Assembly: GCF_000159235.2 (NCBI RefSeq)
Contig: NZ_ACGK02000004.1
Location: 1 to 64,000, forward strand
Direction: 5' to 3'
DNA: 64,000 nt
DNA from: Fannyhessea vaginae DSM 15829
GTDB taxonomy: Bacteria > Actinomycetota > Coriobacteriia > Coriobacteriales > Atopobiaceae
The notes below the pieces were generated by a model. It had not been told where the DNA came from, ran no database searches, and saw nothing but the letters and a program-made list of their open reading frames with translations. Position 1 is the stretch's first letter. Each line of letters starts with the position of its first letter. Positions 1-64,000 of the stretch are shown piece after piece. The position numbers were made by a program, and so were the translations under genes.

Positions 1-478
1 TCTTGCTCATATGATCGCTGATCTGGATTCGCTTGGTTCGAAAAAATTGACGTATAAATACTTATATAAATTCGAATTTGCTTAGCTATCTTTTATGATT
101 TCTCAATCACAGTATCCAGTTTTCAAGGTTCAGTGTGCGCTCACGAGACAACGTAGCGTCTGTGCGGCGCGAGGAATTACTATACGCGAAACAATAGGCA
201 ATGTGTGCGAGAATTTAAGTCTTCACGCCATCGACACAATTAGGGAGGGAATCCATCAATTATTGGTGATGTATTATAGCTCTATAGATATTATAAGCTG
301 GTCTTTTATAACTTTGAACGGTAGATGAGATGTGAAAGACTTAGAAAGCAAAAACAATTCTATATCAATATATCTAAACCTACGCCTTGTTTCTTCATAA
401 TCTGTACATATTTTAGAAACAATTCCTACGGTGCTGAGTTTGTAAGCCTTTATCTACCGTACCGCGGACAACATATTT
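1..478. other. Gene-free left edge, possible rRNA operon leader
   Basis: No convincing gene is seen in these 478 bases. Read on the minus strand, positions 132-112 give the string TGAACCTTGAAAACTGGATAC split around a CTTGAAAACTG core. That core resembles the conserved sequence found in leaders or spacers of Gram-positive rRNA operons. A leftward promoter lies upstream at 290-318. Together these suggest a leader running out of the left edge toward a 16S gene, but no rRNA sequence is visible to confirm it. The 77- and 72-codon open frames on the plus strand here have no family resemblance and no strong ribosome-binding site. Confidence 0.35.
290..318 (-). promoter_or_regulatory. Leftward sigma-70-type promoter
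   Basis: On the minus strand a -35 element TTCAAA (318-313) is followed after exactly 17 bases by a perfect -10 TATAAT (295-290). A second TATAAT-like hexamer lies at 278-273. It points out of the window to the left, away from the phosphohexomutase gene, so it probably drives whatever lies beyond base 1. Confidence 0.5.
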
Positions 479-1933
479 CTAAAGCTTACTTTGGGCAAGC
501 GCGTATGCTGCGCGTAAGAGCTCGTTTCTTTCGGCTAAATTAGGCGCTTCGGCATAAATACGAACTGTAGGCTGTGTACGAGAAGGACGCAGCATAATCC
601 ATGATCCATCGTCAAACGCAAGACGTAAACCATCGGCATGGCTTACTGCACAAGGAGTTTTTTGCGCAATACTTGCAGGGTTAACGCCAGGTAGCATGGT
701 AGAAAATGTTTGCATTTTGGCTGGATCGAGGCGTAAATCTTTTCGGATATAGTCCATATTGCCTAGGTCAGAGCTCATCGTGGCAATAATTGTATGAAGT
801 GCCTCGTTTCTCATTTGCAGATAGCGAATTACAAGCAGCGACCCTAATATACCATCGCGCCATATACCAAAACCAGGAACACATATACCTGCATATTCAT
901 CAGAGGCTAATAAGACATCGCGTTCGGTAAGTTCATCGGCAATGCGCGCGTAACCTACGGGCACAATGCTTGTTTCGCAGTTAAGCCGTTCGGCAAGACG
1001 GCAGATTCTTACTGAGCTAGCCTGTGTAGTTACCACGCGTCCACGCTCGCCACAAAAGCGTACGAGAAAATCAAGAATACATGGAGCAATAAGGTGAAGC
1101 GGCACTTGCTGGGCTTCGTTATCTATTAAGCTAAAACGCATCCCGTCACCATCATAAATAACTGCTACATCAGCATGCACTGAGCGTAAAACTTCATAGC
1201 TATGCTTAGTCCACGGTTTAATTGGACAGGGATGTACGCCGCCAAAATCATCGCGCGTGTCTTGGCGTGTAGTAATGACTTTACAACCAAGAGCCTCAAA
1301 CAATTCGGCAGCAATGCCGCTTGTTGCTCCATGCATATAGTCGAGCACAACGGTAAGTGGACGGTACAAACCATGTGGTGCCATGTTTTTTACAAAGGTA
1401 AGAATCTCTTTTTTATAGAGCGAACGCACATCTTGACGCGGGGCATTGCTCGTGTGATCAAGGTCTTCTAAAGCAATTTCGTGATTGGTAAGTGCTGTGA
1501 TAAGCTGTTGCGTTTCATCGGGAATTGCCTGTTCAACAAGGCCGTCAAGCTGAGACCATATGTTAGCAGCAACAAGGCCGCCTCCACGCGCGCGCAACAC
1601 GACGCCGCCGTAAGTTCCCGCATAATCGGCACCAGAAAGCATAATACCCAGTGCATAAGAGGAATCGCTCATCATAAAACTTATCATGGGAGTTGTTACC
1701 GCATAATTCAAAACGCGAACATAAAATCCCTGATCGGCCATCGTCGCAGCTACAACATAGGCAAGCATGCGCGATTGACTTCTGGTGTCATAGCCTACAA
1801 GAATAGTTGAGCGAGTTTTTTCAGCCTCATATATACGAGCAAGCGTCAGAGCAACACTATAAAGAGCTTGAGGTGTGAAAGCTTCATCAAAACGAGCATG
1901 CCAGCCATTAGATCCAAAATGTACAATATTCAT
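479..1933 (-). CDS. Phosphohexomutase-family protein with degraded active site
   Basis: A 484-residue protein with the overall layout of the alpha-D-phosphohexomutases (phosphoglucomutase/phosphomannomutase). All four signature regions can be placed, but each is altered. The catalytic serine loop (usually TASHNP followed by YNG) reads SGADYAGTYGG at residues 100-110, with no serine-histidine pair. The metal loop (usually DGDxDR) reads DGDGMR at 261-266. The sugar loop reads DEYAG at 345-349. The phosphate loop (usually RPSGTEP) reads RPSRTQP near 450. It sits just downstream of galU, where a glucose-1-phosphate-forming mutase would make sense. By eye it may be inactive or have changed chemistry. 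The ATG start has only a weak AGGT ribosome site. Confidence 0.75.
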   Translation of the reverse strand: MNIVHFGSNGWHARFDEAFTPQALYSVALTLARIYEAEKTRSTILVGYDTRSQSRMLAYVVAATMADQGFYVRVLNYAVTTPMISFMMSDSSYALGIMLSGADYAGTYGGVVLRARGGGLVAANIWSQLDGLVEQAIPDETQQLITALTNHEIALEDLDHTSNAPRQDVRSLYKKEILTFVKNMAPHGLYRPLTVVLDYMHGATSGIAAELFEALGCKVITTRQDTRDDFGGVHPCPIKPWTKHSYEVLRSVHADVAVIYDGDGMRFSLIDNEAQQVPLHLIAPCILDFLVRFCGERGRVVTTQASSVRICRLAERLNCETSIVPVGYARIADELTERDVLLASDEYAGICVPGFGIWRDGILGSLLVIRYLQMRNEALHTIIATMSSDLGNMDYIRKDLRLDPAKMQTFSTMLPGVNPASIAQKTPCAVSHADGLRLAFDDGSWIMLRPSRTQPTVRIYAEAPNLAERNELLRAAYALAQSKL

Positions 1934-2065
1934 TTCGATTACCTAAAAACGTTCTGGCTCGATTGTTGCAAAATGCACCGATTATAGAATGTATTGACAC
2001 ATATAATGCCAAATCTATGATCACGTTCGTTGCTGTTTTCATTGCTGTCTTTATCGTACTATCCA

Positions 2066-2983
2066 CTACAGTGCCGATTTTAAAACTGAGAGAGCGTCAT
2101 CATTAAGAGCCTCAATGAACTTTGGACGAATCTCGGGATTAAGCAGAGCTATACGAGCGTTTGTTGCAGCCCAAGCGGCTGGAGTTCCCGTGTCGCAACC
2201 TTCGTTAATGTCGACAACCAGTGCGTACATTTCTTCTTCGGCAAGCACGCGCTCCATAGCATCGGTAAGCTGAATTTCTCCGCCAGCGCCCACGCCTTGA
2301 GTTGCAAGCAGCTCCATTACGCGTGGAGTCAGCAAATAACGGCCAACAATAAAAAGATGACTAGGCGCTTCTTCGGGCTTGGGCTTTTCGACCAAACCAG
2401 AAATCTTCCAAACAGCACCTTCTTCATCTGCGGCAGCACCTTCATAACCTTTAAGCGTGCCTACCTGTTTGCCTGCAATGATACCGTACCTACTTACCTG
2501 ATCTTGGGGAACACAAGCAACCGCAATAACAGACGCTCCTGCGTGTTCGTCTGAAATTTGTTTCATGCGCACGCACATTTGACGATCGGGAACAAAATAA
2601 TCGCCTAACAACACAAAAAAGCGTTCGTCGTTGGTATAAGGAGCTGCACAATGAACTGCATGACCTAGGCCTAACGGCTTATCTTGATATACAAAGTTTA
2701 TAGGCAAAGATTCAGATTCTTGTACCATTTGAGCTTCTGCATTCTTTGCGCGATCGTTTAAATACCGCTCAAGAATTTCGTTATGCTGGAAATAAGAATC
2801 TATCTGAGGCTTTTCGTGAGAATTGATAATAACTACACCGTCAACGTCATCGGGCTCAAGCGCTTCTTCTACGACATATTGAATAACGGGTTTGTTAAGA
2901 ACCGGCAATAATTCCTTTGGAGTTACTTTAGTAGCAGGTAAAAAGCGAGTACCAAGTCCTGCCGCAGGAATAATGGCCTTCAT
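2066..2983 (-). CDS. galU: UTP-glucose-1-phosphate uridylyltransferase
   Basis: This cytoplasmic enzyme makes UDP-glucose from UTP and glucose-1-phosphate for glycan and glycolipid synthesis. The 305-residue protein opens with the nucleotidyltransferase signature GLGTRFLPATK followed by PKE, then the VVEEAL region, LGDYF for the metal-binding aspartate, and GGEIQLTDA near the C terminus. All are typical of bacterial GalU, and the length is normal. I chose the internal ATG in front of the KAIIPAAG motif because AAAGGA stands at proper distance. A longer frame adds ten residues with no family support. The downstream neighbour is the odd phosphohexomutase, 132 bases away. Confidence 0.95.
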   Translation of the reverse strand: MKAIIPAAGLGTRFLPATKVTPKELLPVLNKPVIQYVVEEALEPDDVDGVVIINSHEKPQIDSYFQHNEILERYLNDRAKNAEAQMVQESESLPINFVYQDKPLGLGHAVHCAAPYTNDERFFVLLGDYFVPDRQMCVRMKQISDEHAGASVIAVACVPQDQVSRYGIIAGKQVGTLKGYEGAAADEEGAVWKISGLVEKPKPEEAPSHLFIVGRYLLTPRVMELLATQGVGAGGEIQLTDAMERVLAEEEMYALVVDINEGCDTGTPAAWAATNARIALLNPEIRPKFIEALNDDALSVLKSAL

Positions 2984-3174
2984 AGTGGTTCCTTTCTTAC
3001 ACGGTGATTGCACCGATACACAAATGCACGGATAATTTTTATGCCTTATTAGTTTGCATAAAAGAATATGTATGCATAAAAGTTTATACTAACCGTATAT
3101 CTATTTGATACGGTAGCACAAAACAGACAAAAGTACTAAAGTCCCCGAAAGGCTTCTATACCAATAGTTTTCTA

Positions 3175-3597
3175 CTATTCCTCAATAGTTATGCCTTGCT
3201 TATCCAAATAGGCAAGCCACCTGTTCTGTGTGTCAGTGGAAATAGCATGCTCCATAAGACAAGCTTCGTTATCGGCAATTTCGCTTGTTACACCTAAATC
3301 CTGCACCAAAAATGAACGAATCATACGATGGCAACGCCAAATATGAGCAGCATATTCTTTACCTGTAGTGGTTAGCTGAATGCGACCATAACGATTCTGT
3401 TCAACGTAGCCGTTTTCTTTGAGAACATTTAGTGCTTTATTAACGCTTGCTTTTGAAACTTCAAGCTGATCTGCAACGTCTTTTGATCGAATCCCATCAA
3501 AAGCATTTTCTTCCTGCATGATGCGGTATATAGTTTCTAAATAATCTTCGCTCGCCATGGTTAAGCGATGCCACGCGTTTTCTGTCGTGTTGGACAT
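3175..3597 (-). CDS. DtxR/MntR-family metal-dependent repressor
   Basis: A 140-residue regulator with an N-terminal winged helix (EDYLETIYRI, then SKDVADQLEVSKASVNKAL) and a metal-binding dimerisation domain; there is no C-terminal SH3-like domain, so it has the short MntR build. The metal ligands look mixed. The first helix has aspartate as in Bacillus MntR (EDY), where iron-type DtxR has methionine, but the last helix reads EACLMEH like the DtxR form with a cysteine. The RCHRM histidine is also present. It should repress manganese or iron uptake genes when metal is plentiful; no such genes are in the window. The start follows AGGGAG. Confidence 0.88.
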   Translation of the reverse strand: MSNTTENAWHRLTMASEDYLETIYRIMQEENAFDGIRSKDVADQLEVSKASVNKALNVLKENGYVEQNRYGRIQLTTTGKEYAAHIWRCHRMIRSFLVQDLGVTSEIADNEACLMEHAISTDTQNRWLAYLDKQGITIEE

Positions 3598-3756
3598 AGT
3601 CTCTCTCCCTATGCAATGAATCCCCATCCAATATTGCACACTGTAATACGTCTTTAGGACATGTACCACATATAGTTATTTTATTTCATTGTAATTAAAG
3701 ATCTGCGTCAGCACACATTTTAATCGCTTAAGGCGTGAATTGTATACATAAAATGC

Positions 3757-5037
3757 CTACATTTCTTCGTCTGCTACCTGCAACCTTTGAATATGAGCGC
3801 CCAACTTCTGTAGTTTTGGAACAAAGTTTTCATATCCTCTATCAATATGCTGTATCGCAGAAACCGTAGTATAACCGTCTGCTACAAGACCCGCCATCAC
3901 GAGCGCGGCACCTCCGCGCAAATCGGGCGATTTAACATCGGTACCAGAGAAATGAGAAATTCCGTGAATAACGGCATGGTGACCTTCAAGACGAATATCG
4001 GCACCCATACGCTGTAGCTCACTTGCAAACATGAAACGGTTTTCAAATACATTTTCGGTTACAACACAACTTGAGTTACCAAGAGCCAAAAGACAGACGG
4101 TTTGCGCCTGCATGTCAGTGGGAAAACCAGGATACGGTAATGTTTGGATATCAACAGAATTGATAGGCTGTTTGCGTTGAACACGTACAAAATCGTTTCC
4201 TTGTTCGATGGACAAACCCATCATCTCGTACTTTTTTAATACAAGTGATAAATGCTTAGGATTAAATCCTTTAACTTCAACGGGATCTCCGCATAAACCG
4301 CCAAGCGCAATAAATGTTCCTGCTTCAATACGATCGCCAACCACCTTATGGCATTCGACAGGATGAAGCTCCTCTGATACGCCCTCGATCTCGATAATGG
4401 GCGTACCTGCTCCTTTAATTTTTGCACCCATTTCTTGAAGAAAGTTAGCCAAGTCAACAATTTCGGGCTCACGAGCAGCATTTTCAATGGTGGTTACACC
4501 TTGCGCATGCACAGAAGCCATCATAAGATTTTCGGTTGCACCAACACTTGGAAATTCCAAAGAAACCAGGGTGCCGCGAAGTCCGTGCTCATCCTTGGCA
4601 TGAATATTACCGTGGTTAATATCAAAGGTAACTCCCAAGGCTTCTAAACCTAAAATATGCATATCGATTTTTCGAGCACCAATATTGCAGCCGCCTGGCA
4701 TAGCAACAACAACCTTATGGAAACGAGCAAGAAGAGGCCCTAAAACAGCAGTTGAAGCACGCATTTGAGCAACAAGATGATAAGGTGCATCCCAACGGTT
4801 AATATTGGTTGTATCAATTTCGAGTTCGTGTAAATTTTTTACCGTAATTTTAGCACCTAAATAGGTAAGTACTTTACCCATTACATGCACATCAGAAATA
4901 TCAGGTACATTGGTAAGCGTGGTAACGCCAGGAGCCAATATAGTTGCAGCCATAAGCTTGAGCGCGGAATTTTTTGCTCCTTCAACAGCCACTTCTCCTG
5001 TTATAGGATAGCCGCCTTCAACACGTATGACTTCCAT
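3757..5037 (-). CDS. murA: UDP-N-acetylglucosamine 1-carboxyvinyltransferase
   Basis: MurA performs the first committed step of peptidoglycan synthesis, transferring enolpyruvate from phosphoenolpyruvate to UDP-GlcNAc. The 426-residue protein has the conserved KN pair at residues 22-23 and the active-site loop PGGCNIGAR with the reactive cysteine at residue 117, so it is the fosfomycin-sensitive form. The late motifs PGFPTDMQAQ, ENRFMF and DLRGGAALV are complete. A strong AAGGAGG precedes the ATG. It lies downstream of the ATP synthase operon but a terminator separates them, so it probably has its own promoter in 5038-5155. Confidence 0.96.
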   Translation of the reverse strand: MEVIRVEGGYPITGEVAVEGAKNSALKLMAATILAPGVTTLTNVPDISDVHVMGKVLTYLGAKITVKNLHELEIDTTNINRWDAPYHLVAQMRASTAVLGPLLARFHKVVVAMPGGCNIGARKIDMHILGLEALGVTFDINHGNIHAKDEHGLRGTLVSLEFPSVGATENLMMASVHAQGVTTIENAAREPEIVDLANFLQEMGAKIKGAGTPIIEIEGVSEELHPVECHKVVGDRIEAGTFIALGGLCGDPVEVKGFNPKHLSLVLKKYEMMGLSIEQGNDFVRVQRKQPINSVDIQTLPYPGFPTDMQAQTVCLLALGNSSCVVTENVFENRFMFASELQRMGADIRLEGHHAVIHGISHFSGTDVKSPDLRGGAALVMAGLVADGYTTVSAIQHIDRGYENFVPKLQKLGAHIQRLQVADEEM

Positions 5038-5157
5038 ACTTCCTCCTTGAATATACTTATGTCTAAGGTTTAGTATCTATGCTTATTTTACTCCCAAAAT
5101 GCAGCAGCTGCACATTTTCCCGCCCGCAAAAAGAAGCTTAAAATATGCGTGAAGAAG

Positions 5158-5191
5158 AATAACAAAAGAGCATTGCATATGCAATGCTCTT
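5158..5191 (-). terminator. Terminator of the ATP synthase operon
   Basis: A perfect inverted repeat with 13-base arms (AAGAGCATTGCAT and its complement) occupies 5166-5191. On the minus strand it is followed by a T-rich stretch (TTTGTTATT). It is about 65 bases past the atpC stop codon and ends the operon before murA. Confidence 0.8.
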
Positions 5192-5255
5192 AAGCGTTAT
5201 AAACGTAACTTACGCATATATAAAATGAATGCAACAACAATAAACTAAAGAAATA

Positions 5256-5681
5256 TTAACCCTCTCTTAGTTTTTGTTCTTCCTTTAGAAGCATATTACA
5301 CCATTTGATTTTTTGTTCGTAATAGGCACTACGGTTATCACTGTCATCCAAATTTTCAAGCGCATCAAGTGCTTTTTGTCTGGTTTCAGTAACCACATCG
5401 GGATCAATATCATTTGCAAGACGGGCATGATCGGCAAGAATAATAACACCATCAGGACCAATTTCGGCATAGCCTCCCGATACCACAACGTTATCAGTGC
5501 CGCCACCATCTTCATCAAGATGGTGCAGGCGTACAACACCATCACCAAGCGAACAAATTTCGTTTGCATGACCAGGCCACACGCCAAGCTCACCGTTTTT
5601 TGTAACCAAAATGAGACTCTTGACGAGACCTTCATATATGAGTTTGTCAGGTCGAACAAATTGGCATGTTAACTCGGCCAT
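5256..5681 (-). CDS. atpC: ATP synthase F1 subunit epsilon
   Basis: The 141-residue protein has the epsilon beta-sandwich at the front (CQFVRPDKLIYEG, GELGVWPGHA, VSGGYAEIGPDGVIILAD) and a C-terminal helical part rich in charged residues. Epsilon sits in the central stalk and restrains ATP hydrolysis. The start before AELTCQF follows GGGAG; an upstream TTG would add six residues and overlap the ribosome site. It is the last gene of the operon, 37 bases after atpD. Confidence 0.93.
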   Translation of the reverse strand: MAELTCQFVRPDKLIYEGLVKSLILVTKNGELGVWPGHANEICSLGDGVVRLHHLDEDGGGTDNVVVSGGYAEIGPDGVIILADHARLANDIDPDVVTETRQKALDALENLDDSDNRSAYYEQKIKWCNMLLKEEQKLREG

Positions 5682-5718
5682 TGTGATTGTATCTCCCAAT
5701 TCGTGTAGTAAAACTTAC

Positions 5719-8108
<2,390 letters not shown>

Positions 8109-8114
8109 AAGACG

Positions 8115-9770
8115 TTACTCCTGCTCCGCGCTCTGCTCAGCTTCTTCGGCTTGAGCTGTATATTCCGCTTGCTCAATAACGTCTACCGAAACCTCTTTAT
8201 TGGCATGCTTAAGCATAAACCGCTCTTTAAACTCTGTAAGTGCAGCTTTAATTTGTGCTGCAAGTTCATCGTCGATCTTTTGTGCGACAACTTTTTGACG
8301 AATGTCGTCGTGCTCAAGTTTCATAAATTCTGCCAGCTCATCTCTAAAGAGAGGAACATGAACAAGGTCAATATCATCGAGGAAATCTTCCTTGGCAGCA
8401 TAAATGGTAAGAACCTGATCTGCTACGTCAAGCGCGTGATAGCGTGGTTGCTTAAGCATTTCGGTCATGTGTGCGCCATGAGTAAGCTGATACTGTGTGG
8501 TGGCGTCCAAATCGGAACCAAATTGCGAGAAAGCTTGCTTTTCACGATAACTTGCCAAATCAAGACGAAGCGTACCTGCAACTTGTTTCATAGATTTAAT
8601 TTGTGCAGCACCACCTACACGAGAAACGGAAATTCCAACGTCTACAGCAGGACGCTGACCCTGGAAGAAGAGGTTAGATTGCAAATAAATCTGACCATCG
8701 GTAATAGAAATTACGTTGGTTGGAATATAAGCCGAAACATCGCCCTCTTGAGTTTCAATGATAGGAAGTGCCGTAAGCGAACCTGCACCACGTGCATCAC
8801 TAAGTTTGCACGCGCGCTCAAGCAAACGAGAATGCAGATAGAAAATATCACCAGGATATGCCTCACGTCCAGGTGGACGATGCAATGTTAACGACATTTG
8901 TCTATATGCAACAGCTTGCTTTGAGAGGTCGTCATATACAACAAGCACATGACCACCAGGGTGGTTTTCATCTGCAGGATTACCGTTTACATCGTTATAC
9001 ATAAAGTACTCACCGATAGCAGCTCCCGACATAGGTGCAATGTATTGCAAAGGAGCCGAATCAGCTGCAGTAGCTGCAACAATAATTGTTTTATCAAGAA
9101 CACCTTTTTGATGAAGCGTCTCTCGAATAGAAGCAACGGTTGATGCCTTTTGACCAATAGCAACATAAATACAAATCATATCGGTGTTGAGCTGGTTAAC
9201 AATTGCATCAATAGCGATAGCTGTTTTACCTGTTTTTCTATCACCAATGATAAGCTCACGCTGCCCTCGACCAATTGGAACCATAGCATCAATTGCCAAA
9301 AGACCCGTTTGTACTGGTTCACATACAGGCTGGCGTTCCATAATTCCTGGTGCTTTAAATTCAATTGGACGTTCATGCGTAGTTGGAATTGCGCCCAAAC
9401 CATCGATAGGAACACCAAGCGGGTTAACCACGCGACCAAGCATAGCATGACCAACGGGAATAGACATAACGTGTCCTGTAGTACGACACTCGTCGCCTTC
9501 ACGAATTGAGTTAACATCGCCAAATAAAACGGCTCCAATTTCGTCTTCGTCTAGGTTTTGTGCAAGACCGTACACACTTTTGCCCGAGGATGAGCTGGTA
9601 AACTGCAACAGTTCGCCTGCCATAGCTGCTTTAAGGCCCGAGATATGGGCAATACCATCGCCGACCTCGGTAACAACTGATGCCTGTTGGCGATCTACAG
9701 TTGCATTAATTTGTGAGAGTTGACGACGAAGCCCGTCAATTATAAGGTCTGAACTTATTTTGTCAGTCAT
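8115..9770 (-). CDS. atpA: ATP synthase F1 subunit alpha
   Basis: Non-catalytic nucleotide-binding subunit, 551 residues. The P-loop GDRKTGKT is at residues 176-183, and the alpha hallmark [19 protein letters not shown] is complete. The C terminus has an acidic tail of about 30 residues ([10 protein letters not shown] at the end) that many alpha subunits lack. The ATG overlaps the atpH stop by one base (TAATG). Confidence 0.97.
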
Positions 9771-10243
9771 TACATCTCACTTCCCGTGTACGTTTGAGAA
9801 AGTTTCTTTCTAATTGTTGCAAGCTGAGAACGAACAGACGCATCATAGCGATTACCTTTTACCTCAACGATAAGACCACCAATAATGGATTTATCAACAC
9901 GTTCTACGAGGAACACAGGCGCTTTTACAAGCTTTGACATGTAGTCACAAACTTTATTGCGAAGTTCGTCATCCATAGCAACAGCTGTGGTAACTGTCAC
10001 GAAAACAGTATTGTCATGCGTATCTAAGATATGCTTATATGCATTTTCTACGTTAGTTACCAAACCAAGATCGTTTGCATCGTACATTGCACGAATAGTT
10101 TCAAAAACCTCAGAAGAAAACTTAGCTGCATGCTTCCACTGCACAAGGTCATCATTTAAGCGACCTTCTTTTTGCGCAGCGTCCATCAATGCACGCGCGT
10201 ATTCCTCAGATTTGCGCTCGTCGCTATGCTTGCTCTTCGTCAT
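9770..10243 (-). CDS. atpH: ATP synthase F1 subunit delta
   Basis: A 157-residue peripheral-stalk protein that joins F1 to the b-subunit dimer. It has the family's C-terminal signature [22 protein letters not shown] split as IIGGLIVEV and [11 protein letters not shown]. The N-terminal helical domain ([17 protein letters not shown]) fits. I chose the ATG preceded by AGGT at eight bases; a GTG three codons upstream is too close to the GAGG. The gene start overlaps the end of atpF by 20 bases. Confidence 0.9.
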
Positions 10244-10862
10244 GTTTTGCACCTACCTCGTGGAGGTAATGTTCTGCAAGATCTCGTTGTTGTGCTTCAC
10301 TTAAACTATTTCCGATAATTTTGCCTGCAATTTCTACCGACAAATCAACAACAAAGCCAGAAAGCTCAATCATTGCCTTATGACGCTCTGTGGTAATTGC
10401 ATCACGTGCTTTCTCGATAAGACCCGAAGCATTACGCTGCGCATCAGCAAGAATGTGCTCGCGTTCTTGTTCGGCTTCGCGTTTTGCTGTTGCAATAATT
10501 TCGGCAGCTTTAATTTGTGCATCGCCGATTGTTTTAGCGCTTTCTTTACGATCTTGTTCCGCTTTAAGCTTTGCCTCTTCAGCGCTGTCAAGATCGCCTT
10601 TAATTTTGAGCTCGCGCTTTTCCATCATTTTTACGATAGAGGGCCACGCAAAACGAGCCATAATAAACCAAACGACTAAGAAAGCTGCAAGTGCCGGCAA
10701 AAATTCTGCAGGCTTAGGCAGAAGGATATCTGCTCCACCAGGTGTGGTTGCAAACGCCGAAGTTGCGCCGCACACCGAAGCTCCAAGCATCATCGAAACA
10801 GTGACACCTGCAGTTTTGGTAATCAACGAGTGATTGTAAAATTTCATGCCTTTACCTGACAT
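10224..10862 (-). CDS. atpF: ATP synthase Fo subunit b with N-terminal signal-like segment
   Basis: Peripheral stalk subunit, 212 residues, against about 160-180 in most bacteria. The usual single membrane helix (about residues 53-71, EFLPALAAFLVVWFIMARF) is followed by the long charged coiled coil. Ahead of it is another hydrophobic stretch (about 18-36) ending in SAFATT, which looks like a cleavable signal peptide. Such signal peptides would place the b subunit N terminus outside after processing. The start chosen is the ATG ten bases after AAGGA. It lies 13 bases after atpE. Confidence 0.88.
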   Translation of the reverse strand: MSGKGMKFYNHSLITKTAGVTVSMMLGASVCGATSAFATTPGGADILLPKPAEFLPALAAFLVVWFIMARFAWPSIVKMMEKRELKIKGDLDSAEEAKLKAEQDRKESAKTIGDAQIKAAEIIATAKREAEQEREHILADAQRNASGLIEKARDAITTERHKAMIELSGFVVDLSVEIAGKIIGNSLSEAQQRDLAEHYLHEVGAKHDEEQA

Positions 10863-10875
10863 TCTTGGTACATCC

Positions 10876-11070
10876 TTATTTAACAATAAGAGTTACAACA
10901 AAGCCGATCAATGCCAATGCTTCAATAAATGCAGACGCAAGAATGAAGGTGGTAAACAGACGACCTTGTACTTCTGGTTGGCGAGCCATAGATTTCATAG
11001 CACTTGATGCTGCCAAACCGATTCCTCCTGCAGCGCCCAAAACACATACTGCATATCCTAAAACACCCAC
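10876..11070 (-). CDS. atpE: ATP synthase Fo subunit c
   Basis: A 64-residue hairpin of two membrane helices that forms the rotor ring. The polar loop ARQPE is present, and the ion-binding carboxylate is Glu50 in SAFIEALALIG. There is no glutamine in the first helix and no serine after the glutamate, so the sodium-binding pattern of Na+-coupled enzymes is absent and proton coupling is likely. The start is a GTG with AAGGAGG just upstream. Confidence 0.93.
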   Translation of the reverse strand: MGVLGYAVCVLGAAGGIGLAASSAMKSMARQPEVQGRLFTTFILASAFIEALALIGFVVTLIVK

Positions 11071-11153
11071 AGTTCCTCCTTTTTCATTCGTTCTTTTATG
11101 AACGAGTCCACATTAATTGGCGCGCGCATGGACACACCAATATGTAATGCTGT

Positions 11154-11954
11154 CTAATGCTCGGATTCTACCAATTGAATATAGACGGTAGAAAGCAGCG
11201 TAAATACATATGCTTGAATTACCGCAACAAGTATTTCAACCATATATATAGCTAACAATACTCCAACCCAAAAAATTGAAGTTGAAGCATTTGCCATTGT
11301 CTGAGCGGTAACATCTTGCAGCATGGGTTCGACAAACAATGCAGCAAGTACTGCAAACGTACCCATAACAACGTGTCCTGCAAACATATTACAAAATAAA
11401 CGAACAGCCAAAGTAATAAGGCGTAAAAATGTAGAGAACGCTTCGATTATACCCAAGAGCAACTGTAAAGGAAGTGCAACGCCTTCGGGGGCTAGGCTTT
11501 TAATGTAACCCCACACTCCTTTAAGTTTACAACCAACTACTACAAAATAGCAAAATGAGCAGGTTGCAACAGCAATAGTTACACCCATAGTTCCTGTTCC
11601 AGGTTTACAGCCAGGAATAAGACCCATCAAATTATTAAATAACACAAAGAAAAAAACTGTCGCAAGAAAAGGAAAGTGTTTTTTCCACGTTGCACCTAAC
11701 ACACTTTTGCACATGTCATTTCTAACAAAGTCAATAGCGAGTTCAACAAGATTTACAAACCAACCGTGAGGAACAAAACTCTCCGCTTGACGTTTTTTAA
11801 ACTGAAATATAACAACAACATAGACGATGATTGCAACAAACATCCAAAAAATGTACTGCGTCATACCCCATGAACTTGAACCAAAAACCGTCTGAGCCAT
11901 AAAACTGTTAATAAGCTCATCCATAGCTTCCGATAAGTTAGACAGCGGATTCAT
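11154..11954 (-). CDS. atpB: ATP synthase Fo subunit a
   Basis: Integral membrane stator subunit, 266 residues with five to six hydrophobic helices. The essential arginine is Arg185 in TLAVRLFCNMFAGH, the strongest family signature. The segment FNNLMGLIPG is also typical. It forms the half-channels for protons against the c ring. Its start overlaps the 3' end of the upstream small membrane gene by 17 bases, and atpE follows 83 bases on. Confidence 0.95.
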   Translation of the reverse strand: MNPLSNLSEAMDELINSFMAQTVFGSSSWGMTQYIFWMFVAIIVYVVVIFQFKKRQAESFVPHGWFVNLVELAIDFVRNDMCKSVLGATWKKHFPFLATVFFFVLFNNLMGLIPGCKPGTGTMGVTIAVATCSFCYFVVVGCKLKGVWGYIKSLAPEGVALPLQLLLGIIEAFSTFLRLITLAVRLFCNMFAGHVVMGTFAVLAALFVEPMLQDVTAQTMANASTSIFWVGVLLAIYMVEILVAVIQAYVFTLLSTVYIQLVESEH

Positions 11955-12270
11955 TGTTCACCCCTTTTCCTTTTACCTGCGTATGCTTAAACCTACAACA
12001 TATGTACATTGTCTCAATAAACCAACATGCTACAAATCCACATACAACTGCCACACCAAAATAAAGCACCGATGCTAACTCGTATATGTACACAACAAAC
12101 ATGCTTATAACAAGCAATACGAATGAAATTATAGTACTACCAAAAGCCCATGTGCTACGATTTTTTATATCGCGCGTAGACCGATAACATATTTCAACCA
12201 CGATAAGGGACGAAAGAGTTACCACAACCGACCATATAAAGCCTGCTACAATTGTTGTAAACTCATTCAT
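11938..12270 (-). CDS. AtpI-like small membrane protein
   Basis: A 110-residue protein with four hydrophobic segments (starting IVAGFIWSVVVTLSSLIVVEICY) at the head of the ATP synthase operon. Size, topology and position fit AtpI, which helps assemble the c ring, but I see no decisive sequence motif. The start before NEFTTIVAG follows GGGA at ten bases; the longer frame adds 29 residues of doubtful value. The C-terminal tail is basic and cytoplasmic. It overlaps atpB by 17 bases, which argues for co-translation. Confidence 0.65.
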   Translation of the reverse strand: MNEFTTIVAGFIWSVVVTLSSLIVVEICYRSTRDIKNRSTWAFGSTIISFVLLVISMFVVYIYELASVLYFGVAVVCGFVACWFIETMYICCRFKHTQVKGKGVNNESAV

Positions 12271-12611
12271 ATTTGGTCTTTCCCTTATGCAATACGTACG
12301 CGTAACACACACCAGTATACAGCTACGCAAAGCACAAATACACACGGCAAGAACCAATTTCCTTAACCAAGTTTAGAAAGTCTAGTCTTATCTCTTAAGC
12401 TTGTCCATTACCTGAAGTCATCATCACGCATTTGATACAAAATGTGCACATATACACGTATACCTATAATGACATAGGCATTATAGGTATACGTCACATG
12501 TTAATCGTTTGAATTGAATGAACAGGTAATACGCATAGCAGTTTGTTTTGTTGAGCCAAACCACAACACGATAGATGTCAACAAAACAATATACAACCTG
12601 CGTTGTGCCTT
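12271..12611. other. Intergenic region between upp and the ATP synthase operon
   Basis: This 341-bp gap holds the leftward promoter region of the ATP synthase operon; a minus-strand TATACT lies near 12312-12317 but without a clear -35. It also holds a perfect inverted repeat at 12456-12494, listed separately, and weaker arms GTTTTGTTGA / TCAACAAAAC at 12545-12554 and 12578-12587 downstream of upp. No open frame of note was seen. Confidence 0.5.
12456..12494. repeat. Perfect 16-bp inverted repeat with 7-base loop
   Basis: The arms are ACGTATACCTATAATG (12456-12471) and its exact complement (12479-12494), with loop ACATAGG. There is no T tract on either side, so it is not a standard intrinsic terminator. 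It lies between the end of upp and the start of the ATP synthase operon and could be an operator, an RNA processing signal or a weak bidirectional terminator. Confidence 0.8.
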
Positions 12612-13253
12612 TTATTTAGTTCCATAAATACGGTCGCCCGCATCACCTAAACCAGGAAGAATATAGGCGTGCTCGTTAAGTTGACGATCAAGAGCGCACG
12701 TAAACAGGCGGACGTCCTTATCAAAGTCAAGCGTTGCTTTAACACCTTCAGGTGCAGACACCAAGGTGAGTGCACGAATATCTTTTACGCCTGCCTCACG
12801 CAGAAAATGAATAGCAGCGGTAAGAGAACCTCCAGTTGCAAGCATAGGATCAACCACTAAGCAGGTACGATTTTCGATATCTTCGGGGAACTTGCAATAA
12901 TACTGATGAGGCTCATGTGTATCGGGGTCTCTATACATACCAACATGCCCCACACGTGCAGACGGAGTAAGTTGCAAAATACCATCGACCATACCCAAAC
13001 CAGCACGTAAAATTGGAATAATGGCAACTTTTTTGCCCGAAATCTTTTTACAGTGAGCAACTTCTAATGGAGTTTTAACGTCGACGTCTTCCAAAGGAAA
13101 ATCGCGCATAGCTTCATAGCCTTCAAAAATAGCAAGCTCACTTACCAGCTCACGAAATTGTTTGGTTGACGTATTTTCATCGCGAAGAAGATGCAATTTA
13201 TGCTGTACAAGTGGATGATCAATAATCGTAAAACGTTTGCTGTCAAATTCCAT
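12612..13253 (-). CDS. upp: Uracil phosphoribosyltransferase
   Basis: Salvage enzyme that makes UMP from uracil and PRPP in the cytoplasm. The 213-residue protein has the PRPP loop VVDPMLATGGS and the uracil-binding C-terminal motif LPGLGDAGDRIYGT. The region PILRAGLGMVDG is also diagnostic. The ATG in front of EFDSKRF has AAAGGA six bases upstream; the longer frame adds 16 unsupported residues. rpiB is upstream with a 100-bp gap. Confidence 0.95.
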   Translation of the reverse strand: MEFDSKRFTIIDHPLVQHKLHLLRDENTSTKQFRELVSELAIFEGYEAMRDFPLEDVDVKTPLEVAHCKKISGKKVAIIPILRAGLGMVDGILQLTPSARVGHVGMYRDPDTHEPHQYYCKFPEDIENRTCLVVDPMLATGGSLTAAIHFLREAGVKDIRALTLVSAPEGVKATLDFDKDVRLFTCALDRQLNEHAYILPGLGDAGDRIYGTK

Positions 13254-13353
13254 GATGCGTCCTTTCTGACGTGCTCTGTGCAAGTGGAAACAAAGCTCCA
13301 CTTGTTATGATAACCAACTATCAAGCGCGTAAGCTGGCTTTGCAAACCTTGAG

Positions 13354-13815
13354 TTACGCGCACACACCGCAAAATGCATCGTCATCTTCGCGCATGATTT
13401 TATCAACACGGCCAGCATGACGACCACCTGCAAACTCGGTGGTAAGAAACTCTTTAACAATATCGCGATTTATTTCGTACGGGGTAAAACGACCCGATAT
13501 GCAAACAACATTTCCGTTATTGTGCTCGCGGAACAAGTGGGCAAAATGAGGCGTTTGAATACAGCTTGCGCGAACACCTTTAACTTTATCTGCAGTTATA
13601 GCCATTCCAATACCAGTGCCGCATATTAAAATACCTCGATCTGCTTTTCCTTCTGCAACATAACGTGCAACTTTATCAGCAAAATCGGGGTAATCACAAC
13701 GAGCATCTGTTGTAGGGCCTAAATCAATAACTTCGTAGCCAAGCGATGTAAGCCATTCAACAAGCGCAGGTTTTTGCTCGAAACCAGCATGATCTGAACC
13801 GATGGCAACTTTCAT
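13354..13815 (-). CDS. rpiB: Ribose-5-phosphate isomerase B
   Basis: Interconverts ribose-5-phosphate and ribulose-5-phosphate in the pentose phosphate pathway. The 153-residue protein opens with IGSDHAGFE and has the active-site loop ICGTGIGM with the catalytic cysteine at residue 65. Further on, NGNVVCISGR and the histidine-arginine run GGRHAGRV fit the RpiB/LacAB family. Actinobacteria commonly use the B type. AAAGG precedes the ATG. Confidence 0.94.
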   Translation of the reverse strand: MKVAIGSDHAGFEQKPALVEWLTSLGYEVIDLGPTTDARCDYPDFADKVARYVAEGKADRGILICGTGIGMAITADKVKGVRASCIQTPHFAHLFREHNNGNVVCISGRFTPYEINRDIVKEFLTTEFAGGRHAGRVDKIMREDDDAFCGVCA

Positions 13816-13867
13816 GATGCAGCCTTTCTATAAGTATGTACAATTTTTCTACGCTTATAGCGTACCA

Positions 13868-15448
13868 CTATGCTTGGGCGCTAAGTGCCTCCATAATATC
13901 ATGAGGATCAATTGCACCAATTCTTAAAATTTTAGGGGTCGATTGTGTGCAATCAACAATAGTTGAAGCAACTGCCAAAGGTGCAGATCCTGCGTCTAGC
14001 ACTAAATCAACCTCATCTATCAGGCGATCTTCAAGCGTGGCTCCCGAAATAGCTGCATCAGCACCGTGTGTATTTGCGCTGGTAATAGCCAACGGACATG
14101 ACAGCTTACGTGCAAGCGCGCGAACAACATTGGAGTCTGGCAAACGCAGAGCAATAGTTTTATTATCCGCGTGAACGTATTCTTGAGGAACGTCATCACA
14201 TGCTTTTACCACCAAGGTCAAAGCGCCAGGCCAAAACGTATGCGCTAACTTTTGTGCCCATGCAGGGACATCTACTGCATAGCGCATGAGGTCGGACTCA
14301 TCTCCTATAAGCCAGGGAAGCGTTTGTCGAAGATCTCGATGTTTAATTTCAAAAGTTCTCTTATGTGCAGCGTTATGAGGCAAAGCAACACAGCCGATAC
14401 CATACACAGAATCGGTGGGAGTAATAATGACACCTTCGTGTGCAAGAACATCGACCGCCTTATCAATAATCTGTGGATCAGGATTATTCTGGTCAACCTT
14501 TACAATCTTGTTTTCACGTTGGGCTTTTAACTGGTGTTCCTGCGTGGTCATAGCTCCAAAATCTCCCTTTAACCGAGCAACCAAAAAACGCTTGCGATGT
14601 GTAAGGTCGCGTTCAATATAAACTTTTTGCCAAACGCCTGAAGCAACACAGAGCGCTTGGGCTTTGTCAACATTATCTTCAAAAAGCTCAACACATAACA
14701 TACCACCAGGGCGCAGCATATGTGGCGCGGTTTCCAAAATTTTTTGAAAGATATCAAGACCGTCTTTGCCTCCATCTAAAGCAAGATGAGGCTCAAACAG
14801 AGCAACTTCGGCAGGTAAAGTTTTAACCGCCGAGGTTGGAACATAGGGAGGATTAGAAATAAGCAGGTCAAATTGGCCATAATAAGATGGATTAACACCT
14901 TGTGCAATGCTACAAGAAACAAACGTTACGCGATGCTCCAAATGAAGCGCCTGGCAATTACGTTGAGCTAACTCTAAAGCGTCTTGAGAAACATCGGTAG
15001 CAAGTACCGTACAACTGTCAACCTCGGACGCAAGCGATAAAGCAATACAGCCACTTCCTGTTCCTATTTCTAACACGCGTGGCTGACGATGGTATTCATG
15101 AGCCTCTTTAAGTGCAGCGATTCCAATATCTACCAAAACTTCTGTTTCGGGACGAGGAATCAAAACACCAGGCTTGCATTGCATAATAATATGTCTGAAC
15201 GGCATTTCTCCTGTAATATACTGAAGAGGTTTTCCCTGAGAGCGCGCTTCTACACGTTGGTGCATAGCGTTAAGTTGGCTTGCATCTAACACTTGATCAT
15301 AGTGTAAATAGAGTTCAACGCGAGAAAACCCCATAACAGAACTTAACAGTATTTCTGCTGATAAACGAGGGTGTTCATCGTGCTTTTTTGTTAAGTAGGC
15401 TGTTGTCCACAAAAGAATTGATTTGATAGTCCAGACAGTTTGATTCAT
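13868..15448 (-). CDS. prmC: Fusion: release-factor glutamine methyltransferase and threonylcarbamoyl-AMP synthase
   Basis: A single 526-residue frame holds two enzymes. Residues 1 to about 294 are PrmC (HemK), with IPRPETE, the SAM motif LEIGTGSG and the catalytic NPPY at 199-202; it methylates the GGQ glutamine of release factors. After a polar linker (about 295-325), residues 326-526 are a Sua5/YrdC/TsaC domain with PTDSVYGIG, the KHRDLRQ region and SANTHGADA; it makes threonylcarbamoyl-adenylate for the t6A37 tRNA modification. The two are usually separate neighbours. The gene begins eight bases after prfA, whose product is the PrmC substrate. No frameshift is needed to join the domains. 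Confidence 0.92.
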   Translation of the reverse strand: MNQTVWTIKSILLWTTAYLTKKHDEHPRLSAEILLSSVMGFSRVELYLHYDQVLDASQLNAMHQRVEARSQGKPLQYITGEMPFRHIIMQCKPGVLIPRPETEVLVDIGIAALKEAHEYHRQPRVLEIGTGSGCIALSLASEVDSCTVLATDVSQDALELAQRNCQALHLEHRVTFVSCSIAQGVNPSYYGQFDLLISNPPYVPTSAVKTLPAEVALFEPHLALDGGKDGLDIFQKILETAPHMLRPGGMLCVELFEDNVDKAQALCVASGVWQKVYIERDLTHRKRFLVARLKGDFGAMTTQEHQLKAQRENKIVKVDQNNPDPQIIDKAVDVLAHEGVIITPTDSVYGIGCVALPHNAAHKRTFEIKHRDLRQTLPWLIGDESDLMRYAVDVPAWAQKLAHTFWPGALTLVVKACDDVPQEYVHADNKTIALRLPDSNVVRALARKLSCPLAITSANTHGADAAISGATLEDRLIDEVDLVLDAGSAPLAVASTIVDCTQSTPKILRIGAIDPHDIMEALSAQA

Positions 15449-15456
15449 ACGTTTAT

Positions 15457-16521
15457 TTACACGGCTTTTGCAAGTTTTTCGGCACGCTCAGCTGCAGCAA
15501 GGGCTTCGATGATAGAAATAAGCGTATCTCCAAGCAGAACACCGTTATACGTTGCATTAAAGCCAATACGATGGTCGGTTACACGATCTTGCGGCTGATT
15601 GTACGTCCTGATTTTCTCGGAACGATTGCCGTGTCCAATTTGAGAAAGACGCGCAGCACCCTGCTCTTCTTGCTGTTTTTCGAGTTCCATCTCATACAGG
15701 CGAGCGCGTAGCATTTGCATACAAACTTCTCGGTTTTGAATTTGAGAACGCTGATCTTGCGACTGTACAACTGTATTTGTTGGTAGGTGCGTTATACGAA
15801 CAGCAGAATACGTAGTATTGACGCACTGACCACCAGGGCCTGACGCGCAATAGGTGTCTATGCGTAAATCGGTGGGATCAATTTGAATATCAATTTCATC
15901 GGCCTCAGGTAAAACGGCGACCGTTGCGGTTGAAGTTTGGATTCTACCTTGGCTTTCGGTTTTTGGAACGCGCTGAACACGATGTACACCTGACTCGTAT
16001 TTCATAACAGAATATACTTTTTCGCCCAACATTTTAAATTCGATGGTCTTAAAGCCACCTACTTCCGATGGGCTCGACGAGAGAATTTCAACTTTCCAAT
16101 TTTTACTTTCAGCAAAGCGCTCGTACATTTTGTACAGATCACCAGCAAAAATAGCTGCCTCATCTCCGCCAACACCTGCGCGAATTTCTACGATAGTATC
16201 TTTTTCATCGTTGGGATCGCCCGGAATAAGCATGATCTTAATTTCGTCTTCAAGCGCAGGAAGCTTCTCTTCATTTGCAGCAATATCTTCCTGCAACATT
16301 TCTCGCTCGTCTGCATCGGCATCGTGAAGCATTTCTTTAGCTGCTTCAATGTCATCAAGTGCTTGAAGATATTCGCGTGCACGCGCAACAAGATCGCCTT
16401 GGCGTGCGTGCTCTTTTGCTATACGAGCATATTCTTTTGGATCGGCAACAATTGCAGGATCGATCATTTTCTTTTCAAGCTCGGCATAAGCGGCAATGAG
16501 CTTTTCAAGTTTGTCACGCAT
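15457..16521 (-). CDS. prfA: Peptide chain release factor 1
   Basis: Class I release factor, 354 residues, recognising UAA and UAG on the ribosome. The GGQ motif lies in CASGPGGQCVNTT, the site methylated by the PrmC half of the next protein. The codon-recognition loop reads VPKT, so it has the PxT form of RF1 instead of the SPF of RF2. GAGGAG stands before the ATG. It forms a short operon with the downstream fusion gene; rpmE upstream is separated by a terminator. Confidence 0.96.
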   Translation of the reverse strand: MRDKLEKLIAAYAELEKKMIDPAIVADPKEYARIAKEHARQGDLVARAREYLQALDDIEAAKEMLHDADADEREMLQEDIAANEEKLPALEDEIKIMLIPGDPNDEKDTIVEIRAGVGGDEAAIFAGDLYKMYERFAESKNWKVEILSSSPSEVGGFKTIEFKMLGEKVYSVMKYESGVHRVQRVPKTESQGRIQTSTATVAVLPEADEIDIQIDPTDLRIDTYCASGPGGQCVNTTYSAVRITHLPTNTVVQSQDQRSQIQNREVCMQMLRARLYEMELEKQQEEQGAARLSQIGHGNRSEKIRTYNQPQDRVTDHRIGFNATYNGVLLGDTLISIIEALAAAERAEKLAKAV

Positions 16522-16644
16522 ATGAGCTCCTCAAAGCTGTAACGAAGAACATAAAGTTAGGTACAAAAGTAGGTACAAACTACTATATGCCCAATAACAG
16601 ATGGATGCTTGCAATATCTACAAGTTCACGAAGAAAATTTCTCT

Positions 16645-16679
16645 GAAAAAAGAGCACCTTCTTATTCAGATAGGTGCTC
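16645..16679 (-). terminator. Intrinsic terminator after rpmE
   Basis: On the minus strand the arms GAGCACCT (16679-16672) and AGGTGCTC (16659-16652) enclose a 12-base loop and are followed at once by TTTTTT. It lies 52 bases past the rpmE stop and separates rpmE from prfA. Confidence 0.9.
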
Positions 16680-16730
16680 CTGATACCGGCATATGTAAGT
16701 TCGGTAGGTTAACAGAGCGCAAAACTGCTG

Positions 16731-17186
16731 TTATTCAGCATCCTTTGCTGCGTCTTCTGTTTTATCGGCAGCTTGCTCAACTGCATCTTGAGCAGCAGCA
16801 GCGTCTGCCTGTTGCTTTGCAGCTTCTTTAGCTGCTTTAGCTGCAGCGCGCTTTTCAAACTCAGCAGCACGTTTTGCTTTTTTAGCAGCTTTTTCTTCGG
16901 CAGCAGCTTTTTGAGCAGCTGCTTCTTCTGCAGCTTTAGCAGCTTTTGCCTCTTTAGCTTCTTGAGCAGCCTTAAGTTGAGCTGCAGCAGCTCCACCGAA
17001 TTTGTTAGAGAAGCGCTGAACACGTCCACCGGTGTCAACGAGCTTTTGTTGACCGGTATAGAACGGGTGGCACTTATCGCATAAATCGATAGTAAGCTCA
17101 GATTTAGTAGAGTGTGTTTGCCATGTATTGCCGCACGTGCAGCGTACTGTGCACTCTACATAATTTGGATGAATACCTTGCTTCAT
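16731..17186 (-). CDS. rpmE: Ribosomal protein L31 with long Ala/Lys/Glu C-terminal tail
   Basis: The first 65 or so residues are a normal zinc-type bL31: [11 protein letters not shown] and [12 protein letters not shown] carry the CxC and CxxC ligands, and [12 protein letters not shown] ends the conserved core. The remaining 85 residues are a low-complexity helix-prone tail of alanine, lysine and glutamate ([20 protein letters not shown] and similar), giving 151 residues against about 70 for the family. The tail ends acidic. It keeps frame to a normal stop, so this is not a misread. A small hairpin (GCCTG / CAGGC) precedes the gene at about 17207-17226. Confidence 0.93.
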
Positions 17187-17550
17187 GACAGGACTCCTTC
17201 TTGTTTGCCTGGTTTCCGATCAGGCTTGGATGTCATCTTCATCTGCTTTAGCACATGAAGATAAAAAGCCTTATCAGTTTAGCAGAGTTTTGTATGTTTG
17301 TCGCCAAAATTAATTTTTAGCGCGATGAGCACGCTAAATCACATAGTTTCACCACGTTTTAGGCGCGCGTGTCGGTGCGAGAAGCACATCGATGATACCG
17401 ATACCTGTATGAGGTTTCTTAAGACAGCCTCACATGGTAAAATGAGCTCGATTTTAGACAGTAGATCCTCTTACTGCAAATCATGAGTGTACGCGCATAT
17501 AACGTGCGCAAGTTTTATTACAACACGATGTGTCGCATAAAGGAGTTCAC
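17187..17550. other. Divergent intergenic region between rpmE and panC
   Basis: This 364-bp gap must hold leftward promoters for rpmE and rightward ones for panC. A plus-strand -10-like TATAAC lies at 17498-17503 inside a small inverted repeat GCGCA / TGCGC (17493-17509); its -35 is poor. No riboswitch consensus or open frame of interest was recognised. Confidence 0.4.
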
Positions 17551-18411
17551 ATGAACGTTGTCAGCACAATTTGCGAAGTAAGAAAGATAATTGCTCAACA
17601 AAAAGCACAAGGCAAAACAATTGCACTTGTTCCTACCATGGGTTTTCTCCACGAAGGCCATGAAAGTCTTATAAAACGTGCCTCAGCTGAAAATGATTTT
17701 GTAGTTGTATCAGATTTTGTAAATCCTACACAATTTGGTGTGGGTGAGGATCTTGAAAGTTACCCTCGTGATCTAGAGCGCGACTGCGCCTGCTGTGAAC
17801 GCGCAGGTGCAAGCCTTTTATTTAATCCCAAGCCAGAAGAAATGTATCTTCCTCACGCATGCTCGTATGTAAGTGTTGAAGGGCTTACGCAGGAATTATG
17901 TGGCCTTTCACGCCCCATTCATTTTAGAGGCGTATGTACGATAGTTTCAAAACTTTTTAACATCGTCCAACCAAATCGTGCGTATTTTGGACAAAAAGAT
18001 GCGCAACAGTTATCTGTTATTAAGCGTATGGTCAAAGATCTTAATTTTGATATAAAAATTATTGGATGCCCTATTATTCGCGAGGCAGATGGCCTCGCAA
18101 AAAGTTCGCGCAATACGTATCTTTCTCCAGATGAACGCAAGGCTGCACTTTGCCTGTCAAAAGCTATTTTTGCAGGTCAAGATATGGCACAGCGAGGAAT
18201 TCGTAATGCACAAGAAATTGTGGGCACTATGCGAAACATAATTGAAGCCGAGCCACTTGCACGTATTGATTACGTTAAAATGGTTGATTTTGACACGATT
18301 ACCAAAATTACGGAAATTGAACAAGACAAAACAGCTTTGTGCGCGATTGCAGTATACATAGGGAAAACTCGTCTTATTGATAACTTTATCTTTCGGGCAA
18401 GCGATAACTAA
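17551..18411 (+). CDS. panC: Pantothenate synthetase
   Basis: Joins pantoate and beta-alanine with ATP to make pantothenate, the precursor of coenzyme A. The 286-residue protein has the HIGH-like nucleotidyl loop MGFLHEGHESL, then FVNPTQFG, GQKDAQQL and the late motif READGLAKSSRNTYLS, all standard. The internal ATG before NVVSTICEVRK follows AAGGAG at five bases; the frame's first ATG has no such site. coaX follows on the same strand 108 bases on. panB and panD are not in the window. Confidence 0.95.
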   Translation: MNVVSTICEVRKIIAQQKAQGKTIALVPTMGFLHEGHESLIKRASAENDFVVVSDFVNPTQFGVGEDLESYPRDLERDCACCERAGASLLFNPKPEEMYLPHACSYVSVEGLTQELCGLSRPIHFRGVCTIVSKLFNIVQPNRAYFGQKDAQQLSVIKRMVKDLNFDIKIIGCPIIREADGLAKSSRNTYLSPDERKAALCLSKAIFAGQDMAQRGIRNAQEIVGTMRNIIEAEPLARIDYVKMVDFDTITKITEIEQDKTALCAIAVYIGKTRLIDNFIFRASDN

Positions 18412-18519
18412 TACTCAACGCACAAAGTGCCACCTATAAGGGCTTACCTACATAAGATGTTGTTCCTTTAATGCTTGTATAAAATTATAAGCACGTCCCT
18501 TAGAGAAAGAACTTGCCTC

Positions 18520-19314
18520 ATGCTGCTTGCAATTGATGTCGGAAATACACAAACAAATCTTGGTCTGTTTAATGAGCAAGGAACGCTTATTCATCTATGG
18601 CGTATGACTACAACTTCGAGTAATACCCCCGATGAGCTCCAAATGCATCTGGATGGGTTTTTTCGTATGTCAAACGTAGACCTAGGTCACATATGCCATG
18701 TTGCAATTGCAAGCGTGGTACCTTTACTTACGCAACAATGGTCACACGCGATGAAACGCATCTCTCAAAGCGCTGATGTCTACGTTATTGATGCAACACA
18801 AGACTGTGGCATACCAATCTGCGTTCCTCACCCCCATGAGGTAGGTGCCGATCGTGTTGCCAATGCGGTAAGTGCGTATAACACGTATGGGCCCTCATCT
18901 ATTGTCGTCGATTTTGGAACTGCTACTAATATTGATATTGTTGATAAACAGGGCAGATTTTGCGGTGGCGTTATTATGCCCGGACTTTTGCTTTCGGCGC
19001 ACGCTCTATTTGCACGTGCTGCAAAATTATCGAGCGTGCCGTTAGTAGTGCCATCGGCAACCATAGGGACTACTACCGAAACCAACATACAATCAGGAAT
19101 TATTATTGGTGCTGCAGCACAGGTTGAAGGTATGGTAAGCAGAATAAAAGCTGAGCTTGACGAACCAGATGCCCATGTCATAGCTACGGGAGGCTGCGCA
19201 AACATGGTGGCTGGTGCAACCACCTTATTTGAAAACGTAGACCCTGATCTCACCGTTCGCGGTATCTACCAAATTAGGACATGGCGCGCAAAACATAGTG
19301 AGCATACGCGATAA
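18520..19314 (+). CDS. coaX: Type III pantothenate kinase
   Basis: Phosphorylates pantothenate in the first step of coenzyme A synthesis. The 264-residue protein begins LLAIDVGNTQTNLGLF, the phosphate-binding opening of the ASKHA fold, and has GADRVANAV and VDFGTATNID for the catalytic aspartate and the monovalent-cation site, then GGVIMPGL. This type resists feedback by CoA. The start is the ATG before LLAIDVG; its ribosome site is weak. With panC it makes a two-step pathway unit. Confidence 0.94.
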   Translation: MLLAIDVGNTQTNLGLFNEQGTLIHLWRMTTTSSNTPDELQMHLDGFFRMSNVDLGHICHVAIASVVPLLTQQWSHAMKRISQSADVYVIDATQDCGIPICVPHPHEVGADRVANAVSAYNTYGPSSIVVDFGTATNIDIVDKQGRFCGGVIMPGLLLSAHALFARAAKLSSVPLVVPSATIGTTTETNIQSGIIIGAAAQVEGMVSRIKAELDEPDAHVIATGGCANMVAGATTLFENVDPDLTVRGIYQIRTWRAKHSEHTR

Positions 19315-19330
19315 CACGTACACCATAATA

Positions 19331-19375
19331 TATGCACGATAATGACCCCAACACAAAGAGGCATTATCGTGCATA
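19331..19375. terminator. Hairpin between convergent coaX and mgtA
   Basis: Perfect 14-base arms TATGCACGATAATG (19331-19344) and the complement (19362-19375) enclose a 17-base loop. It lies 16 bases from either stop codon of the two convergent genes, as expected for a shared terminator, although the T runs on both sides are short. Confidence 0.65.
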
Positions 19376-19391
19376 AAAATACGTGCTAAAC

Positions 19392-22289
19392 CTAGAGCAA
19401 CTCACCATAATGGTGAATGTACAGTTTTTTGCAAAGCGTTGTGAGCACCATGTACAACAAGACACATATCGCTAAATACGCAAAGTAGATTAAAGGTAGA
19501 GGGCATAATCCCAAAACAGCTCCTAACGGCGAAAACGGTATCAGCGTTAAGAGAGCAATAGCGCACGAAGTGCACAAAGTAAGTTGCCACGATGCATTAC
19601 TTTGAATAAACGGTATCTTTGACGTACGAATCATATGAATAACCAGCGTCTGGCTCCACATAGACTCAACAAACCAGCCCGTTTGGAAAAGCATGCAATA
19701 TGCGGCTCTTACATTTGTAAGTTGCGCGCCGCTATATACGCTTGGTAAATCCCACCATACAATACCGCCTGATACGCAAAGCGGGCATATCACTAAAAAC
19801 ATAACGGCAAACGTAAGCACATCAAAGATTGAGCTTATAGGTCCAAAACAGATCATGAATTTACCGATGGATGACGCATTCCACGCACGTGGACGCTCGA
19901 TCATCTCGCGATCTACCCCATCCCAAGGAATAGCTGTGCAGGAAAGATCATAAATAAGATTCAGCAAAATGAGCTGGATACTTTGCATAGGCAAAAACGG
20001 AAGCATTGCAGAAGAAATAAGTACCGAAAGCACATTACCAAAGTTAGAAGATGCCGTCATCTTTATATACTTCACCATATTGGCAAACGTTTTTCTACCG
20101 CCAATAATACCTTGCTCTAAAACGCCTAGATCCTTTTGTAGCAGAATGATATCAGCCGACTCTTTTGCCACGTCAACCGCACTATCAACCGATATTCCAA
20201 TATCGGCTTGTTTCATAGCAGCCGCATCGTTAATGCCGTCACCCATATACCCAACAGTGTGACCACATTCGCGCAAAACACGCACGATACGAGCCTTTTG
20301 TTCGGGCGTAAGCTTTGCAAAAACAGTAGTTGTTTGTGCGCGTTCACAAAGCTGTGTATCGCTTAAATCTTCAATATCGCTGCCTTCAAGAATGGAGCTC
20401 ACTTCCAAACCTACGGCTTTGCAAATAGTACGTGTAACCTGCGTGTTGTCGCCCGTCAAAATCTTGGTAGTTACACCATGGCTACGAAGAGCTGCAAGTG
20501 TAGAAGCAACGCTTTCTTTTGGTGGATCAAGAAATGCAAGGATTCCTAAAAAGCACATCGAACATTCGTCACTAACGTTAAACGCGCCAACAGGTGAAGG
20601 ATTGTCTTTTACCGCAAGCGCAAGGACTCTAAATCCGCGGTCATTAAGGCAAGATACCATGTGTAAAATCTTGGTTTTTACTTCCGCTGTAAGATCTTTT
20701 ACAGCGTCTTCGTCTCTAACCTGCGTGCAAATTGAAAGCATTTCTTCAACAGCACCTTTAGTAACCATTACCGTAGAGCCTTCGGAGCCCCTTACAACCA
20801 CAGACAAGCGGCGACGCTTAAAGTCAAATGGTATCTCATCAAGCTTGGTGTACGCTTCTGACAGATCCTCAAGCTCTTTATCAGCGGATTCTACTTCCTC
20901 GGTTTTCTTAATAATGGCTGCATCCATAAGATTTTTGTATCCCGTTTGGAAATAGCTATTAAGATATGCACTTCTTAATACATGTAAGTCATCTTCGCCG
21001 TGAATGTTTAAGTGATATTCAAGTACAACATCGTTTTGAGTAAGCGTTCCTGTTTTATCGGTACAAAGAATATCCATAGCACCAAAATTTTGAATAGAAT
21101 TAAGATTCTTTACAATGGTCTGCTTTTTACTCATTAAAACGGCGCCTTTGGCTAAGCACGTGGTAACAATCATAGGAAGCATTTCTGGCGTTAAACCTAC
21201 CGCAACCGAAATTGCAAACAGCGATGCAGCCACCCAGTCGCCTTTGGTAAAACCGTTGATCATCAATACAATGGGCACCATAACCAGCATAAATCTAATA
21301 AGCACCCAACTTACCGCGTTAACTCCTTTTGCAAAGCTTGTCTGAGGATCTTTTTCGTCCAGCGCACGAGTCATGCTTCCAAAAAGCGTATGAATGCCGG
21401 TAGACACCACAATTGCCCAACCGCTTCCGGATATAACATTTGTCCCCATAAAAGCAATATTGACGTAATCGGTTACACTCGCTTGGTGCGCTTGTGTTGC
21501 AGCAATTTTTTCTGCAGGTTCGCTTTCACCCGTTAAAGATGCCTGATTAACAAACAAATCGTGAGTTTCGATGAGGCGAACATCAGCAGGTACCATATCA
21601 CCCGTGCTTAAATAGATAAGATCTCCTACAACTAATTCGTCCAAAGGTATTTCACGCACAGCAGTCTCGCGGTGCACAAGTTGCTCGTTTGTAGGCTGGT
21701 CTGTATCGCCTTTACGAAGAACAGAACAGGTAGTTTTAATCATCACCATAAGCTGATGAACAGCATTATTGCTCTTAAGCTCTTGAATAAAGCGCAGTAA
21801 TCCCGAAATGGTTACCATAACAACAATAATAACAACTGTTGTGTAGCTGCAATCATCGGGTGTTTGGTCAAACATTGAAAGCAGCGGGAATACAACATCG
21901 TTAAGTCCAGATATAATTGCCAGCACGAACAATATAGCGGTAAAGGGATTGATAAACGCTTCTATAAGTTGATGGACTGGGCTTTTTTCGCGTTTATGCA
22001 TAATGTAATTGGTGCCGTAACGCGCACGATGATTGATGACCTCGCGCTCAGTTAAACCTTCTTGCGAGCTTTGTACATAGCCCAACACCGCAGTTTTACT
22101 GTGTGTAGCCGCAAATGTAAGACGCTCTTCGTGCGAAACGTCTACCGTATTTTTCTGAGATAATCCACTACCATCAAAACGCTTACGTTTTGAAATAATG
22201 GCACGAGTATCTTGAGATGAAAATGTTTGTGATGACGATAAGGTCTTACGGTTATTAATGCGTTTGACAGTGCTCCAGATGTTCTTCAT
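19392..22289 (-). CDS. mgtA: MgtA/MgtB-type magnesium-transporting P-type ATPase
   Basis: A 965-residue P3B-type ATPase for magnesium import. It shows TGES (actuator domain), the phosphorylation motif DKTGTLTQND, KGAVEEML for nucleotide binding and GDGINDAAAMKQADIG. About ten membrane helices fit, including GLTPEMLPMIVTTCLAKGA, the MgtA-specific form of helix M4. The N terminus has about 60 extra polar residues. The start ATG follows AGGAG at nine bases and lies inside the 3' end of a small Cys/His-rich gene, so translation of the two may be coupled. Expression is probably controlled through that leader. Confidence 0.94.
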   Translation of the reverse strand: MKNIWSTVKRINNRKTLSSSQTFSSQDTRAIISKRKRFDGSGLSQKNTVDVSHEERLTFAATHSKTAVLGYVQSSQEGLTEREVINHRARYGTNYIMHKREKSPVHQLIEAFINPFTAILFVLAIISGLNDVVFPLLSMFDQTPDDCSYTTVVIIVVMVTISGLLRFIQELKSNNAVHQLMVMIKTTCSVLRKGDTDQPTNEQLVHRETAVREIPLDELVVGDLIYLSTGDMVPADVRLIETHDLFVNQASLTGESEPAEKIAATQAHQASVTDYVNIAFMGTNVISGSGWAIVVSTGIHTLFGSMTRALDEKDPQTSFAKGVNAVSWVLIRFMLVMVPIVLMINGFTKGDWVAASLFAISVAVGLTPEMLPMIVTTCLAKGAVLMSKKQTIVKNLNSIQNFGAMDILCTDKTGTLTQNDVVLEYHLNIHGEDDLHVLRSAYLNSYFQTGYKNLMDAAIIKKTEEVESADKELEDLSEAYTKLDEIPFDFKRRRLSVVVRGSEGSTVMVTKGAVEEMLSICTQVRDEDAVKDLTAEVKTKILHMVSCLNDRGFRVLALAVKDNPSPVGAFNVSDECSMCFLGILAFLDPPKESVASTLAALRSHGVTTKILTGDNTQVTRTICKAVGLEVSSILEGSDIEDLSDTQLCERAQTTTVFAKLTPEQKARIVRVLRECGHTVGYMGDGINDAAAMKQADIGISVDSAVDVAKESADIILLQKDLGVLEQGIIGGRKTFANMVKYIKMTASSNFGNVLSVLISSAMLPFLPMQSIQLILLNLIYDLSCTAIPWDGVDREMIERPRAWNASSIGKFMICFGPISSIFDVLTFAVMFLVICPLCVSGGIVWWDLPSVYSGAQLTNVRAAYCMLFQTGWFVESMWSQTLVIHMIRTSKIPFIQSNASWQLTLCTSCAIALLTLIPFSPLGAVLGLCPLPLIYFAYLAICVLLYMVLTTLCKKLYIHHYGELL

Positions 22290-22437
22290 AAGCATCAACT
22301 CCTGTGCCACATGTATATGTGACCATCAGGCAAAGATGAGATATATGCACTTCTTTGCAACTATTTATACGTCTACTTCGACCGCAAGAGCAACTATGAC
22401 TTTTGCTCTTACTGTGACCTGTACTGTGTGCGTCCAT
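22255..22437 (-). CDS. 60-residue Cys/His-rich mini-protein overlapping mgtA
   Basis: A small gene preceded by a strong AAGGAGG eight bases before its ATG. Its 60 residues include 6 cysteines and 8 histidines, in the groups SHSCSCGRSRR, SCKEVHISHLC and HLEHCQTH, which suggests metal binding. It ends 35 bases inside mgtA in another frame, so ribosomes finishing it could restart at mgtA. I do not recognise the family. It could be a metal-sensing leader peptide, a small regulator of MgtA, or a metallochaperone. The strong ribosome site is the main support that it is translated. Confidence 0.6.
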   Translation of the reverse strand: MDAHSTGHSKSKSHSCSCGRSRRINSCKEVHISHLCLMVTYTCGTGVDAYEEHLEHCQTH

Positions 22438-22506
22438 ACATCCCACCTCCTTATAGTTGATGTATAAATTAAGTTTGTTGCAGGCGCTAAACACCCACCA
22501 AAGCAA

Positions 22507-22545
22507 GGCTTGCACGGGTAAACATAAGCCGAACAACACGTGCAA
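22507..22545 (-). promoter_or_regulatory. Structured RNA leader upstream of the mgtA mini-gene
   Basis: On the minus strand TTGCACG (22545-22539) can pair with CGTGCAA (22516-22510). Inside that loop GGCTT (22530-22526) can pair with AAGCC (22511-22507), just past the first stem. The two pairings interleave, as in an H-type pseudoknot, or they may be alternatives in a switch. It is about 70 bases upstream of the ribosome site of the mini-gene. No match to the M-box consensus was seen. Confidence 0.35.
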
Positions 22546-22603
22546 AACAAACTCACACCCGTTATACCTTACTTAAAAATAATTTGCAAGGTTGAATTTT
22601 AAT

Positions 22604-23212
22604 TTATAAAGCCACGCACAAAGATGCTTGCTCGGGGGCTAAGGTACGCTCTGTTGCATCGCTAAGCGTTACTACAGCTCTACCCCATACGTCTACTCCA
22701 GCAAGGGTAGCTGTATATGGAGCACTTCCGTCTTTGGGATGAACTGCAATTGCATGTCCCATATGATCAACATGATCAAAATATTCCGACGCTACAAAAG
22801 CAAGCGGGCCTGCAACAGCTGGTGTCTTTGAAAGCGCATGCTGCCATGCGGTAATACGATCCATAAGGCAAGATTGCAAAATGGTGTCAAAATTAACAGG
22901 AAGCGCCTGAACGGTGGGTGTATCACCTTGGCAAATAATGTCGATATCAACAAACACGCCACCTTCATCACATCCACCGTGATGCACAATATCAAAGGTT
23001 AAGCGCTCGTAATATAACTCAACTTCAACACGATATGGCCAACAAATGTGTGCCTGATGATTAAGCGTATTGGCGCATGCGTCATAAATGCCTAACGAAC
23101 AAATCCAAGGCAAGCCACTTATGAGATGCTGTGGAACCTGTGGCCGTATACGTACGTGCGCAATACAAAACGGCTCATGAGAAGTCCTATCTTTAGTGTT
23201 ATCCCAGCTCAT
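22604..23212 (-). CDS. Biotin-protein-ligase-like protein lacking the biotinyl loop
   Basis: A 202-residue protein that aligns by eye to the second half of BirA-type biotin protein ligases: RIRPQVPQHLISGLPWICSLGIYDAC matches the segment after the active loop, CWPYRVEVE matches the KWPNDV region, and GRAVVTLSDATERTLAPEQASL matches the C-terminal domain. The N-terminal GRGRxG loop that binds biotinyl-AMP is missing, and the KWPND lysine is replaced by cysteine. It follows the folP-folK stop by one base and probably shares its transcript. It may be a decayed ligase or a new role; the assignment is tentative. Confidence 0.5.
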   Translation of the reverse strand: MSWDNTKDRTSHEPFCIAHVRIRPQVPQHLISGLPWICSLGIYDACANTLNHQAHICWPYRVEVELYYERLTFDIVHHGGCDEGGVFVDIDIICQGDTPTVQALPVNFDTILQSCLMDRITAWQHALSKTPAVAGPLAFVASEYFDHVDHMGHAIAVHPKDGSAPYTATLAGVDVWGRAVVTLSDATERTLAPEQASLCVAL

Positions 23213-23213
23213 A

Positions 23214-24644
23214 CTACTCCCAGTCAACGGTGCCCAAGTCTGCTATAACATGGCCAACTCTTTGTTCGGAAGGCAAAACCTCAATTCCTGCGTGAGAAAG
23301 AAAGCGAGCTGGATCGTGCATTAAATCTTCCATAGGCACAAGCACAAAATCACGCTCGGCAAGGCGCGGATGAGGCAAAGTGAGCTTTTGCCCTGCGTGT
23401 GTTTCGCCTTCAACATAGCACAAGTCGCAATCAATAGTACGCGGCTGCGGCGTGCGCGACTTAGCTGAACGTGTGCGTTTAAGTTCTTTTTCAATTGCCA
23501 TAAGCTCATCAAGCAAGCAAAGCGGTGCAAGCTCGGTGCGAACTTCAACCACCGCGTTTGCAACTTTTGTTGCAATGCCGTACGCTGGCTCGGTTTCGTA
23601 GACATGACTTACCTGCACAACGCCTGTAAGTGGGATCTCGTTGATTCGTTTTACCGCCAAGGTAAGATTTGCCATATAATCGCCCGTATTTGAACCAAGC
23701 GCAATAAATGCTTGACGCGCATCGGGTTGCGAACAAGACCAGTAACCGTTGATAACTTCTGCTGCCATTTTAACGTTGTGGACGCGCACGATTCGAGAAC
23801 CAGCAGCAATTGCAGCAATGCATATACCCATCGTTGCACTATCGCGACGATTAGCAACTGCCACCGAAGATAGCGCTCCTACAAATCTTTTACGAGAAAC
23901 GGCAGTTAAGACAGGGTATCCCATAGAAACAAGCTTGTGCATAGCGCGTTGAATAATTACATTTTCGTTGGCGTCTTTATCAAAGCCCGGTCCTGGATCT
24001 ATGCAAATTCTGTTGTGATTAACACCTGCACGCATAAGAAGGCGCGCTTGATCTCCTAGAAATCCCATAATTGAGCGCATAATGGGGCCTTCGTCAGGAA
24101 GCGTAAAACGGCGCGAACTTTGAGGAACAATACGTTCACGTACGGGACGTGTGCTATCGAGTTGAACGGATTTTCGCATGGGCTGGTTGCTAAATTTTTC
24201 CCAATGCATAATAATGCAGCCGCAATCGGTTTGAGCAGCTACTTTAATCATTTCGGGATCCGAAAAGCCCGTAACATCGTTGATAATAGAAGCACCCAAA
24301 CGAACGCACATTTTTGCTACGGACGCATGACGTGTATCAATAGAAATTACAGTTTGGGGCGCTTGCTCTAAGATTCCTCGAATAACCGGCACCACACGTT
24401 GTGCTTCTTCTTCGGCACTTACAGGCGTATGTCCAGGCCGCGTTGACTCTCCCCCAACGTCGATAATGTCTGCACCTTCGTCGAGCATGCGCAATGCGTG
24501 AGCAATGGCTTTTGTTGCGTCAAGATTTTCTCCACCGTCTGAAAAAGAATCAGGCGTGACGTTTAATACACCCATAATGCGAGGACGTGATAGTGAAATA
24601 TCATGCTGTCCGCAATGCCAAACGGAATAATCTTGACGTAGCAT
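23214..24644 (-). CDS. folP: Fusion: dihydropteroate synthase and HPPK
   Basis: A 476-residue bifunctional folate enzyme. The first 310 or so residues are dihydropteroate synthase with GVLNVTPDSFSDGG, GGESTRPG, IINDVTGF, DPGPGF and SRKRFVG. The rest is hydroxymethyl-dihydropterin pyrophosphokinase with ALGSNTGD, ETEPAYG, PRTIDCDL and LPHPRLAERDFVL. The synthase has MHW instead of the usual MHM and an insertion of about 20 residues after it. FolB, the aldolase usually between these domains, is absent here. The start follows GGAGG at eight bases. folE is upstream by 44 bases. Confidence 0.93.
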   Translation of the reverse strand: MLRQDYSVWHCGQHDISLSRPRIMGVLNVTPDSFSDGGENLDATKAIAHALRMLDEGADIIDVGGESTRPGHTPVSAEEEAQRVVPVIRGILEQAPQTVISIDTRHASVAKMCVRLGASIINDVTGFSDPEMIKVAAQTDCGCIIMHWEKFSNQPMRKSVQLDSTRPVRERIVPQSSRRFTLPDEGPIMRSIMGFLGDQARLLMRAGVNHNRICIDPGPGFDKDANENVIIQRAMHKLVSMGYPVLTAVSRKRFVGALSSVAVANRRDSATMGICIAAIAAGSRIVRVHNVKMAAEVINGYWSCSQPDARQAFIALGSNTGDYMANLTLAVKRINEIPLTGVVQVSHVYETEPAYGIATKVANAVVEVRTELAPLCLLDELMAIEKELKRTRSAKSRTPQPRTIDCDLCYVEGETHAGQKLTLPHPRLAERDFVLVPMEDLMHDPARFLSHAGIEVLPSEQRVGHVIADLGTVDWE

Positions 24645-24688
24645 AAATAAGCCCTCCAAATGCGCGAATTGTATCGGTTTCTTCTATT

Positions 24689-25306
24689 TTACCCGAATAA
24701 TAACCGCATAACTTCCTGTTTTTTATCCATGTTGGTAAACACGCCAAGCGTGCTTTGTGTGCGCGTGGTGCTCTCGCGTTTACAGACGCCTCTAAGCGAC
24801 ATGCAGGTATGCGTTGCGTCCATGCATACATATACCCCTTGCGCGTGCGTACCATCCATAATTGCCTCGGCAATTTGCTGGGTTAGACCCTCCTGAATTT
24901 GCAGGCGATGAGCATATTTATCAACAATACGTGCGAGTTTAGATAAACCGCACACATGGCCATCGGCGCTTGGTAAATATGCAATATGAGCCACACCGTA
25001 AAACGGCAATAGATGATGCTCACACAACGAAGAAAATGCAATGTTTTTTACCACCACAATATCATTGCATTGCGCATTAAAAGATTTTTCAAAAATAGTT
25101 TGATTAGTTAGACGCGTTGGCTGCATAAACTCGTGCAACGCACGAGCAACACGAGTCGGCGTATCGAGCAGGCCGCTACGCGCGGTGTCTTCTCCTAAAC
25201 CCTCTAAAATAAGGCGAACACCATCTTGGATTTTTTGCAACTGCTGCTCATCCATATCAGCAGATAAACCTGGAGCATAAACACTATTGGAGCATTTCTT
25301 GTTCAT
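24689..25306 (-). CDS. folE: GTP cyclohydrolase I
   Basis: Opens the folate pathway by converting GTP to dihydroneopterin triphosphate. The 205-residue protein has the zinc and substrate motifs [22 protein letters not shown] and HTCMSLRGV followed by ESTTRTQ. The frame runs 102 residues further upstream, but that part is Cys-rich junk overlapping the divergent exonuclease promoter, so I start at the ATG before NKKCSN. The ribosome site AGGA is rather far away. folP-folK follows, forming a folate unit. Confidence 0.92.
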
Positions 25307-25490
25307 ATGAATATCTTCTATCCTTTTAAGCAAACATGTAATATGGTACACAGTTGGGCAATACTTCCTCTTAAGAAATGTTACCCATGCAAGCGCACGT
25401 ACCATGCAAGATCTAAATGTCGAGCGCGTGCGGCATGTAGGTATCTCTATACTACACAAAGTGCACGACGCAATATAAAGGAGATCGCAT

Positions 25491-26270
25491 ATGTCACAAA
25501 AACACCCGTATCGTTTTGTATCGTGGAATGTAAACGGGCTTCGAGCGACGCTTAAAAAAGAACCAAGTTTTTTAGAAATTTTTTCGACACTCAATGCCGA
25601 TATTTTTGCCATCCAAGAAACAAAATTACAGGCAGGACAAGTAGATCTCGATTTGGATGGATATACGCAAACATGGAGCTATGCTGAGCGTAAAGGTTAT
25701 TCGGGAACAGCTGTCTTTTCTCGTGAAAAGCCCCTATCAACCATTCATACCATAGGCTGCAAGGCAGCAGATAACGAAGGGCGTGTTTGTGCTTTGGAGT
25801 TTGAAAAGTTTTGGTTTGTAGACGTTTACACGCCCAACTCTAAAAACGAGCTTGCCCGCCTGGATGAGCGCATGGAATGGGATAAGGCGTATCGCGAATT
25901 TTTGGTAGGTTTAGATGCTCAAAAACCCGTTATAACCTGCGGTGACTTTAATGTTGCACACCAAGAAATAGACCTTAAAAACCCAGCGTCGAATCACGAA
26001 AATGCAGGCTTTTCTGATGAAGAGCGCGCAGGCTTTTCGAGCCTTTTAGGTGCAGGATTTACCGACACCTTTAGATCTGCACACCCCACGCTTGAAGGAG
26101 CATACAGCTGGTGGAGTTATCGCATGCGTTCGCGCGAAAGAAATGCAGGCTGGAGAATCGACTATTTTCTTGTTTCAAACAGAATAGCCAACACGGTTAC
26201 CTCAAGTGCCATTTATAACGAGATATATGGAAGTGACCATTGTCCTGTAGGCCTTGAGCTTGAGCTGTAA
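25491..26270 (+). CDS. xth: Exodeoxyribonuclease III family AP endonuclease
   Basis: DNA repair nuclease of 259 residues that cleaves at abasic sites and trims 3' ends. The catalytic motifs are all seen: [16 protein letters not shown], the tyrosine-containing [25 protein letters not shown] and [15 protein letters not shown] stands before the ATG. It is transcribed away from folE. Family and activity are clear; the split between XthA and ExoA naming is not. Confidence 0.95.
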
Positions 26271-26285
26271 CAAGCGCATAGAACT

Positions 26286-27113
26286 CTAATTGTTTGTGGG
26301 TTCTTGTGTGCCGAGCGCATGATGCATAACGCGTAAAAATGTTGACGAATCGGTTGTTGCGATGAGCTTTTGGGGGAAATGAATTTCTTCCAGAAGCTTT
26401 TTAACGTGCGAAAATTGACCGATATGCATCGAAATGTGAGAATCAGAGCCCGTGGTAATCATAGTTTCAGTTTCTGCGCAACAAAGCGCAATTTCTTTGC
26501 AGGTATTGGTTGGATATCCAGCAAGCGTTGCCTCGTTTATCTCGATAAGTTTGCCTTTTTCCTTTGCATACGCGCAAAGCTCTTTAATATCAAAATCAAC
26601 ACCATAACGACCCGTATGGCCCAAAATTAACACGTATGGATTATCCAAGGTTTTCATATACATGCGCGTGACCTCAGACTTAGATGCCTGGCGAGCAAAA
26701 TCTATATTATGCAGCGACGCGAGCGCATAATCACACTGCGAGCAAACCTTATCTGCCAAACTTTCAACATGATCGTAAAGCCGACCACCAATTTGATAGC
26801 GAACGGGAATATTTTCGCCAAAAATGTGGCCTTCCATGTCTACAATATCAACTTCGCAGCCATGCAATACACGAACACCTTCCCAGCTTGAAGGCCATGC
26901 AGAATAGTTAATAAAATGCTGAAAATCGCGCAAATCATACGTTTGCGCGCGCTCAAGGTCAACTTCTTTGGTGATCATCGAAGAAAAGTGATCCGTACAG
27001 CCCAATAACTCTAAGCGTGCTATAGCAGCTGCATGCACGTTTTCTTGAATGGTTGAAAAGGCATGACGTGATAAAAGCGTATGAGAATGAGTGTCACATG
27101 CAATCCGTATCAT
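26286..27113 (-). CDS. PHP-domain phosphatase (YcdX-like)
   Basis: A 275-residue metal-dependent phosphoesterase. The PHP motifs are visible: DTHSHTLLSRHA at the front, TDHF, the acidic HGCEVDIVD, SLHN, ILGHTGRYG and GSDSHISMHIG near the end, together supplying the usual trinuclear metal ligands. The length and motif order match YcdX-type phosphatases more than histidinol phosphatase. The substrate is unknown. It is convergent with the exonuclease gene, 15 bases away. Confidence 0.85.
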   Translation of the reverse strand: MIRIACDTHSHTLLSRHAFSTIQENVHAAAIARLELLGCTDHFSSMITKEVDLERAQTYDLRDFQHFINYSAWPSSWEGVRVLHGCEVDIVDMEGHIFGENIPVRYQIGGRLYDHVESLADKVCSQCDYALASLHNIDFARQASKSEVTRMYMKTLDNPYVLILGHTGRYGVDFDIKELCAYAKEKGKLIEINEATLAGYPTNTCKEIALCCAETETMITTGSDSHISMHIGQFSHVKKLLEEIHFPQKLIATTDSSTFLRVMHHALGTQEPTNN

Positions 27114-27158
27114 ACATACACCTCTTTATGCATGGGGACGAATACGAAATAAAGTCTT

Positions 27159-27335
27159 ATGCTAAGCATAACAAAATTTGAAAGCTCAAACGATGAATTT
27201 CGGTATGCGGTGTATGAAGCGCTTAAGCGGTACGCAATGCTTTATGCAGCTATGCAACCCTTTGAGACCCGTAGACTAAAGTGGCATGTGTCTGCACAGG
27301 CGCATGTCGTTAACCAGCATAAACACGCTTGTTAG
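27159..27335 (+). CDS. Candidate 58-residue small protein
   Basis: An uninterrupted frame fills most of the gap between the PHP gene and the aminotransferase, on the opposite strand. The product has an amphipathic helix-like stretch NDEFRYAVYEALKRYAMLYA and a basic tail with FETRRLKW. The composition looks protein-like, but the ribosome site is weak and no family is recognised. It overlaps the aminotransferase stop by four bases. It could also be a gene remnant. Confidence 0.3.
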   Translation: MLSITKFESSNDEFRYAVYEALKRYAMLYAAMQPFETRRLKWHVSAQAHVVNQHKHAC

Positions 27336-28522
27336 TGCTCATTGTCATAGGCGTGCTTGAGAAGCTCAAAAGCTTTTCGTGAGCGCTTAATGGTGTCTAG
27401 ATCAGCGCAATAACCAATACGAACCCATCCCTTGCAACCAAAACTATTTGAGGGAACAAGCATAAGCTCAAACGTGCGCGCCACAAGGGAAAAATGTTCG
27501 GCATCATCTTCGAGCGCACGCATCCACAGATAGAAAGCACCCTGCGGCTTAATATAGCAATAACCCAGATCATCTAGAATATGCATGAGCTCGCACCTAT
27601 TGGTGTTATACGCCTCAACTGGTGCAGGTTCTTGCGCGCAATCGATAAGAACTCGCTGAAATAGTGCTGGAGCACACACAAAGCCCAAACGCCTACCTGC
27701 TCCAGCTACAGATGGGATAAGTTTGTCGTGATATGGGTTAGACGAAGGCACCAAAACCCATCCAATACGCTCACCAGGTAAAGATAGTGATTTTGAATAC
27801 GAATAGCACACTATAGATGTTTGGATATAATCGGGAACCCAAGGAACACATGTCCCATAGCTCAGTTCGCGATAAGGTTCATCAGAAATGACATAAAGAG
27901 GATGACCAAACGTGTTCATAGCGTTTTTTATAAGCTCATTAAGACGAGCAAGCGTTTCTTTTGGATAAATAACGCCTACAGGATTGTTGGGCGAGTCGAT
28001 AATAATTGCTTTAGTTTTAGGAGAAATCGCAGCAGAAAGTGCCTCAAAATCAATATCAAAGGTGTGCTGATTGGCTAAAACTATAACTTCACGAGCACCG
28101 CAAGCGTCAATCCATACACTATATTCAGGGAAAAAAGGAGCAATAACAATAACTTCATCACCTGAGCAAACAACCGCATGCAACGCAATAGATACTGATG
28201 CGGCAGCACCACAGGTAAGATAAAGATCGTCTGGATGGTAATCGGTATGATATTTTTGATTAAGCGCGCACGCAACGGCATGGCGAGCCTCATACAATCC
28301 CGAAGCTGGTGTATACCCATGCAGGTTTAATGAAGGCAGCTCAAGATTTTTAAGAATAGAAGCCTTGACCGATGCAGGAGCCGAAACACTTGGATTGCCA
28401 ATTGAGAAATCAAAAACGTTCTCGTTTCCTATTTCTGCTTTTCTCTTTTGAGCAAATGCTGCAAGCTCGCGAATAGATGATTTTGAAGAGCCCGCTTGAT
28501 AACATGTTTGGTTAATATCCAT
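27332..28522 (-). CDS. PLP-dependent class I aminotransferase
   Basis: A 396-residue fold-type I aminotransferase. It has the substrate/cofactor motifs FSIGNPS, HGYTPASGLYEAR, DSPNNPVGVIY, SDEPYRELSY and the Schiff-base lysine in YSYSKSLSLPGERIGW; RIGYC near the end carries the carboxylate-binding arginine. It resembles the aspartate/alanine aminotransferase group; the amino donor cannot be told. GAGGAA precedes the ATG. It stands alone downstream of the ftsH terminator. Confidence 0.9.
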   Translation of the reverse strand: MDINQTCYQAGSSKSSIRELAAFAQKRKAEIGNENVFDFSIGNPSVSAPASVKASILKNLELPSLNLHGYTPASGLYEARHAVACALNQKYHTDYHPDDLYLTCGAAASVSIALHAVVCSGDEVIVIAPFFPEYSVWIDACGAREVIVLANQHTFDIDFEALSAAISPKTKAIIIDSPNNPVGVIYPKETLARLNELIKNAMNTFGHPLYVISDEPYRELSYGTCVPWVPDYIQTSIVCYSYSKSLSLPGERIGWVLVPSSNPYHDKLIPSVAGAGRRLGFVCAPALFQRVLIDCAQEPAPVEAYNTNRCELMHILDDLGYCYIKPQGAFYLWMRALEDDAEHFSLVARTFELMLVPSNSFGCKGWVRIGYCADLDTIKRSRKAFELLKHAYDNEH

Positions 28523-28585
28523 ATGATTCCTCGCTCGTTGTTAATCTGCGGTATGTATGCGTTGCAGATATGGTAATCATACTAC

Positions 28586-28619
28586 AAAAAACGCCGCAAG
28601 CAGCAAAGCATTACGGCGT
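28586..28619 (-). terminator. Intrinsic terminator after ftsH
   Basis: On the minus strand ACGCCGTAA pairs with TTGCGGCGT (one G-U pair) around an 11-base loop and is followed by TTTTTT. It is about 70 bases past the ftsH stop. Confidence 0.9.
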
Positions 28620-28687
28620 CTCAAGCACATAGGCACAAAAGTGTTATGAACTACAAGTTATACGTACATAACATATAGCATGCGCGG

Positions 28688-30841
28688 TTAAGCACGTACA
28701 CTTGTGTCCGCGTTTTGGTCTATGTCGTTCTCCATATATTCAGGGTGATTTTGAAGATAGTGTTCCCACTTACCATCGAGCAAAGCTTGAACGGCCTCAC
28801 CTTCAACCGTTTCGCGCGCAAGCAGCACGTCAACCATCGTCCGTACCAATTCTTTACGCGAAGCTAAAACTTGTTCAGCGCGTTCGTGCGCACGACGCAT
28901 CATGCGCTCAACTTCATCATCAATGCGCTTAGACGTTTCGGCAGAATAATTAGAACCATGGGCATAGTCGCGACCTAAAAATACCTCATGTTGTGCCTCG
29001 CCGTACACCTGAGCACCAAGCTCATCGCTCATGCCATAGCGCATAACCATCTTGCGCGCAAGTTTAGTAGCCTTTTCAAGATCGTTGCTTGCACCGGTGG
29101 TGATATCTCCGCAAAACAGCTCTTCGGAAGTTCTGCCACCCAGCATAACTGCTAACTGATCTAACATAGCATTTTTAGTTTCAAGCACTTTATCTTGCTC
29201 GGGCAATTGAAGCGTATAGCCAAGCGCAGAGCCACGACTAATAATTGAAATTTTATGTACAGGATCGGCGTGTTTAAGAATATGGCCCACAAGAGCATGT
29301 CCACTTTCGTGGTAGGCAATGGTGCGTCTTTCCTCTTCGGTCATAACGCGACCCTTCTTTTCTGGACCAGCTATCACGCGCTCCATAGCCTCTTCTATTT
29401 CGTTCATACCAATTATCTGCTTATGACGACGCGCTGTAAGAAGCGCTGCTTCATTCAAAAGATTGGCCAAATCGGCGCCCGTAAATCCAGGCGTTAGTTT
29501 TGCAAGTGCCCCAAGCCGCACATCGGGTGCAAGTGGTTTATTTTGAGCATGAACCTCAAGAATGGTTTTTCTGCCTTTGATATCGGGAGGATCAACTTGA
29601 ACACGTCGATCAAAACGACCAGGGCGCAAAAGTGCTGGATCCAAAATATCGGGTCGATTGGTTGCGGCAATAAGAATAACTGCGTCACTCTCTGCAAAAC
29701 CATCCATTTCTACCAGCAACTGATTAAGCGTTTGTTCGCGCTCATCATGACCACCGCCAACTCCAGCTCCACGCTGACGGCCAACTGCATCTATTTCGTC
29801 GATAAAAATAATGGAAGGAGCTGCATGTTTTGCCTGCTTAAAGAGGTCGCGAACACGAGAAGCGCCTACGCCAACAAACATTTCAACAAAATCTGAACCC
29901 GAAATAGAGAAGAACGGCACTCCTGCCTCTCCTGCTACTGCCTTTGCAAGCAACGTTTTGCCCGTTCCTGGCGCTCCCACTAACAACACGCCACGCGGTA
30001 TTTTGGCACCTAATTTTTTATAGCGCTTAGGATCTTTAAGAAAGTCGCGCACTTCTTTAAGCTCTTCAACAGCTTCATCAATACCTGCAACATCTTTAAA
30101 AGTTGTTTTGGGGCGACTTTTTTCTCCAACACGAGCGCGAGCTTTACCAAACGACAGAGCGCGTCCGTTTTGATCGGAAATCGAATTCATAAGGAAGAAC
30201 AGCGCGGCAACGATCAAAACCGTTGGCACAATTGCCGAGATCACTGTTTTAATCATGGAATCATCAGAAGTGTCAATGCTAAACGCAATTGTTGGATGGT
30301 CTTGCATGAGCTTTTGTAGGCTATCGTGCCCTATGTAATAGGTCTTAAAATGACGCGAAGTGTCATTGGAATTAGTATAAACGCCTGTAATGCTGCTATC
30401 TTGAGTTTTATAAACAACCTTGGTGATCTGTTCTTGATTAACCGCTTCAACAAACTGATTAGTTGTAAGGGTATCTTGAGGTGAAGCAAAAAAGGCATTA
30501 TAGGCACAATACGCAAGCCACGCAGCTAAAAGCAACGCAAAGATGATCCATATACGCTTGCGTCGTGGTGACTTATTTTTAGAAAACGCGTCGATAATGT
30601 CGTTGAGCTCATCAACACTTAAATCATCTAAATTAAGGTTTTTGAAACGGCTTTGGTGAGATGTATCCTCTTGGTGAGATGCATTCTCGCGTTCAGGCGT
30701 TTGGACAGGCTCATTATGTTGCAAAGTGTTGTCATGAGCATCCGCACGTTTGATTGCCTGCTGTTGAGAAGGTTTTGTCTGCGAATTTTGCTCAGGCGCA
30801 GGTGTAGGCGATTCTTTCTGATCTGGTCTGTTTTCCAACAC
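28688..30841 (-). CDS. ftsH: ATP-dependent zinc metalloprotease FtsH
   Basis: Membrane AAA+ protease that degrades unfolded and regulatory membrane proteins; 717 residues. Two membrane helices (about 97-118 and 210-228 of the protein) flank the periplasmic part. The AAA module has [21 protein letters not shown] and the SRH region RPGRFDRRV, and the zinc site is AYHESGHAL. Ahead of the first helix are about 95 polar residues rich in Gln, Ser and Glu, where most FtsH proteins have fewer than ten. The GTG start has AAGGAG seven bases upstream. hpt and tilS are directly upstream, a common Gram-positive order (tilS-hpt-ftsH). Confidence 0.95.
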
Positions 30842-30871
30842 GAACAAACTCCTTATACGTTCTTATAGCGT

Positions 30872-31423
30872 TTAATGTGAATAAACTTGAGGCTTAAGTA
30901 CACCAACATAGGGTAAGTTACGGTAACGCTCGGCATAATCTAAGCCATAGCCCACAATAAAGGAATCAGGAACATGTGTGCCTACGTAACGTGGTTCGAT
31001 TGCCGGTTTATGATTGGGGATATCTTTTACTGAAAACGCCGCAACATGAATTGAAGCAGGTTTGCGAGCACGAAGCAGCTCGATGAGATATTTAAGTGTA
31101 AGACCTGAGTCTAGGATATCCTCAGCAATAATGATGTCACGACCTTCAATTTTGGTATCAAGGTCTTTAAGGATTTTCACAACACCTGAGCTTTTTACCC
31201 CATCTCCATAGCTTGACACTGCCATAAAGTCAATAGCACACGGTATGGTAACAGCGCGTAACAAATCGGATGCAAAGATAAATGCTCCACGCAAAACGGC
31301 AATAAACAGGGGATTTTTGCCCTCGTAATCTTTAGAAATTTCGGCACCTAAACGGCTTACGATTGCTTTAATATCGTTTTCACTTAAAATAACGCGCTCG
31401 ATATCGGGGTGAAGCTCACTCAT
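30872..31423 (-). CDS. hpt: Hypoxanthine phosphoribosyltransferase
   Basis: Purine salvage enzyme of 183 residues converting hypoxanthine and guanine to nucleotides with PRPP. The PRPP motif is IIAEDILDSGLTL; the N-terminal LRGAFIFASDL and the C-terminal DSFIVGYGLDYAERYRNLPYVGVL are standard. Note the glutamate-aspartate pair ED in place of the usual VEDI. AGGAG precedes the ATG. It lies 30 bases before ftsH. Confidence 0.95.
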   Translation of the reverse strand: MSELHPDIERVILSENDIKAIVSRLGAEISKDYEGKNPLFIAVLRGAFIFASDLLRAVTIPCAIDFMAVSSYGDGVKSSGVVKILKDLDTKIEGRDIIIAEDILDSGLTLKYLIELLRARKPASIHVAAFSVKDIPNHKPAIEPRYVGTHVPDSFIVGYGLDYAERYRNLPYVGVLKPQVYSH

Positions 31424-31499
31424 GATATATAGCTCCTAACTTTTTACACGTGAACATATTCACAGAGTATGAACACCTAAAACCAATACTCCTCCAATG

Positions 31500-33029
31500 T
31501 TATTTTGCAGGAGTAAAACTTAATTCTAGCATCACTGTAGTACGAGGTGTACAACGAAAACGCTCATCTGAGCGAATGCTTGCAACCCACACGATTTTTC
31601 CTTCGGGAGCTTGGCGAACAATAGGGATGAGAGGTCGCTCCTCAAGGGGAATGTGCGCCTCATTTAAGAGGTCACTAATTTTTTTGGATCTTCCGCTCAT
31701 GCCAAAAGGACACATAACATCTGCAGGCTGTGCGCTGTCTACCCACAACATAGCTCCCTGTAAAGACGGGCGAGAATCCAGAGCAAATCCAAGTTTTTCG
31801 GCATCACATACTATATGGGTACCTTGTGTTCTTTGCGAAAGCTTTTGCGCAAAATCTTCGGGTTGCATATGAGCAGGACACGCGTACACGCGCGCAGCTA
31901 AAGTATAGGGCACGGCATTGCGCGTACACGAAAACGTACCTGGTACACGCATCCATGCAGGACGAAGCGCCTCCTTATGCGTGGTTAAGCGAATAAAAAG
32001 CATGCCATGTTCAACACGAACAGACAAAGAATTTGCAAGGCTTAAAGAGCCAATACCAGCAGCAACACAGCGCAAAATAGCTTCAATGTGTGCAGTATCA
32101 AGACGAATATCACACGCCATCTGCATAAGTGCAAGACGCACCATACGGCGCGCGAGAGCCACATCTTCTGAACTTAAACGAAGCGCATCAAGCACTAATA
32201 CGCTTTCCGTTTTTCTTCTTATAAGCGACTCAAGATGACGACGCGCTACGTTATCCATATAGTTGTTTTCATCGCGCAAGATATCGCAAGTTGAGCAAAT
32301 TCGCTCAATCAAATGCGGATTTTTTTGCTTGAGCTTGGGAACAATAACGTGGCGCATATATGCACGTGCATAATGCGTATCGTGATTGGTTTGATCTTCG
32401 CACCAGGTCATACCATGTTGGGTAAGCATATCGCAGAGCTCTTCATGCGTTGTGTCCAAAAGTGGACGAACAATAATTGATCGACGGCGAGGAATTGAAC
32501 ACAAACCAGACAGTGCCGACCCCTTAGTTGCATTCAAAAAGAATGTTTCTACCCGATCACTTGCTGTATGAGCAGTGAGAATACGGGCGTCCTGTACGCG
32601 CGTATGAGTTTGCTGGCACAGTTTTTTTATCAATTCAAAGGCCACTTTATATCGCACCATACGACCAACATTTTCTATATTTTTCTCGCCTGACAAGGTT
32701 TTTTGTGCAGCAAGACGGGCAACATCTACATGTGCGACATGAAAAACAATGCCAAAATGAGAGGCAAGCTCTAGTACAAATTCCTCATCAGCTTGAGCGG
32801 ATGCGCCGCGCAGTCCGTGATTTACGTGAAGAATGTGCAGCCGCTCTTTTGCAATTGGTGCACAACCTCGACCATCCTCAAGATCAAGCTGCGATGTTGC
32901 AGCTAACAGGGTTAATGCCGACGAATCGGCTCCACCAGAGACCATCAAAAGCACCGGTGCAGATGAAGATCCTTCCACTTGAGACCTAGAAGATGTTGTA
33001 TGAGCAAAACGAGCCTGAACGCTTGGCAC
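31500..33029 (-). CDS. tilS: tRNA(Ile)-lysidine synthase
   Basis: Modifies the wobble cytidine of the AUA-reading tRNA-Ile to lysidine, which is essential for decoding. The 509-residue protein has the PP-loop SGGADSSAL, HVNHGLRG, a GxHxxDxxET-like TAHTASDRVETF and the R-x-PLL stretch VRPLL. The C-terminal domains are present and end near LELSFTPAK. The start is GTG with GAGGAGG upstream. First gene of the tilS-hpt-ftsH group. Confidence 0.92.
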   Translation of the reverse strand: MPSVQARFAHTTSSRSQVEGSSSAPVLLMVSGGADSSALTLLAATSQLDLEDGRGCAPIAKERLHILHVNHGLRGASAQADEEFVLELASHFGIVFHVAHVDVARLAAQKTLSGEKNIENVGRMVRYKVAFELIKKLCQQTHTRVQDARILTAHTASDRVETFFLNATKGSALSGLCSIPRRRSIIVRPLLDTTHEELCDMLTQHGMTWCEDQTNHDTHYARAYMRHVIVPKLKQKNPHLIERICSTCDILRDENNYMDNVARRHLESLIRRKTESVLVLDALRLSSEDVALARRMVRLALMQMACDIRLDTAHIEAILRCVAAGIGSLSLANSLSVRVEHGMLFIRLTTHKEALRPAWMRVPGTFSCTRNAVPYTLAARVYACPAHMQPEDFAQKLSQRTQGTHIVCDAEKLGFALDSRPSLQGAMLWVDSAQPADVMCPFGMSGRSKKISDLLNEAHIPLEERPLIPIVRQAPEGKIVWVASIRSDERFRCTPRTTVMLELSFTPAK

Positions 33030-33183
33030 GTATACCTCCTCAAAACTGCGCTTTGTATGTTTGCTTATAGGTGCAATGTCATGTGCAATGTCAACCTAAA
33101 TACATAAGACGATAGTATGCAGAAAAATATTGTAACCGTATTATATGAACAACGCCTGTTCATCACAGTAAAACAAAAAGTGC

Positions 33184-33224
33184 CAAACAAAACGTGCGAT
33201 ATCACACAACGTGATACCGCACGT
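33184..33224 (-). terminator. Intrinsic terminator after hsp20
   Basis: The 14-base arms ACGTGCGATATCAC (33192-33205) and GTGATACCGCACGT (33211-33224) pair with one mismatch around ACAAC. On the minus strand TTTTGTTTGG follows. It lies 48 bases past the hsp20 stop. Confidence 0.85.
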
Positions 33225-33272
33225 ATAAGCATATGGTCGTCACTCATACACCTCTTGCCAAACGCGAATAAG

Positions 33273-33701
33273 CTAGTCGATTGAAACCTTAGTAACGTTT
33301 GCTTTTTCTTGCTGTTTAGGGACCGTAATGGTAAGCACGCCATTGGCTAAACGAGCACTTAATCCTTGTGTTGCTGCGTCTTTTAGATAAACACCACGCG
33401 TAGCACTCCATGAAGATGTCTCTTTGTACAGATAATTCTTGTGCTTATCCTCTTCGCTTTCTTGCTTAGTTACAGCTATCGACAGACGACCTTCATTAAG
33501 TTCGACATCTATATCCTCGCGCTTTACACCAGCAAGCTCAGCAGTAACTTCATAGGAAGTGTCTTTATCTTCAACATTCATCTTAAACGTATGAGCATCG
33601 GACAAATTTGAAAGTTCTACAGGCTCCTGGAAGAAGTCACCAAAAGGATCAAATGCACGACGAAGTGTCTCTAAACGATTGTAAGGAACCAAAGTAGCCA
33701 T
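33273..33701 (-). CDS. Hsp20-family small heat-shock protein
   Basis: A 142-residue ATP-independent holdase. The alpha-crystallin domain covers about residues 40-135, with YEVTAELAGVKREDIDVELNEGRLSI and ARLANGVLTITVPKQ, which matches the A-x-x-x-n-GvL signature. A short N-terminal arm carries FDPFGDFF. The ATG follows AAGGAG. Upstream lie an inverted repeat in the untranslated region (33724-33739, GAGGTT/AACCTC) and a HAIR-like site shared with clpB and dnaK. Confidence 0.92.
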   Translation of the reverse strand: MATLVPYNRLETLRRAFDPFGDFFQEPVELSNLSDAHTFKMNVEDKDTSYEVTAELAGVKREDIDVELNEGRLSIAVTKQESEEDKHKNYLYKETSSWSATRGVYLKDAATQGLSARLANGVLTITVPKQQEKANVTKVSID

Positions 33702-33775
33702 ATGAATCACTCCTTAAAACGATGAGGTTATACAACCTCTTATGTTCATATAGGTACGTACCCGTACTAACAGAT

Positions 33776-33842
33776 ATTATACAACCTCATATATATTTTT
33801 ATAATTGCTACACATATATAATCTAAGTCTACTATTGTTAGG
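33776..33842 (-). promoter_or_regulatory. hsp20 promoter region with HspR-like inverted repeat
   Basis: The minus strand has a -10 TATAAT at 33781-33776. Upstream, at 33822-33842, the plus strand shows arms TCTAAGT and TGTTAGG around seven bases, the same 7-7-7 layout seen at clpB and dnaK. This is the weakest of the three copies (two mismatches in the right arm). Confidence 0.55.
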
Positions 33843-33934
33843 TATTGAAATGTAAAATCCTAAAAGAGTTACGCGTTCAAGCGCGTATTATGGTATAAAT
33901 AATGTGAGAAAACAAATGCTGTCGGAGGTGCTGT

Positions 33935-34441
33935 ATGACAGAAGATTTACACGGTATATCAGGTAGTGACAATCGTGCGCAACAAAAACACATGTCTAGT
34001 ACCCAAGACGTTTGTGAATCTAAGGAGCCTATGCAGCGCAGCGCCGCAACTGCAGATTATGTAGAAGATCCTTTTACCTATACCAACAATACCAAAGACG
34101 AGTGCCCTGCTCCTTATGTACGTCCTACCAAGCCACATCACACACAAGAAGCCATTAATGACTTGCAGGAAGATGAAGTTGATAATCTCGACGTTACTGG
34201 CATTGACTCTCGCACTATAAAATCTTCTTCTCTTAAGCGCCGTCAGCGCAGAATCTCAAGAAAGGATGCCGAGATCTTAAATAAATCTCAATACGGTCAC
34301 TATCTTGAAATTCCACGCAACAAGCGTTCCATTTTCCAGCCACAACAGCGCATCCAACAACAACGAATGAATAAACTTTTGTTTTTATCTGCGCTTATCG
34401 TGGTGGCAATTATTATCGTTCTCTTTTACATCATCCACTAA
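33935..34441 (+). CDS. Tail-anchored protein of unknown function
   Basis: A 168-residue protein not recognised as any family. The first 140 residues are polar and probably disordered, with a basic patch LKRRQRRISRKD near the middle. One hydrophobic helix, KLLFLSALIVVAIIIVLFYI, lies at the very C terminus, so the protein probably hangs from the membrane with the body in the cytoplasm. GGAGG stands before the ATG. It sits between hsp20 and clpB, divergent from the former and convergent with the latter (25 bases), which hints at envelope or stress roles but proves nothing. Confidence 0.75.
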   Translation: MTEDLHGISGSDNRAQQKHMSSTQDVCESKEPMQRSAATADYVEDPFTYTNNTKDECPAPYVRPTKPHHTQEAINDLQEDEVDNLDVTGIDSRTIKSSSLKRRQRRISRKDAEILNKSQYGHYLEIPRNKRSIFQPQQRIQQQRMNKLLFLSALIVVAIIIVLFYIIH

Positions 34442-34466
34442 CGTCATTCGCTAAGAGTACTTCTCA

Positions 34467-37256
34467 CTAATCCCAAGGATTTTTCTCAAAAAGTTTTTCT
34501 TGCGAAGGTGCGCGGTCAGAATACGGGTCATAGCCGTCGTCGTCTTCACGTTCGGCTCTGATAGTGCTGTCTCCTCTACGAGAAGATATATTCTGCGCAA
34601 GGCGAGAAGACCCTTTTTGTGTTGAAGCCTCACGCGCAGGGTCTGTATGAGCGTCAGACATTTTTGGATGAGCTATAAAATTGTGCTCTGCATCTACATC
34701 TACCACAAGCGTATCTCCCTCATGAACACGTCCATCAATAATAAGCGTAGAAATAGTATCTACCACTTGCGTTTGAATAAGACGCTTAAGGGGACGCGCG
34801 CCGTACGCAGGATCAAAGCCCTGAGTTGCCAGTTGCTTATGTGCCGCGTCAGTTAAGACAAGGCTCATGCGCTCGCGCGCAAGTCGCTCGCGGACTGATT
34901 TAAGCTGAAGATCAACAATTTTCTCGATAGCTGCAGCATTAAGAGAGTCAAACATAACAATATCGTCAATTCGGTTAAGGAACTCTGGCTTAAACGTGTC
35001 GCGCAATGCCTGCGTTACACGATTTTTAACATCTTCAGATGTAAGCGATGAACCTGCCTGCGTTGCTTGCGATATAATTTGACTTCCAACATTGCTAGTC
35101 ATAATAATGATTGAGTTTTTAAAGCTCACCACACGACCTTGCCCATCTGTTAGACGCCCATCATCAAGCAACTGCAACAAAATGTTAAACACATCAGGAT
35201 GCGCTTTTTCCATTTCGTCAAGCAAAATAACACAGTAGGGATGCCTGCGTACAGCCTCGGTGAGCTGCCCGCCCTCGTCGTAACCTACATATCCTGGAGG
35301 CGCGCCAATGAGGCGCTGGACGCTGAACTTCTCCATATATTCGCTCATATCAATACGAACTAAAGCACGTTCATCGTCAAAGAGCGTAGAGACAAGCGTT
35401 TTAGCAAGCTCGGTTTTTCCTACACCAGTAGGGCCGAGGAAGAAAAAGCTTCCCAATGGCTTATTGGGATCTGCAAGCCCTGCACGACTTCTGCGCACAG
35501 CCGCCGCAACAGCTGATACAGCCTTGTCTTGTCCGATAACACGCTTATGCAGTACAGCTTCTAAACCGCGCAATTTAGACATTTCACCTTGCATCATTTT
35601 TGCAACAGGAATACCTGTCCACGAAGAAACAACGGCGGCAATTTCCTCAGGTGTTACTTCTTCTTTAAGCAAGCCGCCATTTTCCTGCTTGTCATGCAAA
35701 GCGGCTTCGGCTTCTTGATAGCGCTTTTCAAGCTCGGGTATTGTTGCATAACGCAGCTCGGATGCGCGAGCCAAATCCGATGTCTGTGCGGCATATTCCA
35801 TATCACGTTTTGCGTGTTCAATCTTTGATTTAAGATCTTGAACCTTATCAATTGCGTGTTTTTCGTTATACCATTTTGCACGTGCAGTTGTAAGAATTTC
35901 ACGCGCATCTGCAATTTCTTTTTGAAGCGCACTCAAACGTTCCTTAGAAGCATCGTCATCCTCTTTTTTAAGCGCCTGCTCCTCAATTTGCATGCGAGTA
36001 AGCTCGCGTTGCTTTGCATCTATATCTGCTGGCATCGAATCAAGCTCCATACGAAGCCGAGACGCTGCCTCGTCAACAAGATCTATTGCTTTATCAGGTA
36101 AAAAGCGCTCACTAATATAGCGATTAGACAAATCTGCAGCACTTACCAGAGCAGCATCACAAATACGAACACGATGGTGTTGCTCATAAGCCTGTTTAAG
36201 ACCTCTTAAAATAGATACCGTATCCTCAACAGAAGGCTCTTTTACCAGCACCGTTTGAAAACGCCGCGCCAAGGCTTGGTCTTTCTCGATATATTTACGG
36301 TATTCGTCCAGCGTTGTAGCTCCTATTGCATGGAGCGCGCCGCGCGCAAGTGCAGGCTTTAAAATATTGCCTGCATCCATTGCACCATCTGTTGCCCCTG
36401 CTCCTACAATCGTATGAAGCTCATCAATGAACAAAATAATTCGGCCTTGAGATTTTTCTACTTCTTTAAGCACTGCTTTAAGACGATCTTCAAATTCGCC
36501 GCGATACTTAGCTCCAGCAACAAGCGCGCTCATATCAAGCTCGATAAGCTCTTTATCTTTGATGCTTGACGGAACATCGCCTGCAACAATACGCTCGGCT
36601 AGCCCTTCTACAATTGCTGTTTTACCAACACCAGGCTCGCCAATAAGGACTGGATTATTTTTAGTACGACGACTAAGGACCTGAATTGTCCTACGGATCT
36701 CTTCAACACGGCCAATAACGGGGTCAAGCTTGTGAGCACGAGCAAGTGCACAAACGTTTCTGCCGTATTGTTCAAGCGCCTGAAATTGAGGCTTACTGTC
36801 GGCAGAGGTTACGCGATCATTTCCGCGCAATTCTTCGTAAACTTTTGCAATGCGCTGTGCAGTAATGCCAAAGTCTTGCAAGATTTTTTGTGCATCACCC
36901 GATGTAGACGCAAGCGCATAAAGAATATGCTCGGTTGTAACGTAATCATCAGTAAGTTTATGAGCATATGCCTCGGCTTTATTTGCCACATCAATGAGCT
37001 GATTGCTTAGCTCAGTTTGAACAGTTTGCCCTGTTATTGCTGGTAACTTAGCAAGCTTCTCTTTCACTGAGCGCTCGATAGCCCCGGCGTCACCGCCAAT
37101 TTTTTCGATAATGGCAGATATATTTCTTTCACGCGATGAAAGAAGCGCATCCAAAACGTGCAGCGGCAACACCTGCGATGCATGTGCTGTTTGAGCTGCG
37201 GCGATTGCCTGTTGGAGCAACTCCTGAGCTGTAGTGGACCACATAGACAGCTGCAT
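34467..37256 (-). CDS. clpB: ClpB disaggregase with C-terminal extension
   Basis: Hsp100 disaggregase that works with DnaK to rescue aggregated proteins. Both AAA modules are intact: [15 protein letters not shown] with [15 protein letters not shown], then the coiled-coil middle domain, then [14 protein letters not shown] with [15 protein letters not shown]. The protein is 929 residues. The normal end (near VDVDAEH) is followed by about 70 polar residues ([16 protein letters not shown], then [13 protein letters not shown]) ending in EKNPWD. I start at the ATG before QLSMWSTT because GAGG is eight bases upstream. It has its own HspR-type promoter. Confidence 0.95.
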
Positions 37257-37352
37257 ACATACCACCTCTTTCATGAAATTTACGAATATTTGTTTTATAC
37301 GATTGAGCGCGTGGCTCAATCTCTGTTAAGAAGTATTACCTTTAAGTCTTAC

Positions 37353-37384
37353 TTTATACATTATCTAAGTGTATTCATATTAGA
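37353..37384 (-). promoter_or_regulatory. HspR-like operator and -10 upstream of clpB
   Basis: Arms TCTAAGT (37364-37370) and TATTAGA (37378-37384) enclose GTATTCA. On the minus strand TATAAA (37358-37353) follows a few bases downstream, so a bound repressor would cover the promoter. The same block occurs upstream of dnaK with one arm difference. Confidence 0.75.
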
Positions 37385-37423
37385 TTTATAGGTCTACACA
37401 TATCCTACAAGTAAGAAATTACG

Positions 37424-37468
37424 CAAAAAATAAAAGGAAAAGGCGTGTTCTACCTGCGAATAGAACAC
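37424..37468 (-). terminator. Terminator of the dnaK-grpE-dnaJ-hspR operon
   Basis: Arms GTGTTCTA (37445-37452) and TAGAACAC (37461-37468) enclose eight bases. On the minus strand a T-rich run (CCTTTTCCTTTTATTTTTT) follows. It lies 45 bases past the hspR stop. Confidence 0.85.
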
Positions 37469-37512
37469 AGTAAAGTCTAGCTTTAGCTTACGCGCACACC
37501 AAATGGTTTATA

Positions 37513-37938
37513 TCACGCGTCTTGAGTATCTCCAGATAATAAACCACGCATAATTGTTTCGGGATTATTAGAATCATAGCGAGCAAGCGCGGTTATACGC
37601 TCGCGCATACGCAGCTCGTGGACTTCATCCTCAAGCGCGCGTATGCGTTTGCGCAATGCATCGTTTTCTTCATCACGAGCAACGGAGCGCTCACGCATAT
37701 CCAAAATACGAACCACACCTGCAAGATTAATACCTTCATCGGTGAGTTTGCTGATAAGATTTAAGCGCTCTATGTCGTTAGCGGAATACAAACGCGTATT
37801 TCCGCGCGAACGACCAGGATTTACAAGACCTTTTTGTTCATAGACACGAAGTGTTTGCGGATGCATACCAGTAAGTTCGGCTGCAACACTGATCATGTAT
37901 AACGGCTTATCTTTAGCGCTTTTTCCACGCGTCTCCAT
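37513..37938 (-). CDS. hspR: MerR-family heat-shock repressor HspR
   Basis: A 141-residue repressor of the chaperone genes. The MerR-type helix-turn-helix is MISVAAELTGMHPQTLRVYEQKGLVNPGRSRGNTRLYSANDIERL, here broken into its parts MISVAAELTGMHPQTLR and VYEQKGL followed by RLYS; a C-terminal coiled coil (ENDALRKRIRALEDEVHEL) follows. In Streptomyces and mycobacteria HspR needs DnaK as co-repressor. It starts 26 bases inside the end of dnaJ; an ATG and a GTG two codons upstream are both possible after AAAGGA. The likely targets are the three HAIR-like sites in this window. Confidence 0.93.
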   Translation of the reverse strand: METRGKSAKDKPLYMISVAAELTGMHPQTLRVYEQKGLVNPGRSRGNTRLYSANDIERLNLISKLTDEGINLAGVVRILDMRERSVARDEENDALRKRIRALEDEVHELRMRERITALARYDSNNPETIMRGLLSGDTQDA

Positions 37939-38896
37939 GCTCACGCACGTCCTTTCTGTAGTCTTGCATATCATTATCACGCAAACGCTCAAAAGTTTCA
38001 CGCTCTTTTGCAGAAAGATACGTAGGAATTTTTACACGCACACTAACAAAAAGCGAGCCACGTGCACCTTTTTTCTTAGGCACACATGCGCCTAAGTCTT
38101 TGAATCTAAATGTCTTACCGTCTTGTGTACCTGCAGGAATCTTAAGACGAAGCTCGGCACCATCAGGGGTTGGAATGTCTATATGAGCGCCTAATATAGC
38201 TTCATATATACTAATAGGAAGCTCCATATGAACATCTGCGCCATCGCGATGGAAAAGCGGATCATCCGAAACAGAAGTGGTAATAACAAGATCTCCACGT
38301 TCGCCGGTACCGATGCCATATTCTCCCCGACCGCGATACCGCAGCTTGCCGCCATTTTGAGCACCAGCAGGAACTTTTACCTCTAACGTTTGAGTTTCTT
38401 TAGTGGATGGAATCGTAAAGCGCACACGCTGTGTACAACCGTTATATGCCTGTTGTGCACTCAAGGTAAGCGACAACGTTAAATCTCTACCCTTTGTGCT
38501 GCGTTGCGTATAGCCTTGCGAACCTGCGGCATTCCCAAAAATACTTGAAAAATCAAAATCTGAAAACGCACCATTACCATTACGAATGTTAGTAAAAACA
38601 TCATTCCAGTTGCCCATATTGGCTGCATACGTATAGGATGAGCCACGCCCACCAGAAGCGTAGGACCCAAAACCCGAACCGCCAATACCACCAAATTGCA
38701 ACATTTGATCATACTCACGACGCTTGTTTTTATCTGAAAGCGTTGTATAAGCCTCGCTGATCTCTTTAAATTTTTTTTCGTCACCGCCAGCATCGGGGTG
38801 ATATTTTGCTGCTAATTTACGAAATGCCCGACGAATATCTTGATCGGTGGCGCTTTTTGATACGCCTAAAATATCGTAATAACTTCTTTGCGCCAT
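37913..38896 (-). CDS. dnaJ: DnaJ co-chaperone without zinc finger
   Basis: A J-domain protein of 327 residues. The J domain (YYDILGVSK, HPD at residues 33-35) is followed by a Gly/Ser/Phe-rich linker and the two-barrel C-terminal client-binding part (LTLSAQQAYNGC, PAGAQNGGKLRYRGRG, IPAGTQDGKTFRF). The four CxxCxGxG repeats of classic DnaJ are absent, making it type II (CbpA-like). It delivers substrates to DnaK and stimulates its ATPase. It overlaps hspR and follows grpE by 42 bases. Confidence 0.93.
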   Translation of the reverse strand: MAQRSYYDILGVSKSATDQDIRRAFRKLAAKYHPDAGGDEKKFKEISEAYTTLSDKNKRREYDQMLQFGGIGGSGFGSYASGGRGSSYTYAANMGNWNDVFTNIRNGNGAFSDFDFSSIFGNAAGSQGYTQRSTKGRDLTLSLTLSAQQAYNGCTQRVRFTIPSTKETQTLEVKVPAGAQNGGKLRYRGRGEYGIGTGERGDLVITTSVSDDPLFHRDGADVHMELPISIYEAILGAHIDIPTPDGAELRLKIPAGTQDGKTFRFKDLGACVPKKKGARGSLFVSVRVKIPTYLSAKERETFERLRDNDMQDYRKDVREHGDAWKKR

Positions 38897-38938
38897 TTTG
38901 ACAAGCGCCTCCTTTCAACAATTCAAAGGTTGAGCACA

Positions 38939-39778
38939 CTATGCTTGTTCAGAAGCACCGTCTGAGCTCGTTGCATCGTCTTGAGTATCTGCAGGACGAG
39001 CAGGGCCTCCAAACGTCACCGTAACCATAGCATTGCGGATTACTTTTCCACCCATGCGATAACCCTTTTGATATACATCGGCAACTGTATCGGCATAGAC
39101 ATCTTTATTTTCTTGTCTGCCCACTGCTTGATGAATCAAAGGATCAAAGGCTTTACCTGCAGGATCAATAACCTCAACGCCTTCTTTTGCCAAAATTGCA
39201 AGCATTTTATCGTGAACTTGAGAAATACCATCCAAAAACTGTGTAAAGTTATCATCCTTGTTATCCAAAGAAGCTGCATGATTAGCTGCGCGCTCCATGT
39301 CATCAATAACAGGTAAAAGGCTTAGAACCAGTTTTTCGGCTGCGCGCGCTTGCTCGTCCAGACGTTCCTGAGCCGTACGTCTTCTGTAATTATTCCAATC
39401 TGCTTGCAGGCGCATAAATTTTTGATTTGCCGCCGCTGCCTCTTTGGACTTTGCGTCAAGTGTGTCTTGTAAATCTTCTAATTGTCCAGATAGCTCGTCA
39501 TGCTCTTTTTTAAGCTTGTCAAAGTCTGCCTTAATGTCTTCACGCGCGGCTTTTTCGCCTGCAGCAATAGCTGCAGCTACGGTAGCGTCCTCATCGGCAC
39601 ATGCATCTAAATGTTCTGTACCGTGCGCAGCAGTATCACACGAACTACAAGCTTGAGCAGGTGATTTATCATCCGACTTATGTGCAGATGGGATATCGTG
39701 ATGACTGTGAGGCATCTGTTGAGATGCGTCCGCTGCACCTTCGTGCGAGAAATCTTGTTTTTCATCTTTAGGCATCAT
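38939..39778 (-). CDS. grpE: GrpE nucleotide-exchange factor with Cys/His-rich N terminus
   Basis: Exchanges ADP on DnaK. The 279-residue protein has the long helix (LKKEHDELSGQLEDLQDTL, FMRLQADWNNYRRRT) and the C-terminal beta wing with HQAVG, YQKGYRMGGKVIRNAMVTV. The first 80 residues are polar and include SHHD, ACSSC, AAHGTEH and LDAC, an unusual concentration of cysteine and histidine. Typical GrpE is about 180-220 residues. The ATG follows GGAGG at ten bases. Confidence 0.93.
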   Translation of the reverse strand: MMPKDEKQDFSHEGAADASQQMPHSHHDIPSAHKSDDKSPAQACSSCDTAAHGTEHLDACADEDATVAAAIAAGEKAAREDIKADFDKLKKEHDELSGQLEDLQDTLDAKSKEAAAANQKFMRLQADWNNYRRRTAQERLDEQARAAEKLVLSLLPVIDDMERAANHAASLDNKDDNFTQFLDGISQVHDKMLAILAKEGVEVIDPAGKAFDPLIHQAVGRQENKDVYADTVADVYQKGYRMGGKVIRNAMVTVTFGGPARPADTQDDATSSDGASEQA

Positions 39779-39805
39779 AGACGTTCTACCTCCTTATGGT
39801 ATAGA

Positions 39806-39832
39806 GGGCAGTACAGAAATTGTGTACTGCCC
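39806..39832 (-). promoter_or_regulatory. Stem-loop between dnaK and grpE
   Basis: Perfect 10-base arms GGGCAGTACA and TGTACTGCCC enclose GAAATTG. There is no T tract, so it is unlikely to be a full terminator. Its place 26 bases past the dnaK stop suggests an RNA stabiliser or processing site that lets DnaK be made in excess over GrpE. Confidence 0.7.
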
Positions 39833-39857
39833 CGGCTACTAGCTATGCGTGTAACGC

Positions 39858-41771
<1,914 letters not shown>

Positions 41772-42119
41772 AGCTGGTATCCTTTCATCATGACATGCAC
41801 AAGCACACATACGCTTTGTATGGATATCGTGCATGTTTTACATTTCGTTAAAGGTGCGTTTCTCACGCACTATCAGAATTGTTCCCTCTATATATGAATA
41901 CTATACATAATCTAAGTGTATTCATACTAGATTTTTTATATCTCCACATATCATAGATATTATACGCCGCACCTTCATATCTGAGCATAGGCGCAAGAGC
42001 GCGTCTTCTTGAATACGTTCTGTATTTGCACAGGTCACAATACAGTTGTAGTACACTTGATACAAGTTGCGCGCGTTAATGTGCGTGCGCGCACTCATCA
42101 AATTTATGGAGATGATTTT
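41772..42119. other. Divergent region between dnaK and the phosphodiesterase gene
   Basis: This 348-bp gap holds the dnaK promoter and HspR-like site on the left half. On the right half the plus strand must carry the phosphodiesterase promoter; candidate elements there are weak. No open frame of interest was seen. Confidence 0.5.
41900..41931 (-). promoter_or_regulatory. HspR-like operator and -10 upstream of dnaK
   Basis: Arms TCTAAGT (41911-41917) and TACTAGA (41925-41931) enclose GTATTCA. On the minus strand TATAGT (41905-41900) follows. The 7-7-7 layout is that of the actinobacterial HAIR sequence (CTTGAGT-N7-ACTCAAG in Streptomyces), with diverged arms. Confidence 0.75.
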
Positions 42120-42728
42120 ATGAAGCTCGTTATTGCATCGGATATTCATGGTGCTGCTCAATGGTGTCGCCGCTTAATTGATGAGCTTGACCAGCATCAA
42201 CCTGATCGTGTTATATTGTTGGGCGATTTACTATATCACGGTCCGCGTAATAGTCTTCCTGCTGATTATAATCATAAAGAAGTTATCGCTATGCTCAATT
42301 CAATTAAAGAACAGCTTATTGTAGTGCGCGGTAACTGCGAAGCAGAAGTTGATCAATGGGTTTTGGAATTTCCTTGTTTAGCAGAATATAACATTTTATG
42401 GGATCAAACTCTTGATAGCGATATTGGCACCAAAATTCAGCGTACAGACGAGTATGGTAAGCTCATAGAAGGTCGCGCACTCTTTTGCACACACGGACAT
42501 AAATGGGGAGCAGGTTTTCATAATTCTTGTGATCATATGCCGCCTCTTCCGCAAGGAAGTGCTTTGATATTTGGGCATACTCACAAAAAAATAAACGAGG
42601 AAAGCGCAGCATACCCAGGTATATGGTGCTTTAATCCAGGCAGCGTTGGTCTTCCTAAAGACGGCACGCATAGTTATGGTATCTATGAAGACGGTGTTTT
42701 TACACATCGAATTTGGGATAATGCATAA
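42120..42728 (+). CDS. YfcE-type metallophosphodiesterase
   Basis: A 202-residue calcineurin-like phosphoesterase. Metal ligands are seen in SDIHG, LLGDLLYHGP, RGNCE, THGHKW and FGHTHK, the full set of the family. Length and motif order match YfcE/MJ0936 phosphodiesterases; the substrate is unknown. The start is the ATG before KLVIASDIHG with GGAG at eight bases; the longer frame lacks support. Confidence 0.9.
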   Translation: MKLVIASDIHGAAQWCRRLIDELDQHQPDRVILLGDLLYHGPRNSLPADYNHKEVIAMLNSIKEQLIVVRGNCEAEVDQWVLEFPCLAEYNILWDQTLDSDIGTKIQRTDEYGKLIEGRALFCTHGHKWGAGFHNSCDHMPPLPQGSALIFGHTHKKINEESAAYPGIWCFNPGSVGLPKDGTHSYGIYEDGVFTHRIWDNA

Positions 42729-42808
42729 CGTTTTGTCCTGATGGATAAACCGTTGATTATGAAGGTCTGTCTAAAACACACGGTAACAAGCGTATCCGAG
42801 GAGCGCCG

Positions 42809-44101
42809 ATGAAGCAAAGTAGAACATATCCTATAGCCACTATTACCAAAAAGGCCACGCGAGCGCTTAAAGATGGATTTAGCTGGGTCTATGCTGACGA
42901 GGTTATAAAAATTGAAACACGTGATAAAGCTGCGCGAACAGTGGAAAATGCTTCACTCGTAGATGTTTGCGAAGAAAATGGAACGTATCGAGGTACGGCG
43001 TTTCTTTCTCAAAACAGCACCATTCGTCTACGTATGGTAAGCACAAACGCTAATGATCGTTTTGACGAAGCGTTCTGGAAACGTCGCATTATGTGGGCAT
43101 GGCAACACCGTGTAAGCTGCATGAAAGAAAAAAGTCTTCCCCATACCGATGATACGCACTGTTGCCGCGTTATTTTTTCCGAAGCGGACGGCATTCCTGG
43201 GCTTATAGTCGATAGGTATGAAAGTGTTTTGGTATGTCAAATTACCACAGTTGGTGTTGAGCGCATAAAAGACCTACTTTATCGGCTTGTTGTTGAAGTT
43301 TTGCACGAGGCTGGCGAAGATATCCGCGCACTGTATGAACGCTGCGATTCGCCTGTGCGTACTAAAGAAGGTTTAACGCTTTATAAGGGCTGGTATACCA
43401 AATTGTCACCTGCGCTTAGCGTGCCCACGTCATCGCAGCTTATCATGCATGAAAATGGAATAGCTTTTTCTGTTGATGTAGAAAACAGCCAAAAAACGGG
43501 CTTTTTTCTGGATCAGAAATACAATAGACGAGCAATACGTAGCATATGTGCAGGTAAACGCGTATTAGACTGCTTCTCACACGTTGGGCCATTTGCCCTT
43601 AATGCAGCCGTCGCAGGAGCAAAAACTGTTCGAGCGGTTGATATTAGCGAGCTTGCACTCAAACTGGCTCAAGAAAATGCCCGTCTTAACCATGTTGAAC
43701 ATATTGTGCACTGTAGCTGTGCAGATGTTCTGGACTATCTGCGTAAATTGGAGCAGGATAAAAACTATGCACATGCCGAAGGCGGCCCTTTTGATGTAAT
43801 AATTCTTGATCCTCCTGCATTTACTAAAAGTAGGAGCACCATTTCTTCGGCCATGCGAGGCTACAAAGAAATCAATTACCATGCCATGAAACTTCTGCCA
43901 CGTGGCGGATATCTAGCCACTTGTAGTTGTAGTCACTTTATGTCAACAAAGCTTTTGCAAGACGTGCTTCGAAGCGCAGCACAACAAGCCCAGGTTACGC
44001 TCAAACAAATTGAAGCTCGGCAACAGGCATGCGATCATCCTATTATATGGGGTATGCCCGAAACCCATTATTTGGATTTTTTCATCTTTCAAATTATTTA
44101 G
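42809..44101 (+). CDS. RlmI-like class I rRNA methyltransferase
   Basis: A 430-residue SAM-dependent methyltransferase. The N-terminal PUA domain begins with KKATRALKDGFSWVYADEV. A central EEHD-like part has FSEADGIPGLIVDRY, and the catalytic Rossmann fold has VLDCFSHVGPFALNAA, the ILDPPAFTK motif and CSCSHFM with the catalytic cysteine. It matches RlmI, which makes m5C in 23S rRNA, although some family members modify other positions. The ATG follows GGAG. Confidence 0.87.
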   Translation: MKQSRTYPIATITKKATRALKDGFSWVYADEVIKIETRDKAARTVENASLVDVCEENGTYRGTAFLSQNSTIRLRMVSTNANDRFDEAFWKRRIMWAWQHRVSCMKEKSLPHTDDTHCCRVIFSEADGIPGLIVDRYESVLVCQITTVGVERIKDLLYRLVVEVLHEAGEDIRALYERCDSPVRTKEGLTLYKGWYTKLSPALSVPTSSQLIMHENGIAFSVDVENSQKTGFFLDQKYNRRAIRSICAGKRVLDCFSHVGPFALNAAVAGAKTVRAVDISELALKLAQENARLNHVEHIVHCSCADVLDYLRKLEQDKNYAHAEGGPFDVIILDPPAFTKSRSTISSAMRGYKEINYHAMKLLPRGGYLATCSCSHFMSTKLLQDVLRSAAQQAQVTLKQIEARQQACDHPIIWGMPETHYLDFFIFQII

Positions 44102-44240
44102 CGCGTCTAAACGGTTATATGCGCACGTAGGCGGATTATATGCCAAGGTATTATGCTCAAGTATTACGCCAAGGTGTCAGCATATGGCAAACCCATGGCT
44201 TGTAGGTATATTTGCACACATATATAACATGTAATGAGAC

Positions 44241-44297
44241 TTGCTTTTATCGTACATGCGTTCTATACTAGAACACATGTTTTCCGAACTTTTGTTC
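44241..44297 (+). promoter_or_regulatory. SOS promoter with two LexA-box-like sites
   Basis: A -35 TTGCTT (44241-44246), a 17-base spacer and a -10 TATACT (44264-44269) make a good promoter. Just downstream lie two palindromic sites of the Gram-positive LexA type: GAACACATGTTT (44271-44282, one mismatch to GAAC-N4-GTTC) and GAACTTTTGTTC (44286-44297, perfect). A repressor on either would block the start of transcription of the polymerase gene. Confidence 0.8.
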
Positions 44298-44309
44298 TAA
44301 GGAGTCTCG

Positions 44310-45710
44310 GTGTTCACACTTGCAGGATACATTCCTTTTAATGCTACATCCCAAGCACATGCCAAAGCAACACAAGGTCTATACGCGCAAAAAGCCGCGT
44401 ATGAGCATATAGATGCCCTACCGTATATGTGCATTGATCTTAAAACTTTTTACGCTTCAGTTGAATGTGCCGATCGAGGACTCAATCCATTTACAACCAA
44501 CTTGGTAGTTGCCGATCCCGATCGCGGAGAAGGAACCATCTGCTTGGCCGTTACACCTGCGCTTAAAGCACAAGGTGTACGAAATCGTTGTAGAGTATAC
44601 GAGATCCCTAAAGACATAACGTATTTAAAAGTAAAACCACGCATGCAGCACTATGTTGATGTTTCTGCACGTATACGCTCTATCTATGAACAATTTTGTG
44701 CACCGTGCGATATTTTTCCGTACTCAATAGACGAGTGTTTTATCTATATTGCACCGTATATCAAACGATATAACATGTCGTCACAACAAATTGCGCAAAT
44801 GCTTATCGATGCCGTATATGAGCAAGAACATATTTGTGCAACAGCGGGTATTGGAAGCAATATGTTTCTTGCAAAAATTGCCATGGATATTATCGCAAAA
44901 CACAATAACGCACACATGGGAATTCTTACCAAAACGCTCTTTTATCGTGATATATGGCATCATCGACCGCTGACAGATATATGGGGCATAGGATCAAGCA
45001 CCGCACAAAAACTTGCACGTTATGGCGTGTTCGATCTGCATGGCGTATGTGGCATTCCCAATGAAATTATGTTGCGAGAATTTGGCATAGGCGCGCACAC
45101 GCTTATTCATCATGCTTGGGGCCTTGATTTGTGCACCATAACTTCAATCAAGGCATACAAACCACAACATCAGTCGATATCAAATGGGCAGGTACTTATG
45201 CGCGATTATAGCGAAGCAGAAGCAAAAAGTATTTGTAAAGAAATGATTTATGACTCATGTCTTCGTCTTATTGAAGAAAGAAATACCTGCTCGTGCATTA
45301 CGCTTGAGGTTATGTATACCAACACGCCCTTAGCGCAGATAAACAGTATTGATTCTGTTTATCTCAAAAATCGTCAGCACACACTTCACTGTTCTCATAC
45401 GCTTTCATACCATACAGCATCACGCAGCATACTAGAACAAATTCTTGATACGCTGTGGGACACACGCGTTGATAAAGATCGTCTTATACGCAAAATTTGC
45501 ATTACACTGGGAAATCTTAAGCCCCAAGCACAAGTTACTCCAACACTTTTTGAAGGAGATGAATCGCACACTAACGAATATAAACTTGCACATGCCACGC
45601 TTGCCGTCAAACATAAATATGGTAAAAACTCCCTGTTGCGAGGAACAAGCTTATTGCCACACGCAACAGGAAGGCAGAGAAACCAACAAATTGGAGGTCA
45701 TCATGCATAA
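44310..45710 (+). CDS. Y-family DNA polymerase (UmuC/UvrX-like)
   Basis: A translesion polymerase of 466 residues. The catalytic carboxylates are in CIDLKTFYASVE and YSIDECFIY, followed by GIGSNMFLAKIAMD and the helix-hairpin-helix WGIGSSTAQKLARYGV. The ending RNQQIGGHHA is typical of the Gram-positive UmuC-like branch (UvrX/YqjW). The GTG start follows AAGGAG, just past two LexA sites, so it should be SOS-induced. No UmuD or ImuA partner is in view. Confidence 0.9.
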   Translation: MFTLAGYIPFNATSQAHAKATQGLYAQKAAYEHIDALPYMCIDLKTFYASVECADRGLNPFTTNLVVADPDRGEGTICLAVTPALKAQGVRNRCRVYEIPKDITYLKVKPRMQHYVDVSARIRSIYEQFCAPCDIFPYSIDECFIYIAPYIKRYNMSSQQIAQMLIDAVYEQEHICATAGIGSNMFLAKIAMDIIAKHNNAHMGILTKTLFYRDIWHHRPLTDIWGIGSSTAQKLARYGVFDLHGVCGIPNEIMLREFGIGAHTLIHHAWGLDLCTITSIKAYKPQHQSISNGQVLMRDYSEAEAKSICKEMIYDSCLRLIEERNTCSCITLEVMYTNTPLAQINSIDSVYLKNRQHTLHCSHTLSYHTASRSILEQILDTLWDTRVDKDRLIRKICITLGNLKPQAQVTPTLFEGDESHTNEYKLAHATLAVKHKYGKNSLLRGTSLLPHATGRQRNQQIGGHHA

Positions 45711-45786
45711 ACACGTTATATACACACTGCTCATTTCGTATAAAGCGTGCCTGTTGTTGGATACACCGCATGCCATTGCTGAATAA
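45703..45786 (+). CDS. Candidate 27-residue peptide overlapping the polymerase stop
   Basis: An ATG with a strong GGAGG six bases upstream starts within the last codons of the polymerase gene and runs 27 codons (HKHVIYTLLISYKACLLL and so on) to TAA. In Firmicutes UmuC-like genes are often followed by a small YolD-like gene, and this could be a remnant or replacement; no YolD motif is seen. It may also be chance. Confidence 0.25.
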   Translation: MHKHVIYTLLISYKACLLLDTPHAIAE

Positions 45787-45790
45787 AACG

Positions 45791-45890
45791 TTAGAAACAC
45801 TTTATACATCAGATGGCAGAAAAGCTCCATGCATCAGATGGCAGAAAAGCTCCATGCATCAGATGTTAGAAACACTCTATACATTGTTGT
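45791..45890. repeat. Four-unit 25-bp tandem repeat
   Basis: Four 25-base units run without gaps. Units 2 and 3 (45816-45840, 45841-45865) are identical and begin GCAGAAAAGCTCCATG. Units 1 and 4 (45791-45815, 45866-45890) begin TTAGAAACACT(T/C)TATAC and resemble each other. Units 1 to 3 end CATCAGATG. The last unit runs into the 3' end of purD. It sits between the convergent polymerase and purine operon genes. Confidence 0.85.
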
Positions 45891-47217
45891 TTTGAGCTTT
45901 AAGTGCAATATCTGAACGATAGAACATATGCGGAAGGTCTAACAAATCGAGGTAGTCATACACGTGCTTTCGGGCTTGTGCAATGCTAGAACCTTGCGAA
46001 AGCGCCATAAGAATACGACCACCTGCGGATACCAGATCACCTTGATTTACGTCTAACTTTTCACGTGGTGTTGCATCTGTTTGTGTATCTAACGTTGTGT
46101 CCGACTTTACTCCAGCATAAATCAATTCAATCGAAGAAGGAGGGTTGATAAAAGGTGTGAGTGGAATATTTTTTATATAAGATTTTGGATAACCATCAGC
46201 AGCAACAACAACTCCTACGCATGAACCATGTGCCTTGGCAAAGCGTTTGGTATCTGTGCCGCTAAGCAACTCGGTCACCATCGATGCAGTATCTTCATCC
46301 AAAACTGATGTGATAACCTGTGTTTCGGGGTCACCAAAACGGGCGTTAAATTCTATAACATAAGGACCAGAGCTTGTAAGCATAAGCCCCGTGTACAGTA
46401 CTCCGTTAAATTGAGCGTCGCTTTGTTGCAGTGCCGACAAAGTAGGTTCAACGATAGTTGTAATAGTTTGCTGAACCAGTTCAGGCGTTACGAAGGGAAC
46501 AGGCGTATACGCGCCCATGCCTCCTGTATTTAAGCCAGTATCTCCTGTACCTTGGCGCTTGAAATCTTGTGCGCAAGGTAAATAGATACGACTATTGCCA
46601 TATACAAGAGTAAAGAACGAAAATTCAGGACCTTCAAGGAACTCTTCAAGAACAACTTTTGTTTGGCTCCCAAACTCATGAAGTGTAAATATTTCTTGAA
46701 GCGCTTGGTCTGCGTCGTGTAAAGTACGAGCAATAATAACACCTTTACCTGCCGCTGGACCGTCAGCTTTAATAACAATAGGAGCAAAATGAGACGAGGT
46801 GACACACTGTTTTTTTACAGCATCTAATGCACTTTCATAAGATGTATGAACTGAATATTTTGCCGTAGGAATGTGATGTGCTTCCATCAAGTCTTTAGCA
46901 AATGATTTTGATGATTCTATTTGTGCGGCTTTTTGAGTTGGACCAAAAATTTTGAGCCCACGTGCCTCAAAATAATCAACAATGCCAGAAAAGAGAGGTA
47001 ACTCGGGTCCAACAAATGTCCAATCGATGTTATGTTGTACGCAAAAATCGGCTAATCCCTTAAAGTCATCTTGAGAAATTGGAACACATGATATCTTTTC
47101 AGCGCACATGCCTGGATTACCAGGTGCGCAAAAAACGCGTGTCACTTGAGGCGATTTCGCAAACGAGCGCGCTAAGGCGTGTTCGCGGCCGCCAGAACCT
47201 ACAACCAATATGTCCAT
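45877..47217 (-). CDS. purD: Phosphoribosylamine-glycine ligase
   Basis: Second enzyme of purine synthesis (GARS), 446 residues. It opens VVGSGGREHALA and has the ATP-grasp elements VIKADGPAAGKGVIIA, VVLEEFLEGPEFSFF and FNARFGDPETQV with the NTGGMGAYTPVPF stretch. Last gene of the purine operon. AAAGGA stands before the ATG, and just upstream lies the 9-bp repeat array. The last six codons overlap the 25-bp repeat array. Confidence 0.96.
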   Translation of the reverse strand: MDILVVGSGGREHALARSFAKSPQVTRVFCAPGNPGMCAEKISCVPISQDDFKGLADFCVQHNIDWTFVGPELPLFSGIVDYFEARGLKIFGPTQKAAQIESSKSFAKDLMEAHHIPTAKYSVHTSYESALDAVKKQCVTSSHFAPIVIKADGPAAGKGVIIARTLHDADQALQEIFTLHEFGSQTKVVLEEFLEGPEFSFFTLVYGNSRIYLPCAQDFKRQGTGDTGLNTGGMGAYTPVPFVTPELVQQTITTIVEPTLSALQQSDAQFNGVLYTGLMLTSSGPYVIEFNARFGDPETQVITSVLDEDTASMVTELLSGTDTKRFAKAHGSCVGVVVAADGYPKSYIKNIPLTPFINPPSSIELIYAGVKSDTTLDTQTDATPREKLDVNQGDLVSAGGRILMALSQGSSIAQARKHVYDYLDLLDLPHMFYRSDIALKAQNNNV

Positions 47218-47230
47218 GAGACATCCTTTC

Positions 47231-47306
47231 GTGCTTTGTGTGCTTTGTGTGCTTTGTGTGCTTTGTGTGCTTTGTGTGCTTTGTGTGCTTCGTGTGCTTC
47301 GTGTGC
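47231..47306. repeat. 9-bp tandem repeat between purN and purD
   Basis: Six perfect copies of GTGCTTTGT are followed by two copies of GTGCTTCGT and a partial GTGC. They fill nearly the whole gap between the purN stop codon (47313-47315) and the ribosome site of purD (47224-47230). The sense strand of the operon reads ACAAAGCAC repeated. Such arrays change copy number by slippage. Confidence 0.95.
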
Positions 47307-47312
47307 GATATG

Positions 47313-47909
47313 TTACGCACTCACGAGTTCATCAGTATCAAACGTACTTTTACAGGCAATTTTTATCAAAACAGAAGGGTATAACAAATGCTCTGCTTCA
47401 TGAATACGCGCTTCAAAACTATCAATGGTATCATCGTCAAAGCGAGGAACTTGCACTTGACTTATAACTGTTCCCGTGTCTATTCCCTCGTCAATGTAAT
47501 GAACGGTTACCCCTGAAATCTTTACTTTTGCAGCAAAAGCATCTGCAATAGCTGTAGCTCCTGGGAAGGAAGGTAAAAGTGCAGGATGAATGTTGATGAT
47601 TTTTTGGGGAAATGCGTCCAACATAGGCTTATGTAAAATACGCATATAGCCTGCCAATGCCACAAAATCTATTTTATAGCGCTTGCAAAGTGCAACAAGA
47701 GCTTGCTCGTAATCTGCACGCGTTGCAAAATCACAAGGAGAGAAAACCTCAAGCGGAACGCCTAATTTTTTAGCGCGCGTACACACATACGCATGTGGGT
47801 TGTCACAAAAAAGAAGCGCAATATCTAAAACATGCGTTTGACGACAACATATATCATAAATTGCTTCAAAATTTGTTCCAGAACCCGATGCAAAAACAGC
47901 AAGTCTCAT
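47313..47909 (-). CDS. purN: Phosphoribosylglycinamide formyltransferase
   Basis: Third-step GAR transformylase using 10-formyl-tetrahydrofolate, 198 residues. Motifs: VFASGSGTNFEAI at the N terminus, VALAGYMRIL, the catalytic stretch IINIHPALLPSFPG with the Asn-His pair, and VHYIDEGIDTGTVI with the catalytic aspartate. It starts three bases after the purM stop. Confidence 0.95.
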   Translation of the reverse strand: MRLAVFASGSGTNFEAIYDICCRQTHVLDIALLFCDNPHAYVCTRAKKLGVPLEVFSPCDFATRADYEQALVALCKRYKIDFVALAGYMRILHKPMLDAFPQKIINIHPALLPSFPGATAIADAFAAKVKISGVTVHYIDEGIDTGTVISQVQVPRFDDDTIDSFEARIHEAEHLLYPSVLIKIACKSTFDTDELVSA

Positions 47910-47912
47910 AAC

Positions 47913-48965
47913 TTAGTGCTCCTCGGAGGTCTTTGTGTCTATAACAATTTGTGGCCTATCTTGTAAATATGCAGACGAGCCATACTCCATAGAATCAGCT
48001 TCCTCTACCTCACCAATCACAAACACCTGTTCACCTGCGGTTTTTAGAGCGTCCATTACCTTTTGGGCATCGCTTTTACCAACAGAAAGGACAAGACCAA
48101 TGCCCATATTAAAATATTCAAACATAGACGCATACTCAAGATTACCCTGCTCTTGAAGCATGCTAAAGACGGCTGGTTTTTCCCATGATCCATCGTATAT
48201 ATGTGCGCACAAATCACTTGGCAACATACGTGGAATGTTTTCAACAAATCCACCGCCTGTGATATGGGAGATCCCGTGAATAAGCCCTTGCTGTACAAGC
48301 GGAAGAACGCTTTTTACATAGATTTTAGTAGGCTCCAAAAGCTCAGGATGTTGCGATAGCGATTGACCTAAAATAGAACGAACAAGACTAAATCCATTTG
48401 AATGTACACCCGAAGAAGCTAATCCTACAAGTACATCACCCTCATGCACCAGCGATTTATGCAAAAGCGCACGACGCTCGGCAATGCCCACACAAAAACC
48501 TGCTAAATCAAACTCATCTGATTCATACAGACCAGGCATCTCTGCCATTTCGCCGCCAATAAGCGCAGCACCTGCTTGTTTACACCCCTCGCACACGCCT
48601 TTAACCAACGCTTCCATACGTTCAGGCGAATTTTTGCCCACGCTTATGTAATCGAGGAAAAACAGAGGCTCAGCACCTTGTGCAAGAACATCGTTTACGC
48701 ACATAGCAACACAGTCTATGCCAACAGTATCGAGTCGATTAAGTTGCTTTGCTAACAGGATTTTAGTACCAACACCATCGGTTCCCGAAACTAAAACGGG
48801 ATCGTCAAAGTGAAAGTCTTTAAGCGAAAATAAACCAGCAAAGCCACCCAGATCGCCCAAAACTTCTTTTCGATATGTTGCATGAACATGCTTTTTTATA
48901 CGAGATACGGCTTCATATCCTGCTTCTACATCAACACCTGCTTGAGAATATGCATTTTGGCTCAT
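47913..48965 (-). CDS. purM: Phosphoribosylformylglycinamidine cyclo-ligase
   Basis: AIR synthetase, 350 residues, closing the imidazole ring with ATP. It has GGFAGLFSL, VSGTDGVGTKILLA, GIDCVAMCVND, GGEMAEMPGLY and the late HITGGGFVENIPRML. The ATG before SQNAYSQAG follows AAGGA at five bases; the frame offers earlier starts without support. Its N-terminal glycine-rich region and length are normal. It lies between purF and purN in the operon. Confidence 0.95.
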   Translation of the reverse strand: MSQNAYSQAGVDVEAGYEAVSRIKKHVHATYRKEVLGDLGGFAGLFSLKDFHFDDPVLVSGTDGVGTKILLAKQLNRLDTVGIDCVAMCVNDVLAQGAEPLFFLDYISVGKNSPERMEALVKGVCEGCKQAGAALIGGEMAEMPGLYESDEFDLAGFCVGIAERRALLHKSLVHEGDVLVGLASSGVHSNGFSLVRSILGQSLSQHPELLEPTKIYVKSVLPLVQQGLIHGISHITGGGFVENIPRMLPSDLCAHIYDGSWEKPAVFSMLQEQGNLEYASMFEYFNMGIGLVLSVGKSDAQKVMDALKTAGEQVFVIGEVEEADSMEYGSSAYLQDRPQIVIDTKTSEEH

Positions 48966-49016
48966 AAGAATCCTTTCCATTTGGAATGCAAAACACATCG
49001 TACATGCATGCCTGTG

Positions 49017-50585
49017 TTATTGAACACGATCGGTAATATGCGAAGCATGTTTAAGCGGCACTTGATTTACCTCGGCAAGTGAGGCTTTGTAATCCTGCTC
49101 GTAATCAAACAAGCGTGTTGGATAATCACCGTTAAAGTACGCCATACACAAACCTTGATACGGAGCATCCACATGCAGATCAATCGCTTTAATAAGACCT
49201 TGCTCACTTAAATACGCAAGTGATGTTGCTCCAATAAAGGACCTAATGTATTCAAGGCTGTGACCTGCTGCAATAAGCTCACGCGTATCCGAAATATTAA
49301 TTCCATAAAAACACGGATATTTAAGAGCAGGACTCGCAATGCGTACGTGCACTTCTCGCGCACCAGCTTCAAAGAGCAGCGCAACAATTAAACGCGAGGT
49401 AGTGCCACGCACAATTGAATCATCAACCATCACGATGCTTTTACCTTCAACGATCTTGCGCACCGCCGACAACTTCATGCGTACGCCTCGCCGGCGCTCG
49501 GCCTGAGTAGGTTGTATAAACGTTCTGCCAATATACTGATTTTTAACGAGCCCCATTTCGTTAGGCAAACCCGACGCTTCAGCATAGCCCATAGCTGCGG
49601 AAAGCGAAGAATTGGGTACACCTATCACCAAATCGGCCTGCGGACACGGAGTCTCGTGCGCAAGAATTTCACCAGAGCGTTTGCGCGCCGTGTGAACACA
49701 TACATCGTGAATAACCGAATCGGGTCGCGCAAAGTAGATATACTCCATCGCGCAAATTGCCTGTTGATGGTGGCTGGTATAATATTCGCGTGTAACCTGG
49801 CCGTCTTTAATAAACACTACTTCACCAGGCTCAACATCAAATAAAAATGATGCACCAATTTGATTAAGCGCGCACGATTCGCTTGCCATACAATATGCAC
49901 CGTCGCCCAGTTTTCCTACAACCAAAGGCCTAAAACCGCAGGGGTCACAGGCACCAATCAACTCATCGCCCGTTGCTAAAATATAGGTAAATCCACCTTT
50001 TACCTGAAAAAGTGCGTCTTTTATCTGCTCATGAAACGAGCTTTTTGAACTATGACGAATAAGATGCATTAAAATCTCTGAGTCACTGGTAGAGTTAAAA
50101 ATAGCTCCTTGGTCTTCAAGACGTTTCCGCAGTGTTATGCTGTTTACAAGATTGCCGTTATGCGCAAGCGCTACATTTATATCCGAAAATCTGAATACAA
50201 ATGGCTGAATATTATTAATTGACGCATCGCCACAAGTTGAATAACGAACATGTCCTAATGCAATATCGCCTGGAAGCTCAGAAAAATCCTTACGTTGGCA
50301 AAAAACTTCACTTACTAAACCAAGACCACGTTTTTGATAAACACGCGGCTGTGCCGCTCCATCTTTACCGAGGTGAGTAAAACTTACAATACCTGCGCCT
50401 TCCTGACCTCTATGCTGCAATGCAATAAGTCCAAAGAAACTCAAAAGGCTTGCATCACAGTGATGGTACACGCCAATGAGGCCACACTCTTCATGCGGCT
50501 CATCACGAGCAATGTCTTGATAATCGCAGCTTACAAGTTCGCCTGCCTGCGCGTCATATTCATGCATAAAAGTTGTTTCGGTCAT
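49017..50585 (-). CDS. purF: Amidophosphoribosyltransferase
   Basis: Commits PRPP to purine synthesis. The 522-residue protein has a 33-residue propeptide before the nucleophile Cys34 in EECGLIGVY, as in the processed Bacillus type. Other motifs are ALGHVRYSTCG, the PRPP loop MVDDSIVRGTT and FARPDS. Cysteines of the iron-sulfur type are seen at AICAMEYIYFARPDS, YPCFYGI and GLCMAYF, but the fourth ligand position, C in the Bacillus CLAC motif, is a tyrosine here. The start follows AGGAG. Feedback control by nucleotides is known for the family. Confidence 0.95.
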   Translation of the reverse strand: MTETTFMHEYDAQAGELVSCDYQDIARDEPHEECGLIGVYHHCDASLLSFFGLIALQHRGQEGAGIVSFTHLGKDGAAQPRVYQKRGLGLVSEVFCQRKDFSELPGDIALGHVRYSTCGDASINNIQPFVFRFSDINVALAHNGNLVNSITLRKRLEDQGAIFNSTSDSEILMHLIRHSSKSSFHEQIKDALFQVKGGFTYILATGDELIGACDPCGFRPLVVGKLGDGAYCMASESCALNQIGASFLFDVEPGEVVFIKDGQVTREYYTSHHQQAICAMEYIYFARPDSVIHDVCVHTARKRSGEILAHETPCPQADLVIGVPNSSLSAAMGYAEASGLPNEMGLVKNQYIGRTFIQPTQAERRRGVRMKLSAVRKIVEGKSIVMVDDSIVRGTTSRLIVALLFEAGAREVHVRIASPALKYPCFYGINISDTRELIAAGHSLEYIRSFIGATSLAYLSEQGLIKAIDLHVDAPYQGLCMAYFNGDYPTRLFDYEQDYKASLAEVNQVPLKHASHITDRVQ

Positions 50586-50599
50586 ATGATCTCCTGCTC

Positions 50600-52816
50600 C
50601 TACATGTGACGCGAAATAGTTGTTTCCCAGCAGCACTTAAGCTCGTCTATGCAAACACTCAACTGCTCATCCAATGTTGTAATACGTAGCTCTGCTTCTT
50701 CGGTTACATAGCCTACCTGCTTAAATTGAGCTCCATAAGCCTGCTCAAACGCAGGGCGCTTATCTGCAGGAACGCTTAAAACAAAACGCGATTGCGTTTC
50801 GGCAAATATGCACGGCGTATGCATATCAAGCGTGACCGTAGCTCCAACGCCATGCTCAAAGCAGCACTCGCTTAAAGCAACTGCCAGTCCACCTTCGCTC
50901 ACGTCGGTACATGCAGAAACAAAGCCATCTTTAATTGCATGCAAAATGAGCTCTTGATTGTGCGTTTCCGCCTCAAGATCAAAGGCAAAAAGCTTTCCGC
51001 TTACACGTCCGCACTCAAGATTTTGCAGCTCAGATCCGTTAAAGTCGGCGTGTGTTGTACCAAGCGTATAAATTACATCACCAGCTTTTTTGAAATGAGA
51101 AGAAGTAATATGCGATAAATCTTCGATCAAGCCCACCATACCAATCATAGGAGTTGGCATAATAGCGTGGCCATTTGTCTCGTTATTAAGCGATACATTT
51201 CCCGAAACAACAGGCGTTTTAAGAGCAGAGCAAGCATCGCCAATACCACGCGCGCTTTCTTTAATCTCGTAGAATATCTCGGGGTCTTTTGGATTTCCAA
51301 AGTTTAGACAATCTGTAATTGCCAAAGGCTGAGCACCCGTTGCCACTAAATTGCGCGCAGCTTCGCAAACAGCAATTTGACCTCCCACAAAAGGATCAAG
51401 ATAGATATAGCGCGCGTTACAATCGGTGGTAGCGGCAAGTGCTTTATTAGTCCCACGAACACGAATAACCGCAGCTGATGAGCCTGGCCCCACAACCGTA
51501 GACGTGCGTACCATGGTATCGTAGGTTTCGTATACACGCTTTTTAGAAGCGATGGTAGGAGTCGCCAACAGATTCTTAAGCGTCTGAACCGCATCGGTAA
51601 AGCAGGGCGTATACTGCTCTTGGAGCGCCTGCGCGATACGCTGAGGCTCACGCGACTCATTTTCATATACGGGTGCATTCTCACTTAATGCATCAACAGG
51701 AATATCAGCAACCAGCTTACCCTTGTGATATAGCTTATATTGGTGTCCTTCGCAAACTTCACCAATTTTTACCGCATCCAAGCTGTACTTTTTACAAATC
51801 TGAATAATTATATCTTCATGACCTTTTGCAACACATAAAAGCATGCGCTCCTGAGATTCGGAGAGCATCATTTCGTATGGTGTCATATGTGTTTCACGCT
51901 GTGGAACAAAATCAAGGTTGAGCTCCATACCCATATGCGCTTTTGAAGCCATTTCCGAACTAGAAGAAACAAGGCCGGCTGCGCCCATGTCTTGAATACC
52001 TACCAACTCATCAGGACAAGTTGTAATGATATCTAAGCACGCTTCCAAAAGGAGCTTTTCCATAAAAGGATCTCCTACTTGAACAGCAGAACGCTTAGAC
52101 TTTTTAGTGGTATCAAATTCCTCACTTGCAAACGTTGCGCCGTGAATTCCGTCACGACCAGTTTTTGCGCCTACATAAATGATAGAATTTCCAGCTCCAG
52201 CTGCACGACCAAGCTTTAAGTCGCACGTTTTCATCAGACCAACGCACATAACGTTAACCAGCGGATTTCCCTGATATGATTCATCAAAAGCAATTTCGCC
52301 GCCAACGGTTGGTATACCAATGCAATTGCCATACCCCGAAATACCATGAATAATTTCTTTGAACAAATATTCTGTACGAGCGTTATCAAGCGAGGAAAAC
52401 CTGAGCGAATCCAAAACGGCAATGGGGCGCGCACCCATACTAAAAATATCGCGTAAAATACCGCCTACGCCAGTAGCAGCTCCTTCATAAGGCTCAACTG
52501 CAGACGGGTGATTGTGACTCTCGGCCTTAAATACCACAGCCAATCCATCACCAATGTCAACAACACCTGCACCTTCACCTGGTCCTTGAATTACACGAGG
52601 GCCTTTTGTGGGAAACTTACGCAATACTGGTTTTGTATTCTTATATGAACAGTGTTCGCTCCACATAACGGCAAATAAACCGCATTCCGTATAATTAGGT
52701 AATCTACCTAAAATCTTGCACGCATGTTCGTATTCTTCTTCGGACATCGCCCAATCTTTATATATTTTTGTTTGACGAATTTCTTCACACGTAGGCTCTT
52801 TACCATAGGAACTCAT
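50600..52816 (-). CDS. purL: FGAM synthase subunit PurL (small type)
   Basis: The ATP-using subunit of formylglycinamidine ribonucleotide synthase, 738 residues. It has [11 protein letters not shown] at the front, the PurM-type repeats with [31 protein letters not shown] broken around [15 protein letters not shown] and [11 protein letters not shown] at the back. It needs PurQ (glutaminase) and PurS, both directly upstream. The ATG overlaps the purQ stop as ATGA, giving coupling. Confidence 0.96.
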
Positions 52817-53496
52817 GCATGTACCTCGTCTTTCTTAAATGCTGCAACCATTGATTTAAATACACAAAGACCGTCTTTGCCGCCTAAAAGCTCCTCAACA
52901 GCACGCTCGGGGTGAGGCATCATGCCAATTACGTTGCCACGCTCATTGGTGATACCTGCTATATTTGCAACGGAGCCATTAGGATTTTCGCCTTCGTAGG
53001 TAAAAATGATTTGATTGTGTGCACGCATAGATGCAAGCGTTTGTTCGTCGCAATAATAATTACCCTCACCATGAGCAATGGGAAGCGTGATAATTTGATC
53101 CTTCTTAAATGCCGAGGAAAATGCACTTGTATTATTGACAACCCTTAATTTTTGCCACTTACAAACAAAATGTAAGTTAGTGTTGCGCAAAAATGCACCA
53201 GGCAAAAAGCCTGCCTCAACAAGAATCTGAAAACCGTTGCAAGTTCCTAAAACAAGTTTTCCTTGTTCAACAAAGCGCTTAACTTCTGACATGATGGGTG
53301 CAAAACGAGCAATTGCGCCGCTTCGTAGATAGTCACCGTACGAAAAACCTCCTGGCAACATAACCGCATCAAATCCTTCAAGTGAAGTTTGTGAAGCAGG
53401 TACGTATTGTGCTTCTTCGCCCAAAACATCACGAAGCGCGCAAAGCATATCCATATCGCAGTTAGACCCTAAAAATTGAATAACGGCAAATTTCAT
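52813..53496 (-). CDS. purQ: FGAM synthase glutaminase subunit PurQ
   Basis: Class I glutamine amidotransferase supplying ammonia to PurL, 227 residues. The nucleophile is the Cys in [10 protein letters not shown], and the His-Glu pair is in [11 protein letters not shown]. The opening [11 protein letters not shown] and [14 protein letters not shown] are family-specific. AAAGGAG precedes the chosen ATG; the longer frame adds 21 unsupported residues. It follows purS by ten bases. Confidence 0.95.
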
Positions 53497-53506
53497 ACCC
53501 GCTCCT

Positions 53507-53830
53507 TTAGTGTGTATCCGCAGCTGAGGAATTGTTTTGCGTGCATTTTGTATCGGCAATTAACGTTGTTTCTCCAGTTGCGCTGTCATGATGCCAAATG
53601 GTATACACAAAGCTTTCGGTGTTAACGTTTGCAAGCAATTTGTCGGCAATTTCTTCAACAACATTCACAGGATGTTCTTCGGTATCGTCAAGCATCATCT
53701 CAAAATATTTGCCCTGACGCACGCTTTCCACCGAAGCATAATTCATCTGATGTACAGCCTTTTTAATTGCCTGACCTTGAGGGTCTAAAATGGACTCTTT
53801 ATAACTTACATAAATTTCTACGTTATACAT
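53507..53830 (-). CDS. purS: FGAM synthase subunit PurS
   Basis: Small bridging subunit of the PurLQS complex. The core is about 85 residues ([25 protein letters not shown] at the front, [11 protein letters not shown], then [11 protein letters not shown]), matching the usual size. A further 20 or so residues extend the C terminus to 107 in all. The start follows AGGT. It is the first of the trio S-Q-L. Confidence 0.9.
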
Positions 53831-53855
53831 CAAACAACCTATCTCTTAGTTGGGT

Positions 53856-54572
53856 TTAAGACAAAGCAGAACAAAGACGCTCGTAAACTGCTTTATAGAA
53901 GGGAATCATATCTTCGTCGGAGTTTCTAAAAATATCTTTATCAAAGCTCTCGTGCGTGTGTACATCCCAAAGTCTGCAGTTATCGGGAGAAAACTCATCT
54001 CCTAATACAACTTCTCCATCGGCGTTTGTACCAAATTCAAGCTTAAAATCAACCAATATTAAACCAGCGCGCTTAAAAAGTTCTGTGAGCAGCGTATTTA
54101 CTTCTAGGGTAAGACGTTTAATTTCTTGCAGCTGAGCAGGGGTTGCCAAGTGCATAAACATCAAATTATCGTCTGTTAACAGCGGGTCATGCAAATCGTC
54201 AGATTTATAGTAAAACTCAATCATGCCGCCCTTAAACTCGGTGCCTTTTTCAATACCAAGACGTCGAACGATGCTTCCAGCTGCGAGGTTTCTTAACACA
54301 ACTTCAAGCTCAAACATATCAAGTTTTTCAACAAGCTCTTCTGTATCGGAAATAATCTTTTTGAGATGGGTTTTAATGCCGTGATCAGCTAAATATGCAA
54401 AAATAAGGCGTGTAATTTTTTGATTGAGCTCACCTTTACCAGCTATTTGCTCTTTTTTAGCACCATCACCTGCAGTTGCCTGATCTTTATAGACCATCCA
54501 AAGCAGACGAGGGTCATCGGTTTCGTACATATCTTTTGCTTTTCCCACATAAGACAGTTTCCCCTTTTGCAT
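53856..54572 (-). CDS. purC: SAICAR synthetase
   Basis: Joins aspartate to CAIR with ATP, 238 residues. Motifs: GKAKDMYETDD at the N terminus, GKGELNQKITRLIF, VVLRNLAAGSIVRRLG and the metal-binding DFKLEFGTNADGEVVLGDEFSPDNCRLWD (seen as DFKLEFG and GDEFSPDNCRLWD). This is the short bacterial form. AAAGGA stands six bases before the ATG. Confidence 0.95.
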   Translation of the reverse strand: MQKGKLSYVGKAKDMYETDDPRLLWMVYKDQATAGDGAKKEQIAGKGELNQKITRLIFAYLADHGIKTHLKKIISDTEELVEKLDMFELEVVLRNLAAGSIVRRLGIEKGTEFKGGMIEFYYKSDDLHDPLLTDDNLMFMHLATPAQLQEIKRLTLEVNTLLTELFKRAGLILVDFKLEFGTNADGEVVLGDEFSPDNCRLWDVHTHESFDKDIFRNSDEDMIPFYKAVYERLCSALS

Positions 54573-54652
54573 GTACAATCCTTTCTCGCTGTACGTTTTG
54601 TCTTACCTACTAACCATCTACATGTACCATCTTTACCAGCAGTAACCTATGG

Positions 54653-55831
54653 CTACACATTATCTTTTGTCCAAATACCGCATTCATCGAACGCTTTAAG
54701 CTGTAGCGTAGTGTCTTTGCACAATGCGGTAACGTGCCCCATTTTGCGTGCATAACGAGCCTCGCCCTTGCCATACAGGTGATAATGCCAGTCAGCGTGC
54801 TCATTCATACTGTTATAGGTGCCTTCAACGTGCTGACCAAGAACGTTCATCATAACAGCAGGTGAAAGCAGATGTGGCTGGGCTATATGCATGCCACAGA
54901 TGGCTCGTATGTGTAGATCAAATTGCGAAAAATCGCAGGCTTCAATGGTGTAATGACCAGAATTATGCGGCCTGGGTGCAAGTTCGTTTATCATGATGGA
55001 GCCATCGTGTAATACAAACATCTCAACGCCTAAATCACCAACAAGATGCGCTGCATGGGCAATTTTGAGCGCTTCAGCACGTGCACGCTCACGAATAAAC
55101 TCTGAAATACGCGCTGGTACCACAGAAGCATGCAGAATATTATGTTTATGAATATTCTCAGACGGCTCAAAAAGTGCCATGGTGCCAAATGTGTCGCCAC
55201 ACACCATAACCGAAATTTCGCACACAAAATCAATCCAGGCTTCTAACAAACATACCTGTTGCTCAATAAGCTTATGAGCTGCGTCTATATCATCTTTCGA
55301 TCTAATGACTACCTGACCTTTACCGTCATATCCAAAACGAGATGTTTTAAGGACACACGGCATGCCCAAGCGCTCAATCCCCTCCTTCAAATCTTGCGGA
55401 GTAGCAACACGCGCATGAGGAGCAACTATGGTATGCGCGTCCAACAAAAAACGCCTCTCATCGAGGCGGTTCTGGCTTGCGCGTAGCAGTTTTGTTCCCT
55501 GAGGCAGATAGAGTGCTCCCTCGTGTTGCAAGGTGTCAAGCACACCAGTGTCAACATTTTCAAACTCATAGGTAATAACATCACATGCTTGGGAAAATGA
55601 ACGCAGTGCTTCCACATCGCTATACTCATTTTGATAGTGAAAATCGCTTACCTGAGCTGCAGAGCAATTTTTTAGCGGATCAAGAATACCTACGCGATAG
55701 CCCATTTCTTTTGCAGATTGAGCAAGCATTTGACCAAGTTGACCGCCGCCTATGATTCCAATGGTTTGACCAGGTAGAATTTGTTTAGCAGGCGATGAGG
55801 CTATATCTATTGTATTAGTCAAGATTCTCAC
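54653..55831 (-). CDS. purK: N5-carboxyaminoimidazole ribonucleotide synthase
   Basis: ATP-grasp enzyme, 392 residues, that carboxylates AIR on nitrogen for PurE. It has [17 protein letters not shown] at the front, [19 protein letters not shown] and the late [18 protein letters not shown]. The GTG start overlaps the end of purE by 17 bases; a TTG three codons on is also possible because the ribosome site is weak. About 20 residues precede the conserved core. purK-purE pairing shows the bacterial two-step route to CAIR. Confidence 0.93.
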
Positions 55832-56372
55832 TCATTTCGCGCGCAGATAAATTAAGCTCGTGCCTATAGGCAGCGAGCTTTTCCGCAAGTTGATGATTTG
55901 TAATTGAAAGAATTTGTACGGCAAGAAGTCCTGCATTTTTTGCACCAGCCGCGCCAATTGCAAGCGTTGCAACCGGAATCCCTGCCGGCATTTGCACAAT
56001 TGACAGCAATGAATCCATGCCGTGGAGTGCGTGAGTTTGCACAGGAACGCCCAAAACAGGAAGTGTAGTTTGAGCTGCAATTATCCCTGGTAAATGTGCG
56101 CTTCCTCCAGCGCCTGCAATAATAACCTTAATTCCATTTTTGCGGGCTGCAACTGCAAATTCACGCATTTCAAGCGGCATGCGATGTGCAGAAATTACTT
56201 GCTTGGAATAAGGAATATTAAAATCTTCCAGAATTTGGCAACTTAACTTCATGGTTTCCCAATCGGACTTACTGCCCATAACCACCGCAACGCAAGGCTG
56301 CGCGCCTGCGTTAGTTGCCGAAACAAACGATGCTTTAGTTTTGTCGCGAGACAAAACATGTACATCCGACAT
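55815..56372 (-). CDS. purE: N5-CAIR mutase
   Basis: Class I PurE, 185 residues, moving the carboxylate from N5 to C4 of the imidazole. It has [18 protein letters not shown] with the catalytic histidine, [13 protein letters not shown] and [33 protein letters not shown] (shown by [12 protein letters not shown]). An extra 25 residues precede the core. The ATG before SDVHVLSR follows AAGGA at nine bases. It is the first gene of the ten-gene purine operon. Confidence 0.94.
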
Positions 56373-56708
56373 ACCAGAACTTCCTTTCTGAACGTACCAA
56401 ATGAAACGCTTTATAAAAGGTATAGCTCTGTAAAACATGATACCTACGTGCGCTTATGCACACAACGAGGCGTGAGGTGCGCCCGACTCATGTCCTACAT
56501 TCACAATATAACGAGTTTTACGTGCGTTTAGAATGCATGAAACATACAGTTAATAGTTAGGATATCTATAACAATAAATCTACACATACGCGCTCTTGCA
56601 ATATTTTGTACAATAGCGATAGACACAAATCGCACGAAGCTTTTGCGAACATCTAAATAGAAAAACGCAGAGTAGCTCAAGTACGCCACACCATAAAGCG
56701 AGAAAATC
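56373..56708. other. Divergent region between purE and the ABC exporter
   Basis: This 336-bp gap holds leftward promoters for the purine operon and rightward ones for the exporter pair. On the minus strand a -10-like TATATT with a poor TTCTAA -35 lies near 56510-56540, and two small hairpins follow in the leader (GGCG/CGCC and GTGTGC/GCGCAC, about 56458-56485). No guanine, adenine or PRPP riboswitch consensus was recognised. No open frame of interest was seen. Confidence 0.45.
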
Positions 56709-58487
56709 ATGGTAGACAAACGACTTTTAACATTAGTTCCACAAGCAAAAAAAGAAATTGCAAAAACGGTAGCAGCACAATATATAGGTCTTATTGCCAC
56801 CATATGCTTTTCGGCCACACTGGCATATGTCCTAGCAGCTATGCTTACGCACACAAGCATAGCTGTATATGCTTGCCTAGGTGTTTGTGCGACGGCGATC
56901 ATATTAAAATGTGCCTCGTCATACGCAACAGAGCTTTATTCATTTGCGGCGGCTCGTGACATTAAACTTGTCTTACGGTCCAAGATTTATGAAAAGCTAG
57001 CGCGCTTAGATGCGGCATCAGCACAAAATATTTCAACAGCAGAACTGATACAGACTACCGTTGAAGGAACTGAGCAACTTGAGATATATTTTGGCAAATT
57101 TTTGCCGCAACTTGTATATGCGTGTTTAGCACCTCTTACGTTATTTGTGGTACTGGCGTTTGTAAACATAGTTGCAGCAGCGGCGCTTTTAGTATTTGTG
57201 CCTCTTATACCTGCAATTATTATGATTATTCAGTCTATTGCCAAACGCGTTATGGGTGCATACTGGAAATCCTATACAAATTTAGGCGATGTTTTTCTCG
57301 AAAATTTACAAGGTTTAGTAACACTTAAAATATACAATGCCGACAAAGCGCGTCATGAAGCCATGAACGAACAAGCACAGGATTTTCGGCGTGCAACCAT
57401 GCGTCTGCTTAAAATGCAGCTCAATTCAATTATGGTGATGGACGTGGCAGCATTTGGAGGAGCGGTCGCTGGCATCAGCGTAGCGTTTTTCCAACTTTTG
57501 AACGGGTCGCTTGACGTGTTTGGATTTTTGCTTATCGTCCTATTATCTGCAGAGTTCTTTATACCCATGCGCACGCTTGGCTCATATTTTCATATTGCCA
57601 TGAACGGTATGAGTGCAAGCAACAAAATATTTATGTTTTTGAATACGCCCGAAACAAAGCGCGGAATACACGATTTACCTGTGCTTGCGCAAAAATCACC
57701 TATGAGTGACACCTGTACCATTACATTTGATCACGTAAGCTTTGCATATCCTTTGCAAAACAATGTTAGCAATGAAGTGCCTGTAAACGTTTTACATGAT
57801 GTATCATTTACGCTTCCAACTCATGGAATGAGCGCCTTTGTTGGTACAAGCGGAAGCGGAAAATCAACTATCGCACATCTTATTGCAGGTGCATACCCTC
57901 ATTTTTCGGGTAGTATCATGCTCAACGGCCGCTCTATCAATGATATAAGCACAAACGCTATATCGCGTGCAATAACCACCGTTTCAGCCGAAAATTATAT
58001 ATTTAGCGGCACGATACGAGAAATGTTGTTGTTAGCAGATAGATATGCCTCTGACGAGCTACTCTGGCATGTACTCAAACAGGCGCGCATTGCTGATTTT
58101 GTCAAAGCACACGGCGGACTTGAAATGCATGTAGAAACGCAAGGAACTAACCTTTCTGGTGGTCAAAAGCAGCGTTTGTGCTTTGCACGTGCACTTTTGC
58201 ATAACAGCGCATACTACATTTTTGATGAAGCAACCAATAGCATAGATGTTGAATCAGAAGAACACCTCAACCACGCGATCCTTGAACTTGCATCTAGCAA
58301 GGGCGTATTAGTTATCTCACATCGATTGGCAAATGTTGTACCTGCTGACTGCATTTATGTACTGGATAAAGGCAAACTTGTAGGAAAAGGTACTCATGCT
58401 GAATTGTTGGCTCATTGCTTGGCATATCAAACAATGTGGAAAACTCAACAAGAGCTTGAACAAATTAGACAAGGAGAGCTGGCATAA
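56709..58487 (+). CDS. CydD-like ABC exporter subunit
   Basis: A 592-residue half-transporter with six membrane helices followed by an ATPase domain: Walker A GTSGSGKST, signature LSGGQKQRLCFARALL and Walker B YYIFDEATNSID. The segment EQLEIYFGKFLPQLVYACLAPL resembles CydD, which with CydC exports thiols in cytochrome bd assembly; no cytochrome genes are near, so the cargo is open. The stop overlaps the next start (TAATG), so the two subunits are made together as a heterodimer. The ribosome site is weak. Confidence 0.82.
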   Translation: MVDKRLLTLVPQAKKEIAKTVAAQYIGLIATICFSATLAYVLAAMLTHTSIAVYACLGVCATAIILKCASSYATELYSFAAARDIKLVLRSKIYEKLARLDAASAQNISTAELIQTTVEGTEQLEIYFGKFLPQLVYACLAPLTLFVVLAFVNIVAAAALLVFVPLIPAIIMIIQSIAKRVMGAYWKSYTNLGDVFLENLQGLVTLKIYNADKARHEAMNEQAQDFRRATMRLLKMQLNSIMVMDVAAFGGAVAGISVAFFQLLNGSLDVFGFLLIVLLSAEFFIPMRTLGSYFHIAMNGMSASNKIFMFLNTPETKRGIHDLPVLAQKSPMSDTCTITFDHVSFAYPLQNNVSNEVPVNVLHDVSFTLPTHGMSAFVGTSGSGKSTIAHLIAGAYPHFSGSIMLNGRSINDISTNAISRAITTVSAENYIFSGTIREMLLLADRYASDELLWHVLKQARIADFVKAHGGLEMHVETQGTNLSGGQKQRLCFARALLHNSAYYIFDEATNSIDVESEEHLNHAILELASSKGVLVISHRLANVVPADCIYVLDKGKLVGKGTHAELLAHCLAYQTMWKTQQELEQIRQGELA

Positions 58488-60217
58488 TGAGCGCACAACA
58501 ACATACAACAAATCCATCGCCGATACGCCAGCACAAGCGCACGGCACTTTCATGCATCCTTGCCATGTTAAAGCTTATACACTCATTTATAGGCGTAGTT
58601 GTAGCGGCAACCGTATGCGGTATTCTTGGATTTTTGTGCGCTATTTTTATTCCTGTAGGCGCCCTTATTGGTTTGGGGATGGCTCTGCATCTTCCAAGCT
58701 CTAGCTTTGGAGGGTACTCGGCGCAGACAACGCTTACATTGATTATTGGCATACTTATATGTCTTGCACTCATGCGCGGAGCGCTGCGCTATCTTGAACA
58801 ACTGTGTAACCACTACATAGCTTTTAAGCTGCTTGCCGATATTCGTGACAAAGTTTTTGGCAAAATGAGAGAACTTACTCCTGCTAAATTAAGCTCATCT
58901 GATGCTGGCAATCTTATTTCACTTATTACCTCTGACGTTGAGTTGCTTGAGGTCTTTTACGCGCATACCATATCTCCGATTTTCATTGCCCTCATTGTGA
59001 GCACGATCATGACCATACTTTTAGCTGGTATTCATCCTCTTTGTGGATTGGTTGCGTTAATTTCCTACGCCGTAACTGGTATTTTGTTGCCTCTGTGGAC
59101 ATACACACGCATGGGCAGCCTTGGAAAGCAACTTCGTTCTAAAACTGCTACATTAAGCAACTGTGTGCTCGAAAATATACAGGGGGTTCGTGTTGCGCAT
59201 CAGTTTTTAGCCACCGATATTAGAAAAGAGCACATGATACAAAAATCGCATGAGTTACTCCAAGTTCAAAAGATTACAGCTGCTCAAACGGGGTTTAGTA
59301 CATCGGTGTCTCATGCAGTAGTTATGCTGTGTAGCCTGTCTCAACTTGCCTTAACGTACACGCTGGTAACTCATGAAATCATTCTGCCTCTTGACGGCAT
59401 AATTGCCACAGGCATGTTATTTTCTTCTTTTGGACCCGTACTCGCATTGGCGAAGCTTGGTTCAACATTACAAGGCACCCTTGCTGCTGGAGAACGCGTG
59501 TTGTCGCTGCTGGACGAGGCGCCCTTAGTGCGCCAGGTTGTAGATGGATCTTGTGTTTCGTGCGACAATGCAGCCGCACGAAACGTAAGCTTTTTGTATG
59601 AGCACCATCAAAATCCAGTTTTAGAGAATGTATCCTGCGATATACCACAAGGATCTATTGTGGGTATTACAGGAGCAAGTGGTTCGGGGAAATCAACATT
59701 ATACAGACTTTTAATGCGCTTTTGGGATGTATCAAAAGGTGTTATTACTATTTCTAAAACACCCATACAAGATATTACAACAACAAGCTTACGTTCTGGT
59801 CAAGCGCTTGTTGAACAAGATACGTATCTTTTTCGCGAAAGCATAAAAGACAACATTAGGCTTGCTCGTCCAACAGCAAGCTTTGATGAGATTGTTCATG
59901 CTTGTAAACAAGCTTCATTGCACGATTTTATTATGAGCTTGCCTCACGGATATGACACCGTATTAACCCAAGGCTCAAGCTCACTATCAGGTGGACAGCG
60001 TCAGCGCATAGGTGTTGCCCGCGCATTCTTACACCAAGGTTCAATGTTGCTGCTTGACGAACCTACGAGCAATTTGGACGCGCTTAATGAAGCACGCGTC
60101 CTTACAAGTATTAACCAAATTAAAAGAAAACGAACAATTGTGCTTATTTCGCACAGAACGTCTACGCTTAACTGCGCAGATAAGATCTATCATGTGGAGA
60201 GCGGAAAGCTTGTGTAA
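58487..60217 (+). CDS. CydC-like ABC exporter subunit
   Basis: The partner half-transporter, 576 residues, with six membrane helices and an ATPase domain: Walker A GASGSGKST, the Q-loop region VEQDTYLFRESIKDNI, signature LSGGQRQRIGVARAFL and Walker B MLLLDEPTSNLD. The signature is canonical here and in the first subunit, so both composite sites may hydrolyse ATP. AAGGAG of the upstream gene end serves as its ribosome site. It converges with the mupG gene, 15 bases apart. Confidence 0.82.
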   Translation: MSAQQHTTNPSPIRQHKRTALSCILAMLKLIHSFIGVVVAATVCGILGFLCAIFIPVGALIGLGMALHLPSSSFGGYSAQTTLTLIIGILICLALMRGALRYLEQLCNHYIAFKLLADIRDKVFGKMRELTPAKLSSSDAGNLISLITSDVELLEVFYAHTISPIFIALIVSTIMTILLAGIHPLCGLVALISYAVTGILLPLWTYTRMGSLGKQLRSKTATLSNCVLENIQGVRVAHQFLATDIRKEHMIQKSHELLQVQKITAAQTGFSTSVSHAVVMLCSLSQLALTYTLVTHEIILPLDGIIATGMLFSSFGPVLALAKLGSTLQGTLAAGERVLSLLDEAPLVRQVVDGSCVSCDNAAARNVSFLYEHHQNPVLENVSCDIPQGSIVGITGASGSGKSTLYRLLMRFWDVSKGVITISKTPIQDITTTSLRSGQALVEQDTYLFRESIKDNIRLARPTASFDEIVHACKQASLHDFIMSLPHGYDTVLTQGSSSLSGGQRQRIGVARAFLHQGSMLLLDEPTSNLDALNEARVLTSINQIKRKRTIVLISHRTSTLNCADKIYHVESGKLV

Positions 60218-60232
60218 CGAGCAACAAACAAA

Positions 60233-61315
60233 CTATTGTGCGGGCACAAGCATAAAGCGTGTTCCTCGACCAATAAGATCAATAAGCTCTACATAATGCT
60301 CGTCTACGCGTCCAATAACATTCACGCGCGTATCAGCTGGAAAATCGTTACGTAAAAGTTCAATTTCACCCTGATAGCGCATAAAATGTTTGTTATCCAT
60401 CGTGATACAACCACGCTTGCGAAAAGTTGTACAAAAGGGCTCAATACAGTGTGAGCCTTTTGATTGATCCGAAGCATACTGGCGCGATTCTTCAAAACGC
60501 ACAAGCCAGGAAGGGCTATCCTTTCTGCAGGTAAAAATCTTACGATACAAATATTCATAACCTGGGTGCAGCTCAGCTGGTATCACAAGCATATCTTGTT
60601 GTATAAAGATATCTATCAGCGCTTGTTCATGAGAAGAAATTTCGGGATCGGCGCAAAAAACCTCATCAATCGCATAGCGTATATTCATTTGAGCAAAAGA
60701 TACATACGGCGAAAGCGTGCGCTGATGTTCAAGCGTTGGTAATCCTTCTCGAAGTGGAATGCGCTTAACTTTATCCGCTGGGATAAACGCCATAATATGC
60801 ATACCTAAACGTTTTAAGGTATCATTGCACTCATCAAAAAACGCACTATCCAAGCCAGTTAGTGGGCGCGGATAAAAATTATGCATTGCATATACCAAAG
60901 GATTTGACGAAGTTTGAGCAGATTGCACAATCAACTGCGCGTCATCAGGGCATATGGTAGAAGCATTTACAACAATAGGCATCGTTTTGGCCAAATCGGC
61001 AATTTCTTGTGGAGTTAAACCATCATCGATACGCAAGGCCCATAAGCCCAGTGTTTGCTTTAACTCAAAAAAAGAGCTCATCTTAAAAATTTCAAGCGTT
61101 TTTGGAGAAACATCTGCAAGGATGCGCGCGCGCTTTGAGCAGAGCAAAGCGCATAAATCTTTAACTTGCTGCGTATACGATGAGCAAAATTCTTCTTCTA
61201 TATGAAGCGAGATAAACACACAAACACCACCTGCCGCACAAAGAGCGGCAGGCAGTTTTTTGGTTTTATTATATTCGGTTAAAGAAATCGCACATCCAAG
61301 TGGATTTTTATGCAT
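60233..61315 (-). CDS. mupG: 6-phospho-N-acetylmuramidase family (MupG, DUF871)
   Basis: A 360-residue protein of the DUF871 family, now known in Staphylococcus as MupG, which splits MurNAc-6-phosphate-GlcNAc inside the cell. It shows a TIM-barrel front (CAISLTEYN, then FISLHIEEE, ILADVSPKTLE, LRIDDGLTPQEIADLAK, VVNAST) and a small C-terminal cyclophilin-like part (IGRVDEHYVELID, FMLVPAQ). The HNFYPRPLTGL motif is typical. The ATG after GAGG overlaps the end of murP by eight bases. Its place in a murQ-murP operon supports the role. Confidence 0.85.
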   Translation of the reverse strand: MHKNPLGCAISLTEYNKTKKLPAALCAAGGVCVFISLHIEEEFCSSYTQQVKDLCALLCSKRARILADVSPKTLEIFKMSSFFELKQTLGLWALRIDDGLTPQEIADLAKTMPIVVNASTICPDDAQLIVQSAQTSSNPLVYAMHNFYPRPLTGLDSAFFDECNDTLKRLGMHIMAFIPADKVKRIPLREGLPTLEHQRTLSPYVSFAQMNIRYAIDEVFCADPEISSHEQALIDIFIQQDMLVIPAELHPGYEYLYRKIFTCRKDSPSWLVRFEESRQYASDQSKGSHCIEPFCTTFRKRGCITMDNKHFMRYQGEIELLRNDFPADTRVNVIGRVDEHYVELIDLIGRGTRFMLVPAQ

Positions 61316-62753
61316 TTGCGACTTCCTCATTCTTCACCATAATATTTGTAATTACAAATCCCATGATATAAGAAACAACCAAACCAGCACCATAAGTTAA
61401 GACCGAAGCAATAGCACCGCCTTCACCAGCAGTCATAACAAACAACGCCAGCAAGCCAGAAGGACCCCAAGTTGTAGCTGCAACGCCCAAAGCCATAACA
61501 AGCGCGCCACCAAAACCTGCACCAAGACCTGCAGAAATGAAAGGACGACCCATAGGTAAGGTAACACCATAGATTAAAGGCTCACCAATTCCTAAGAAAC
61601 CAGCTGGTAAAGCACCCTTAATTACGTTGCAAATACGTTTATTGCCACCACGCTTTGCCTTAAGATAAATTGCAATTGCGGCACCAACCTGACCAGCACC
61701 AGCCATAGCAAGCGCAGGATACAAAGTAACATAGCCAAATTGTTCAAGCTGAATAGAGTAAATGGCAACAAGACCGTGATGCATACCCATAGCAACCAAA
61801 GGAAGGAACAAGGCAGTTGAAATATAACCAGCAATGATGCGTACAGCAATTGACGAGCTCATGCAAAGCTGTTGTAATCCCATGCAAATACCCGAAGAGA
61901 TAAATCCGCATAAAGGCATAACAACAAAAATATAAGGAATCAAGGTAACAATCAGTGTTAAAACTGGAGTAAATACGATATCCAAAGAATCGGGCATTTT
62001 AGCGCGAATAGCTTTTTCGATTTTAACAAGCAGAAATACGCCCAAAACAGCAGCTAATACACCACCACGGCCAGAACGCAAAATAGCATCCAACGGCTGA
62101 GTCTTATTAAACAAACCAACAACAGCAGAAATATCGTTAATTGCTGGAAGACCAGTAATCATACCCAGCATACCACCCAAAATTGGAGTTCCTCCAAATT
62201 TTTCAGCAGCACGATAACCTACCCATGCCGTTAGATAAGCCAAAAATGACGTGTTAATAAGTCCTAAGAATGGAATCAACACCGAAAAGAACATGTCCGA
62301 TTTCCATCCAGGATTAAGCTGCTGAATAAGAGACGAAAGACCAGCACACAAACCAGCGGCAATAACACCCGGAATAAGAGGAACAAAAATTTCGCCAAAA
62401 GTTTTAAGGATCAATCTTATGCGAGAGTCACTTTGCTGCGACTTAACAGCTTTTTTGTTGGCTTTCCAGTCGTTATCACAAGATAAGCCTTCTTCCGAAG
62501 TTGCAATACCCATAGCAGCACAGATATCAGCGCATTTACGGCATTTACCAGGTCCAACCACAATCTCAATATAATTTGTGCGGTCGTGAACAATGCCAAG
62601 CACGCCTTCAACATTTTTAAGTGCATCCTCATCTATTTTGGCATCATCTGCAACTTCAACACGTAAACGCGTCTGACAGTTTGTTGCCAAACGTACATTT
62701 TCTTTACCTCCCAAATGCACTAATACATTTTGTACCAGTTCCTCATTGGTCAT
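61308..62753 (-). CDS. murP: PTS transporter EIIBC for N-acetylmuramic acid
   Basis: A 481-residue sugar phosphotransferase permease without IIA domain. The IIB domain (about 1-85) carries the phosphorylated cysteine in ATNCQTRLRVEV, and the IIC domain follows with about ten helices, including FLGIGEPLIYGVTLPMGRPF, the family hallmark. The specificity for MurNAc is inferred from murQ upstream and mupG downstream. The start follows GGGAGG. A missing IIA implies use of a glucose-type IIA encoded elsewhere. Confidence 0.85.
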   Translation of the reverse strand: MTNEELVQNVLVHLGGKENVRLATNCQTRLRVEVADDAKIDEDALKNVEGVLGIVHDRTNYIEIVVGPGKCRKCADICAAMGIATSEEGLSCDNDWKANKKAVKSQQSDSRIRLILKTFGEIFVPLIPGVIAAGLCAGLSSLIQQLNPGWKSDMFFSVLIPFLGLINTSFLAYLTAWVGYRAAEKFGGTPILGGMLGMITGLPAINDISAVVGLFNKTQPLDAILRSGRGGVLAAVLGVFLLVKIEKAIRAKMPDSLDIVFTPVLTLIVTLIPYIFVVMPLCGFISSGICMGLQQLCMSSSIAVRIIAGYISTALFLPLVAMGMHHGLVAIYSIQLEQFGYVTLYPALAMAGAGQVGAAIAIYLKAKRGGNKRICNVIKGALPAGFLGIGEPLIYGVTLPMGRPFISAGLGAGFGGALVMALGVAATTWGPSGLLALFVMTAGEGGAIASVLTYGAGLVVSYIMGFVITNIMVKNEEVANA

Positions 62754-62808
62754 GGTAGCCTCCCTTTCGTGAGCTTTACACTCTTTAATACCCTTATCAC
62801 CCAATAAT

Positions 62809-62844
62809 GCAAACACTCTATAGTAGGTATGCATAAGCGTTTGC
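62809..62844. repeat. Inverted repeat between murQ and murP
   Basis: Arms GCAAACACT (62809-62817) and AGCGTTTGC (62836-62844) pair with one mismatch around 18 bases. It sits in the gap between murQ and murP and may tune their relative expression. No T tract follows. Confidence 0.5.
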
Positions 62845-62855
62845 AACTGATCAAG

Positions 62856-63758
62856 CTATGCTTGCGCAAGAGCTTCTCGAACATGTCCATGCGCACGTGA
62901 AAGTTTTTCTTCTGCTTGTGCGCGTGTAAATGAACCCAAAATCATCACGATCGCCAACTTACAGCTGCCTTGTGCTTCTTGAAGAGCGCGAGCAGCGGTC
63001 TGGCTATCAACACCAGTAGCTTCGGTAACAATGTGATTGGCTCTAACTTTAAGTTTTTCGTTACTTTGTAAAACATCTACCATAAGGTTTTGATATGCTT
63101 TTCCAGACAAAATCATAGCTGTGGTAGAAATCATATTGAGCACAAGCTTTTGAGCAGTTCCCGATTTTAGGCGCGTTGAGCCCGTAAGAACTTCTGGCCC
63201 TACAACTGCCTCAATTGCAACATCAACAAGACGCGAGATTTCACAATCTTTGTTGCAGGTAATTGAAGCTGTAAAACATCCCTGTTGGCGAGCGTACGTA
63301 AGACCGCCAATAACGTAGGGAGTACGTCCGCTTGCCGCAAGACCAACAACTATATCGTCCGAGGTAAGATTGCGATTTTTAAGATCTAAAGCACCCAACT
63401 CTCGTGAATCTTCGGCGCCTTCTACCGCATCGATAAGAGCCGATTCCCCACCTGCGATAAGGCCGATAACAACATCTTTTGTAACACCAAATGTTGGAGG
63501 GCACTCAGCTGCATCCAATACACCGAGCCTTCCGCTTGTTCCTGCTCCCATGTAAAAAATGCGATGATGTGAACTTATGGCCGTAGCACCACGTTGCGCA
63601 ACTAAAGCGATTTTTTCAAGTTCAGGACGAATTGCCTGAGGAACGCGCGCATCTTCTTCGTTCATAATGGACGCAATCTGCAAAGCACTCATTTGATCAA
63701 GTTCCATTGTCCGAGGATTACGCGTTTCGGTTGTCATAGTGTCTAACTGTATGTCCAC
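62856..63758 (-). CDS. murQ: N-acetylmuramic acid 6-phosphate etherase
   Basis: Cleaves the lactyl ether of MurNAc-6-phosphate to GlcNAc-6-phosphate and lactate, 300 residues. It has the SIS-domain motifs FYMGAGTSGRLGVLDAAECPPTFG (shown by GAGTSGRLGVLDAAECPPT), GLAASGRTPYVIG and ITCNKDCEIS, with the catalytic glutamate in the EGAEDS region. The frame's first ATG touches the AAAGG ribosome site, so I start at the GTG eight bases after it. First gene of the operon. Confidence 0.93.
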   Translation of the reverse strand: MDIQLDTMTTETRNPRTMELDQMSALQIASIMNEEDARVPQAIRPELEKIALVAQRGATAISSHHRIFYMGAGTSGRLGVLDAAECPPTFGVTKDVVIGLIAGGESALIDAVEGAEDSRELGALDLKNRNLTSDDIVVGLAASGRTPYVIGGLTYARQQGCFTASITCNKDCEISRLVDVAIEAVVGPEVLTGSTRLKSGTAQKLVLNMISTTAMILSGKAYQNLMVDVLQSNEKLKVRANHIVTEATGVDSQTAARALQEAQGSCKLAIVMILGSFTRAQAEEKLSRAHGHVREALAQA

Positions 63759-64000
63759 GTCATGCATCCTTTCAAAAAATTATGTGCTGACGTACTTGGC
63801 GTAATAAATGATTGTGCGTAATAAGTATTGCGCCCATAAATAGCACCGCACGCTTTCCTTGCTTTAAGTGTATTAAGACTTCACTTTATTTCAAGATTTG
63901 CGCGCAAGCGTGAAACTTTATTTCAACTTATGATTTTTCGGACTTTAAATTGTGCAGCACCAATAAGGCGTGATACGATTACGATTATAAGAAAGCGCAG
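63759..64000. other. Upstream region of the murQ operon
   Basis: The right 242 bases hold no gene. They contain two operator-like sites listed separately and are AT-rich. The regulator that should read these sites (MurR, RpiR family) may begin just past base 64000. Confidence 0.45.
63879..63925 (-). promoter_or_regulatory. Two RpiR/MurR-like operator sites
   Basis: A 15-base palindrome TGAAACTTTATTTCA lies at 63911-63925 (arms TGAAA/TTTCA around five bases). A second copy of its right side, ACTTTATTTCA, lies 32 bases to the left at 63883-63893, with a decayed left arm. The spacing of about three helical turns fits paired dimers. RpiR-family repressors are known to bind TGAAA-N5-TTTCA type palindromes. 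The site stands about 150 bases upstream of murQ. Confidence 0.55.

Follow-up and report, generated by a model that had tools for sequence, protein, structure and literature searches.

Organization of the mgtA locus

The window, a 64,000-nucleotide stretch of Fannyhessea vaginae DSM 15829 (contig NZ_ACGK02000004.1), encodes on its minus strand the magnesium-translocating P-type ATPase MgtA, which scores 1084.8 bits against TIGR01524 (cut-off 610.75). The original prediction of a short frame ahead of this gene, with 60 codons led by AAGGAGG, 6 Cys, 8 His and a 35-base overlap with mgtA, was confirmed on the minus strand. The frame begins MDAHSTGHS and starts 148 nt upstream of the mgtA ATG (22289, the best mgtA start). 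The closest genome found is that of Coriobacteriales bacterium DNF00809 (hereafter L032), in which MgtA is 95% and the mini-protein 85% identical. The features of the locus are as follows:

22437-22255, minus strand: leader frame (mini-gene), 60 codons, ATG at 22437, stop ending at 22255, 6 Cys and 8 His
22452-22446, minus strand: Shine-Dalgarno (SD) sequence AAGGAGG of the mini-gene, preceding the ATG at 22437
19392..22289, minus strand: mgtA, magnesium-translocating P-type ATPase (TIGR01524 and PRK15122, both above cut-off)
22299..22303, minus strand: SD sequence AGGAG of mgtA, within the mini-gene
22584..22589, minus strand: putative -35 element TTGCAA, assigned by eye, 17 nt before the -10; TTGTAA in L032
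22561..22566, minus strand: putative -10 element TATAAC, assigned by eye, identical in L032
22453..22465, minus strand: element A, ATACATCAACTAT, able to pair with the mgtA SD region or the mini-gene start, identical in L032
22360..22425, minus strand: Ser-AGT/His segment, codons 5-26, with AGT at 5, 9, 13, 15, 21 and 26 and CGA at 20
22327..22351, minus strand: inner stretch, codons 29-37, predicted partner of the mini-gene SD and AUG

A consensus promoter scan upstream of the mini-gene returned no match, because the -10 element TATAAC lacks the final T. For the frame preceding mgtA at 22604-23227 (minus strand), searches of Pfam and NCBIfam gave nothing at cut-off. That no known M-box is recognizable in the window is borne out by the Rfam search upstream of mgtA, which found neither an M-box nor another leader, with two sub-threshold snoRNA matches in 22200-22650; no M-box was found upstream of the L032 mgtA either. 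A known riboswitch in the window leader was rejected, as no covariance model matched at gathering score. The only Rfam match in the window at that score is an L31-Coriobacteria ribosomal protein leader (17194-17226, minus strand, 38.1 bits).

After L032, the next-best relatives of the window MgtA are about 60-65% identical and belong to Clostridia and a few Coriobacteriia. The gene is patchily distributed, being found in 4 of 138 genomes of the family at E <= 1e-120 and in 112 of 396 genomes of the class at E <= 1e-150. One Coriobacteriia genome carries a tandem pair of mgtA-like genes (G370:C2:319396-322047 and 322247-325027). In L032, upstream of the leader (3400-3660), the end of the preceding gene appears duplicated around a run of N, perhaps an assembly gap.

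Predicted folding of the leader RNA

The interleaved pairings proposed originally, TTGCACG (22545-22539) with CGTGCAA (22516-22510) and GGCTT (22530-22526) with AAGCC (22511-22507), are both present and, since two bases are common to both, mutually exclusive. They do not exceed chance, because folding of the 5' part on its own (22545-22430) is no more stable than that of shuffled sequences (z -0.29; 69/200 shuffles as good); as the key switch they were therefore rejected. Folding of the complete leader (22545-22280) is moderately more stable than that of its shuffles (z -2.28; 4/200 as good). Its strongest pairing, unnamed in the original prediction, joins the mini-gene SD and AUG to the frame's own codons 29-37 (-24.3 kcal/mol against a shuffled mean of -14.4; 0/300 as good), and in L032 this pairing is likewise matched by none of 300 shuffles. 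The pairing sequences are identical in the two genomes, so there is no covariation.

The mgtA SD is predicted to be unpaired with a probability of 0.015 in the window (2/100 shuffles as low) and 0.090 in L032 (6/100). A fixed SD interval gives 0.51 for the window, an interval that misses most of AGGAG. Folding predicts that, in the free RNA, both the start of the mini-gene and the SD of mgtA are buried. Element A is predicted to pair with the mgtA SD region at a mean of 0.77 in the window and 0.74 in L032; its duplex with the SD does not exceed chance in L032 (equalled by 60/300 shuffles), and in the window a stretch other than element A gives the best 5' duplex with the SD.

With a ribosome modelled at codon 30 or 38 of the mini-gene, the predicted openness of the mgtA SD rises from 0.02 to 0.26 or 0.46 in the window and from 0.09 to 0.39 or 0.71 in L032, while a ribosome at codon 5, 10 or 20 is predicted to have no effect. 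The opening weakens with a shorter modelled 5' end (0.09, ribosome at codon 31). The originally suggested coupling of the mini-gene to mgtA thus gains a pairing of the RNA able to bring it about, as predicted from folding.

Between the window and L032 the mini-gene has 4 silent and 7 replacing changes; codons 13-41 hold none at all, silent ones included (17.7 silent sites), against an mgtA dS of 0.247. At the mgtA silent rate (117/556) the chance of this is about 0.016, for a stretch picked after the substitutions had been seen. The unchanged silent sites point to a constraint on the RNA.

Leader frames upstream of mgtA in other genomes

Upstream regions were read at 78 mgtA loci, at loci L112-L141 and in 60 further Coriobacteriia regions. 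Short SD-led frames recur there, with such starts as MDSDGSP, MESGSKCSPEPDG, MDAGSSCGAG, METQCNNSSDPDRP and MEEGSSKV, and further MSDGSHAREN, MSEGSSHSHSRR, MSDSHSRR, MEGSHSRKT and others; a frame with an SD score >= 6 within 330 nt is listed in 56 of the 60 further Coriobacteriia loci. When every leader frame was required to have an SD score >= 7, 10-70 codons and a start 60-290 nt upstream of mgtA, one was present at 76 of 128 dereplicated mgtA loci, against a mean of 1.15 (range 0-3) in 20 shuffles, and the other 52 loci lack a strong-SD frame by this fixed rule. Genes other than mgtA satisfy it in 3 of 161 cases (7/165 raw, four of which were mgtA leaders that had escaped the filter). Among 197 genomes searched with a pattern for the leader, two matched, in each case at an mgtA leader.

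The second residue is D, S or E in 60 of the 76 frames, and the starts are Ser-rich. The window frame shares this composition (MDAHSTGHSKSKSHS) and the strong SD at the usual place (AAGGAGG, 148 nt, within 60-290 nt). It departs from the usual length of about 18-45 codons ending before mgtA, as it has 60 codons and overlaps the gene; the leader frames of L001 (55 codons) and L007 (53 codons) likewise overlap mgtA. The window mini-gene appears to belong, as a diverged case, to a set of mgtA leader frames that occurs widely and is marked by one recurrent serine codon.

Sequestration of the mgtA SD was compared across the loci. Outside Coriobacteriia, the SD pairs with an upstream stretch that co-varies with it in sequence (CUUGCCUC with GAGGUAAG, CUGUACUUCC with GGAGGUGCAG, UCUUACGUCU with AGGAGGUAAGA). 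At 41 such loci, the duplex of the SD with its own sequestor averages -13.20 kcal/mol against -11.28 for permuted partners, and none of 2000 permutations was as good; for Coriobacteriia as a group, the sequestration is not significant (129/2000 as good). This permutation comparison includes seven hand-added loci with a weaker SD. At 29 of 34 non-Coriobacteriia loci and 26 of 42 Coriobacteriia loci, the SD is buried more deeply than when its upstream sequence is shuffled. With a ribosome modelled at codon 28, opening of the SD exceeds 0.2 at 9 of 31 non-Coriobacteriia loci, and closing occurs at none; the corresponding counts in Coriobacteriia are 3/39 and 2/39. Ribosome masking over all leaders revealed no common sign of control. 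In a consensus alignment of nine clostridial leaders, the only structure is a start hairpin of 7 pairs, one of which differs on both sides.

Serine AGT codons in the leader frames

Serine accounts for 22% of leader codons 2-12 in Coriobacteriia and 21% elsewhere, compared with 8% in mgtA. Among these Ser codons AGT is strongly favoured, with 54/101 against 15/450 in mgtA for Coriobacteriia (Fisher 7e-33) and 44/77 against 140/795 elsewhere (3e-13). These counts have starts set by hand for L030, L032, L044, L048, L122, L149, L183 and L192 and loci L026, L073 and L185 dropped; an earlier count, with only L030, L032 and L183 set by hand and none dropped, gave 52/96 against 15/482 and 42/73 against 143/822. 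In the first codons of other genes, AGT makes up 2/63 and 22/104 of Ser codons. CGA for Arg is also favoured in the leaders (19/36 and 7/21, against 4-5% in mgtA).

Over leader nucleotides 3-36, AGT triplets fall in frames 0/1/2 at 54/0/2 in Coriobacteriia and 44/1/0 elsewhere. With 98 in frame and 3 out, the leader frames are evidently read, and as the triplets are locked to the frame yet not to a position (their place varies by whole codons), they act as codons. In the window frame, AGT provides 6 of 9 Ser codons, against 23/177 in six neighbouring genes (binomial 2.8e-4); its distribution by frame there is 6/0/2, with two out-of-frame sites. Computation thus shows that the window frame fits the mgtA leader set of Coriobacteriia and Firmicutes in where it lies, in its SD, in the composition of its start and in its in-frame AGT, and that such frames are read as codons. 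The homologue originally sought upstream of mgtA in relatives is accordingly found in position and codon signature; in sequence it is confined to close kin.

The leader frames occur both with and without a known riboswitch. Scanning of 81 sources (L009 and L117 being one contig) revealed an M-box (RF00380) ahead of both leader frame and mgtA in 23, with L122 the single case among 39 Coriobacteriia sources. The M-box is absent from the window and L032. The AGT share is alike in leaders with a riboswitch upstream (22 leaders, 30/51) and in those for which none was found (48 leaders, 61/116).

These observations favour a reading in which the mini-gene is an MgtL-like leader frame acting in cis on mgtA, where the passage of ribosomes matters and not the free peptide; this is probably correct, with appreciable room for doubt. 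Plain translational coupling, in which frame and RNA together would keep mgtA at a constant level and sense nothing, would account for the overlap of the two genes, the buried SD and the lack of a riboswitch in the window. It is nevertheless unlikely, as the Ser-AGT signature in many unrelated leaders and the frequent M-box upstream suggest a sensing role. Less likely again, the AGT-rich start could be an RNA element (a binding site or an unstructured patch) whose reading is incidental. Other A/T-ending codons are indeed generally raised in the leaders of GC-rich Coriobacteriia, and given the general rise of A-ending codons there, the bias in that group is partly compositional. However, 98 of 101 AGT triplets lie in frame 0, their position shifts by whole codons, and AT-rich genomes are enriched for AGT and not for TCA or TCT.

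The mini-gene product

In contrast to the cis-acting leader frame favoured above, the original prediction took the Cys/His-rich mini-protein to be a sensor of a metal or of the redox state. Across the six known mini-protein sequences, each of the 6 Cys is invariant, as are 6 of the 8 His, and the nonsynonymous rate between the window and L032 (dN 0.053) lies below the mgtA dS of 0.247. A metal- or redox-binding mini-protein acting in trans or on the nascent chain is still very improbable, and the sensor claim found no support: silent positions have stayed unchanged in the same stretch of codons, Cys forms 5% (Coriobacteriia) or 3% (elsewhere) of leader codons 2-12, so that Cys richness is not common to mgtA leader frames, and searches of Pfam, NCBIfam and PDB with the peptide gave no match. 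Neither a known metal-binding domain nor a confident fold was found, the predicted fold having a mean pLDDT of 45.8 (from six near-identical alignment rows, itself weak evidence).

A conserved protein family was also rejected, as sequence homologues are confined to close kin. The database proteins that match the mini-protein (5/5 hits) come from close kin, with 60 residues each and 82-97% identity. A protein-level search of 138 family genomes gave 20 matches at E <= 0.1, of which only G001 is strong (3.6e-31; next 0.0021), and a DNA-level search of 396 class genomes gave 170 matches at E <= 1, again with G001 as the only strong one (3.7e-130; next 0.0012). No convincing sequence homologue beyond close relatives was found in these two genome sets.

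Comparison with known leaders

In enterics, mgtA is known to be controlled through a leader peptide, and translational attenuation of the ermC type is a drug-linked system in which a hidden SD becomes accessible according to where a ribosome stands on the leader. The mini-gene resembles the latter in that the SD would be opened by the position of a ribosome on the leader frame; it differs in that no drug is involved here and any stall site is hypothetical. Like enteric MgtL, it is a short frame led by an SD and lies ahead of mgtA (in E. coli, mgtL begins 194 nt upstream of that gene). In PMC11282234, the EPDP motif of MgtL is described as causing ribosome drop-off at low Mg2+ and thereby, via Rho, bringing about mgtA transcription; some clostridial leaders of the present set contain runs of D/E and P (SPEPDG, SSDPDRP) close to this motif. 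The window frame, in contrast, contains no early acidic/proline motif of the EPDP type, has 60 codons, overlaps mgtA and is rich in Ser-AGT, a codon absent from E. coli mgtL. Without EPDP it is MgtL-like at most and is not classed as a member. The level of action differs as well, since MgtL works by Rho-dependent termination according to the same paper, whereas the predicted target in the window is the mgtA SD.

An M-box of Mycobacterium tuberculosis that controls a small upstream frame, as presented in PMC12810186, is similar in combining a magnesium locus, a small frame and SD sequestration. There, however, the gene that follows is pe20, uORF2 encodes a peptide described as mycobacterial, and the riboswitch does the sensing. 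Searches of open full-text literature yielded no description of mgtA leaders of the present sort outside enterics (subscription papers lay mostly outside this scope). Of the new kind of metal-responsive leader originally proposed, the novelty holds insofar as the leader frame is absent from Rfam, Pfam and NCBIfam; an isolated new kind it is not, since its layout resembles that of enteric MgtL.

Possible mechanism of the leader

Codons 29-37 would hold the start of the mini-gene in the free RNA, and upstream sequence would hold the mgtA SD, which a ribosome in the distal half of the mini-gene is predicted to open. Low Mg2+ might change the progress or retention of ribosomes over the early Ser-AGT/His segment, and this progress might set how often mgtA opens. 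We infer a Mg2+ response of the window leader and leave its sign of control unfixed, because, contrary to MgtL, a ribosome passing through the entire frame is predicted from folding to open mgtA.

Ser-AGU codons are wobble-read by tRNA-Ser. More tentatively, the leaders might constitute a codon-level Mg2+ sensor in Coriobacteriia and Firmicutes, in which early Ser-AGU codons would set a Mg2+-dependent progress or stability of the ribosome, alone or behind an M-box; the window frame would then have grown to 60 codons, its RNA locking both the leader start and the mgtA SD. If this is true, ribosome-read magnesium sensing would be general across distant Gram-positive groups, sometimes behind an M-box, and one synonymous codon choice, AGU, would be under selection.

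Where an M-box and a leader frame occur together (L122, L029, L031, L033, L062 and 18 others), two possible layers of control are stacked before mgtA. At one locus (L046:3609-3709), leader frame and mgtA-type ATPase lie behind a NiCo riboswitch, in the place where relatives have an M-box, and the pump may move another metal.
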